In this document: positions 1 through 64,000 of the stretch, piece after piece
Position numbering within the stretch: position 1 is the first letter of the stretch
Layout: the number at the start of each line of letters is the position of its first letter
From: Branchiostoma floridae
Taxonomy: Eukaryota > Chordata > Leptocardii > Amphioxiformes > Branchiostomatidae
Direction: 5' to 3'
NCBI RefSeq assembly: GCF_000003815.2
Contig: NC_049986.1
Location: forward strand, 13,137,075-13,201,074
Length of the DNA: 64,000 bases
Translations under genes and position numbers: made by a program
The notes under the pieces: generated by a model
Seen by the model: the letters and a program-made list of their open reading frames with translations, nothing else
Told to the model about the DNA's origin: nothing
Databases searched by the model: none

Positions 1-123
1 CAGTTTACTAGAATAGAAATGATTGTAGATAGAATACAGACATTTATTTGTGAATTAAGTTATTTATATGTTATATTACTACACAGGGTACTACTTCTGG
101 TACTAGGATCCCTACATGATATC

Positions 124-3100
124 ATGAGTACAGTGTCCTCAACCAAGACACCCCTACCCCCGGGGTGGGTGAAGTGCCATTCCAAGAGCTATCCAGGCTA
201 CTTTTACTACTTCAACTTGAGCACGAGAGCTCGGACATGGCAGAGGCCAGTCCTGGAAGATGAGACAAAAAGTCCAGAAGAACCGGAAAGCAAGGTGAGT
301 TGATTACATGAATGTACAGTATGTAGTTTGTTGTTGTGCCACCTGTGGCTCTTTGTTCACAACAACCGTCTTCTTCTTGTATGAACAAACTTTACATTCA
401 CTATGTCCTTCATTGTAGCATTCTCCCTGCTACCAATTGTAAATTCAAAATTCGGCACCCTTTACTTCATAACAAAGTGTTCCTAATCCTCTTCCTCAGA
501 ACACTTTATTAGATGGACAAAATATAGTTCACAGAGTGGATAGACAAATTAGCCTTCAAAATGGACACATATTCAACAGTCTTTCAGATGTTGAGAATTG
601 GATATTCACACAGAAAAATATAATTTCAGTCAGTTCATCTCACTACAGTACTGACCATCAGTACTGTTGGGTGTTACTATAAATCTTTGTTATTGTGAGG
701 ATTGTCATCTGTTCTGGAATCTGGATTAATCATTTAATGTGCACCTAATCTGTAGCCATAATGTTTACAATCTCCAGGACATCAACACATGTGTCAGTAT
801 TTTTCATACACATGCAAGGAAATTATCCTTGCCATTATTAAAGTCTGTGACTTCTTTTCATCCATCTGGGTCTGATTCAGAAGGTCATGGCTGGAGTGGT
901 GGTCCCATTTCCTCAAATTCCTGTACTATTTTGTCAAGTCTCTTCTCAAATCCAGGGTACAGTACTACAACGGTACACATGTACAGGTATGTCACTGACT
1001 AAGCTCTTCTAAACACAGGTTGAAGGCAGAGTCTCATCTTCTTTTGAATTTGATCAGTACCTGTAAGAGCATTGTGAATGATTGTCTAGAAGAAAACTGG
1101 TACCAATCAAAAGACAGTAACACCCCCCTCCCCCAACCTCTTCTGGGAGACTACTGGAGCCACCCTGAAAATTGTCCAGGTTTCACATGAAATCCCACCA
1201 AGAAAGGGTTTTCAAATGATTTAATTAAAGCCTTCTTTTTTCTTGAGGTCTGTCACATTGGGGTCTGAATGCACTGACTGACTCCTGCATGCCTCCCCAT
1301 ACACAGGCTAAACTGCATCCCCCTCAACCACATGGCATCATTGGTCCAAAGATATCTGTTTCAACAAGGCATGTTTGATTGGGTATTATAATGACCTCCT
1401 GACTTGTGGAAGTCAAAACATACTTGCCTGCAAAAATTCCAGCCTGGCTAAACTGTCAGTTGTTAGAATTGGGGTCAGTGAAAGTTCAAGGTTTTCATCA
1501 TTCTTAATATTGAAGCACAAACTTTTGTCCTCATGAAAGTTGAGTTAATGTTCTCTGACACCCCCAAATTCAATTTCTGGAAATTATGAATGTCACTTTT
1601 CCAAGGTCTAATTTGTTTTGCTGGAGTCTGCTTCTTTCAGTGGAAATCTGCATGGGTAATGCATTATGGATTTCGCAAGCTCATTTCAAGCTGGTAAATA
1701 GAAACAGAGTACTGTAAATGCAGAAATGTTTGCGGTGGATTAATGTTCGCTGTTGACGCGGTGACCACTTTACCGCGAACTTAAAACCACCGCGAACATT
1801 TTTCTATTATGGTATTAGACTGCAGTCTATGGTGTTACTGCGAATTTAAATCCACCACGAAAAGTCCCTTTTCCCGCTACCGCAAAATTAAATGCCCGCA
1901 AACTTAGATGCATTTACAGTATACCACATCCTGTTGCTTAGACTGGTTGGAATCATTCAGGTCTGGAACCAGGCAGCTGGAAGTCAGCACCACAATTGAC
2001 GTGGTGAAATGTAGGGTTCAAATTGTGAAGGACATTTTTATCTCATATACCAGACATGGCAAGTTGTACATGTGTGCTTACAAGCAGCATTGAAGTTAGG
2101 CATTTCATGCTGTATTTTCTGAAAATGTCTACTGGTTGGAACATCAGCTGTGACAATTTTCAAGGTTTCATAGATTTAAAGAATGTGTTGTGTCCTCATC
2201 AGTGGATTTTATTGAGCATAGATATGTATATTCTTCCAAGTCAATGTAAAACAGTACTTGACATCCTTTTTATTGGTTACATGCAAAATTGTCAACAACA
2301 TTTTGCATGCAACTTGAAAACTTAACATGCAAAATAGCGTATAGTCTGTAGTATTTTCTTGTACGTGCTAAGTTGCACAATATTTTAGGTGCAAATCGTA
2401 AAGGCAACTAGCAAATTTCATGAAAGTTTAATGAATGAATGAATGAAGACCTTTTTGCACATTTTTGCCACACTGGGCTTAGTACAGGTCACAACAACAC
2501 ATGTTGAAGACCGATACAAGATACGTGTTGGAATTGCATGTTTGATATTTGCATTTCGAGCCCTGTACAAGTAGTGGTTCTAAGGTTGATAGTAGATTGA
2601 TGTTGTTTATGTTGTGTAGTTCAGTAATGACGTTCTGTGTACTCAGGCTTAACAAGCATGCCTGTGACATTTAAGTTAAAGCTGCCCATACATCAGTAAC
2701 AGATGCGTAGGGGTGGCGCCCATCTCCATTTCTGTAGCCCTTGGGCCACACATGTGCAAGTCACTACAGCAGGGGGCTGGCCCGCTGGTAGTGATGTGAC
2801 ATTACTAATATGAAATTCCATGTTTGTTTTATTCCAGCAGGAGAAACGAAAGAACCATGACTCTGGGGTGCACTCTGACAGGGAGGACCAGTTTCCTACC
2901 AACGATGCTGCCAGCGCTGTGTCCATGACTTCACTGACTAGTGCTTCAGAAAAGGTTTTTACTTTGGCCAAGAAAGTTATCTTGTCGGTGTGTTTGTGTC
3001 TGTGTGTGTGTGTGTCTGTGTATGAACAGTATAACTTGAGAAGCCTCAACTCATGCTGTTCACACACAGGCACACACACAGAGGGTGGATTCTGATGATA

Positions 3101-6100
3101 CTTGGTAGGTGGGTAGGGGTTGGGAAAATGATGGTCAAATACTTATGATACTTTACTTGATTCAATGTGTCTGTAAACAGCATAAGTTCACAAATTATTT
3201 ATAGATAAATAAAGAAATGGTTGATAGGCTCCCAAGTTAATTTATGAAGCTCTAATGTCTTTGGTATAAATTATCTTGGTTTAGTGCTATTTAAACACAC
3301 ACAAATATAGTTGCTGGTTGGGTAAAATGGTTGTTTGGCCAATCATGCTATAGACAAAGTCTCTTGGGCCAGTTTCTCCTGGTACTTAATAATCATACAT
3401 TTTCATGTAACCTTCCTTACAGGTGTCACATTACTTCAGCTCCATGTTAGACAGCAAACCAGGCCCAGGCAGCACAGCAACCCCTTCACAGGCGCCCTCA
3501 GTAAGGGGCCAGAAGCGCAAGATCGAGGAGGAGTTCAGCGACGACGAGAGCATGCTCTCCCTCGGTGACTTCTCTGTGTCCTCACTGTTGTCTCTCAAGA
3601 GCAAGAAGGATTGCCCTGCAGTTGAGAAATGGAAACCCCTGCCCAGTGAGACTCCAGCTGCAGCTACGTCATCCACAGGACAGCAGGCACAGACAGAGAG
3701 TGAGCCAAAAACTTCGACAGGCATGAAGAAACTGACACTGAAGAAATTGCCACCTAAGCCATCCACAGTGAGCAGGCCCCCAAGGTCTCCCATCCAACAA
3801 CAACAACAGCAGCGCACAGCTAACTCTCCAGGCAGTCCTTCACTGGTACGGAAAGATGGGCCTTCCAACACCAGCAGTGCACCGGTTGATAACGGTTTAG
3901 ACCCCCTCCCCGACTATGATGAGGTTGAAGGCTACACTGCACCAGCCCCAAGCAAGGCAAACCACAAGCGGATGAAAGCCTCCCTGCCTCCATACGACCT
4001 CAGGAACAACATAACAGGAAAGCCTGTAGAATTGGTCAAGACAAAGTATAGACCCAGAGGTCCTTCCAACTATGTGAAGAACAAGCTGAAAGAAAGGGAC
4101 CTGCGAGAAAAGCTGCTGAGTAAATCCATGCCGCCACCTATGGGGCCACCTGGTGCAGGTAATGGACACTTTGCCGTACCGAAGGCCCCAAGGCAAGATG
4201 GCGTCTTCAAAGCGCCATTTCCTGTGGGCCACAGACAGCACAAGCCCTACCACAGAAACCCATCCTGGAGGGACCACAACGGAAACCACAACAGGCAGCA
4301 GAACTATTATAATCTGGGAGAGGTCTCCTCCCTGGAAATCACCATGCCAAACCGCACAGACGAGAACTGGGGTGACAGCCTGACTGTATGTGAGAGCCCC
4401 AAGTTCAGAAGTGGTGATATCGACAAGGTGCTGTGTACAGTGGACCAACGGGATCACAGAAGAGTCGCTCTCCAAGGGGAGGCGAACGCTGCTCTCGGCG
4501 GGGATCCCAACCTACCTCTAGAGAACAACGGAGTGCCTCAGGAGAACTTGGATGACATTGTAGAAATGGACATTGACATGGACGTACTGACGGAGCAACG
4601 ATTGATCAACGAGATCCAGGAAGTTCGCGGGCACCTCTCAACTGATGCGTCGGCCAGCCGTGGCACCCTCACCAGCATGCAGGTCGTCCAGATGGAGTAT
4701 ATGGAGACAGAGACCACGGGGGTGCCCGGGGTAGACGGGAACCTGCCTTTGTTTATTGTGCTGGACACAAATGTCCTGTTGAACCACCTGAAGTTCCTGG
4801 ATGATCTGAAGGACCAACAGATCAGCGGTATGGGCAGACCAGTGCTGGTAGTGCCCTGGGTTGTCATGCAGGTGAGATATCTTAGAAATCCTATGTATAT
4901 TTGGATGATTCGACTCGCTTGGTGATGGAGGCTTTTCATTGTTGCTAAAGCTGCACCATCTTTATAGTTACATGTATAATGTACTGATGCTGTGTAAGAA
5001 TGAATTAATTCCCTTTATTGCTCAACAAGCTTACAAGGCACAATGTACATGACAACAGCCACCAGCCTAATGTATCCTATAGCATGTAGTACATGTTGAA
5101 CTACGAAATATTATCAACAACAATATATGAGCTATATCATCATGTATGGATGATTTAGTCTCACTATTGGAAAAAAGTACAAAGAAATTGACATGTAGGC
5201 AGACGTATTTGTTGGATATGATAACAGTACATAAAATTATATGATGTCAGAAATATCCCTGTGTTTTGGTTGGTAGGAACTTGATGCCCTGAAGTCCCAG
5301 GACATGCTGAATAAGCCAGGCCGGACCCTGAAGCTGGAGACTCAACACCAGGCAGCTCAGGCCGTCAGGTACCTGTACAAGTGCCTACAGAACCGCCACC
5401 CCAGGGTCAGGGGACAGACTGCACAGGAGGTGGGGCAACGGTCTTCCATGAATTGTCAAATACAGAATGTTACATTTAGCAATCTAGCCAATTAGAAGTG
5501 GTTTTCTAAGCTCAAAGCAGCATGTACTGATAAATGTACTTATTTTCTTTGGGAATATAAAGTACAGAACTGCCACCCCAGGGTCAGGGGACAGACTGCA
5601 CAGGAGGTGGGGCAATGGCTGAGTACCAGTCTTTCATGAGTTGTCATATACTGACCTATATTACAGAATGTTCGCAATCTAGCAAAAGAAGTTGTTTTCA
5701 GAGCTCAGAGCAGCATGTGCTGAGAAATGTACGCATTTTCATTTGGAAATGTACGGTTCTACTTTTAACAGTGAGTTTTTTTGCACAGAACAGTACTTAC
5801 TAGATTGGAACCGAAATTTACTGGTACCCTCAACATATTTGTAACAATTTTGGCTGTATTTTTTTGTTGTTTTTGTTTTCCAGCGTTCTGTAAAGCTGTA
5901 GGCATCAATCCCAATGTACTGGTACCCTCAGCATATCTATAAAAGCTGTTTGGGCTGTATTTTTTGTTCTCCAGGGCTCTGTAAGGCTGGTAGGCTTTAA
6001 TTCTGAAATACTGGTATCCTCAGCATATTTACAACAGCTGTCTTGGCTGTATTTTTGTTGTTTTTGTTCTCCAGGGGTCTGTAAAGCTGGTAGCCTTCAA

Positions 6101-9100
6101 TACCGATATACTGGTATCCTCAGTTCAGTTCAGTTCAGTTCAGGGCATCCTTCCGGTGACACAATAAAGTTCCTCCAGGCGGCTCTGTCCCGCATGACAG
6201 ACAGGAGGTCTCCGCCTTGGAGGCCAACATCCTCCTCAGTTAGCCATGTATTCTGGTATCCTCAGCATATTTATAAAAGCTGTTTTGGCTGTATTTTTTG
6301 TTCTCCAGGGGTCTGTAAAGCTGGTAGGCTTTAATCCCGAGTGTAACGATGACCGGGTGCTGCAGTGCTGCCTCATGTACAGCCAGAAGTTCACCGGAGT
6401 CAACGTGATTCTGTTCACCAATGACAAGAACCTCTGCAATAAGGCTGTCATCAACGGCATGCAGGCCTTCACCAGGGAGACCCTGATGTCTGGGATTAAG
6501 GCCATGTACCCAGAGGATGTTGTCACATCACCTATAGGTATGTATGGGAGATGGGAACTCATCCTCCTACGCAAGAGACATCCAACAACCAAACTGCCTG
6601 TCTGGATGTGCCCTGCTCTTTCAACTGTCACTTTTAGGTCCTGACCACCTGCTTATAAATATTAATGAGCTTACACTTATATACGCGAGACCCCTTTTGA
6701 AAACTGAAAGGCCTTTCTCTGATTTGCTGACAGCTGGTTTGGGGGGGGACGTCCACAGGAACTAAGAGTGATGGTTGAAAGAGCAGGGTACATCCAGACA
6801 GGCGGTTTGGCTGTTGGATGTCCCTGCGTAGGAGGATGTGGGAACTTTGACACACATGAATAATTGAAACAACTACCAGTATAAATCAAAGCTGTCAGAC
6901 TTTTGTAAAATAAACTTAACAAAAGGGGTGGCTTAGCTTAATTCAAGAACATTTCACCAGGTTTTTAGATGATTGTAGGATTCACACAGCAGTGCATGGA
7001 AGATTATATTTCTTTACCAAAATGTCTATTTTTTAATGATATTTTTTTAATCATTTGAACACTTTCAGTAGTAGTATAAAACATTTTATCCCCTTTTCGT
7101 CAATGGAACTTCATCTATTTGCAGAAAACTATATAGCATATATGTGCACCATAATTTATTGTTTATGCAACAGTTGCAGGTCCTAAGAACACCATACCTG
7201 TGCCAGCGAAACAGGAACACACGAACCAGACAAGGAGTCCCCGTGCACATGTGAGCACAACCCCACCCATGGCTAACCCCTTGAGAGCCACGAGTCCAAC
7301 CATGGCTCCCCCCATGAGAGCCACATCCCCACCCACGGCTCCCCCCAGGGGGACAGATCCTACCAGCCGCAGAAAACAAATGGTGACTACAGATAGGAAA
7401 TAATGCTACTTCACCTTTATCTGCGGGGTTACCTATATCCGTTGATATATCAAACTGCATTATTTTCATATATTGGAGTAACCAGTACATAAGTAGTTGT
7501 ATGAAATTGCAGTATTTCAAAATATTGCAGTTTGAAACTACCATATGTCGACTTGACAAACAAAGGATATAGGTTACCTCGCTAATAAAGGTGAACAAGT
7601 GTTACATGTTTTCCCATTCATGCGAAGGTTATAGGTTATAACTAGGAAGAGTTTAGAACATGTCAATTTTCAAATAAAAATGTACACAGTTGTTGAGTGT
7701 GTAGTTTTCTGTTCATGTATCATGTTACTTTCCATTTTTTTTTTTTTTTTGTCTCATTTGACACATAGCTACATGTGTATTACTACATTGTGAGATAGGA
7801 TATAATGTTAAAATGATAGGTATGTACTTTGTGTTGACCAAATGGTGTATGTGTCTCTCCAGGCTGATGATGTGCTGTGTGGTATGAAGACACTGCTGAA
7901 GGCAGTCCTGGCTGTTGTACTGGAGACAGAGATGAAAGCTGTGTTTGAGGACACCTGGTACATACTGCACTTATCAGTCAAACATTACTTCATTTGTGTT
8001 GATAGGAATCATTCTGAAATGAAGAAGAACAAAAATTTCCAACATAAAGATGGGAACAAGAAATCCATTCATTGTAAGTTTTTTAAGATTAGACATCCAG
8101 GTAATAAGATGCGCTGAAAAGCAGTTGTGGAAATGATTTTGGAATCATCCACCAGTTCCAGTTTACATCAACTGGATATGATTCCAAAATCATATCCAGT
8201 TGCTTGAGTTTCTGTTTTTTTTTTGTGTACAAGAAATCCACTGTTTTGGAAGAAGCTATTTACATCAGGACCTTTCAACAGTCTGTTTAACAGAGAAGAG
8301 GTGGTGGGGCTTGGATACCAGTTCAAGTTTGTTATCCTTTGCATATTACTTGCAGCATTGCACTTTGTGGGACCAAAATCATTCTCCTCTCCACTCTGGC
8401 CTGTCTGCAGCTTACAATGACATCCAAATTTACCAGATGTGTTTATTTACAGGAGCATGATTGTTTACCGCAAGCCTCCGTGGTCTCTACAGGATCTTCT
8501 GCTGTGCTTCGACAAGCACTGGATCGCTGTGTTCGGTAAGAGGACACCTTGATATAACCCTGACATTTTGAACCTATATAGGACAGACAAAACATCCTTT
8601 GCCAGTATGTTAGGCCATGTTAATTCGATTATATCGCTGACATCATCTGTGAACCTGAAACTGATGCGAATAAAAACAATTTGTCCAAAAAAAGTTGCCT
8701 TCATTATAAAATCGAGTTGGTCAAGAATGTCAAACAAATGATTGCACATTGAGTATGGTATACTGAACAATAGATTCTTCTTCCTTCTTGTTCTTTCACA
8801 TCTTCTTCTTTGACTCTGGAATTTACTTTGGCATTCTAAGACATGATTAAATGTTTGTCTTTAATTGAGGCTTTAGGGTAGGACAAGTTTTCAAAGATTC
8901 ACTTATCCTATCGAGCAAGCACATACAAAAAATTGACTTGCCCTAACCAAATTTTCACTTGCCCAAAATTCAAATGTTGCTTTAGTATGTGCTTTCACTT
9001 CGGGCAATGAAATTCTTGAAATGAAATTGTAATTCTAATGTTGACCATTGCTTGATGTCATGACTGTAAAAGTATATCAAAATCTTACTCAATGGAAAAA

Positions 9101-12100
9101 TCTTACTTGTCCAATTGGGCAAGCAGGGAAGGTCATGCACTTGCCTGAAAAGCACTTTAATTTGCCCTGGACAATAGGGCTAGTGGACTTGTCCAACCCT
9201 GGACTTTTAACCAAAATCCTTGAACCCACTCTTGCTGTCCAGGCATGTTCCTGAGTCGGGATGTGAAGGAGCACCTGGACAGCCTGGTGAAGCACTTTAC
9301 CCGCGGCCGCAGCTACGGAGTGGACCTGCAGGAGACCCTGCAGCTGCTGCAGGATGCCCTGCAGCTGGTCAGGCAGCTGCACAACCACAGCACGTTAGTG
9401 CCTTCATGTCTACCTACCAGTGTCGTATCCTAACTATGCTTTTGTCCAAAATGAAGTTGAGCTTGTGTGCACTGACACCTATTTTCCCTCCCTTCTTTCC
9501 CTCCCTTCTTTCCCTCCCTTCTTTCCCTCCCTTCTTTCCCTCCCTTCTTTCCCTCCCTTCTTTCCCTCCCTTCTTTCCCTCCCTTCTTTCCCTCCCTTCT
9601 TTCCCTCCCTTCTTTCCCTCCCTTCTTTCCCTCCCTTCTTTCCCTCCCTTCTTTCCCTCCCTTCTTTCCCTCCCTTCTTTCCCTCCCTTCTTTCCCTCCC
9701 TTCTTTCCCTCCCTTCTTTCCCTCCCTTCTTTCCCTCCCTTCTTTCCCTCCCTTCTTTCCCTCTCTTCTTTCCCTCCCTTCTGGGAAGGAAATTTGCTTG
9801 TCAGGATGGACAAAAATCACCATCCATCCCCAAAATCTGAACTTAACTACATAAAATTAATGAAAATGTGTTTCCATAAGCTTAAAATGACAGATTTTAC
9901 AGGGAAAATTAGCAACATTGGCTCCAAAACAATCATGAATAAGAGTGACATATAAAATTTTAAAGCTGCACACAGCCATGATTTTTGAAGACTGAAGGAG
10001 AAGGATGTGTCAAGCAAAAAGATCCTCATTGCTCGTTGCTGTATAGGTTCTCACTTCTTGAGTGCTTATGAAATGAGAAATTGTGGCTGTAGCATGTTTA
10101 ACGTAGTCTCTCTCCTAACAGATATGATGGGAGCCTGCCTAAGGTGATCTCTGAGCTGCAGACAGCACAACAGCAGTGTCAGGAGGTGCTGAGTGGGAAC
10201 ATGTCCTGTCTGACTGTCAAACAACCTGCTGCACCCACACCTGCTGCCCCACAAACCACTCAACAACAGGTAGGAAAGCCCATTTGTACCTTCACAATGG
10301 AGGTTTTTGGTCTGTTTGTTTGCTTGTCTTTGTGTGTGTTGAAGTTTGTTAGTTGCCAGAGTTGTTGAGTTGTAAGCAGAGACTGGCTGGATGTGAAGGT
10401 TGATCTTAGTTGTGGCAGGAAGTGAAAATGATGATACATGATAGCCAAAAGTCAGAAACCCAAGGATGGTATTTGTCAGAGGGTGGAGAATGTAATGTGT
10501 GAAATGGACATGGTTAATGTTGCATCGTGACGAAAAATTTACAGAGACTCAAAATATTACATGTAGGTTTGTGATCTTTGATTTCTTGTTTTGACAAGCA
10601 TTTCAGTAAGATGTTTGTAGTTTTATGGTAAGATAAATACATTGCCTGTTTTGTTTTGTTTCTAGGAGCCGACCATTGATCCGGACTTTCCCATGTGGAC
10701 GACCTTTGACCTCATCTGGAAGGCTGTCAGCTACTTCCTGTGAGTCCCTGTGGTAACCCATGGCAACAAAAAAGCTGTGGGACTACTTTTACCTGTGCCT
10801 TTTTATATCTATACTCTTCCTTTTGCCAACCGGCTTTGACTGTAGTGTGTCCTACATTGTACCTGAACTTTGATAACTTTATTACCTCCATGAAAAATGG
10901 AGATATTGTTTGGGGTGCGTGTGTCTGTGTGTGTGTGTTTGTGCTTCTGAATGTTTGTAGTCAAATAGCTTAAGTACCTCTGAATGGATCAAATGATATT
11001 TGGAGGGTGGATAGGGACCCTGCCATGAGTGAGAGTGAGAGTGGATAGGGACTGGGAAGACGGAAGACAAGGTTGATTTTGGGCCCCCTTGTATGTGACC
11101 TTGGTATTGCAGCAGAACGTTTTTTTTTAATCTTTTGACCTGGACGTGCTATGGTCTTGTTTTCCAGAGTGAAGATTTTTGACGGGCTGGACTACAAACA
11201 CTCCATCCCCAGTGTGGAGAACAAGAACATGCCGGTGGACCTCCCCTCTAGATATGAGGCAGTGAGGTTCATATTGAAACTCCATCCACTGCTGGTCAGG
11301 GTGGTGCAAGACATGGAAAAGTAAGATACTGTCCATGTCTCTGTCAAGTACGCATCAATAGATCATGTCCTAGTACTCTGTACGTAATGAATTCTGAACA
11401 ATCTTTTGATCTACTGTTATGTGTAGTGTCAAACAATAAATTGCATTGACAGTGACAGAAACCAATTTCATTTTATGAGCCTTTCATATGTTGATGGAGG
11501 TTAGGCAACCAGGTAATAAGACGAAAGATAACGGATGTTATCTGAAACGTCTGACCTTTTCAAAAATCATATCCAGTTGCTTGAGTAATGTATGTGTCTT
11601 TTATATTGTTAGATTAGTTTATTTTACATGTAGCTGTAAGTTTGTATATATATATCTTCTATGAATGAAGGCATTTGAATCATAGCAGTATGTGTGAAAT
11701 ACTTGAATACAGATGTCATGATGTAGGATTGTAGCAGAAATAAGAGACAGCTATTTTTACTTAAGTCAACCCAATGTTGTTTCTCCCAGCTTTCTGAAGT
11801 TGGAGAGAGCAGAGCAGCTCCAACCCCTGGCTACAAGTCTCTGCAACTCCATCCATGACTTCCTCAACCAACTGGTACCAGCAATTACCTTTTTAAAACA
11901 TTTCTCTGCATGTGTTTGATGTTTGAATAGGTTTGATACAGATTGCATTGTGATGGGATCTTTCGAAGTGTTTTAGAAGACAGCATCCAACTGTAACTAG
12001 GTCTGCTGCAATACAGTAAATACAGACATTTGACATGACAGTAACATACACAGTGTTGCCCAGTGTAAGATGGCTTGTTATTCTGGTACATTGTGCAACA

Positions 12101-13174
12101 GGTTTATAACAGCAAATTGGGTTCTTTGGTCAATATTGGGTAATTCTTTGGTCAGTTTTGGATACAAATGTAAGTCCTTCCTAATTCAACTTTTCTGTGA
12201 TGCAGTGTTGAATTTTCTTGTCCACGATCAGTTCTGTCATAGCTTTCCTAAAAATTGAACCAGAAAAAATTGTGCAATACATGTTCCTTTTTTAGATCAC
12301 ATGACATTTTCATGCATATCCATCTGTCCCTACAGGTGTTCGCCAACAGTGAGCCCAACAGCCTGCAGTATCCCATAGTACAGGTACCTAATCCTTATTA
12401 CAATAACAAAGAACTTATGCCAATTCCATAGCTCCTCAACACATACTAGTACTATGCATCAACACTCGTATAATTGTCGTAGTGCTAATTGGCTTTGATG
12501 TCATAACATCATCATATATCATCATGTATAGCTTACGTTTAATGTATAAAGGTGGAAAATAGCACTTCTTTTGAGCAGGATTGTAGATGTAAGTTGTTCC
12601 TGTTTTTTTCCAGCCGTCTGTGTGTATGCTGACTCCTGATCTCCTGATCAGATATGGCAGGGACCCAAATGCACAGTAAGTGAAGCTCACATGTTTTGGC
12701 TTTATCCGGAGAATATGGGGGTTAGTGTTACTTTTTGACTGCCTTGTAGCTTTCCAATGATGTATCATGTCTCCGGTTTTACATGACAAGAAATACTGTT
12801 TGTAGCAGTGGAACTTAAATTAGCAGCAACCAAATCTCATCACCTCAACTGGAATTTTTGGATGAAACACCTGAGTCAGGAACAAACTTAAGTGAATTCT
12901 TGGCTATGGAAAGATTTTCTGAAGTCAAAGTTTTGGGGCTCAAACATGGGTTTTGATCAAGCAAGTTGTAACATGAACCTTTATTATAACCAACGTTTGC
13001 CTTTGTTGCGCTTCATTATGATACATGTACTCATGTTGTCTAACCATCCTGTATGTGTTCCATAGGGAGCGTATCCGCAGGGGACTGCAGCAGATGTGTA
13101 CCTACCTGAACCAGCTGGTACAGTGTGCGAATTTCATCTATCCTGAGGCCAGCAAGAACAACTGGTTACAATAG
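124..13174 (+). CDS. SWT1: Transcriptional protein SWT1 homologue, 16 exons in view
   Basis: Swt1 is a nuclear PIN-domain endoribonuclease that clears defective mRNPs near the transcription/export machinery. Exons: 124-294, 2838-2954, 3423-4871, 5277-5429, 6309-6537, 7174 or 7180-7382, 7863-7957, 8453-8535, 9243-9393, 10122-10269, 10666-10739, 11168-11320, 11790-11874, 12336-12383, 12614-12675, 13066-13174. All phases agree, giving about 1109 codons. A WW domain (LPPGW...YYF...TWQRP) lies near residues 10-45, then a long low-complexity linker, then the PIN domain at roughly 540-705 with acidic signatures [20 protein letters not shown] and FTNDKN. The C-terminal half, including [22 protein letters not shown]-type sequence, matches the helical region of vertebrate SWT1. 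The ATG at 124 follows an acceptor-like CAG at 86 with an open frame upstream, so the true start may lie outside. A WW domain is not one I recall from human SWT1. Confidence 0.9.
1710..1921. mobile_element. Short MITE with TA target duplication
   Basis: The ends TACTGTAAATGCA and TGCATTTACAGTA are inverted copies, and inside them GTTTGCGG-like motifs are also mirrored (ACCGCGAAC repeats). The outer TA on each side fits a TA target duplication, as in Tc1/mariner-type elements. It has no coding capacity and lies in SWT1 intron 1. Confidence 0.6.
2430..2505 (-). mobile_element. LINE 3' tail with ATTC repeats
   Basis: On the minus strand this reads CCCAGTGTGGCAAAAATGTG, then AAAGGTCTTC and four ATTC repeats. 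The same tail occurs at 41380-41445 (plus) and in diverged form at 57345-57415 (minus). A shared 3' end with a short tandem tail is typical of CR1/L2-like non-LTR retrotransposons or SINEs that use them. Confidence 0.55.
2955..3150 (+). repeat. Dispersed repeat abutting SWT1 exon 2 donor
   Basis: The sequence TTTACTTTGGCCAAGAAAGT followed by TG-rich DNA and TACTTGGTAGGTGGGTAG resembles the start of the longer repeat at 24793 (TTTACCTTCGCCAAGAAGGT...ATTTGGTATGTGGGTAG) and the one at 10883-11160. It begins directly at the SWT1 exon 2 donor (AAAG|GTTTTT). Confidence 0.5.
5384..5737 (+). repeat. Two-copy 177-bp repeat spanning SWT1 exon 4 donor
   Basis: The last about 45 coding bases of exon 4, its donor (GCACAGGAG|GTGGGG) and the following intron are repeated once 177 bp downstream, with the second donor-like copy at 5607. 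The intronic parts (CAGAATGTT, AGCAATCTAGC, AGCAGCATGT) also align. It is a tandem duplication of an exon/intron boundary, leaving a decoy exon end in the intron. Confidence 0.8.
5800..6308 (+). repeat. Tandem repeats of the SWT1 exon 5 acceptor region
   Basis: Units of about 95-100 bp contain CTGGTATCCTCAGCATATTT, GGCTGTATTTTT, TTCTCCAG and the first exon 5 bases (GGTCTGTAAAGCTGGTAGGC). Decoy acceptors end at 5883, 5974 and 6074; the true one ends at 6308. After each decoy the exon-like sequence lasts only about 30 bases before the next unit starts. The last unit is interrupted by the insertion at 6120-6244. Confidence 0.8.
6120..6244 (-). mobile_element. Probable retroelement 3' fragment with CTGAA tail
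   Basis: This 125-bp block has no match in the neighbouring repeat units and interrupts one of them. Read on the minus strand it ends in four or more CTGAA repeats after GGAAGGATGCCCTGAA, like the short tandem tail of a non-LTR element. Family not identified. Confidence 0.4.
8169..8202. repeat. Perfect hairpin, 14-bp arms
   Basis: The arms CAACTGGATATGAT and ATCATATCCAGTTG flank a 6-base loop. One arm with its flank (ATCATATCCAGTTGCTTGAG) recurs near 11567-11586, also next to a CCAGGTAATAAGA motif, so it belongs to a dispersed inverted-repeat family in SWT1 introns. Confidence 0.6.
9484..9783 (+). repeat. 13-bp pure-pyrimidine minisatellite, about 23 copies
   Basis: The unit TTCCCTCCCTTCT repeats every 13 bp for about 300 bp with almost no change. 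It starts about 90 bp after the donor of SWT1 exon 9 (9393). The sense strand is all C/T, so it could form triplex DNA or act as a long polypyrimidine tract. Reading frames through it on both strands are artefacts of the repeat. Confidence 0.95.
10883..11160 (+). repeat. Dispersed repeat running into SWT1 exon 12 acceptor
   Basis: Segments GGGTGCGTGTGTCTGTGTG, GATATTTGGAGGGTGGATAG, TTTTGGGCCCCCTTG, ATTGCAGCAGAACG and TGCTATGGTCTTG follow the same order as in the repeat at 24793-25060. The repeat continues to the acceptor TTTTCCAG ending at 11167. Confidence 0.55.
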
Positions 13175-14029
13175 GCAGCTCTAAGAACCAAACTCTTTAA
13201 GTACTTAAAGAAACACATGTTCTTGGCTTACAAAGGTACAACCCTTTGTTGAAATACTTTGATTTCACTAGTTGCCTTTAACATGTGTCCGTATGGTGAT
13301 TATTACTTGGAAGGATGTGAACAGAGCAATCTGGGACCAGTGTGCTTTGTTACCACATCTGCACTTTGAATCTATCTTCGTACTTGACAGTGCAAGTATG
13401 AATCTGGTTGGCCTTTAAGTCAACAAAGAATACTAAGCAGAGATAGAGGAAGGAAAGGCAAAATTTATGTAAGATTTTTGTTCAACTTGTGTGAGAGCAA
13501 ACTTGGATACATTCCAGGCAAATTTGGTGGCATGTAGAGTGGAAATGCTCATGTTGAAGGTTTAATCGTACAACTAGTCATGCCAAACCTTTTCCTGAAG
13601 TGCAATTGTATGGACACAAGTCATAATTGTTGTCTGGAACGTGAGGAAGCAAACTCATGTTCTTCGGGCATCCTGCAATGTGAAGCCACTGTTATGTAAG
13701 CCATATCTTTCAGAAGAAATGAAAGACAACGAAGGGGAAAATTTGGCAATGTAGATTGGTTGGTGTAGATGGCACCAATATTATACAGCTTTGCTGAAGA
13801 TAACATTTTTTGAAGGCGAGAAAGACCTATGTTTCATTGATGAAAGAAGGAAAAAAACTTGGGTACTAGGTGCTTCAACAGTAGAATTGGTCATGATGCC
13901 GCTGAAGAACTGTTAAGCATATTCTGTTTTGCACTCGGTTGTGATCCTTCATTTTCTTCAAATTAGTTTTGTTACAGTGCAAGAGAAAGCTAGAAAGTAG
14001 AAATCAACAGCAGTGTTAGAGGTAGACTC

Positions 14030-14262
14030 AAAATTGGTGTTGATGATTTTTTAGATCATTCAGTTGTCTTAACTTTTGGCTGCACTCCTCACACCTGAAT
14101 GGGTGTGAGTCTGAATGTGTGCCTTGAGATATAACCCAGCTGACTAGACTGTTTCTCACCGGTGTGTTTTCATATGCTTCTGTAAATTACCCGACTCACA
14201 GAACTGTGGGTTGCACTTCTCATATGATTGTTGATGGCTGTTTCTCCTATTTTCTTAGTGTT
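14030..14262 (-). pseudogene. Decayed C2H2 zinc-finger fragment
   Basis: The minus strand encodes CNPQFCESGNLQKHMKTH, then CACCGGTGAGAAA (the HTGEK linker) in a shifted frame, and further on FRCEECSQKLRQLNDLKNH. The spacing of Cys and His is that of C2H2 fingers, which bind DNA in intact proteins. A two-base loss before the linker breaks the frame and the first Cys pair is damaged. It is probably a remnant of one of the many lancelet zinc-finger genes, about two to three fingers long. Confidence 0.65.
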
Positions 14263-16112
14263 AAGTTAAGTACTTTTTTGTAGAAAATACTGTATTCTAA
14301 GATGACTTAAAATCAGCCTTATCTTGCCAATTTTTTCATGTAGCCAAACTTAATGTTACATCATGTTTCTGTTTTGAAGAAGAACCTTTTTTTGTTAGTT
14401 TTTCTTCCATTTTGAAGAATAACACAACAAATGCATGTATTTGCTATGGATATAGTAAACATGTAGTAATTGAAATGTGCCAAAATTTTCAATGTGGATA
14501 TATTCCACTTGATGTAGCTAAGTTGCAATTATTTACAATGTGGAAAGTTATCTCTAGAAAAATGTCAGAACTAGTAGACAGTATTTTTGTCATAAATGGC
14601 AACATTTAATAGTTGTAGTAGTAGTAGTAGTACTATATAAGATTGTTGTCTTACCTTTATTTCCAGACATACCATTGGCTCCTTCCTGACTTTTCCCATT
14701 CCTTTCATTGCTTTCACCCATTTGTGTGCTCCATCTTTCCTGCTTTGCTTCCACACCTCTGTTTTTCTTTGTTGAGTGTTGTTTACTTTTATTTTCGTTC
14801 TTCCTGTTCCTTTTGTGCAATTTTCTCAGGTTTTCACTCTTCTTTTCTCTCTCCTTTCCTTACTTGCACTTTCGCACTTCTTTCTTTCATCTTTTCCTTT
14901 TGCTCTCCCATATTCATTCACTGTCGTCAATCTCACAACTTGCAGATGCCGTTCTTCTCTTTTTCATTCTCCTTTTTAACATGGTGTGGAACCCTATTAT
15001 CTTCAGACTCTCTTTTATCCTCTATTTGTGTAGAGGACGAATGAAAATCTGCAGCTATGATAGGTTTACATACAACATACTTTTTTTCACCCATAATGTA
15101 TCTATTTGCATGTTGTTATCTCCAAGCAGTTGTATGGCAATGCATGCTTGTTTGTTTGTTTGCTTTTGTTCTTAGTTACTTTTTCCATTTGTACCACATG
15201 CTGTATTTTCTCTCTTAGAAGCACACCTCAAATGAAAGCATAGCTGGAGTTTCCAATATCAGATGTGTCAACATTTAAACATGATAAAATTAGTGAGGGT
15301 GGAAAGAAATGTCCGACCATGCCTCTTTTTTTTTAACGTATACTAGAAACATCGTGATCTTTATCTTTTCAGTGTATACAGTGTGCTTCTTATAGATTGA
15401 ATACAGTGTAATAGATATTCTATTGCGCTGGAAGGCCAAAGAAAAAATTTACAACTTGCTATGCCTTTTTCTCAAGTTTAAAAATTTTATATGTTGTATG
15501 GCATTTTGTTCATACATACCTATGCTATCCGTCCAACAGTTACTGTATTAAAGAAATACTAATAGCTGGGCTTACTAATGACATATTATAATGTTGTTAA
15601 TTGTAGAGTATCACATCATAGATCAGTTCAAATAGTATGACAACAAAACAATCTAGTATGTGTTGGTGTTCTTTTTCATGTTGCCTTTTCCAACCTATTA
15701 ACAGGATGTAATTGCAAGTTGCCCAAAACAGCAATAATCCTCCAACGTATATCAGGTTGTCTTATTGTCATACTGTTTTGCCCTTAAGTCTGGATGGAGA
15801 ATATGACTAACTTCTCAGAATAGAACTAACTTCTCACTTCCTACCAATAGATGCTGTACTGTACTATTATTTGACTCAACATTTTATTGTTGCATCTATA
15901 GTGTTTACTAGTAAAAGTTCAAACTCAATAGTTGTAAAACAAAAATAGAGGTAGAAACTGCCCAGTTTATTATGTGCCAGAAATGGAAACTCCATTCATC
16001 ATGTACAGAGAAATAATGTAGTTTGGACCATTGTTGGAAATGATCACATGATCATGTGCCTTTATCAAGAACAAACCATGACAGTTGCTTTGTATGCTTA
16101 TTTTCTTACATA

Positions 16113-16510
16113 TAAGGCCACATCAATTTAATTTGTTGGTTCTCGGATTTCCGCCCCATTTTTTTCCGATTTGAAAAAAAAAAATTTTGTCCCAAGAAAA
16201 ATAATATAGGTTTGCTATTACAGACCTTTAAAAAACCCCATTCCAGGGGCACATACTGCTGATAAACCAATCAGAGCGCTTATTTGCAGTCACATGATCA
16301 GAACAGTGGTATAAAATCGAAGGAAGAGATTCGTTGGATAAATAATGCCATGAAAAGCTGAAAACTTGACTACTTACCTTGTTTTTTTTTGTGTTATATA
16401 AGTTAATCGCAGACTTTTTGCAATTTTTTTTTCTTTTTTTTTTCGACCGACCACCCCAACATTTTTCTGAAAAAATCCGAGAACCAAGAAATTAAATTGG
16501 TGTGGCCTAA
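16113..16510. mobile_element. PIF/Harbinger-like MITE with TAA duplication
   Basis: The ends GGCCACATCAATTTAATTTG and its inverse at 16460-16507 (also GGTTCTCGGATTT) form terminal inverted repeats of about 37 bp. They are flanked by TAA on both sides (16113-16115 and 16508-16510). The interior is A/T-run rich without coding capacity. A 3-bp TAA duplication fits PIF/Harbinger. Confidence 0.75.
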
Positions 16511-17525
16511 CGTTAGTACTAATACCCTGTAGTAGAGTAACCCAAATTGTTATATTTTCATACACACATTATATTTTGATGCATAGATTTTCTTCACGTT
16601 AGATTTTCTATTAAACTGCAAGTGGGAAGAACCCACCCAAAATAGTTTGGTTGAGTGATCTGTACATGTACCTGTAAGATTTTGTAGTATTCAGTTATGA
16701 CATGTGTCTTCCTTTTTACTGTTATACAACAATGCAGTAAGGAAGCATTTGTCGGTGTATGTGTGTTGTACCAAATTTATCACGTAGAAAATTCTTCATA
16801 TTGTAAACTGTTATACATTTAGACAATATCAGATGTTCCATGGAAACACTCATGACATTACTGTGATATCCAGTTGAAATATGGAGTTTCCACAACATCC
16901 AAATTAGAAGTTGTCATAATCTGCAGAACACTACACTTATGACAGCATATATTTTATGGTAGCCATCTCTCAACTGATGAAGTCATACCTGCTACTGATT
17001 ACTGATGTCACCTTGACAAAGGAATGGGGTTAGGTCTTATGGGCTTATTACCCCACAAAGGTGCACATACATATACAACCACATGCAGATAGAGGTATCA
17101 TATAGTATATAAATCACCCACATACAGAGGCAAACACACAACCTTAACATGCATATACATACCCATAGACTTGCATACAAACTGCACATGCATTCACACC
17201 AACACCAGAACATTTCCCAATTGATGAGAAGTGTAGGTGTATATACAATGGGTGCTCTCCAGTATCAAGTACTGGCACTGGTGCATTTAATCATTATACA
17301 CAAGATATTTTAGTCACTTAAAGCTGAGGATAAGAAAGTAAAGTTAAATACATGATGATGACATGTCCTTGACTCCCTATACAGTTAAGTTATCAAAGCA
17401 AATGTTTGTTATGTGAAGTGTTGATAAGTTGCATGTTGGCAATTAGACAGGCTTTGAATGCATAAAAACTTGCACTTAATGGAGACCACCCAGCAATTTT
17501 GGCTGACGTCCCTTATCTATATCCT

Positions 17526-20500
17526 TCATGCCTTTGTGTCTTGGACCCTGTCCTCCACCTCAACGTTTCCCTTCTTGAGTTTGAGAGCAGTAAGGGCTGA
17601 GTCTATCATCTTCTTGGTAACGCTGGAATAGAAGAGAGACACAAAATGAACATGAAATTTGTCCGCAAATACTTTATTGCTGGAGAATGACTGAAAATCA
17701 AAACTGGTTCACTCGGCAAATTCAACTGGTCAATAGTGCCCCGAAACTTCGAAAGTTATGTTATTTCTTGGTTGTGAGTAAAGAACTTTTTTTGCCGGGG
17801 CGCCGCAGGCGCCCGGCTTTGTCCCCGGTTTAATGGTTCGTCCTTGGATGGGTCTGCTATGGTCGCAAAATGTACCGTGCGTTTTTACGACAATTCTCAG
17901 CCCTTCTCAGCCCTTCAAATAAACGCAATGTACCGTGCGTTTTTACGACAATTCTCAGCCCTTCTTAGCCCTTCAAATAAACGTTGTAAGAATACTGTTT
18001 ATCCATGACCTCTACTCGTACAGAAAACATTGCAGCGCTCATTAGCAAAGTCTAGGAAAGGAAAATGTTTCTTGATTTGCAGTAAAACACTGGTCATGTA
18101 ACATTTGAGGAGTTGTCGTTAAATCGCACGGTTCATTTTGCGATAGCGTTGACGGGTCCGGGTATTTAGCGGAATAACCCGGAATAACCCGGAATAACCC
18201 GGAATAACCTTAATAAAGGATGAAAGCTACCGAAATACAGTGTGCTTTGATAAGTTAAGATCGCAGAATGCAATATTTTGGCATAAAATAATGTATATAT
18301 GGCCATGGGAACAAGAAATATTACGGTTATTCCGGGTTATTCCGGGTCATTTCGGGTTATTCCGGTAAATACCCTCACGGGCGTTGACGGTGCGGAGGAG
18401 GTGAGATTTTTATCGTACAGAAATTGGTACAGTTTGTAAAGTTATCTTTCTGGAATTCGGATGTATTAAAATATAACATTACATTCTAAGGCGTAGTGTC
18501 ATGTGAGTAAAATGAGCACGACATTTGACGAAAGATTTTGTGGAGGGTATACAGTCAAGTTTATTGTGCAACGATTGGAACAGTTTACGTGCGGGTGGGA
18601 GGGGGGCGTGCGTCTATATATGCAGCTGCAGGAGGTCCTGCAGGACATTTTCGATCGTAAGAGTAACGTACAATTTGAAAAGATAGTGATCATGAATTCG
18701 GACACATTGAAACATATTTCCAAGGAACGGTATATAGTTTTTTTAGTAAAACCAGTGTGTGGGGATTGACGAGAATTTAGATAGTTTAATGGTGCACTGT
18801 GCTTGAGCCGATGCGAGGCATTATGCAGGGCATTTTTGATTGTAAAAATATCGTACAAGTTGAAAAGATGGATCGGATTCTAATACATTAAAACATACAT
18901 TTCCAAAGAATAGTAGAAAACAACGGATTGTAGCTAACTGTTAAACAATCAGCAAAGCAGTTGGCAAGATGTCACACCTGAACTTTTGTAGATTTTTGCT
19001 TTTTGTTGGTACTAGTAAGATGTTATGTGATCAAGACAATATTTTCTTTCTGTTTCAGTGACGCCTTAGACTGTTCTCTGCTATATATACAAGTGACACA
19101 GTAATATACAGAAACTTACAGCTAGCAAAAGTCTGTACTCAATAAGATTTTACACAGTACACATTTATACTTCTTCTGCTGAAATCTACGCATTACATTT
19201 TGCATCCAACCAAAGAGGTTTGAAAGAGAGTCCTTGATCCAACCAAATTAGACCTTGAGACCTATTAACAGATCATTGATCACTGTGCATTTTGCACATA
19301 CCAGACTCAATCGTGCCACTGAGCACTGCATTTTGCACACACCAGACCAATTGTGCCACTGAGCACTGTGCATTTTGCACACACCAGACCTATCGTGCCA
19401 TTGAGCACTGTGCATTTTGCACACACCAGACCTATCGTGCCATTGAGCACTGTGCATTTTGCACACACCAGACCAATCGTGCCATTGAGCACTGTGCATT
19501 TTGCACACACCAGACCAATCGTGCCATTGAGCACTGTGCATTTTGCACACACCAGACTCAATCGTGCCACTGAGCACTGTGCATTGTGCAAATAAAGTCA
19601 AGCAAAGAACACATATATTGTGAACAATGTGTGAATCTATTTTATCGGGAAAATACCACCAAGGTGACATCATTTTCAGTGGAGATAATAGAGGCAAACA
19701 ATGCACTGCAAATGCTTTAATGGCAGTTGTTAACCACAGTACTTGCAGACAAGCAATTACCTGGACAAGTACAGACCTTGATGGTGTACTTTTTCAAGGA
19801 GATGCACTATACACCTACATAAAACCATCACTAAGATCTGGTGTGGAGTTCCTCTCCGTTGATGATATTCCAGACTATTTGCAACTTTACAACAATACTG
19901 TACGTGTATCAATAAAAGAGTCTTACACTGGAGACATATTTGCCACAGAAGCAGTCTATCCTTATTACACCTTAAAGAAAGCCCTAGAAGCAGCATTTGC
20001 TGAATCCAACACTTGTCTTTTCATAACAGCACATGGAATAACTGGTTCAACAGTAGCATTGTTGCACGCTGATAACAAGTATTTTGTTTATGACTCACAT
20101 GCCAGAAGTCCCATAACAGCATTGCCAGATAGCCATGGCACTTCTACTTTAAGCATGCACAGTTCAAACAGCAATCTAGTTTCATTCTTGCAACAACTTA
20201 ACTGGAACACAACATGCAATTTTGAGGTTGTCCCAGTACAAGCAGAAAATGTTTTCTTATCAGTTGAACCTACTGGTATACACATTATCAATCTGACTAG
20301 CAATGTTTCTTCTATGATTGAGTCAGAAAACTGCTTTCAAGTTCAACAACAACACACATACACCTTGGTTAAACCAGAGTTTGTATCTACGAAAGAGAAC
20401 CTACAACAACCAAACACAGCATTTCCATTTGCACCACATTGTAACCAAAGTACTGGGAAAAACATTGTGCCATGCACCACAAGCAAACATCCAAGTGCTA

Positions 20501-23500
20501 TGCCAGAGAACAGGAATGAAGGCCTCTTGAATCAATTAGTAATGTCACCAAATGCAGCATCAAATTTAAATGATAAAAAAGTGCAAGGTCTTGCAATCCA
20601 AAGCGCAATATGCAAGGACAAACAAGAAAAACAAACCTATCAACAGAAGACAGAGAGTCTTGCAGAACAAAGAACATCATACAAAGCAAAGAAAGCAAAT
20701 GAGACCTGTGAGCAGAAGAAAGAACGACAATGCACATCCGGGACCTCTTCCCGCCTTTGGCTGTGGTCTCGCACCGGAGTTTCTTTTACGATTTTTATAT
20801 CCGGCACACAGCGCACACAAGGGATACAATTCCGCCCACAAAAGTACGCCGGAAAATCCAATTATACCAGTGAACAAAGGTTTCCAGCCAACTTCCCATA
20901 GATTTTAGATATAAACTTCTAGTTTAATAATGATGCACATTTTACTGGAACACAACATGAAATTTTGAGGTAGTCCTTCCAAATGCGCCCCGGCCAGCTT
21001 TTTTTAAAAGCTTTCTTGTTTCATATCATTCAACATGAACTATACTCAGTGACCAATAGATATAATAATTATTGCCCGTTGTACTTATCTCTCTCAATAG
21101 ATTAGGATTTTTTTCAAGCGTAGCAAAATTTAATGTCCTTAATACTATAATAGCTCAGTTACAAGATCATGCTCTTCTTCAAACACGTCTATCAGACACT
21201 GAACGTTTTAAGTACATCAAAAACAAATTCTGTACAGCTTTTATTAAAAGACTCACCCCCTCCCAAACTCCTCCCCATCCTCCAGAGTCTGCGGCAGTTG
21301 CAGACCTTTAGTCTCGGGCAGCAGCATGCACAGCAGCCCGGCCAGGATGGTCATGATGCTGAACAGCAGGTAGGGTGCAGGGCGCCACACATCCGCTAGG
21401 AGCCATAGGAAGGGCGAGATGGTGGCGCCAAAACGGGCGGCCATGGAGGAGGAACCCATACCGGTGTTTCTGAAATGGCATTGTCAGCAAGATTAGCCTC
21501 TTTAGCAGGGTACTGATGTTCAACCTGACGACAGGCCATGATATGCCCCCAAAAGCCTAACCCGTATGCCTACTAATGCTCCCGTTACATTTCAAAATCC
21601 GGACCCGATCGGGTAGTTTTTGAAAAGTAAGTAATAAAGCATGCAAAACGGTAAAAAAAAAGAAGGTAAAACAAATAGACATGGCCATACATGTACGTCG
21701 TGTACACTCCTTGATTGACACTTTTATTTTCCGTTCCCGCATCCCGACTGGGTCCCGGTTTGGAAATATGAACCGTAGCATCAGCTATTTCGGAGGCTAC
21801 AACAAGATAGCGGTTTCTTTTTTTTCTTTCGACCTTTCGTGTCTGCACCTCTATATGAGATGAAGATTTGTTCAACACAACTTGCATATTTCTCTAAAAT
21901 GAAACTGTTGTTTTTCATTCCATACCTTTTCTCAAACCATGTCAAACAAGGAACTGCAAGATCTAGGGAGCTTGGTTTTGCCTCAGAGATAGAATATAAA
22001 GGCCGGTCCAAATGATTCTGTTCTTCTACATGATCATCATCATCATCATCGGTCGACGTGCTTACAAACGATGGGATTATACCGCCCCTTACTGGGTGAC
22101 ATACTCTTTCGTTGGCTAATTACAAGACATGGATGCGCCAGGTCTCCCGTTCTTCTACATTTCACATTTTACGCTCTAAACGTACCTGACAACAGTAGGG
22201 AAGAGCTCTATGGAGTAGATCATGATACCCTGAAACCCTCCGGTGATGCACAACTTAGACAGCATCGCTACAGCCACACGGCTGTCACCTGGTGAAGACA
22301 TGCGCCAACATGTCCCGTCAAATCACGTTTTGGAAGAAAGCGTATAATAGCAACGTATCATTTCTGACAAGAAACTACTGTACTGAATTCTAGTTCATGT
22401 AGTTTCTTGTCAGAAACGTTCGTAGAAAAATAAAAGCAGAAAGGAAAAAGAAGTCATGATCATTCCGGCCACGAACCGTCAGTTCTGAATACTTCCATTT
22501 TGTTACTAGGGCGGAGAAGATTAGACAAGTAGTTTAACGTTATACATATTGTGCAAATTTTGCCTTTGCAGGGCAAGACCTGGGAGCGAGATTGACCTCT
22601 GACCTGGTGGGAGGACGGTGACAATTATGAGTCCCAGGCCCGTCAGGAACAGGTAGGTGAAAACTGGGATCTTCCGCCCGAATCTGCAGTGTAACAAAAA
22701 CGACGTCGATCATCATTTGAGATATTCAAAGTCCAAAGTTAATGATTGGTTTGGCGGAAATTTAAAAACACCAGCAATGCACACATGGACATATAAGACG
22801 TCAACCTTTTCATTATACCAGTCTCGTGTAACACTGTATCCCGCCTCACATCCTGTCACTCAAACACGTAGACCTAATACAATACCTCCTTTTCCTCGTA
22901 GGTAAAAGCGCCCCCTCACCTCTCCTGTAGGTACAGCAGGGACAGGTAGCCGGGGATCTCCATGATGGAAGAGATAAGGAAGTTGAGGTAGATGTTTCCG
23001 CTGAGGTCCGTGATGTTTAGGGAGAAGCCGTAGAATACCAGACTGCACGTGAACCTGAACGGTCGCAAACAGGTGAGTGTGGAAATATTCTCCACAATTA
23101 TAAGGAATTCATAACAATTTTATCAATATATACTTTGCCACTTTCACGAATTTTTATCAGTATTCGTTGTGATTGAGACAATGATGTTAAGTCGTTAACG
23201 TTAAGTCGGCAATTTAGACAAAGTTGCACCAATTTACATTTAGTAACAGCTTGTCTAGTATAGTAAACTTTACCTCTAGCAATTCCTTTTCACCTTGAAG
23301 CTCACAACTGTTTCCGGTTTGGTATTTAACTATTCTGCAAGTTTTATTATTTCAATACCCTCTCTCGTCCCTAAAGTAGTCATATTTGTAAGACAAGACA
23401 TCACGTGATCCTTACCAGACGTAGAAGCACTTGAATGACCTCATCCTCATGTTGGGCGTGCGCAGTAAGTCTACGATGCTGTACTTTCTAGAAGCCTCTT

Positions 23501-26500
23501 CCTTTTAAAATAAGACATATGTAAAGTTTCTGTCAGTACACAGAGTGTGTACATAATGAAGAAGGATGCCTTTGTCTTCATTGATTTATGCCCGGTGCTA
23601 CGTGCACTTTTAAATTCATCAGTTAATTAGAAAATGTTCCATTACCTTGATGGATTCGGGATCTCCTGATACGAAAGCTTCATCCGGGACTTCGACCTTG
23701 TTCATCCTCGCCATGCTCAGTGTGATTTCCTTAGCCCTCTGCTGATCACGTGACATCAGCCATCGCGGACTCTCCGGGCACACCCTAGATATGAAATATA
23801 ATAATTGTTCTTGATTAACGGGAAGATGATATACCTAGGCGTCTGTCATTATCTGCCATAATGCACAAAAACAACAATTTAAGAACATGTACACACACTG
23901 GAAGATCAAATATTACAGATAGTTTATTACTACTAATGCAAATGAGAGTCTGATTTACATATTTGATGTAAAATTACCATAATTCCATTGTGGTAATTGG
24001 TGGGAATTACCTACTTGGGACATGTGTCAGTTACTAGTAGCTAAATGTGTACACCACTATGTATAGATTATGTAAATATGCGATTTATTTTCATAATTTT
24101 TTCGTGGAATCTTAAGCGAGCTCGGGGATGTGGCAGAAGCTAACGTTGGCAAGGTTTAGGCTTTCCCAGCACAGTACAATTTTGTAAGACACACCCACGA
24201 CTAAGAATGTTTCCAGTTTGCTATCGCAACGTTCTCGAAAGTTTCCTTACCAGAAGTACGGAATAAAGAGTAAGTTTGGAAGTGAGATGGCGAGCTGCAG
24301 CATTCTCCAGTCGCGGATCCCGTACGCGATCCCCGCGAAGATGATTTCACCCACCGCGAAGAACAAGGGGCGGAACACGCCCACCTTCACCCGCTCACTC
24401 GGGCCCACAAACTCGGCAACTGGAACATAAGACAATCAATCAATCAATAAGAACATAAGACAATATTGATCAACTGTTTATGATAATCAAGGCTGGGACA
24501 AATTATCTCACTTTAGAGTGTCCCTGGCACTTTCCCTGCAACCGCAAAAGGTAAATGTTTTCTTTGAATAGGAAGCACATTTATATAACGTTATAGACAT
24601 ATTGCTTCGAGCTTCAGAGGGTTCGGATAGTCATTATTATGTAACAATATACTGTATATGTCACTTATTTGTAGCTTGAATACCATCCTCAGTAGTAACC
24701 GCTGACTCAATCCTTTCGCTTGCTACTCCGTGGTTCAAGCCAGCGAAAGGATTGAGCCAGTGGTAACTACTGAGGGTGGTACGCAGGCTAACTTTTTACC
24801 TTCGCCAAGAAGGTTATATTTTGGGTAGCGTGTGTTTGCATGTATGTATGTGTGTAGAACACCGGCATAACTGGAGAACGCCTAAATGGATTGTATTGAT
24901 ATTTGGTATGTGGGTAGATCTTGATAAGACCTGAAAACGATTAGATTTTGGGCCCCCTAGGGGCTTGTTACGGTACTGCAGCGGAACTTCCGGGTTTGAT
25001 ATCTCAGGTTCTGGATATGCTGTGGTCATGATTTTTAAGTGGTAGATAGCTTGTGGGACCGAGAGTAAGTAGTATAGATTTGGGCACCCTAGCGGCTTGT
25101 TTTGTAACTGCAGGGCAGGTTTAGTTTCAGACTTTGAAAGGGAATAACTCAAGAAGGGATTGACGAATTGTCATGATTTTTTGTATGTAGATAGCTGAAG
25201 TGATGCTTCATATAATAACATATTAAATATGCAAATTAGAACCTAATTTGCATAATTAATTAGAAAATTGTCTTAACAGGCTCAGTTCAATTATAGGACC
25301 ATTGCAACATGTGGCATTTGTAAATGAGAAAAAAAGAATATTTATATATATTTATTATGCAAAATAAAGACCTAATTTGCATAATTAATGAGAAAATGCT
25401 ATAATGTCATTGTGGTAACTGACAGGAACTTTCGTACTTGTAGCATTTGAAAGTTATGTGCAGGTGAACATCGTCAAACATAAATTATGTAAATGAGGTC
25501 CTCATTTGCATAAATTATCAGAAAATGCGATTAAGCCTTATTTCTTAACATAGATTGTGTACGCCTTTTGTTTGGTAAAGGAGATGACCAACTAATATAA
25601 TTTATGCAAATGAATTCCTTATTTGCATAATTAATGACAAACAGAATCAATACAGCAGTTGTAAAGGGTAGAATCATTTGGCGAAGGTATGGGGTCGTGG
25701 AACTCTAGTTTATTGGCATATTATCAAATTTTCCCATTGCGCTCAGTCAGTATAGCTCGGCAATACGTATACTTGGGGCTGATGTCTAAAGCTACTTCTG
25801 TTGGTGTGTATGAATGTCCTACGTGCTCTAGTTCAGTGTTGAGTCTACGTTAATTGTTTTACCCATCACACAAGACACGATGATGACCCCTGACGTGGCG
25901 GCGCCCACGAAGAAGCGGAAGATGACGAAGAGAGCCAGGTTGGGTGCGAAGGCAGCGGCCACACCGAACACACACTGGATCAACAAGCTCAGGAGGTAGG
26001 ACGGGCGGCGGCCCAACCTGGGGGTGATAGTGTGTACAAAACATCCCCTTTGAATGCGCAAAGTCGTTATTCACCAAGCCGAGGTTGGGTCGGAGGGGTA
26101 GTAGTGGTCATGATTCTTACCGCTCCCTTCCCCGGTCACTACTATCCCCCGACCCAACCTCTGCTTGGAGAATACAAAGTCGTAAAGATGGTATCCTTTT
26201 TCCTTTGCGCAGAACCCACGATGTGTATGAGCTTTATAGATTCAGACATACAGCAATTTCCAAGCAAAAAACAGAATGAATTGAAAATTGAATACTGCAT
26301 GATTGGCTTAGCCCCTAAGGCGACGCCAAAAATCTTTGCTCTTCACCTCCTATGGAAGCTGTAGACAGTTTAAAAGCTGTATGTATGACACGTCTTTGTA
26401 GTTTATTTCATGTGGGTTATACATCTCTCTGGTGTTTGTTTGTCTCTATGTCAAGTAAACGGACAGGCGGACAAGACAACCTAAACTACAGTTAAGGACA

Positions 26501-28666
26501 GTGTACGCTAAACTACACCTTTCTCCCACCGTACCTGTCCGCCAGGTCCCCAAACACCACCGCTCCCACCATCACCCCCACCATGTACAGGGCTGTGGTC
26601 AGGCGCTTCAACCAGCCGCCTGAACACACGATGTCCCACTGGAGCACAGGGAATACAGAATGCTTAGGTTGACATCTTGCAAATATATCTTTGAAGCTCT
26701 GACCATTAAATCGTTGGGTATTTGGTAACGCAAAGTAGTGCTAAAGGATTACTATCGGTCGAAATGCAGAAGTCAGAAGTCGTTTTTTTGTTCAATTTTT
26801 TTTCATTATATGGACACATTTGATACAACAAATCCTCAACTACATGTACGTCTAAAACTAAGAAGACGACATCCGTCGTACAAACATTGTTTTGCAAGGT
26901 TGTATGTTTTTTAGTAAGTGATTTCAATTTCCTACCATGATGCATCTAGATGGAACCACCATGATGGTAACATTGGTTCCTTACGAGGTTTGTCCTCAGT
27001 CGACCTAGGCCTGTCACCCCAGGGTTCTGCGTCTTAAAATGTGATAAGAATTTTTGTGGGCCGTACCAGGGTAATCTTGAACTCTGAACCCTTTGTGACC
27101 ATGTGTGTGTGAACTGCCAGCATGATTGGTGAATTTCTTGACTCATTAATCGAGAATACTGACTTCTGTGACTATAGTAGACGTGAAGGTGGTACAGTCG
27201 TACTCCCACCCCCTGTCACAGCTGATGGTCCCGCCGGCTGACAGACTCTCGGGGGTGTGGCTCTGCCAGAAGTCCGCGTAGCTCACATTGTAATCTTGTT
27301 CTGTAAGATTATACCTGATAGGAAATGAAAGAAAATAATATCATGTATATTAAATAGTCTGTATTCTACAGCACTACTAAGACACAGACATGACACGTAC
27401 GCGTGGTGTTTTGCGTTATAATTTCCCGTCTCTAATAATGAAAGACAACACCATTTGTGATATAAATAATTGTTAGTAATAGCTTTAAAAAAGTCAAACA
27501 GTTTCTTGTTGTCGTTGTTAACTTCGATGTGCCTAGGTCCTCCTATAGCACACCAGTATTGTTTACTGTGGCGTATTTTGGTCCACAGAACCTAAGTGTG
27601 AAAACCTTGTGTAAACATGTTTCTATTTCATGACCCAGTGTGTGTCGACCTCAGACACTTATGCGATGAAGAAACAAGTTAATATCTTGCCTAGTACTAC
27701 GACGATACCAGACGTGAATTGAACTTAAATGTTAGGCTAGGGGTCGTGACCGTTAACGTCCTTGGGGTCAGACGTCAAGAGCGGTTGGTTTGGCTGATCC
27801 ACAAGAAAACAATCTTGTATCCGCTACGTACAGGGTCATCCTAGGCTGTTTTCATTAAAACGACCTTTCGTGACTTTTCGTCTTTCAAGTATGCCAGACA
27901 GACCTTTTGAGAAATCTTGACCTACATAAACACGAACTGTTGCGCGAGGTGGAGAAAAAAATCATGTTTTAATTTTGTTTCTCTCAACTCCATGCACGCC
28001 GTGTCGGTGTCTCTCAAACAGGGTCAGTGGCCTTGGACTTGACGCGGCACAGACTTGACCTTGGCTTCAGTTGAACTTAACGTAAACAACCGTATTACGT
28101 TTCAAAGGCAATCAGCCAAGAATACAGATTGAAAGATTTTCTGATACACAGGCCGGCCGATACTTGGCTTCGACATTCTGGACATAGCTTTATCAGGACT
28201 AAACGGATTAATGCCTTAAACATGTCCAGATTTACGTTCAAGTTATCTACGAATTCAGCGATGGAAATAGAGATCTTCTATCTATTCAGTTGATTCTCGT
28301 TATAGCTGCATAAACTTCAAGTGGCCGAAAGACTAAAGTCATATATGTTTAAGCTATGATCAAGACGTCCTACATAGTTTCTTTTACTAGTTCTCACCTT
28401 GTGCACTGACGGTATTGCCGACTCTCGTTCTTCTCTTGAGTCCAGGGGATGCTCATCTCCAGTGCCTGGAGAATTGGCTGGCAGTCTCGGCTTGTGACGA
28501 GCCCGGGCACCGCGCAGTGGTAGGCGGGCACGGCGGCCAGGAACACCGAGGCGACCTGGTGGAAGCCCACGGGGATCTCCGCGAAGCACATCAGGAAGAG
28601 AACCCATCCCTGGTACAGACCGAACTCACCCAGATACTTGGTTAATATCTCGTCGAATGGTAACAT
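17526..28666 (-). CDS. SLC22-A, organic cation/carnitine transporter-like protein
   Basis: SLC22 carriers are 12-helix major-facilitator proteins of the plasma membrane that move organic cations, anions or zwitterions. Exons, first to last: 28398-28666, 27164-27314, 26535-26638, 25863-26017, 24251-24419, 23646-23784, 23416-23501, 22920-23054, 22604-22683, 22186-22288, 21257-21469, 17526-17622; 566 residues. Seen: [16 protein letters not shown] start, TM1 (VLFLMCFAEIPVGF), Cys-bearing outer loop with NLT and NVS glycosylation sites, GRRPSYLL loop, PESPRWLMSRD signature, GGFQGIMIYSIELFPTVVR, LLPETKG. An upstream in-frame ATG exists at 28780; I chose 28666 because paralogues start with MLPFDEIL. 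The exon 2 donor is GTCAGT. The last intron is 3.6 kb and full of inserted elements. Substrate unknown. Confidence 0.9.
17794..17985. repeat. GC hairpin plus 58-bp tandem duplication
   Basis: 17794-17817 is a GC-only hairpin (GCCGGGGCGCC, loop GCA, GGCGCCCGGC). From 17869 a 58-bp unit beginning AATGTACCGTGCGTTTTTAC repeats once at 17927. Its start is mirrored at 18107-18150 (GTCGTTAAATCGCACGGTTC, ATTTTGCGATAGC), so this looks like one arm of a larger foldback element in the SLC22-A last intron. Confidence 0.6.
18146..18390. mobile_element. Mutator-like MITE with 10-bp target duplication
   Basis: A perfect direct repeat GCGTTGACGG (18146-18155 and 18381-18390) flanks a 225-bp element. Its ends GGGTATTTAGCGGAATAACC and GGTTATTCCGGTAAATACCC are inverted repeats, each extended by a 10-bp subrepeat (GGAATAACCC about four times on the left, mirrored on the right). 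A 10-bp duplication fits Mutator-type insertion. It sits inside the foldback sequence described at 17794-18150. Confidence 0.8.
19281..19593 (+). repeat. 42-bp minisatellite, about 7.5 copies
   Basis: Units start CACTGTGCATTTTGCACACA and contain CCAGACC and TCGTGCCATTGAG; most are 42 bp and the outer ones 40-43 bp. Because 42 is divisible by three, open frames run through it on both strands. It ends 33 bp before the ATG of the reading frame at 19627. Confidence 0.95.
19627..20901 (+). CDS. Cysteine-peptidase-like (viral DUB/OTU-type) ORF, probably from a mobile element
   Basis: An intronless 424-codon frame lies antisense in the last intron of SLC22-A. Residues 1-220 look like the cysteine-peptidase domain (C76/OTU-like) seen in large transposon and some viral proteins: GDNRGKQCTANAL with candidate nucleophile Cys26, a GDALYTYIK segment, and YFVYDSHAR with candidate His158. 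In that family such enzymes remove ubiquitin. Residues about 330-375 are rich in K, E, Q and R (KDKQEKQTYQQKTESLAEQR), like the charged repeats before the Helitron N-terminal domain. From about residue 375 the sequence turns into unrelated GC-richer DNA, so the gene is probably truncated. No introns and no host-like exon structure. The family call is from motif memory only. Confidence 0.5.
   Translation: MCESILSGKYHQGDIIFSGDNRGKQCTANALMAVVNHSTCRQAITWTSTDLDGVLFQGDALYTYIKPSLRSGVEFLSVDDIPDYLQLYNNTVRVSIKESYTGDIFATEAVYPYYTLKKALEAAFAESNTCLFITAHGITGSTVALLHADNKYFVYDSHARSPITALPDSHGTSTLSMHSSNSNLVSFLQQLNWNTTCNFEVVPVQAENVFLSVEPTGIHIINLTSNVSSMIESENCFQVQQQHTYTLVKPEFVSTKENLQQPNTAFPFAPHCNQSTGKNIVPCTTSKHPSAMPENRNEGLLNQLVMSPNAASNLNDKKVQGLAIQSAICKDKQEKQTYQQKTESLAEQRTSYKAKKANETCEQKKERQCTSGTSSRLWLWSRTGVSFTIFISGTQRTQGIQFRPQKYAGKSNYTSEQRFPANFP
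22361..22416. repeat. Perfect 18-bp inverted repeat
   Basis: TTTCTGACAAGAAACTAC and GTAGTTTCTTGTCAGAAA are exact inverse copies with a 20-base loop, in SLC22-A intron 9. It may be a tiny MITE or hairpin; no target duplication is clear. Confidence 0.8.
24672..24790. repeat. Foldback element, about 40-bp arms
   Basis: TACCATCCTCAGTAGTAACC...GACTCAATCCTTTCGCT (24681-24720) is the near inverse of AGCGAAAGGATTGAGCCAGT...CTGAGGGTGGTA (24742-24781). It directly precedes the dispersed repeat at 24793. Confidence 0.8.
24793..25711 (+). repeat. Long dispersed repeat with ATTTGCAT subrepeats
   Basis: It starts TTTTTACCTTCGCCAAGAAG and ends near TTGGCGAAGGTATGGGGTCG, which mirrors the CCTTCGCCAA start. 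The second half has four units of about 116-129 bp, each with TATGCAAAT(or AAA) followed by ATTTGCATAATTAATGA. The first half is shared with 2955-3150 and 10883-11160; ATGCAAAT units also occur at 36560-36712. No coding capacity; class unknown. Confidence 0.65.
26074..26168. repeat. Foldback element, about 32-bp arms
   Basis: CCAAGCCGAGGTTGGGTCGG and the following AGGGGTAGTAGTG are mirrored by CACTACTATCCCCCGACCCA and ACCTCTGCTTGG, with a 30-base loop. The flanks (CAAAGTCGTTATTC / GAATACAAAGTCG) extend the symmetry. It lies just upstream of SLC22-A exon 4. Confidence 0.8.
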
Positions 28667-29340
28667 TGTGTCTTCTGGGTCTGTGATTTCTTCAGCACTT
28701 GTTCCTCCAAGGCGAATCGTCCAGCAAAGCGTCTTATTTGGCGTGGCACCAACAAGTATTTCTTGGCATTCTTTAAGCATTCACTGTTTGCCGTCATGGT
28801 CAGTTCTGCAGACCGGGCTTTAGGCTACTTGTTCCACTTGTCGCGACGTCCAATTCGTTCGACTCGCAAAAACATCTCACTATCAAAATTGCTGTCGTTA
28901 TTTCATTGACCTTGCCTTCTGAAAAAAAAACGTGTGGAACCATGAACGATAGACGCAAAAGGCTATCTTGTTGATAAACCAACAGTCATGTCGATGTCAT
29001 CTTCACTTCATGTATTCTGAACAAAACGCGTTTATATGTTGATGATTATCTGATAGAATGTGTTGCGATGTTTTCCGTAACCCTCGAGCTCAACACTACA
29101 TGAATGGAATATTGGTCAACGCGTGCCACTTATTAACAGACCGGTTTGACATATGACCCGATCGTACGGCGTACAAAAGTCAGGGTTCAAGGTCCATAGA
29201 AGCTAAAGTGAATTCGCACAGTAATAGGTAAAAACTTAAAGATTCACAAACCACAAGATAAGTACTGTCTTTGTGCTGAGTAGTGTTTGCAGTTTAAGTT
29301 TCTTCTTCAAACGTCAGTTGATTTGATTTGAAGTACAGCA
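28667..29340. promoter_or_regulatory. Shared 5' region of divergent SLC22-A and SLC22-B
   Basis: Only 674 bp separate the two start codons (28666 minus and 29341 plus). Both promoters and 5' UTRs, unless further upstream exons exist, must lie here. I see no TATA box or known operator that can be assigned with confidence. The arrangement suggests possible co-regulation; that is inference. Confidence 0.45.
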
Positions 29341-32300
29341 ATGTTGCCGTTTGATGAGATTTTAACCCGGTACGTCGGAGAGTTCGGCTGGTACCAGCGC
29401 TGGGTTATGTTCCTCATGTGTTTCGCTGAGATCCCCGTGGGTTTCCACATGTTGTCAGCGGTGTTCCTGGCCAGCAGCCCCGGCCACCACTGCACTGTGC
29501 CAGGCCTGCGGACCGTGGAACAGTGTCGGCCTGTGGGGGACGCCCTGGACATGAGTATTCCCTGGACAGAGAACGAAGAAGGACGCCGAACTTACAGTAG
29601 ATGTGAAAGGTAATAAGAAGTGTCACATCATAACTAAAACTCTATATCGCAAAAAATATCATTTGTCGTGTCTTTTAAGACGTTTGGCAAGGCTCGAGTG
29701 TTCCCAAAGGTTAACGTTTTTGCGTCTTGAATGTCTCTTATATAGCTGCTGCATTAAATCTATATGGTTTCTTTACATCACTGTGTTTAGGTACAACCTT
29801 CCTGATGGAAGCTTCAACATGAGCTCCGCGGACTTCTGGCAGAGCCACACCCCCGAGAGTCTGTCAGCCGGCGGGACCATCAGCTGTGACAGGGGGTGGG
29901 AGTACGACTGTACCACCTTCACGTCTACTATAGTTACGGAGGTTTGTAACGTTATGTGTTACAGGTAGACATGTTTTCAGTTCGACCGAAGTCGATGGTT
30001 GAAACATATCAAGCGTATCCTGTCCTAGTACGCTAAGACTAACAATACAAATCGTGTTTGCTGATGAATGTGTTGAACTATGGTTCAAATTTATCATCAC
30101 TAGGTTCTTTTCCTTTCTACACCGTAATGTAATTGTCGCATAAAAGCTTACTATAGGGCAATACAGAATGCGCTCTCTAGTCGTCTTGTCATACCTTGTT
30201 TTGTTTTCCCAGTGGGACCTGGTGTGTTCCAGTAATTGGTTAAAACAGCTGACCACAGCCCTGTACATGGTGGGAGTGCTTTTCGGAGCGGTGGTGTTTG
30301 GGGACATGGCGGACAGGTATACGTACGGTATTTTTAAAGAACAATTTCAGTCTTGTGTGGAACTGCAAACTCAAAGTCGGAATACTTTGCAGTAAGGTGT
30401 CGACAATGACGGTAATTTCAACCATTCAACAGTGTCAATACAACTGCCGTCTAGTCACGAAACACATTGTCAAACTGCCTTAGAGTATCCATTACAACAG
30501 TATTACAATTCATTGTATCTCACAGGACTGCGGTAGGTTTGCAGCATATCGCAACGTCCTAAATTGAATTTCTGTTACCCTTGACTTTATTATGGGGATA
30601 CTTGGCAATTTCAGTGAGATACCTTTACCCAATGTCTTTTTCACGACCCTATAGGTTTGGACGCCGCCCTGCCTACCTCCTGTGTCTCCTGGTCCAGCTG
30701 GTGTTCGGAGTGGCCACGACGTTCTCACCCAACCTGGTTCTCTTCGTCATCTTCCGCTTCTTCGTGGGCGCCGCCACGTCAGGGGTCATCATCGTGTCAG
30801 CTGTCATGGGTCTGTCCTTACGAGATCTTTAGACTAAATCGCTACCACGTTTGTGACAGAAACGGGTCGTTAGGAAATCATAACGATTTTGCCTCCCGAG
30901 ATCTGCTTGAAGATTATGTTATCATGCATCTTATTAGCTTCGCCCAACATTGTCTTGTGCAACCGATGTTAGATGAGATAGAATAGAAGCTTTCTCAAAG
31001 CTGACAATAGCAATGGTCCTGCTTGATGGCAAGTGGTAGATTACGTCGGAACGACTGGAATGTAAGCTCTGCTTTACCGGATGATTTTACTCAGCTGCGG
31101 AGTTCGTGGGTCCGTCGGAGAGGGTGAAAGTTGGGGTGTTACGTCCGGAGTTCTATGCAGTAGGGGGGATGATCATGGCGGGAATCGCGTACGGGATCCG
31201 AGACTGGAGACTTCTACAGCTCGCCATCTCACTACCCAACCTGCTGTACATCCCTTACTACTGGTAACGCTTTACATCTCTTACTACTGGTAACGCTGTA
31301 CATCCCTTACTACTGGTAACGCTTTACATCTCTTACTACTGGTAACGCTGTACACCCCTTACTACTGGTAACGCTGTACACCTCTTACTACTGGTAACGC
31401 TGTACATCCCTTACTATTGGTAACGTTGTACATCCCTTACTACTGGTAACGGCTGTACATCCCTTACTACTGGTAACGCTGTGCATCCCTTACTATTGGT
31501 AACGCTGTGCATCCCTTACTACTGGTAACGCTGTACACCCCTTACTATTGGTAACGCTGTACACCCCTTACTACTGGTAACGCTATGCATCCCTTAGTAC
31601 TGGTAACGCTGTGCATCCCTTACTACTGGTAACGCTGTACATCCCTTACTACTGATAACGCTACAGATGGAAAACCCCTACTACTACTACATCCCTTACT
31701 ACAACGATGTAACGTTATATCCAGTCTTTTCGCACATGCGCTAGAAACGGAATCGAGTCGAAGGATGCTTAAATGCAAAAGCCAATAGCGGCATGACAAC
31801 TATCGAAGAAACATCATCATCCCACCCCCACCCTCTTTCTAGGTGGTGCCCCGAAAGTCCAAGATGGCTGCTGTCACGTGACAAGGCCAAGGCTAAGGAA
31901 ATCATCTTGAGCATGGCGAAGACCAACGGTGTGATCCTGCCTAGTCACGTGCTGGAGGAGGAACTTGGTGAAGACCCCGTCACAAAGGTAGGAAAAAGGA
32001 ACTCTAACCTTTGGTAACGAACTGACATTCTATCATGACTAAACTTCGCAATCATTTTTTTTCAAATATCACAATTTTCCATGTAATGTTACTAGTTTGA
32101 AATGTTTGCCCAGCATGTAACAGGGCAAGAAGAGACACCGAGAAATTACACCATCCTGGATCTTCTGCGCACGCCCAATATGAGAATCAGGACCCTGATC
32201 ATCTTCTGCATTTGGTGTGTTCATCATCATTATTTCTCACCGCCAGCTTCGAAACCTAATGCATTTGATTTCATTTCGACATTTACGTTTCCTTCAACAA

Positions 32301-34289
32301 GAACATTTTTTCTTGAATTTGTTAAATAAAAACAAGTCGAGTCATATAACAAATTTTTCATCATATATTTCTTATTCATCTCGTCAGGTTTATCAACAGT
32401 TGCGTGTTCTACGGTGTATCTTTAAACATCACTGACCTGAGCGGGAACGCGCACGTGAATTTCCTCATCTCCTGTGCTGTGGAAGTTCCCGCCTACGCCT
32501 CTCTCCTGTTTCTGCAAGAACGGTAACCCGGTAGCATACCTGAAGTCTACTTTTCTGTACAACATACACGCGTAAGGTATGTTCCCTAAACGAAAACTGT
32601 GTTTAATAGGTTCGTCATCTATTTTTCAGTTTTGGCAGGAAGGTTCCAGTGTTAGTGTATGAGCTGTTGACTGGAGTGGGTCTGATCATCACCGCTGCAC
32701 TTCCTGCGGGTTAGTTTATAATACTCTATATAATCTCAAGGCTTTGGCATAAAGAATTATGTGCAAGTGAAAAATATTTTGGCTTCTTTGCGAGAGTTAT
32801 TTCCCAAAAGAGATACTTGCTGTCACGCCGTTTAGTGAGAAAAATTCACCAAAATCAAGTTTATATTAGTATATTAGTCTCTGAATAACATAATATAATA
32901 GTATATGACAGCTTTTGCCTTTGTGTATTGATTAATTTTTTTGACTGAGAATGTGACTTCGGATAATTAGTTAAATATAAAGTATTTGTTTGTTTATTTT
33001 GGTATTGGACCTTTGGGAAGAGCGGCTGGGACCGACAGGGCCACCCAGTTATGTATGTATATACATGTATGTATGTATGTAGTTCCAGTCTTTCCTCATG
33101 ATGTTTCTCGACAGGAAGTGTGCGTGTGACTCTGGCGATGATCTCTAAGTTCTGCATCACGGGCGGCGCGCAGGGGGTGATGATATACACCGTGGAACTG
33201 TTCCCTACCGTCACAAGGTAACAGAGAGTACTACACTATACTGAAGAGAGTATTACACTATACTGAAACATAGAATATTGCATCTAATTTCCTCACTGTA
33301 TGTGCCCAATTGCCTATTGCTACCAGATGTGACCGTGATGTTGTCTACTTTGAAGTTTAAGGAACCAAACAGAAATGGTTGTTAGCATCGTCATTAGTAT
33401 ATCCGATTGACGATGACAGGGTCATATTACTGACAAACTCTCGTCATAACAGGATGCCTCCACCAGCCTTTCCTACGGGGGTACGGGGATCGTACAATTT
33501 GGCAAAAAAATCGGGAAATTGGCCAGGGGAGTCAGTCCATGCTAAGGTAAATGTTTCCCGCAGCCGGCCAACTTCTCTGGTAGCAAAACTCCCCTTGCAA
33601 ATAATTCTCCCTATAATAGCCAGTGCAGTCAGTCTGGTAGAGACTAGGATGAACAATCGGTTAGAAGTAAAAACACCCAACGCCTGACATCCCTGCAGGA
33701 ATATCGGGATGGGTTCCTCCTCCATGTCTGCCCGTATCGGCGCCACCATCTCGCCTTTCCTGTGGCTCCTAGCGGATGTGTGGCGCCCTGCACCGTTCCT
33801 GCTCTTCGGCGTCATGACCATCGTGGCCGGGCTGCTGTGTATGCTGCTGCCGGAGACCAAGGGTGAACAGCTGCCGCAGACTCTGGAGGATGGGGAGGAG
33901 TTCGGGAAGGGGTGAGAGGAGCTGAAAGGCGCAGATCCTTTTTCATACTAGTCACAAACACACGCAAATTACCAATTTCGTTTTCTGATAGGCTGATACT
34001 AAATCGAAAAGATTAGAAAGAGATGAAATACCTTCTACGTGTATAGCTGATTCTATAGATGTAGATGTATCTATTAGATTCTATAGATGTAACAAAGTCG
34101 ACTTCGACTCGTCAAAGGATCACAGGATGAGGAACCTGTTGTGGTCATATTCTGATGATTCAATACTTTGAATCCGTCGTATATTCGCACATTTTTTCTT
34201 AGCATACTCTTTTTACTTACAGATCGGTGCGTAGAACATGGACCAAGACTCTCAGGCTGCTACGACTCAGGAAAACAACCGTTGCCTAG
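29341..34289 (+). CDS. SLC22-B, organic cation/carnitine transporter-like protein
   Basis: Twelve exons: 29341-29609, 29791-29941, 30213-30316, 30655-30809, 31095-31263, 31843-31987, 32114-32214, 32388-32522, 32630-32709, 33115-33217, 33699-33911, 34223-34289; 563 residues. It is a 12-helix SLC22 carrier: [20 protein letters not shown] start, Cys-rich outer loop with an NMS site, GRRPAYLL loop after helix 2, [19 protein letters not shown] signature after helix 6, [24 protein letters not shown] and [20 protein letters not shown]. The exon 11 frame would read into TGA without splicing; the donor GTGAGA at 33912 links to a short basic tail (TKTLRLLRLRKTTVA). It is the only SLC22 copy on the plus strand, divergent from SLC22-A and convergent with PTER-A. 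Exon 5 ends inside a minisatellite. Substrate unknown. Confidence 0.92.
31244..31660 (+). repeat. 26-bp minisatellite containing the exon 5 donor site
   Basis: The unit is the last 20 coding bases of SLC22-B exon 5 (CTGTACATCCCTTACTACTG) plus GTAACG. The real donor is at 31264. GTAACG recurs at 31290, 31316, 31342, 31368, 31394, 31420, 31446, 31473, 31499, 31525, 31551, 31577, 31603 and 31629, with a decayed GATAACG at 31655. So one exon end and 5' splice site is copied about 15 times in a row. Confidence 0.97.
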
Positions 34290-34407
34290 CTGTGTGGAAA
34301 GTGCAATCTGGCGGTTGATTTTAGGATAGCATACTCGTTCTTGTCACCTTTGTAACAAGAGTCAGGTAGCAGCGGTACGTTGAAGGCTTTACAGGGTTTA
34401 TGAATTC

Positions 34408-34413
34408 AATAAA
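34408..34413 (+). terminator. Polyadenylation signal of SLC22-B
   Basis: AATAAA lies about 120 bp after the SLC22-B stop codon, a usual distance. No other nearby candidate was seen. Confidence 0.55.
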
Positions 34414-35347
34414 AACGAATACTAGTTATTAGAAGACATCTACATTTGCTGCATTAGGATACGCCCTCCTGAGGATTTTTAACCTCCTTGCTGCTACTAA
34501 CAAAACAACGTTGCAAATAACCGCCGAGAAAGATAAATGATTGGTCGAACAAAGAAGACGTACCATACGTAATGTCGCATGAAACGTGTTGTTGGAACCA
34601 TTGTAACAAAATACGAGACAATTACATCCAATTGTGTTTTTTTTTAGTTTTATTGAAATTAGAACGGTTAGGATATTACAATAACAGAAATAACAAGAGT
34701 TCTACGACCTCATACCTTCACCGAGTTGTTCTTTAATTGCAATGTTTTAGCAAGTATGGAAGGCACCTAGTTTAGTACATTAATGAATCGAAATGTTGAT
34801 TTCTATATAACTTGAAAATGTCAGAAATATCTGCATACAATGGAGATATTCACATTTATCTACCATACATTATATGTATAAGTTACTGGTATGAATTACA
34901 ATCATTTACCATTAATGTGCAATACACAGCATCATGCAAATCAGGTCAATTCTATCTACTAGTATCAATTCTCCTCTCACACCAATTTATATCATATAAC
35001 GGGTATGAAGTTCCTGTAATGTAGCACAATTGAGGTAATTATATATACTCTTCTCATCAGTATTGTACTAAGGAGATAATCTCCAAACAGATCCTACAGT
35101 GCCATAAGATAGTATCAAAGCTGGCCAAGGAGTATAGCCGGCCAAAGGGAGTCAAATGGGCACCGGAGGGTGGGTTTGATACTATATTACGCCACCATGG
35201 ATCTGCTTGGAGATTACTAAGGGGACTCTAGTACAGTACCAACTCGCGCAGGTCACAAACAAGTTAAAGGTAACGCATATCAATACGCGTAACTGTTAAA
35301 AGGCTTTTACTTAAAGACTGTTGAAAGGTCACTGTTCAAAGGTCAAT
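34414..35347. other. Intergenic region between convergent SLC22-B and PTER-A
   Basis: Mostly A/T-rich unique-looking sequence with the short MITE at 35078-35216. TTTTATTG near 34650 gives a minus-strand AATAAA, about 700 bp past the PTER-A stop. No gene was recognised. Confidence 0.5.
35078..35216. mobile_element. MITE with TAATCTCC ends, short copy
   Basis: TAATCTCCAAACAGATCCTA, then CATAAGATAGTATCAAA, is mirrored by TTTGATACTATATTACGCCA and GGATCTGCTTGGAGATTA. The longer copy at 39191-39621 has the same ends. TAAT/ATTA ends suggest a TA duplication. Confidence 0.75.
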
Positions 35348-38300
35348 TTACTTAAAGACGAGCCATTGTTTGGGATTCTCAACGAGGATCTTGTTGATGT
35401 CTTCCTGGGATATTCCTCTGTTGAGCATCATGGGTACAACATTCAGCAGGATGTGGGAGTAGCCGTGGCCACCGTAGTGCATCTATAAGCAAAAAACATT
35501 CTTCGTCATTTTCATATACAAATGTACATCATTTATTATAATCGCTCTACGGATTTGGTGCTGCCAGTGTGTCAACATCTGCATACTTGCCACTAAGACC
35601 CGTGATTTTTTTTTCTTTTTTATATAATGTTAAACATTACAATGTGATGAATTAGATGATCTATCCATAGATACTCGTTATTCTATCAACACAGGTGTAC
35701 AAACAATAGAGGAAAGATAAGTGACAAGCGGACTTTGGAGCCTAAGGCAAACACACCAGTCGATGTTTGGTGTCCACATCGTGAGAGATGACAACTTTGT
35801 CAGCATGTCCCTCCTCCAGCACCTGGCGGATCATTTTGATCCTCATGGCGTCGTTCGGCATGTCTATGTCTGCCCACTGGCAGTGGGAAACCTCCACCCC
35901 GAAGAAGTCCCACTCTAGATAGCTGCCCAGCGAGGCAAACTCCAGAACGTCTTCTGTCTCGAAAAACGTACCTGTGTTTGGGGACAGGGTATATGAAGCC
36001 GTATTGGAAGATTGTTGACAATAAACAGGTTACTCTATATCAATATTTATTTCGGATATAAATCAATATAACTACGATCACTGTGCTCCTTTTTTATCAC
36101 AATGCGTCCTTTCTGGCCTTAAAATGGTATTATCTGCATAATTGATTTGGGGGTTGCGTGTCTGTGTTTCCGACTCTGTAACTAAAGATCCTCATGCTGG
36201 CTTGCCATTGAATTTTGTATGTTGTTAGGTAATGACATACCAAGGAAACTTTTACAGGACCTGCAACCCCATGTTAGAGTGGTATAGTCCCTGATACCAC
36301 CTGGCCAGACTAGTCTGATCGCGTGGGGTTGAATGACCTGAATCTGGGTCACGCGGTGTGTCTTTGTGTTTAGATAAGGAGAGGACATTTCCAAACAATC
36401 AAGACAATCAATCTTCATGTTTATTTCAGGCCTTTTAATGAGGCAATGTAAAACAAGAAATTTACGAAAGCTCAAATTGTGTTGTTGTCCTGTAATTTTG
36501 GTCAAATTCCTTTTTGGTATGAAGATAGTTTATATCGATCATGATTTATATAATCATATACCAATTATGCAAATGTACATCTAACCTGCATAATCAACGA
36601 GGAAATCTTGTAGAACTAATGTGTCCAATGATATGACTATTCATAGCATGTGACATTTAAACTTGATAATTGATAGATACAAATTATGCAAATGTGCATA
36701 ATTAATGAGGAATTTCTATAATACCAGTGTTTTCCAGAAGATTTAGACTTCAATACATTTTTGCATAAAAAAATAATATCTAATGTAGGTATAAGGTCTT
36801 CGAACTAGTCTTGTTCTCAAGTTGTATGTGAATCTAGAGGGTATAGAGCAAGAACTTACAGTCAAGATGGGACATCACTGTTGCGCCAACATCACCGCCA
36901 GCTTCCTGTAGAATACGGATGATCTCAGCAGGCGAGTCGGTGTGGGTTCCCGGGTGGATGATGACAGGACAACCTGTCTCACTCTGTGCGATCGCTGCGG
37001 CCTGGAGAACTTTCCTTTCATTGTCTAAAAAAACAAAAACGCGAGATAGATAATAAACTTCAAGGATGTTCCTGTCCTTTTTTCCAAACAGGAATTATTA
37101 TCATTTGACCGATTTTTTTTCGTACTTCCTTGGAAGCAATATGACACAATAATTCATGAATAGATGGATGGCTTAGTTATTAAAAAGAATTTTTATGGCC
37201 ACCTTGTGGCTCTCCAAAGTGATGTTCGTTTATTGTTTGTCTCTCTTTCTTTGAGAACGCCACGTCGCCAACACTATCTTCGAACCCCCCGTGAAAGATG
37301 TCTCAAGTTTGTCACCTGTTATCGGCCAAGAACAGCCGATCTCCCCGATCACCCCACACCTGACGTCAGTCCCATCAGCCCCCCGGGTGATGTCGTTGAC
37401 CATGGTAGACACCAGCTGTTCTTGTGTAAGGCTGTCCATGTTGGAGGGGTGGGTGTTAGCCGTGTAATAACCTAAAAATACAAATATGAACACATCAGCA
37501 AAGTCGTTTATTCTACAGTCTAATATGCTACGGATTGCCGTGACATTTTACTCGTTTCATAACATCTTAGTGTTGTATGTACATGTCCCTTCTCTGGCTT
37601 GGCTTGGGTTATGCTTCAAGAATTATTTCCAACCTGTGCCGCAGACGACATTCACGCCCGTTGCCATGGAGATTTTCTTCAGTTTTCCAACATCCCTGCT
37701 GATCCCGAGGGTGGTGCATTCAACAATGGAAGAGCCTCCATTCTGTCTGAAGAAGTTCAGCTCTTCCACCATGTGATTCTCCTCCCCATGGAAATTGAGG
37801 TTTTCTAGAAAGTTGTACCTTGATTGAAAGATAGATAATATGTGAGTCCAGCATAGAATTGGTGAAAAGTGGTAAAAAAATGGTGAAAACTTGTCCCATT
37901 GTCCTCAAGTAAATATTGAGGGGCGTAATTAAATATTGTACATGTATATATATATACGTGTTGTCGCACTGCGATTATGACTTCAGTGGCGCCTAGATGC
38001 GATCGCAGCTCGAATGCCGAGGCGCATGTATATGCGTGACTTAAGAGTAAAATGGGGTGAAATGAAGACCCATTGTAAAAACATGGAAACGAAACATCAA
38101 TTCGCCCTTGAGATGGCAACAACCTCCTTGGGCGGGCAGAGCAGTACTAAATCCATATAGTCATGCTCTTCCCAGGATTTAACTAAATTATTTAAATAAA
38201 GTAGCTCCGCCCATACTTTAAATATTGCACATACAGTGTTAATTTGTTGCCGAGGTGGCAGCACAATTTTGATATGTACCAAAGGACATTATATCATACC

Positions 38301-41074
38301 TTAGGTTTTTGTTATGGAGTCGTGCACGTCCGTGCATTTAAGACACCTTTTACCAAGGGTGCTCATTGCAGTGGGGTGAATCCTTAGGACCCCCCCCCCC
38401 CCCCCCACTGCAAGGAGTCTCCCCTGGTAAAAGGTGTCCCCTTTAATAGAACAATCAAAGTATCAACTTAAATCATATCTTCACCAACGTTCACCAATTT
38501 GCCGGATTCACTACAAAGATGTTTGGGTGTAAACATTAACGTCATCCGCCTTCAAACAATCCCTAGTCCAAGGAGGTTATATCACATGTGATATAACCTC
38601 CTTGCCCAGTCCAAACCAGTCCAATCCGGTTCCCAGTTATTTAAGAAGATTACCTGTTGATTTGCCAATGGCCAGGTCGCTGACCTTTGTTTTGTTGACC
38701 AACAAGGAAGGAATTGGCCGGGAGTGGGGGTATGCCATTTTGCTTTCCTTCTTCCCATTCCACAACTACGCCCTGGTGATTCTTCTACTTCTACTTCTAC
38801 ATGATACAGGACAAAGTCGCGTCCAGTTTCATTAATGTTGATTAAAAAATAACCTACGGATATTGTTTGATGAATCCCAGATTCTCTGGATCCATCGTGA
38901 AGGACACATTGTCCAGATGCGGAGCATGCCAGGACGGCTCGGACCAGTAGCAGGAGAAGTCTGCCACCAGGTGTTCATGTGTCAGGGTTTTACCCAGGCT
39001 GGCTGGGTCAATCCAACCGCACACTGGAACACAAGTCAGACATGTCACACTGAAACACATTATAGTCAGACAAGTCACATTGGAACACAAGTCAGACAAC
39101 CAATTCGTTTTGTGGTGAATCCGGCATATCATGTGTGAATGTTAGTGAACATATGGTTAAAATGTAACTCTGATTGTTCTGAGCCAAAGTTAATCTCCAA
39201 GCAGATCCTACAATGGCATAAGATAGTACCAAACTGGCCAAGAAGTTTAGTCAGCCAAGAGGTGTCCATTTGCCATGTAGAATCTGCCCCCAGTCGGCTA
39301 GAACAAAGGTTATTAACATCCAATTGTTTTCCATTCAAACCCTGCTTGCAGTGTAGGTGCTAATTGCCCTCCTTCCTGTTTGGTGCTAACTTCCAACTGG
39401 GACATGTGCTGGTCAATGACTTTGTCCCAGTGTAAGTCGCTCGTAAAATAATTAGCACATGACAACAGGGTGGGGCAGCAACACTATTGTTGAATAGAAA
39501 TGCTCCTCCCTGTTTCAGTGGAGGCAGATCCCTGGTAGCAAAACACACTCCTAAGCCGGCTTCACTCCTCTGGCAGCTTTTGATACTATCTTATGCTACC
39601 GTAGGATCTGCTTGGAGATTAAGCCAAAGTCACCCCTTTCATGTTTACTTTGCAAGGGGTTAAACTTTGAGCAATTATCACATATCCTGTGCTGATTATT
39701 CTAGGAAGGGGTGAAATTTTAGTGCTTACTTTGCACAAGAACACAATAGAAAATTCACTGGATGTGTTTCACCGCACTGAAATTAATACCTCTGGTAAAA
39801 GGTGTCATAACTGCACGGGCAAGTTCAACTCCATAAACAAAAACAAACAAAAACCTACGGCAATGTTATCATAACTCAATAAACTCAACTCAATCATATC
39901 CTTGGGCATATCAAGGAGGTTTGAGGTTAACCTCTTTGAGTTTAAGTTGCGGTGAATCTCGGCTCCAAATTGCCAATGCACCTTTCAGAAATTCAAACAG
40001 AATTGTTCACCACTGTTGGAGAAACCGTAATTTATTCATAATTGTTATGTAGGCTCAGACTACTATGTTACAGCATGCAAATGACTTGTCAAATTTTGCT
40101 CCCAACTCTGAACAAGGAGGTTAAAAAGACCTTTTTTTCAACCTCCTTGCTCTGAAGTACATGTATTAAAAAAAATAGATTTCAATTTTAGAGATGCCTG
40201 CTTCTTGACTAAAATTCCTTGAATTCTTATTTTCAAATATTCTGTTCAAGGGTTGACTTGACCAATCAGGAAAAAAAAAGTTTTACTTTTAGTGAATGAA
40301 TTGTTATTTCATTCTGAAAAGAAGACATGTTTTGTTGTGTGTTGTCAATTGGATGTTTAAATAGATAGATAGGATAAACAGATTGAAGTTACAAACATAT
40401 AGCCTGAAACTAAACTAATAAAGAAACTTGCACAGGCCCGCAAACCTAGTGGACACATAGGAGTAAAGAGATACTTTAATAGATTGATAACTCAACCCAG
40501 TGTCAGCACACTGAAGATCCCCCCGAGCCCCTGGTACAATGTTTATTGTCGAAACATTACAGATCTGGCGGTGTGGTTTACAAACATGTCTTCGCAACTA
40601 GTCTGTGAAAATGAAACAAATGGAAGAGAGACCTTGCAGACAAACCTACTTAAATGGGCACAATATACAGTCTTCATATATACCTTGTAACGTTAGTTGT
40701 ATTTCGAAAAGTGAACGTAAAAGAATCATGGTACGCAGTTCTAACTCAGTACAAGGTAAGAATGCGGCTTTACTGCATCATGAAATATAACGTTCGACTG
40801 CAAATACTAGTAACTAGCAAACTATTAAAAGAAAGCTCGACGAAAAATCGGTAATCAACAGACAATAGGTGTGAACTATTCATCCCTGTCCCTCGCGTGC
40901 CACTAGATCAGTACGTGGTAATTGTGTACTTTGCATGTGAAGGAATCGACTTAAAGGCGTGTCCTCGCTAGAAATCTACTGGTTGTGTTTTAGTAACGAG
41001 CATCCCCCCCCCCACCCCACCATAATACCAACAATAGTTGCAGTTGACTTACCTGTCTGAATTTTTCCTTTCAT
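35348..41074 (-). CDS. PTER: PTER-A, phosphotriesterase-related protein
   Basis: PTER belongs to the phosphotriesterase branch of amidohydrolases, cytosolic metal-dependent hydrolases; the mammalian enzyme has been reported to cleave N-acetyltaurine. Exons, first to last: 41053-41074, 38858-39023, 37634-37818, 37316-37471, 36860-37024, 35757-35971, 35348-35482; 347 residues, the usual length. The start MKGKIQTVCGWIDP matches the family. Metal-site residues are visible: HEH in THEHL (residues 23-25), Glu in [10 protein letters not shown], His in PVIIHPG, His in VMSHLD and Asp in [10 protein letters not shown]. It ends [13 protein letters not shown]...NPKQWLVFK. Donor after exon 2 is CC|GTAGGT. 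It is the first of three tandem copies. Exact substrate is inferred from family only. Confidence 0.92.
38111..38182 (-). repeat. Protein-like duplicated block, copy 1
   Basis: The minus strand reads [20 protein letters not shown]. The block at 41614-41690 reads SWEWPDYVDFVLLRPPEEFV on the same strand. Differences are mostly conservative, as if once coding. Neither belongs to a recognised exon of PTER; origin unknown, possibly a mobile element. Confidence 0.4.
38342..38438. repeat. Foldback with a 17-C run
   Basis: GACACCTTTTACCAAGGGTG...TTGCAGTGGGG is mirrored by CCCCCCACTGCAAGGAGTCT...GGTAAAAGGTGTC. The run of 17 C lies at 38390-38406 at the start of the right arm. In PTER-A intron 2. Confidence 0.75.
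38569..38604. repeat. Perfect 36-bp palindrome
   Basis: CAAGGAGGTTATATCACA is followed directly by its exact inverse TGTGATATAACCTCCTTG. Shorter hairpins with the same CAAGGAGGTT arms lie at 39912-39938 and 40113-40149, so it is part of a small family. Confidence 0.95.
39018..39105 (-). repeat. Three-copy acceptor-site repeat of PTER-A
   Basis: CACACTGGAACACAAGTCAG, the plus-strand view of the exon 2 acceptor (TGTTCCAG|TGTGCGG), is followed by two diverged copies (CACACTGAAACACATTATAG and CACATTGGAACACAAGTCAG). PTER-B has one copy at this site and PTER-C a large array. Confidence 0.8.
39191..39621. mobile_element. MITE with TAATCTCC ends, long copy
   Basis: TAATCTCCAAGCAGATCCTA, then GGCATAAGATAGTA, is mirrored by GATACTATCTTATGCTACCG and TAGGATCTGCTTGGAGATTA. 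It is 431 bp with no coding capacity. Same family as 35078-35216. In PTER-A intron 1. Confidence 0.8.
39912..39938. repeat. CAAGGAGGTT hairpin
   Basis: CAAGGAGGTT, seven loop bases, then AACCTCTTTG (one mismatch). Same arms as the palindrome at 38569. Confidence 0.6.
40113..40149. repeat. CAAGGAGGTT hairpin
   Basis: CAAGGAGGTT and AACCTCCTTG are exact inverse arms around a 17-base loop. Same arms as at 38569 and 39912. Confidence 0.75.
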
Positions 41075-41379
41075 GTTTTCTTCACACCAGGCTGACGACT
41101 CAAACACGAATGAAACGACCCAGCGATCAACTGACGATGGGGTAAGAGTTTAGTGGGTCACTCAATATTAATGACTGTACTTACGGGGTCACGATGGACT
41201 GGTTGCTTTGCATATAAGTGCTCCGCCCACTGGTAAGTATGCAAAGATTTACACAACAATGGCAACACAAGTCTCGTGCAATGTGACACATTGTGACACA
41301 AGCGAGGAGAAGTTGAATTTATCCAGCAATAGTCTCATTTTGTATCTGTGAACTGTATCTTTTCATCATGTCTTGTTGT

Positions 41380-41445
41380 GACCTGTACTTAGCCCGGTGT
41401 GGCAAAAATGTGTAATAAAGGTCTTCATTCATTCATTATCTTAGA
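41380..41445 (+). mobile_element. LINE 3' tail with ATTC repeats
   Basis: GACCTGTACTTAGCCCGGTG, TGGCAAAAATGTG, TAATAAAGGTCTTC and three ATTC repeats: same family as the tail at 2430-2505 in opposite orientation. Confidence 0.6.
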
Positions 41446-41613
41446 ACATGGCCATCTTTCCTCAGCCAATCAGGAGCGAGTATTTCTTGTGACTAAATCC
41501 ACTTACTAGTAGTATGGCGTCCCTAGGGGTAGGGGTGTACTAACGAATAAATTGACAAAGTTGGAGACGCCCACCATTCAACTGAGGGCGGGGACGCTCG
41601 TGCTCGGGACCCC

Positions 41614-41690
41614 AACAAACTCCTCGGGTGGGCGGAGCAGTACAAAATCCACATAGTCAGGCCACTCCCATGATCTAGCCTCCTTCACTG
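41614..41690 (-). repeat. Protein-like duplicated block, copy 2
   Basis: The minus strand reads SWEWPDYVDFVLLRPPEEFV and continues open for about 12 residues. It is the partner of 38111-38182. It lies upstream of PTER-A. Confidence 0.4.
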
Positions 41691-42433
41691 GCCTCTCTGG
41701 GAAGCTTGGCGATTTTTTCGGGGTATAGGTCGATTCGCGATTTTTAACCGGGAATATTATGCCGGGAAAGGAATATGCACCGGGAAGCTTGTACGGGCTA
41801 GGCGAAATCGGCTTCCCAGCAAGTCCATAATACAGGATATCAACAGCAAAAATTAACGTGACATGAGTATAGTTCAGTTGGTAGACATAAATGTGTTGAA
41901 CATTTATTTCACATTACATATTAATCTCTTGCAAAGGCGTAAACCAATCAGCTACTGTTGTTTCCAGTAGTGAAGTGAGTGATTGACATCGATCCCTCGT
42001 GAAATGTCATGACCTTTTCAACCATCCTGTCTGTTTATTAGCTTCCACGGTAACTAGGTTACAGAAGACAACTGAGGAAGGATGTTTTGCGGCTCCCTAC
42101 TTTCCTATATTTACGTGTTGAACCTCTTGTTGATGCCACTGTAGTCTAGACTCTGTTAGGATATGCAGTCTTAGCTTTCGAAATGTGAAAATTAGGCTAA
42201 CATCATGTTAGTACTTCCTCAAACAGATCCAAATGTCGCCCCATACATATGAAATAGCAGGTATCGTTAGGATATGAAAGGTTTTCTCCTATTAGATAGG
42301 GTAACCATGTACAATATTACGTGATGCAATGCATTACGACTGTAACTTGTTTCGATTCCTCAAGTGATCATATCTTTTCAAGAAAAATACCAATACGCGT
42401 GACTGTTCAAAGGCTATTTTACTTAAAGACTAG

Positions 42434-45400
42434 TCATTTTTTGGGATTCTCAACGAGAATCTTGTTGATGTCTTCCTGGGATATTCCTCTGTTGAGCATC
42501 ATGGGTACAACATTCAGCAGGATGTGGGAGTAGCCGTGGCCGCCGTAGTGCATCTTTAAGCACACAAAAAAAAACATTCTTCGTCATTTTCATATACAAA
42601 TGTACATCCTTAGCTGATCAATCCATAGATACTCGTTATTGTACCAACACAGGTGTACAAACAATAGAGGAAAGATAAGTGACAAGCGGACTTTGGAGCC
42701 TAAGGCAAACATACCAGTCGATGTTTGGTGTCCACATCGTGAGAGATGACAACTTTGTCAGCATGTCCCTCCTCCAGCACCTGGCGGATCATTTTGATCC
42801 TCATGGCGTCGTTCGGCATGTCTATGTCTGCCCACTGGCAGTGGGAAACCTCCAGTCCGAAGAAGTCCCACTCTAGATAGCTGCCCAGCGAGGCAAACTC
42901 CATAACATCCTCCGGCTCGAAAAACGTACCTAAAATCGGGACAGGATGTATTTTCATAAAAATCATGTACAAGAAACAACGTATATATCAATACTGGGTA
43001 TGAAAAGTTGGAATGTTGGGGAGATTGTTGCCAGCAAGCTGATTATAAATATCTATCTCCCTTCCTCTAAAGAGGGGTGAACTATAAAACTACGATCATT
43101 GTGCTCCATTAGGAAAATGTGTCCATTTTGCTGTGGTAAGCCCTCCAGTTGTATATTCAGAAGACATAGAGTGAGAACTAACAGTCAAGATGGGACATCA
43201 CTGTTGCGCCGACGTCACCACCTGCTTCCTGTAGTACACGAATGATCTCAGAGGGAGCGTCTTTGTGCCTTCCTGGGTGAATGATGACAGGACAGCCTGT
43301 TTCACTTTGTGCTGTAACCGTGGCCTTGAGAACTTTCCTTTCATTGTCTAGAAAAAAACAGAGATATCGATAACAATGACAATGACAATGACAATGACAA
43401 TGATCTTTATTTGCATGACCTTGCCCATATGGGCTAAATGCAGTAGTTACATAAAACTTTGCTGTAAGAATCTTTACAGTGGCAGTGACAGAACAACTAA
43501 GGCTATGCTACACTATAAGTACATCTATCGTTTACAAAGTAGTCAAATATGTAATGCTATACTATTCTACAATTTACATGTCTCTTTTCTCTTCTTGAAA
43601 CAAGTGTATATGAATTCACAGAGTTTTTGCAGTACAATGTTGTCAGATGATTTCATTATGTATACAAAAAGCTCATCTTTTACTAACTGTTTAGCTCGTG
43701 TATCAAAATTCAGGGCATTAATAAAAGAATTACGTATATCACTATATAACTCACACTCCAATACAAAATGAACTTCATTTTCAATATCTTTGGCGTTACA
43801 AAGTGTACAGATTCTATCACTCGGAGGAGTCCGGTTGTATCTTCCTACTTCTATTTGTAAAGGGTGATCACTAATTCTTAATTTAGCCATGGCTCGGCGA
43901 TGGCTGAAATTATGTATATTTACGTACTGTTCTCTTTCGTAGGTGTCTTTGAACTTCCTGTACGTTCTTAGTTTGTTTCCTTGATTTTCCTTTTTTCCAT
44001 TAGAGTTGAGTTCGGAATTGAAAGTCTGTAGATATATGTCTTTCAATCTTTGTTTCACTTGCGACTGAGCTGATGGTATATTATAGTCTTGGTTCAACAG
44101 TAGGTACCCATAACCAGACTCCTCGAGAATCTTACTTACATTTGAAAGCCAACATGGTACCTTACGTCGGTGTAGATCTCGATAACAAACATCGCGGAAG
44201 GCTCTATACTTGCGCTTTCCAAACAAAGATTATGATTTCGCCGATTATTTTCTTTGCTTAGAAATATTACGTGTATGGCGCAATAAGCTATGGATAGATT
44301 TTCATGCCTTGGTAACGTTGCTATTTGAAAGTCGAGCTTTAATAGCTCCGTTTAGGCCCCCTTGTCACTCTCCGAAGTAATTGCACGTACATCTGTGTAT
44401 CTTTCTTTGAGAACGCCAACACGGTCTACGTCTACGCCATACCCTGTAACTGTTGTATAAAATCCTCACCTGTCATCGGCCAAGAACAGCCGATCTCCCC
44501 AATCACCCCACACCTGACGTCAGTCCCGTCAGCCCCCCGGGTGATGTCGTTGACTATGGTAGACACCAGCTGTTCCTCTGTAAGGGTGTCCATGTTGGGG
44601 GGATGGGTGCAAGCCTCGTAGTAACCTGTATTCAGAATATTGGGATGTTCTGTCATCATTTCGTCCGATTTCATTTCTTGTTTCACAAATCAAACACACG
44701 GTGCTATTTTTTACGGTTAGTTGTCCCCCAGTACTATCCATTTGAACTATCGCAAGAAGCACCACGATATGCTTCAAAAACAAGTTTAGTTCAATAACGG
44801 CAAGAACGTCGAAGACCTCTGTGAAATATTTAAGAGTTTTTGAACGTTAACATTTCTTGACAAAATATTACACAACCACGCCCAAGTACACATTACATAC
44901 TTCACTCTCACATGTCATGCTTGCTTGCTTCATCAAGAGCAATATTCAAATCCTGCGGAACAAATCTGGAACACGATCAACTCAGTCTGCGCCAACTACG
45001 AACACACGCCAACGCAAACACAGACCGAATATGGTACCTCCGATTTCACGGAGGTAACAATGGCACTGACAACGATAGCCCACCTGCACCACAGATAACA
45101 TTCACTCCTGTTTCCATGGAGATTTTCTTCAGTTTCCCAACATCCCTGCGGATCCCGAGGGTGGTGCAATCAACAACGGAAGAGCCTCCATTCCGTTTGA
45201 AGAAGTTCAGCTCTTCCACCATGTGATCCTCCTCCCCATGGAGATTGAGGTTTTCTGCGAAATTGTACCTTGAGTGAAAGACAGAAATCTGTGAAGTTCA
45301 ACAATAGACAGGAATCGCTATGCAGATAAGTGCATACCTTGTTGGTATTACAAAACTGCTGATTTGATCCAACTGGTCACTAAATAACAGACCAACAAGT

Positions 45401-46190
45401 TCGGATTACAGTGCGGTGATAGGAGGATAAATTGTCGTTTTTAGTAAATTTGTTTCCCTTGCTGTCAGCTTTCTAGTGCTACCTGTCATATTTCCCTATC
45501 GATGCAATTCACATCCCTTACTTAACTTGTAATCCTTCCGAAGTCTTGTATGGCTATAGAGGACATCGACCAATGAGAATGCCTGATTTCATACAGGCTA
45601 TGACGCCGTAACATCTCCAGCGGTCTATAAACATATAACGGCCCGGTCTATAATAGTATAACGGCCCGGATCCAATCAGAAGGAGGGGCTACATCCAAAA
45701 TGGCACCCTGCTCAAACTTGACTCGCTACGCTCGTGCGTTCATTCGGTGGAACCGACCATGACTTGTGGCCTGCACCGTATACAACTCATGGCGGGTCAT
45801 TAATCCTGGAATATTATAACTAAAAACAAGCCTACGGATGTTGTCTGATGAATCCCAGATTCTCCATCGTGAAAGACGCATTGTCCAGGTGAGGTGCATA
45901 CTGGGATGGCTTGGACTGGAAGCAGGAGAAGTCTGCCACCAGGTGTTCATGTGTCAGGGTTTTACCCAGGCTGTCTGGGTCAATCCAACCGCACACTGGA
46001 ACACAAGTCAGACATAACTATAATAATTATGTTTTCACCAATAGAAATGCTACAAAACATGTACGTATGAGAGGTGCGTCCGTGTGTTCATCTATCCGAT
46101 GCACTAAATGAACTTTTATGTCCAAAACAGTACTTGAAATTGTATACCATCAACAATACTTGACCTACCTGTCTGAATTTTTCCTTTCAT
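42434..46190 (-). CDS. PTER: PTER-B, phosphotriesterase-related protein with shortened C-terminus
   Basis: Exons, first to last: 46169-46190, 45836-45995, 45084-45268, 44470-44625, 43183-43347, 42715-42929, 42434-42553; 340 residues. Same exon plan and metal-binding residues as PTER-A ([38 protein letters not shown]). In the last exon the codon for the Trp of NPKQWLVFK has become TGA, so the protein ends at NPKK; the old reading frame continues to the former stop at 42419. Exon 2 is 6 bp shorter than in A, as in C. Donor of exon 5 is GTTAGT. A retrotransposon fragment sits in the intron between exons 4 and 5. Probably still functional or recently damaged; only expression data could tell. Confidence 0.85.
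43373..44230 (-). mobile_element. Non-LTR retrotransposon fragment (reverse-transcriptase C-terminal region)
   Basis: On the minus strand a 219-codon open frame (43567-44226) has the C-terminal pattern of CR1/L2- or Jockey-like ORF2 proteins: [20 protein letters not shown], then [19 protein letters not shown], a CxxC...H...C knuckle. It is followed by a 3' UTR with GCAAATAAAG and a tail of five ATTGTC-type repeats (43373-43402, plus-strand AATGAC). The catalytic RT part and endonuclease are missing, so it is a 5'-truncated insertion in PTER-B. Confidence 0.8.
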
Positions 46191-46920
46191 GCTTTAGGTA
46201 AGCCGGCCCATAACCCAAATACAAGCACGACATACGAAATAAAGGGGGCAAAGGTTCATGTGCAAAGTCTCCAAAGGTTGATGACTTGTGCATTGTTAAC
46301 TTGTGTGCACGTGTAAGCATTTCCTTCAGTACTGTTTATCAAGACAAACCTATCACCTGATCATGATGTAGGGAATATGCTTTACGGCTACCTCTGCCTA
46401 TATCTTATGGAAATATTTACTTTGGAAAAGTAATTCAAAGCTGTGTAGGTTGGGACTAAAGAGCAAAATATCAATATCAATATTTAAACATTTATGGTGC
46501 ATACAAATCGATAACCTCCGAACGAAGCTCAGTATCTCCATTCCGGCCTCACTGGGTGTAATATCCTGTGCATTTTATTGCATTCAGAACAGTTGGAATA
46601 TCACAATTACAGAGGAATTGTCAATAACGAAGGTTTATCAACAACTGCTATGTCAAATTCTTGACGAGCAGTGTAGTTACTTTGTCTGCATATCATATCG
46701 GACTATTTGTAGTTTGCTATACAGCCTTAATTGGCTGATTCCAGATGCTTGCTACAGAGGTGCGAATAGTAAATTATAAAAACTAGAAAATGCAACGTTT
46801 ATAGTATGGAAAAGGTTGTTCGAGTCAAAACCCACGCGGCAAACGTATACAATCTAATTACATGTAACTAGTTTTGAATCCTGAACACATATTTTTACGC
46901 GGGACAGTTCGATGTTTACT
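46191..46920. other. Intergenic region between PTER-B and PTER-C
   Basis: About 730 bp with no recognised gene or repeat. It should contain the PTER-B promoter and the PTER-C 3' flank. Confidence 0.5.
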
Positions 46921-49906
46921 CTACTTAAAGACTAGCCATTGTTTGGGATTCTCAACGAGAATCTTGTTGATGTCTTCCTGGGATATTCCTCTGTCTAGCA
47001 TCATGGGTACAACATTCAGTAGGATGTGGGAGTAGCCGTGACCTCCGTAGTGCATCTAGAAACAAGAAATACTCTTTGTCAGGAAAAGATCACAGTGAGT
47101 CACAAGTGTGTATCCTTTGTTGTAATTTATCTGATGTATGCAATTTGATATTGCAAATAAGTTCATGATAGTTATTGATTGTACCAACAATAAGTTGTGC
47201 GGAAAAACAACAAACAAATTTACACACCAGTCGATGTTTGGTGTCCACATCGTGAGAGATGACCACTTTGTCAGCATGTCCCTCCTCCAGCACCTGGCGG
47301 ATCATTTTGATCCTCATGGCGTCGTTCGGCATGTCTATGTCTGCCCACTGGCAGTGGGACACCTCCAGTCCGAAGAAATCCCACTCTAGGTAGCTGCCCA
47401 GCGAGGCAAACTCCAGAACATCCTCCGGCTCGAAAAACGTACCTGGAATCGGAAAAGGATTTTTTTCCAGAGAAAACAGGCACACAAGGATATTGGTAGC
47501 CTGTGTTTACACAAGCTCTCGCTGGCTGGGCGGCGGCAATCGTAGGGCCGGCCGCTAGGGGCGCGATTTTAGTCAGGCTAAGGATATTGGCATCGACATG
47601 CTGTGTAGTGTTGCAGTAAATAGCCGCCCCGCTTCGTCCATCTGGGCGTTATACCCAAGTGTATGTGCAGGCTTAATTATAAAGACATGGAGCAAGAACT
47701 TACGGTCAATATGTGACATCACCGTTGCGCCGACGTCACCACCAGCTTCCTGCAGTACACGAATGATCTCAGAGGGGGCGTTTGTGTGCCTTCCTGGATG
47801 GATGATGACAGGACAACCTGTCTCACTCTGTGCGATGGCCGTGGCCTTGAGAACTTTCCTTTCATTGTCTTAAAAGGCAAAACAGTGGGAGTAGATTTTT
47901 TAAAAACTGCGTGAGAAAGACCCTAGATGGCCTAAAATAAATTTCTTTCATGTGTGTGAATCTTCATTTTGGACGAGGTATGCGATCTACGAAACCTGAA
48001 AGATGTTTAAACTTTCTCACCTGTCATTGGCCAAGAGCACCCGATCTCCCCAATCACCCCACACCTGACGTCAGTCCCATCAGCCCCCTGGGTGATGTCG
48101 TTGACCATGGTAGACACCAGCTGTTCTTGTGTAAGGCTGTCCATGTTGGAGGGGTGGGTGTTGGCCGTGTAATAACCTACAAATGGACATATAAGTAAAG
48201 CATTTGGGATATCCTTGTTCTACGGCCAAAAAGTTCTATAGAATGTACTCGTTTTATGAAATGATATAATGTTACATGTATATGTGGAGACCAAGTCGCT
48301 GGCTTGGGTGGAAAAATGTGTTTGGTTATCAGACAAATTTCCAACCTGCACCACAGATAACATTCACTCCTGTTTCCATGGAGATTTTCTTCAGCTTCCC
48401 AACATCTCTGCTCAGCCCGAGGATGGTGCATTCGACAACGGAAGAGCCTCCATTCTGCTTGAAGAAGTTCAGCTCTTCCACCATGTGATTCTCCTCCCCA
48501 TGGAGATTGAGGTTTTCTGCGAAGTTGTACCTTAAGTAGACGATGGATGACAAAAACCAAAGAACGGTTCTATGAACAGATAAGTGTTGCTATGTTAGAC
48601 AGAATTGCAATGCAGATACGAGTAACTATCATATACCGTGTGGATATAACAAATTTATAGCTATTGATTAGACGATTGGACAAAACGAATGGACAATCAG
48701 TTATCAAATAACGTTCCAACAAGGAATGTTAGTTCGGAAAATGGGTTCGCAAGGTTGGTAGCATTTAGGATTTTCCTATATCCAAGAAAGTTTAGTGCAG
48801 GAGGGAGGGGTTAAGTGTTGATGGAGATAAAACACTGATTCTCATGATTTCTGTTTACTTATGTATTTTACTTGCTGTTAGCTATCTTTTGCAATGTGCC
48901 GCTTTCCTTTGCAAGCCTCAACCTCAACTCCTGATCATGACTCTGCGCCTTTCAAACTTCAATATGTCGATGTTTAAAAAAAACATACGGATGTTGTCTG
49001 ATGAATCCCAGATTCTCCATCGTAAAGGACACATTGCCCAGGTGAGGTGCATGCTGGGACGACTTGGACTGGAAGCAGGAGAAGTCTGCCACCAGGTGTT
49101 CATGTGTCAGGGTCTTACCCAGGCTGTCCGGGCCAATCCAACCACACACTGGAACACAAGTCAGACATGTCACACTGGAACACACGTCAGACATGTCACA
49201 CTAGAACACGTCAGACATGTCACACTAGAACACACGTCAGACATGTCACACTAGAACACACGTCAGACATGTCACACTAGAACACACGTCAGACATGTCA
49301 CACTAGAACACACGCCAGACATGTCACGCTTGAACACAAGTCAGCCATAACTAGAAGACAGACATAACTAGTCAGGTCACACTAGAACACACGTCAGACA
49401 TGTCACACTAGAACACACGTCAGACATGTCACACTAGAACACACGCCAGACATGTCACGCTTGAACACAAGTCAGCCATAACTAGAAGACAGACATAACT
49501 AGTCAGATATGAGTCACTACTGAGAACACAGGTCAGACTTGTGTCAATGTCTTACCCAGGCTTTTTGGGTCAATCCAACCACACACTAGACATAGATGGG
49601 AGGAAACAAGTTGCCTAGACAATACTTTAGGAATTTGACGGTGACACAAGATTATTTCCAAAAGCCAGGTCTTCCTTTGGGTTCCTGAAAGTAGTAGGCA
49701 GTGGTAGAAACTGATGATCTTTGTCAAGGTAGAATTTTAGTCGGGCTTGTTCATACATACATGTTTATGCACGTGCAGTAAAAAAACTGTCACTACTGAG
49801 TACTGAGTTACCATAAAATGTATTTAATGCAAAATGTTCTTATCTATCAACATGAAACATGAACCATTATAGTAGTCCTCTTACCTGTCTGAATTTTCCC
49901 TTTCAT
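46921..49906 (-). CDS. PTER: PTER-C, phosphotriesterase-related protein
   Basis: Exons, first to last: 49885-49906, 48989-49148, 48346-48530, 48021-48176, 47704-47868, 47228-47442, 46921-47055; 345 residues, full-length. Starts MKGKIQT and ends NPKQWLVFK. All metal-site motifs are present ([39 protein letters not shown]). The residue after SHxD is Arg, as in vertebrate PTER, while A and B encode Cys there because the split codon begins with T. Exon 2 donor is a good CC|GTATGT. The exon 2 acceptor lies at the edge of a 26-bp repeat array. Confidence 0.92.
49143..49515 (-). repeat. 26-bp minisatellite built on the PTER-C exon 2 acceptor
   Basis: The plus-strand unit is CACACTAGAACACACGTCAG plus ACATGT, 26 bp. 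On the gene strand each unit gives TGTGTTCTAG|TGTG, a copy of the true acceptor TGTGTTCCAG|TGTGTGG. About 13 units are present. A higher-order duplication of 131 bp repeats the block with GCTTGAACACAAGTCAGCC and ACTAGAAGACAGACATAAC. Confidence 0.92.
49545..49586 (-). pseudogene. Relic copy of the start of PTER exon 2
   Basis: The minus strand reads [15 protein letters not shown], as in PTER exon 2, preceded by TCTAG in place of the acceptor. It lies about 400 bp upstream of the real PTER-C exon 2, at the far end of the minisatellite. It is probably a by-product of the duplications that built the array. Confidence 0.75.
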
Positions 49907-51285
49907 GTTTTCAACACACCAGCCTGACTGTACTCCAAACATAGACATGGCACAATAAACGAACCAAAGGGCAAGGGTTATTGGGCAAAGGCTATGTCAT
50001 CAAAGGTCGACTACCTATGCCTGTAAATAGTTAACTAGTGTGGTAAATATTTTGATCGGTTTAATTGGTTAAAGTTAGCGCCTGAAGCTCATCATGACAA
50101 AGGAAAAACGCAAGCAACAGATATCGGATATCTTTAAGCACAATCAAATGGATATAGGACCTATCAGCGTTTCCGTATCCCGTCCGCTTCCCTCCTCAGG
50201 GCAATATGTGTCTCATCTATTGCAGGTTACATTGTAATTATCAAACTGTGAAGCGATGCCGCCAATGGAAAGCACTCTTTCCCCATACATTTGCAATATG
50301 CAATAGTACTAGCAGTAGTATATGCTAAACTTCAAAATAATGTGAAGTACGTCTTTAAAAAACGACCGTTGAAACGTCATTACCTTAACTCTACAATATC
50401 ATAACATGTAGCGTTGAAACCAAGCAGATGTAAAACTATCTGTCTGAAATAAATGCTTAGAAGGTCACTATTAGGGTGACGATATGGACGTCCCAAATAT
50501 AAGTAGTCAAGAAAAAACTGTAAGTACTGTTGTAAATATACTAGTCAAGAAACATCTATCCAGATATCCCGACTAGGTTTTTTTCTTGTCATAAAGCAAA
50601 GAACGTATCTTACACTTTTTTACAACGAGCAATAAGCCGCTCCCAAATGATAGCCCGACTACACTCTTTTAATGAAAGAAACGGATGAGATAAATCTGTT
50701 ATTAAAGTAAGAATTCATTCTTTAATCATCATCATCATCAGTCACTGGGTTCTGCATCTACAGTCATTCTTTGATAACAAGTTTAATTGATGTGATGCCG
50801 TCTACTGACGTGAAACAATATTTGCGAGTACACACGTTTACTCGTACTCTAGTCAGAACAAAGGTCAAAAGTCCTTTGAACAAATCCTGAAATGGCAGAA
50901 CGTCTGGACGTCTTACTTACTCAATATTTGCTTGAATTTGTTATTCACTACCGGGTTAAAATAGGCATATTGAAGACACCGTTGAAGGTTTTTTTTTTAC
51001 TTCATTATCATATATTGCTATAGCCGTTAATCACAACTAATGAATCGTCTAGTACATGCTGGTTTTGGTAGCTTTAATCCTTTTACTAGGTGGCTTTCTT
51101 CCCTATGAATCATTATCAAGATGTAACAATCGGTAGAAAAGTAGCAAAACAAAAAGATAACAACATAACAAGGTGACATGGTGAAAAAGAAAAAAACTAA
51201 CTATTCTATAACTTTAAAACAATAAGGTATATGTCAATAGGCAGAATTGCGAGGTTCAAGTTCTCATATGCTTAGCAGTTGTGTC
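49907..51285. other. Intergenic region between PTER-C and SLC22-C
   Basis: Nothing gene-like was recognised. It contains an ATC microsatellite near 50726 and A/T-rich sequence. TTTAAT near 51073 could be a minus-strand ATTAAA signal for SLC22-C. Confidence 0.45.
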
Positions 51286-54200
51286 TCAGATATATCCCCG
51301 ATTATCCGATCCCGGTTCTTCTTTCTTCTCTGGTTTCTTGATCTTCAGAGTCCTCAATGCCTTGTTGAGCACTGCAGCCGCTACACTGTGGGTGACGACA
51401 AACAAAAAGCAATTGTAAAAGCAGAACAATCCACAGAATCGCAGCGAAATTGATTCAGTGATGAGTTGACGGGATTAACACAATCAATTGCAATAATCAC
51501 ATCTTTATCTTAGATCGCGAGTATGTTTACAAAAGAAAACATAGTCGACAATCAGTGAGTGTTGCTCTCTCTTACTAAGATATCTAGAATTGATATATAT
51601 GTCAGGGTAGAGACTCCGATCTGATCTAGAATTGTCCTCTCACCCCTTCCCGAACTCCTCCCCGTCCTCCAGAGTCTGCGGCAGCTGTTCACCCTTGGTC
51701 TCCGGCAGCAGCATGCACAGCAGCCCGGCCATGGCCGTCATGGCGCCGAACAGTATGTAAGGTGCTGGTCGCCACAGGTCAGCCAACAGCCACACAAACG
51801 GTGACACGATAGAACCTACCCTGCCAGCCGTGGACGAAAATCCCATACCTATGTTTCTGGGGAGTAGACAAATAAGAAGATTTGGATAAAGGGTTGGCAT
51901 GACGCGTCTTATTGTAGAATAAGAAGCTGAGATGAGTTTCTGTTCACAAGTTTAGGTAGCATTCAATAAATACATAATGAGTGCCTTTTGAGTAATGTGG
52001 GCATGGGTTCGTATATCCCACTTCTGACACCATGTCTTGGGTGCCTTAAAGTGCTGAGGACTAAACCCGGAAGATGATTTCTGAAGTTTATTCCATAGGG
52101 ATAGTATTGGAATTTGACAAATGTATTGCATGCTCGATGCTCAGCCGGGACCAAAGCAAGGTCTTATCTTACTAGTTGTAAATTTTCATAACTTTACGGT
52201 ATGTACTGTCTTGTTATTGACCTTGTTACGGTGGGAAACAGCTCTACAGTGTAGATCATGGTGCTCTGGAACCCGCCGGTGATGCAGAACCGGGAGATCA
52301 TGGCAATCGCCACACGGCCGGGGCCTGAAAACGTTAAAGTCAAATTAATCATTATATCTTTATGACATTTAGCATTCACATGTCGTATTGATGACAAGAA
52401 CATGAAAGTAGATGTTTTTATAATGGTTTAATGATGGCTTGTAATGATTTTCTTTATTGTACACGTTTTGTATGAGCTTACCAGGAGGAAGTACTGCCGT
52501 GACGATGAGACCAATGCCGGTCAGCAGTAGGTAGGCAAACACGGGCAACTTCCGGCCAAATCTGATGTGAAACAACAATGGGAAGATGATTGTATGCCAG
52601 TGTGGTAACGTGAACATACCAACTGCTACATATATTCCGTTTCATGTATGTCTATGTAGACAGTCCATAGTTACATCAACCAACAACAAAAACGATGTTG
52701 GAGTATAGCTTAGATGACTTACAGTACGCCGGTGTACTGTTTGTCCTTATATTTAGGGATCTAGAAGACAACTGTTAAAGAATTTAGAAGACAACAGCAT
52801 TACAAATAAATACAAGGAAAGAAAGCATGTCAAATTGAGTTTTTAAAACAAAATTTGTCTACTCTGTGGCAGCTCACCGTTCCTGCAGGAATAGAAGAGT
52901 CAAGTACGCGGGAATCTCGACTGCGGATGCTATGAGAGAGTTGGTATAGACGTCCCCGCTAAGGTCCGTAATGTTCAATGCGATGCCGTAGTAAACGATG
53001 TTGTTGGTAAACCTGACAAAGAGAAAGATCAAAAGAGTTCAAGCTAGTCTATCATACACCACTTCACATAGATTAATAGGACACGATTGCATTGCATTCC
53101 TTTGCATGGTATTTGCTTTGATACACATTTCACATCGTAGATGTGTGTAGCTGTCCACGTGGAGTGTTTGATAAAAGGATAGCCATAAACTATCGTAATA
53201 ACAATTAATGCATCTGTCACCACGCACTGTTGAAACGCACTTGGTGTCTTGATGTTGATGAATTCAAATTACAGTCCGAACTTTCCATGTAAATGTACTT
53301 AATACTGGTAAATAAGTCAGTAGCGAATATCAGAAAGATACAGTTGTGTCGTTAACAAAGTAGACGTATGTACCATATAAAGAATATGATGAGGCTCCTT
53401 TTCCTTGTGTTGGGCTTCCGCAAGATGTCGAGTACTGTGTAGCTTTTGTGAGTCCCATCCTTCTTTTCCTCTTTCTAGAAAAACATTTAACATGTCACGT
53501 AAAATCACAATGTTGCATTTGATCTATGTCAATGAAAGTCTTTAATAAAGGATAAGAATAGAATACAGGTGCGGACAGATGCAAGGAAATCTTTAAATTG
53601 TACGAAGGAACGAGCAGTTACCTTTGTGTTATTTACATCACTTGGGTCGTCTGCGAGCACGTGATCAGGCAGGTCAACTCTGTTGAACCTCGCCATTTTC
53701 TGTATCAGTTCTTTTGCCTTCTCTTTGTCACGTGACAGCAGCCATCTTGGACTCTCTGGGCACCACCTATTATAATTGTAAGGGATTCTAGTATGACCAT
53801 CTATCCATTGTTTCTTTGACACAGGTGTCTGGTTTGCGTTCTTTTGATATCATTTTGAGTCACGTATAATCTTGAAAACAAGTTAATTATGCACTTTCCA
53901 CTTTGTTTTCCTAGTTGTTGTTTATTCTATGTGCAATAAGCTATTCACAATGATATAATTGGCAATGGTCGTGGAGAAGAAGAGGAAGAGGACAAATATA
54001 AGTAGAGCAAATCTTTTAATTTTTGTTGCAGTGTTTTGTGCAAAACGATTAGATATCAAAGAGTTATTTCAGACCGACCAATAGAATGGAATGAACAGCA
54101 GGTTGGGCAGAGAAACGGCGAGCTGCAGGGCTCTCCAGTCACGGACACCGAACGCCACTCCCGCCAAAATCATCGCCCCGACCGAGAAGAACACTGGGCG

Positions 54201-57200
54201 GAGCACGCCAACCTTCACCCGCTCCTTTGGACCAACAAACTCGCAAACTGGTGGGAAGAACAATGTTGGATGATAACATGTTTGAATACTCCAGTTACGA
54301 GTAACACACAGTACAAACCGTATTTTGATGCAACTGCATCAGGGCCTTTTACAACCATATTTTACAGTACAGTACAGATATTGGTTTCCACGGCTGCGAG
54401 GAGAGATAAGTGGGAGGGAAACTAGACAGAACAAAAAACTTGACCAGTTGCCAGCCCGCACTGTAAGATACTCGAAGAGCCCACTACCCTACCTTGTCCA
54501 GCTCTTGAATAGCACATTGTAATATCAATCAGAACGGTCAATCAGGATGTTTTTAACTGTTTGTACATAATGTTATATATATATATATATATGTGCTCGT
54601 TTGTGATTTTAACCTATCATTAAGTAAGATTTTTCAATGTACGTTGTACCTCTTAATGTACATGTAATGGACATGTAATTCAGCCATCCGGCTGCTAAGT
54701 GTTCCAACAATAAAACCCATTTATATAAACTGAATAGAAACTGGGACATCGTTCACTTTCTAGAATTTTAGAAGAAGCTGTGGATTGTTCATTGTAGACA
54801 AAGACTGGTGGTGTTCAGTGGAAATTTGCGTTACTCCCATGCCCATATTCCGGGATTGAGTCTCGAAGGCCACTTCAACTTGACTTTCGGACCTTATTCA
54901 GATCGGGTTTCATCTCTTCCCTCTGAGTCACAAACATCGTGATTGAGTTCTGTGTCGTTTTCGGACCATGACAGAAAAAAAACAAATATGTACAAGGGAA
55001 CTGACCCATAACTGCTGACGTATTGATGACGCCTGACGTTGCGGCACCCACGAACATACGGAAGATGATGAACAGAACCACGTTAGGTGAGAACGCCGTG
55101 ACCACTCCGAACACACACTGGATGGCCAGCGACAGGAGGTAGGTTCGACGGCGGCCAATCCTGAAATATAAAACGTTATATGTGTTGGAAAGAGCACAAA
55201 TCGTATTCATCCGTACGTAATTACATAAACAGAGGACAAAAGGGAACAACTGATAACGATTTTAGCTATTTGGCCTTTAAGATGAGTGGGAATTCCATCG
55301 CTAAGGCCTACGTCACACATTTCCTATCCGGAGCTCGGCCGGGCCGTTTGCGGAAACGAAAAATCAAAGTTTATGCCGATGTTATCTAAAAGATTAATAA
55401 ATAAATAAACAAGTAGATATGCACAAGGCATAGTGTTGAATTATTTTTGGTCCGTTTTGCGTTTTTGTTGTCCTTTATATCATACTTTTCGTTCCCCACT
55501 GAACCTTACCTGTCTGCTCTTTTTCTTCCAAAATGGACGAAAGGCCATCTCATCTTAGAGAGATAATCTGGAACTAGAAGAACCGTACCTGTCCGCCAAA
55601 TCTCCGAATCCTACAGACCCTAGCGACACTCCAACCATGTACAGGGAGGTGGTCAGCTGTCTTAGACCTTTGTTGTTGCAGACTAGATCCCACTGCACGG
55701 AACAAAACAACAGCAATTTCATTGTACCATTTTCGTTATCACATCTATTTTTAAATGGCAGTTGAGACCGGTCTATTTTCGGTAATAAAATGAGATGAAA
55801 TATACAATTCTAGGAATTGATATACATGTACTAGCTTTTGGTATACTTTTAATGTTGACATATTTGCTTTTAGAAGGAATTCAAGAAATTCATGATGTGC
55901 ACAGTGTAAACCAATTGCAATGCGTCGACGTGTATAGACAGCACGACGGCTTTCGCGTCAAATTGTTGTATTGACCGCCTACCTATGGTATACGAGGGGT
56001 GATCAATATGTTCTCGGCCTAACCCAGAAATAATAAGCACAACTCAAATTTTGAGGCACAACTTTATAGCATGAAGCCTTTTATCAATATCCTCCAAATT
56101 ACAAATCATTGGAGTCATTACTTTCCAGGCATTCGTTTTATGCAAATTAGAAGGTAAGTGGCGAGAAAAAGAAGGATGAAGTGTGATCAGACAATTTGAC
56201 CCGCACACCTCAGGTTTCAGATCAATTGTCCACTTTTTTTTCGTTATCGCTTACCTAACGTTACTGGGTGTCACCTGCAACGTAATGATCACAATAATTT
56301 GAATTTTGGTACACATTTATATAAGATTTTATACAAGTACGTGGGATTATCAATAAGTCCTCGGTTTTGCGGAGAAATAATAAGCACAGCTCAGATTTCG
56401 AAGCATAGATGTCAAGTATAACGTCTTATATAAATCTGTACCAAAATTCAAATTATTGTGATCATTACTTTGCAGGCGACACCCAGTAATGTTAGGTAAG
56501 GGAGAACGGAAAAAATGGGACAATTGACCTGACCTGAGGTGTGCGATCGAACTTGCGCTGCTGGAAGTCAGACACCCAATTCTTTTTGCTTGAAATAGGA
56601 GGAGAATGATTATCAAACATTTTGACAGTGTCTTTTGTTAACTTACGGCATGGGGAACTCGACCCACAAATGTCTGATCACAATTCACACCACTTTTTTC
56701 TCGCCACTTACCTTCTAATTGCATAAAACGAATGCCTGGAAAGTAATGACTCCAATGATTTGTAACTTGGAGGATATTGATAAAAGGCTTCATACTATAA
56801 AGTTGTGCCTCAAAATTTGAGTTGTGCTTATTATTTCTGAGTTAGGCCGAGAACTTATTGATCACCCCTCGTAGCAATCGACGTGGTACATGTACACTGT
56901 TTGCTACTTGTTTAATTGCGTTATTTCCTATATTGAGTACATCTATAAATTGTTGGTACTGACTGACTGCACTTCAAGTGTCACTAGAAGCTCTATCATG
57001 CGGCTTTTATCCTTACCTCCGTGACTATAGTAGACGTGAAGGTGGTACAGTCGTACTCCCACCCCCTGTCACAGCTGATGGTCCCGCCCGCTGACAGACT
57101 CTCGGGGGTGTGGTTCTGCCAGAAGTCCGCGTAGCTCATGTTGAAGCTTCCATCAGGAAGGTTGTACCTGATCACAGATATATACGGAAGTTGTGGAATT

Positions 57201-57790
57201 TTCTTCTATTATGAATTACATCTTTGTAAAGTACATAGATACTGTAGAATCTGAAATGCTTGTTGGTAACGGATACAGTAAATAATGGATTTACTAGATT
57301 TTCCAATCGCTAGCTGCTTAGTGATTTTTTCTGTTTGGATGTCTCATTCATTAAAAGAATGAAACACGACCTTTATTGAACATTTTGCCACACCAGGCAC
57401 ATGTCATTCAAAAACATGGTGAAAGTAAATAAACACAAGGTAAACTGACTAACATTAGATTAAACTTTTCGCTTAGAGGACTTTAATTTACCACAAAAAT
57501 GTGTACACAGCTTGGACTTACCTAGCACACTCACTATAACCACTGCCTCCACCATCTAGCGTAGTCCAGGGAATGCTCATGTTCAAGGCGTCAGGCATCG
57601 GCCGACAGTCCCGCCAGGTCTGCAGGCCTGGTACCGCGCAGTGGTGGGAGGGGGAGGCGGCGAGAAAGTTGGCTATGAGCTGGTGAAACCCCACAGGCAT
57701 TTCGGCATAGCACATCAGGAACAAGACCCACCACTGGTACCACCCCATCTCACCGAGATACCCAGTCAGGATCTCGTCGAATGGTAACAT
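51286..57790 (-). CDS. SLC22-C, organic cation/carnitine transporter-like protein
   Basis: Exons, first to last: 57522-57790, 57017-57167, 55589-55692, 55006-55160, 54079-54247, 53622-53766, 53374-53474, 52878-53012, 52482-52561, 52222-52324, 51644-51856, 51286-51385; 574 residues. SLC22 hallmarks: [20 protein letters not shown] start, Cys-bearing outer loop, [82 protein letters not shown], and a Lys/Glu-rich tail ([14 protein letters not shown]). Donors after exons 4 and 5 are GTCAGT and GTCGGT, weaker than consensus. It is very close to SLC22-D in exons and in parts of the introns (for example GAAGAAGAGGAAGAGGAC near 53975 and 61585), showing a recent tandem duplication. Confidence 0.93.
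54325..54725 (+). mobile_element. Non-LTR retrotransposon 3' end
   Basis: The plus strand encodes [20 protein letters not shown] then N-S-T-L and a stop, the usual C-terminus of CR1/L2-type ORF2 proteins. A 3' UTR with a TA microsatellite (about 54574-54594) follows, then AACAATAAAACCC near 54710. It lies in intron 4 of SLC22-C, opposite to the gene. Confidence 0.6.
55991..56873. mobile_element. Mariner-like foldback element with about 178-bp terminal inverted repeats
   Basis: CGAGGGGTGATCAATATGTT (55993 on) is mirrored by ATTGATCACCCCTCG ending at 56871. The inverted arms run about 55993-56170 and 56694-56871, flanked by TA on both sides. Inside, 56231-56334 and 56420-56515 form another inverted pair, and 56343-56510 is a diverged direct copy of the outer left arm (ATCAATAAGTCCTCGG, GAAATAATAAGCACAGCTCA). 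No transposase was seen. It lies in intron 2 of SLC22-C. Confidence 0.8.
57345..57420 (-). mobile_element. Diverged LINE 3' tail
   Basis: On the minus strand CTGGTGTGGCAAAATGTTCA, ATAAAGGTCGTG and TTTCATTC resemble the tails at 2430 and 41380. Confidence 0.45.
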
Positions 57791-58851
57791 GGTGAAAATT
57801 CTGTATTGCTACGTTATAGTACGTACTCTTACAAAGTTTTGCTTGACAGGAACTTTACTGTGGGTCCCAACCCGCCCACTAACCTGCCGGCCTATTCAGG
57901 CGTGCCTTGCAGGCCCTGACACAAGTGGGGTGAAAGTACAGCTGAAGGTAAACAGATTTGATCAGGACAATGAGTCGATTAACTGGCAAACATACAACCT
58001 TACACGGTGTGTACACCGCGGGTCTCGTGAGTTGTATGTTATACAGACTTTTGACACATTGTGAGATAACGACGACGGAGGAAAATCTCGGGGTGCACAC
58101 CACAATGGCCACCCCCGATGCCGGTAAATTTAGCAAGGACTTGGATGAAATTGTACCTTGGAGTTCACAGGCTCCATTATCATTCAATTTCGAGGTAAAG
58201 TTCAAACCCAAGCTAAATACACATTCAGGGATGACGCAATTACTATATTACATAATTCAAATAAACATGATCACTCGCTGTGTTGTGCGTAACGTTATGC
58301 TTACAGAAACAAAGTTCTGTGGACTCTATAGTAGCATTAAGTCTGAAAGAAAGGCGTGTCTATGGTCTACAAGATTTTATGACTCCGATCACATAGCCAC
58401 CTGTTTAAGTGATGGGCAAAAGATTGGCCCTGACAGACTGCCCACAAAGGAGCATGACATGAAGGGGCGTGGCCACAGCCTGGAGCAGTACTTCAAATTA
58501 CCTTCTCTCAAAGTTATTCTTTACCACTGTGACTCCGGGATTTTCCTTTTTATAAAATACCCCATTATGATTTTATTGCCACACTTTTTATTGCCACACT
58601 TATTGTAGCTATAATCCTATTGCTAAGTGGCTTTCCTCCCTATGAATCATTATCAATATGTAACAATCGGTAGTAAAGTAACAAGAAGATAACAACATAT
58701 AGCAACGTAACATCACCGTGAGTACTGGTGTTAAGTGTTGAAAAAGAAAAAAAAGTAGTTAATAACTTTTTAACATAATAAGGCACGTCAAGAGGTAAAA
58801 TTGTGTGATTTAAGTCCTTGTCATCAAATAATTATGCCTAGCGGTTGTGTC
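57791..58851. other. Intergenic region between SLC22-C and SLC22-D
   Basis: It contains the SLC22-C promoter side and the SLC22-D 3' end. TTTTATTG near 58571 gives a minus-strand AATAAA about 280 bp past the SLC22-D stop. A 216-codon plus-strand open frame (57958-58608) resembles no family I know and has no clear context; it may be chance. Confidence 0.45.
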
Positions 58852-61800
58852 TCAAACATATCCAGGATTATCTGATCCCGGATCTTCTTTCTTTTCTGTT
58901 TTCTTGACCTTCAGAGTCGTCAGTGCCTTGTTGAACACTGCAGCCGCTACACTGTAGGTAAAGACAAACGGGATACAACAGTTTACTGTAATGGTAGAAC
59001 AACCTACAGAAACGCATTGAAAATGATTCAGGAATGGCAGCATTTTGTCCAACATGTTTAGATCTATTATCTCGGACAGGAACGTATACGTTATGGCATC
59101 GTGAGATGGCTTCCTAAAGAAAACATAGTCGCTAATGTGGATGTGTTACTTTCTCGTGATGAAATATTAAAAAAATTGTCCTCTCACCCCTTCCCGAACT
59201 CCTCCCCGTCCTCCAGAGTCTGCGGCAGCTGTTCACCCTTGGTCTCCGGCAGCAGCATGCACAGCAGCCCGGCCACGATGGTCATGACGCCGAACAGTAT
59301 GTAAGGTGCGGGTCGCCACAGATCAGCCAACAGCCACACAAACGGTGACACGATAGAACCTATCCTGCCAGCGGTGGACGAAAATCCCATACCTATGTTT
59401 CTGGGGGATGGAAATATCAGAGAAAGATTTGGATAAAAGATATGGATTTGGATAATGGCTTGGCACGAATAGCCATATTCTAAAATAAGAAGCTGAGATG
59501 AGTTTTTGTTTACAAGTTAGGGTGGCGATCAGCCAGTGCCTTCTGAGAGATATGGGGCGTGGGATCGTATCCCACTTATGACACCATGTTATGTGTCCTG
59601 GTCCACTTCATCTTACACAAGCCTGGAACTTGGAGTGATTTCTCTAGTTTTACCCCATAGGGTTATTACTGGAACTTTACAAACGCCTTGCTCGGAACAA
59701 GAGCAGTAATATTTTACTATCTGGAAATTTTCGTTACTGTATTGTCTTCTTATTGACCTTGTGACGGTGGGAAACAGCTCTACAGTGTAGATCATGGTGC
59801 TCTGGAACCCGCCGGTGATGCACAACCGCGAGATCATGGCCACTGCTACACGGCCGGGGCCTGAAAACGTAAGAATCATAGCTTTCTGGTCAAATAAACA
59901 TGACATCTTTCTAATATTTAATACTCACACGCCGTATTGATGAACAGAACATGAGAGTAGATGTTTTTGATGATCCTCGAAGTTGGACCGTAACATGATT
60001 TTGCTAATTTACACGTTCTGTATGAGCTTACCAGGAGGAAGTGCTGCCGTGACGATCAGACCAATGCCGGTCAGCAGTAGGTAGACAAACACTGGCAACT
60101 TCCGGCCAAATCTGATGTAAAACAATAAACAAAGGGGAAATAATTGATTTGACTTGATCTGGTATAGCACACATCATAAGACAAAAGGACGATGTTGGAT
60201 GTAAACAATAAAACATTATCCTTCATAATTTTTCGCTTTTAAGCTTTTTATATTCAGCTATCAGAGAAGACAACTAACAACATTGCTTGTAATTGCCAAA
60301 TAAGCACAAGGAAATAAAAACTGTTACACTTAGTATTGAAAACAAAACTATGCTATGTGTCAGCTCACCGTTCCTGTAGGAATAGAAGACTCAGGTACGC
60401 TGGAATCTCCACTGCCGATGCTATGAGAGAGTTGGTATAGACGTCCCCGCTAAGGTCCGTAATGTTCAACGCGATGCCGTAGTAAACAATGTTGTTGGTA
60501 AACCTGACATGGAGAAAGATCAAAAGATAAGCTAGTCGCCCATACATCACTTCACACAAGAAGACATGGTCGTATCTTTTCCTTTGCATGGTATTTGAGT
60601 ACAATGTATTTGCTTTGATACACATTTCACATTCATAGATAGATATAGATATATATAGCTGCCCATATGGTAAGACACTTGATAAGAAAAATTAATTAAC
60701 TATGTGATAACAATGAATGTAACGCACAGCAGTACATAACATGACCACATACTGTTTAAAAAGCTTTGATGTTGATGAATTCAAATTACAGTTCATACTT
60801 TCCATGTAAATGTACTTTTGAATACTGGTCATTAAATCATAGTAGTGATAATCAAAAAGAAACTGTACCACCGAGGGGATAAACAGTGATAAACTTTGTA
60901 CCATATAAAGAATATGATGAGGCTCCTTTTCCTTGTGTTGGGCAACCGCAGGATGTCGAGTACTGTGTACGTTTTGTTAGTCACGTTCTTCTCTTTCTCT
61001 TTCTAGAAAAAGCAACATTATAATATCACGCCAAAGTGCAGTGTTTTATTTGGTCTATGAGATCAAAGCGTTGAATGAGGGATAAAGATATAACGCTGTC
61101 TGTTTCTTGGGTTGCAATTATTGTCCCAAATAGAATACAGACGTTGGATGTATACAGATGCCTGAATTGTGAAAGACAAGTTTACCATGGAATGGTAGGA
61201 CTGAGCCAAATGTACATAGATAGGAGGACAGCATTTACCTGTGTGTCATCGACATGACTTGGGTCGTCCGCGAGCACGTGATCAGGCAGCTCAACTCTGT
61301 TCATTCTCGCCATTTTCTGTATCATTTCTTTGGCCTTCTCTTTGTCACGTGACAGCAGCCATCTTGGACTCTCTGGGCACCACCTACCAACATAAGTGAT
61401 GATAGTATGACTCATTGCTTCTTTGACACTGGCAGGTTTCTGGTTTGCATACGACACCTTCTTTGATATGAGTCGTATATAGTTTTATATGTTTATATCT
61501 ACTTTCCCTTATGTTTTGCTGGTTATTGTTTATTCCATGTGCAACATGCTATATTCAATTATAAAATTGGCGATAATCGTAAAGAAGAAGAGGAAGAGGA
61601 CATCAGTAGAGCAATGCCTTCAATTGTTGGTGCAGTGTTGTGTACAAAACGACGTAAGCTTAGTCTAGATTTTAATGAGTTCTTGTAGACTGACCAATAG
61701 AATGGAATGAAGAGCAAGTTGGGCAGAGAAACGGCGAGCTGTAGGGCCCTCCAGTCACGGATGCCAAAAGCGACTCCCGCCAAAATCATCGCCCCGACCG

Positions 61801-63893
61801 AGAAGAACACGGGGCGGAGCACGCCAACCTTCACCCGCTCCTTTGGACCAACAAACTCGCAAACTGGTAAGAAAATAATGTTGGACGATGATATGTTAAT
61901 CCAGTTGTGAGATGTACATACCATGCAAATATTTCTGATTCCAAGACTATAGTATAGCCATCCAGATATCTACATCTGCAGAGTCTTTAAGTAAAGGATC
62001 ACTGAATAGAGACGGGGGACGCCATAAACTTTCTGGAACATCATATCCACCGCTCACCGAGTCAGGTGTTCTATCTGCATAAAGTGGCGTTATAGAATGG
62101 GCTGACTGGTCATGCCCTGACAAAGACTGGTGCTGTCTGTTCAGTTCAAAATTTGGGTTAGTCCCTTGCCCATGTTGCCATATGCATATCCCAACGTGAC
62201 CAAATGGCCACTTCAATGTTACAGGTTACATCTCTCCTCGCTATGTCAGAAACATCATGACTTATTTCTACGTCTTTCAGAACCATAACACGGATAAGAA
62301 AGGGGACTGACCCATGACTGCAGATATAATACCAACGCCTGATACTGAGGCACCCACGAACATTCGGAAGATGACGAATAGAGCCACGTTAGGGGAGAAC
62401 GCCGTGGCCACTCCGAACACAAACTGGATAGCCAGCGACAGGAGGTAGGTTCGGCGGCGACCAATCCTACAATATAGAAGTAACATGTGTAAACAGAACA
62501 AGTAAGCATATGAACAAAGGAGACAACTGATAATGATTTAGTCCTTGACATTCGTGGAAGAGGAGTTTTATCACTTAACGTACTGCTCTTTTTCTTCCCA
62601 AATCAACAAAATTCCCATCTAGATGTATAGTTTATGAGCAGGTCGTCGACGTCGATGACTGTGAAAGTAGATTTACTCGTCTGAACAAAATACAGCCTGA
62701 AACCGTAAGAACCATACCTATCCGCCAGGTCTCCGAATACTACAGCCCCAAGCCCCACTCCAACCATGTACAGGGAGGTGGTCACTTGTCTTAGACCTCT
62801 GTTGTTGCAAACTAGATCCCACTACGAGAAACAGAGCAACAACGTTAACGCTTTTATTAATCTTTCTTTGCATCAACGTCATTCTCATCCTTACTTGTCA
62901 ATTGCAACATGTACATGATACATGTATCGATGTTCCATAAGGAAAAGCTGGGACAAAGTATAAAACTTTAGGACATGATGTGGCCTTGTCAAACTGGCTT
63001 GATTTTAATGATATGAGAGTTGGCATTTTTTTTTTTCAAATTGATGTCCCTCAAATTCATACTAGCAATCGATTGTTCTACAGCATGCAGTCCAAATATA
63101 GGGTTCAACGTTATGTCTTTGTAGACTTAAACCTACAACGACGACGTATAAATAGATGGCTTTAGCGTCAGTGCTACTTTATAACAAAGTTTGTACAAGT
63201 TTTCATTCATATAAATGTTTGTTTGGCATTGAATGTCCATCTAAAATAGTACATAGATTGGGTAAATTTTGGTAGATATACATCCAATCTAAAGTGAATG
63301 AACGTGTGGTGACGGTTTAGGAACTTTCTTGCATTATTATCTATTGTTTATTGTTTATTTATTGCGCACAGAACAAACAATAGATGCATGGCAATGAATA
63401 TAAAGAGACATAACGTAGGGTTATTCATAAAATCAGCTTTTGACTTTGTGTGACTTTTGAATGTAGCAAAAGAAGAACTCAAATTTACCGGTACCGTCTT
63501 ATTCAAGTTGTTCCAAACTTTGGGACCTCTGTACATAATTGTCGTCGGTTAGTTTTTGCATTGATAGGCCTTAGATAGTTGCTATCTCTTGTGCGGTGGT
63601 TGTGGATAGGAGTTTAATGAAAAGGTTAAAAATTCAAAATAATATCCCTTTGATGCTTGTTCAATTGCGATATTTCCGAGAGTAACGCGCCAATACATCT
63701 TTAAAGTGGTTTGCACTGAGAAGCTGCGGCCATTATCCTTACCTCCGTCACTATAGTAGACGTGAAGGTGGTACAGTCGTACTCCCACCCCATGTCACAG
63801 CTGATGGTCCCGCCCGCTGACAGACTCTCGGGGGTGTGGTTCTGCCAGAAGTCCGCGGAGCTCATGTTGAAGCTTCCTTCAGACAGGTTGTAC
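58852..63893 (-). CDS. SLC22-D, organic cation/carnitine transporter-like protein, first exon outside window
   Basis: Exons in view, second to last: 63743-63893, 62718-62821, 62312-62466, 61695-61863, 61239-61383, 60902-61002, 60369-60503, 60032-60111, 59758-59860, 59188-59400, 58852-58951. The lengths equal those of SLC22-C exon for exon. Motifs: [20 protein letters not shown] outer loop with glycosylation site, [60 protein letters not shown], and a tail rich in Lys ([14 protein letters not shown]). The start codon and first helix (269-bp exon expected) lie beyond 64000. It is the near twin of SLC22-C. Confidence 0.92.
63340..63545 (-). mobile_element. Non-LTR retrotransposon C-terminal fragment
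   Basis: The minus strand encodes [20 protein letters not shown] then [13 protein letters not shown], the end pattern (G.K.WN.L...FK..LK) of many CR1/RTE-like ORF2 proteins, followed by TTTATTG-rich 3' sequence. It is a short truncated insertion in SLC22-D intron 2. Confidence 0.6.
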
Positions 63894-64000
63894 CTGATGC
63901 CAAGAGTCACAAATATGCGATAAGTATTGAATTATAGATATAACCTTATCTTTGTAAAGTGTGTGAGATACTGTAGAATCTGACATGCTTACTGATAGTG

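Follow-up and report, generated by a model that had tools for sequence, protein, structure and literature searches.

SLC22-B and its exon 5

The window, a stretch of 64,000 nucleotides of the Branchiostoma floridae genome, carries on its forward strand the gene SLC22-B, which features a tandem array at the donor splice site of exon 5. The elements of this locus are the following.

29341..33915, + strand: SLC22-B, 11 coding exons, 542 aa (homology-based model)
31095..31263, + strand: exon 5, from the gene model and the homologous exon end in the paralogues; its final 20 bases form the exonic portion of unit 1
31264..31269, + strand: donor 1 (GTAACG), where the paralogues have the donor of their homologous exon 5
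31264..31842, + strand: intron 5, 579 bp if donor 1 is used, phase 2
31843..31987, + strand: exon 6 (gene model)
31244..31660, + strand: 26-bp array of 16 units, each with 20 exon-like bases and GTAACG
31689..31702, + strand: remnant of a further unit past the array, ACATCCCTTACTAC, 14 of 14 bases matching

The ends of the SLC22-B exons were placed by homology and splice signals. The joined exons translate without a stop and all 10 introns have GT-AG borders. The protein is an SLC22 organic ion transporter in that it resembles SLC22 structures along almost its entire length: the best structure matches found with phmmer are OCT2 (chain 8et9_A, E 1.3e-99, spanning residues 3-538 of 542) and SLC22A3 (E 8.4e-99), and Pfam identifies PF00083 (E 4.4e-33).

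Structure of the array

An earlier note on this DNA described about 15 tandem copies of a unit formed by the last 20 bases of exon 5 and GTAACG. Reading the array in register bears out this composition and gives 16 units, as does Tandem Repeats Finder (TRF; 31243-31662, period 26, 16.1 copies, match 91%, score 691). The unit spans an exon-intron boundary, set by homology, with 20 exonic and 6 intronic bases, and the GT is kept in 15 of the 16 units, namely in donor 1 and 14 others, while unit 16 is dead and reads GATAACG. Both properties, a tandem unit across the boundary and many repeats with splice signals, are those of the mirage minisatellites of amphioxus. The nine-base donor is the same as donor 1 in 12 units, has T at -3 in three and has lost GT in one; the proposal that every unit offers a donor as good as the real one is thus close to correct, but the real donor is itself weak (see below).

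The units differ pairwise by 8.3% on average, with variation at 7 of the 20 exonic columns and 1 of the 6 intronic ones, and an extra single base follows unit 8. Units 3-4 are an exact repeat of units 1-2, the trace of a block duplication. Apart from units 1-4, adjacent units are not more alike than expected at random (lags 1-4, whole array, P 0.26-0.68). The match of the remnant downstream of the array was equalled by none of 500 shuffled queries; compared with the same tail region, the whole 26-base unit matches at 16 of 26 positions, and 9 of 500 shuffles do as well or better. A DNA search of the genome found this array in one place only.

Mis-assembly of the array from fewer units has a precedent in a globin mirage that, according to the 2010 globin paper, seems aberrantly assembled in the draft genome (PMC3087553). 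It is nevertheless a very improbable origin of the SLC22-B array: distinct unit variants follow each other mostly in non-periodic order, a unit remnant lies past the array, and further boundary arrays are present in the window and in the rest of the genome. The mean divergence of the units argues against a simple copying artefact, although the copy number may still be off because of the identical pairs 1-2 and 3-4.

Homologous exon ends and donor strength

A genome search with exon 5 yielded at least 46 homologous exon-5 ends, and all 46 were fetched. An array spanning the boundary is present in SLC22-B only (1 of 46); it was found neither in paralogues A, C and D, as the earlier note had claimed for these three, nor at any other of the 45 remaining ends. 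A TRF array overlaps the exon end or starts at most 100 bp downstream in 5 of the 46 homologues. In one homologue (L031) a 16/20 match to the donor region is found from 546 bp past the exon end, where 20 shuffles reached a maximum of 13.

GT occupies the homologous donor place in 44 of the 46 homologues, the exceptions being L035 and L050. With a matrix built from 39 distinct other donors, donor 1 of SLC22-B scores 4.23, the second lowest of the 44; the remaining donors among the four lowest (L017, L018 and L052) probably have their splicing three bases downstream. Donor 1 has no G at +5. This G is absent from 5 of the 10 SLC22-B donors (exons 1, 3, 5, 8 and 10), and the weakness is thus not peculiar to the exon that carries the array.

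Outcome of using a later donor

Exon 5 ends in TAC TAC TG and the donor continues with G TAA CG. Use of any later site makes this sequence read TGG followed by a stop codon.

31265..31267, + strand: in-frame TAA, read if any later site is used

The outcome was computed for every site after donor 1, the 14 intact ones and the dead sixteenth, and all 15 meet this TAA. Units 4, 7, 11 and 14 add a length that is a multiple of three, yet lead to the same stop. The earlier view that later donors would add 26-bp steps and shift the frame is inexact for these four units, and too mild in general because every later site reads TGG and then TAA. The normal protein is possible from the first copy only. 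The array as coding sequence is ruled out by the immediate TAA.

Such uniformity could be put to use if the array were a splicing rheostat, in which the 14 intact decoys divert transcripts to non-productive splicing and the array length, varying between animals, sets the dose of transporter. Each decoy is non-productive, most are identical to the real donor and the latter is weak; length instability of mirages has also been reported, at Adh3 even in somatic tissue (PMC3087553). This role is nonetheless unlikely: published mirages are said to leave regular splicing undisturbed (PMC3087553, PMC3902484), and the lack of the +5 G, shared by half of the donors of the gene, gives exon 5 no special standing.

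RNA folding

RNA structure between units might hide the decoy donors. The array region is predicted to fold better than its dinucleotide shuffles (z -3.65), and the GT of donor 1 has a predicted unpaired probability of 0.13, a value that does not exceed 0.04 for donors 2-13 and 15 but reaches 0.25 at site 14 and 0.35 at site 16. When the nine bases of each donor are averaged, however, donor 1 (0.32) shows no greater openness than the other sites (0.27-0.45), and arrays of shuffled units fold as well or better in 86 of 400 dinucleotide-shuffled and 80 of 400 fully shuffled controls. Folding specific to the unit was rejected as an explanation on the basis of the 86 controls, and masking of decoys by predicted structure appears extremely improbable. 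In the same control, 23 of 400 shuffled units were as good as the unit of the phosphotriesterase array described in the next section.

Other boundary arrays in the window

Three acceptor-side arrays, absent from the finding of the earlier note, are present in genes of two other families of the window.

49145..49506, - strand: acceptor-side 26-bp array of a phosphotriesterase-family gene; TRF 12.9 copies; 15 AG sites counted by motif, of which two read TTCAAG
39020..39099, - strand: the same acceptor array in a second phosphotriesterase-family copy, about 3 units; two end in AG, the third in AA
5884..6335, + strand: acceptor-side array of about 100-bp units in a PIN-domain gene

Three phosphotriesterase-family genes lie on the minus strand, the third with a single unit. 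In each, the probable acceptor TTCCAG/TGTG precedes an exon encoding CGWIDP or CGWIGP. The family was assigned by exon paralogy to 35754-35966 (PF02126; tblastn), and Pfam gave no match for the first exon of the gene with the large acceptor array. The exon of that gene probably starts at 49148, and a remnant of an exon start is found at 49539-49586, past the far end of the array. Genome-wide, the exon has seven full matches and one partial; AG occupies the homologous place in all seven full matches and arrays are present in two of them. Assuming the phase deduced for this exon, each of the 14 upstream acceptors of the large array results in a stop, which for 11 is the second codon. The phosphotriesterase arrays share the 26-bp period of the SLC22 array, perhaps by chance.

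In the PIN-domain gene, the exon concerned (PF13638, E 1.3e-11) begins with GGGTCTGTAAAGCTGG. The real exon start is probably at 6309; upstream of it this start is repeated at 6075, at 5975 and, in degenerate form, at 5884. The array is interrupted before the putative real exon by other sequence that starts with TTCAG repeats.

Two further arrays were observed in the window. The one at 9483-9782 has 23 copies of 13 bp with 99% match and is probably recent because it is nearly perfect. The array at 19274-19590 (42 bp, 7.5 copies) lies directly upstream of a 425-aa open frame.

Globin genes and donor arrays in the genome

Globin genes, for which mirages have been published, served as a control. 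Among nine globin matches in the genome, one (L012) has a boundary-spanning array at the start of the matched exon, with a 158-bp unit in 4.2 copies and the exon start at 1031, 1185, 1343 and 1501. This acceptor array fits the published BflGb6 mirage: four exon starts are expected from the three repeat units of BflGb6 haplotype 2 and the authentic one. Another globin match (L007) is followed at about 130 bp by a 17-bp array inside an apparent intron.

A genome-wide excess of strong-donor arrays was not found with a pattern of three exact AGGTAAGT at a spacing of 12-42, a pattern that would miss the weak SLC22 donor: it matched 70 places and the reversed pattern 86, and donor-bearing arrays are therefore not in excess by this test. 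Eight distinct donor arrays, all those among 30 of the pattern-matched loci, were inspected. Three of them (L072, L081 and L086) appear mirage-like, the array starting, as judged by eye, where a plausible coding frame ends. Searches with exon-like frames beside donor arrays gave nothing over the cut-off in Pfam (three frames; one sub-threshold match, E 0.035), no match in NCBIfam (one frame) and nothing significant in the PDB (three frames). The L072 frame has weak relatives (best E 0.005), some of them from the same region.

At L072 a cysteine-rich exon-like frame ends in a donor array of 22 copies of 21 bp (about 1445 to 1903). Within the array the frame remains open and reads as GESHRCI/GKSHRCI repeats, so that later donors could add steps of 7 residues, unlike in SLC22.

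Comparison with known boundary repeats

Mirages have been reported in the amphioxus Adh3, globin, TnC and PGBD5 genes (PMC3087553, PMC3902484). Those of Adh3 have units of 10-72 bp (Canestro 2002, as cited by PMC3087553); the SLC22-B unit likewise spans an exon-intron boundary and its 26 bp are within this range, in a different gene. In the globin BflGb6 the repeats measure 150-160 bp and cover an intron's 3' end together with the beginning of exon 2; one haplotype has 6 units and another has 3. BflGb9 has a 157-bp duplicate (PMC3087553). These are boundary repeats like the SLC22-B array, whose 16 units of 26 bp contrast with the fewer and longer ones of the globins. The lancelet PGBD5 boundary repeats also have longer units, a 108-bp repeat being described as a triplication (PMC3902484). 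Human variable internal tandem repeats in segmental duplications are similar in being minisatellites with an average unit of about 30 bp, some at exon-intron boundaries (PMC2812944). According to the same source these repeats can alter splicing and give rise to new introns, unlike what is proposed here for SLC22-B. Literature searches on mirages showed no SLC22 case, which is no proof of absence. Set against the published descriptions, the SLC22-B array appears to be a well-formed mirage on the donor side, and its units outnumber those described for the globins and PGBD5. The kind is already known from lancelets, and SLC22-B would add a member with a uniform stop outcome.

A probable tolerated mirage at the exon 5 donor

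The SLC22-B array is best explained, with a probability of about 0.85, as a mirage-type minisatellite that is passively tolerated and has expanded into the intron, the first donor remaining the one in use. Slippage or unequal exchange would have duplicated in tandem a 26-bp segment lying across the donor of exon 5, after which the array would have lengthened on its intron side. A 26-bp insertion within the exon would not be tolerated. Among tandem duplications that touch a coding exon, selection would let pass those that take in the splice site and expand on the intron side, because the mRNA can then stay intact and the protein is unchanged as long as the donor adjoining the real exon is used. 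This requires that the donor nearest to the exon (or the acceptor, in the mirror case) be used, which amounts to a choice of the shortest exon. Exon recognition may favour the first donor, and transcripts from later donors, with their TGG-TAA reading, should go to nonsense-mediated decay.

The intact gene model and the position of donor 1, shared with the paralogues, speak in favour of this tolerated mirage, as do the published statements that mirages leave regular splicing undisturbed. The likeness to amphioxus mirage minisatellites proposed in the earlier note finds support in the array at the boundary, in the published descriptions and in the globin array of the same genome. The recurrence of boundary arrays on the acceptor side, in other gene families of the window and at one of the nine globin matches, favours the mirage reading as well. 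Against use of the first donor count the preference described for SRSF1, which is said to activate the later, intron-proximal one of two donors (hnRNP A1 is said to activate the intron-distal one), and the title of a cited paper according to which competing upstream sites enhance proximal splicing. The lack of greater likeness between adjacent units outside units 1-4 also counts against this reading.

A wider proposal is that boundary arrays are common in the genome and act as length-variable splicing rheostats, in which decoy donors or acceptors wired to stops lower productive splicing according to a copy number that varies between animals and tissues. As a whole this seems highly unlikely.

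Implications

Fifteen near-identical donors with protein made from the first only are a natural test of how the spliceosome chooses among equal sites. The footprint of U1 is cited as 23 + 12 bases (PMC6002489) and neighbouring donors may exclude each other, since the 26-base step is shorter than this footprint; in the view given by that source, two sites 33 bases apart could both bind. The presence of boundary arrays in several gene families of a single window suggests, without proving it, that they are commoner in the genome than the few published cases imply. Such a greater frequency would bear on how introns change and are gained.
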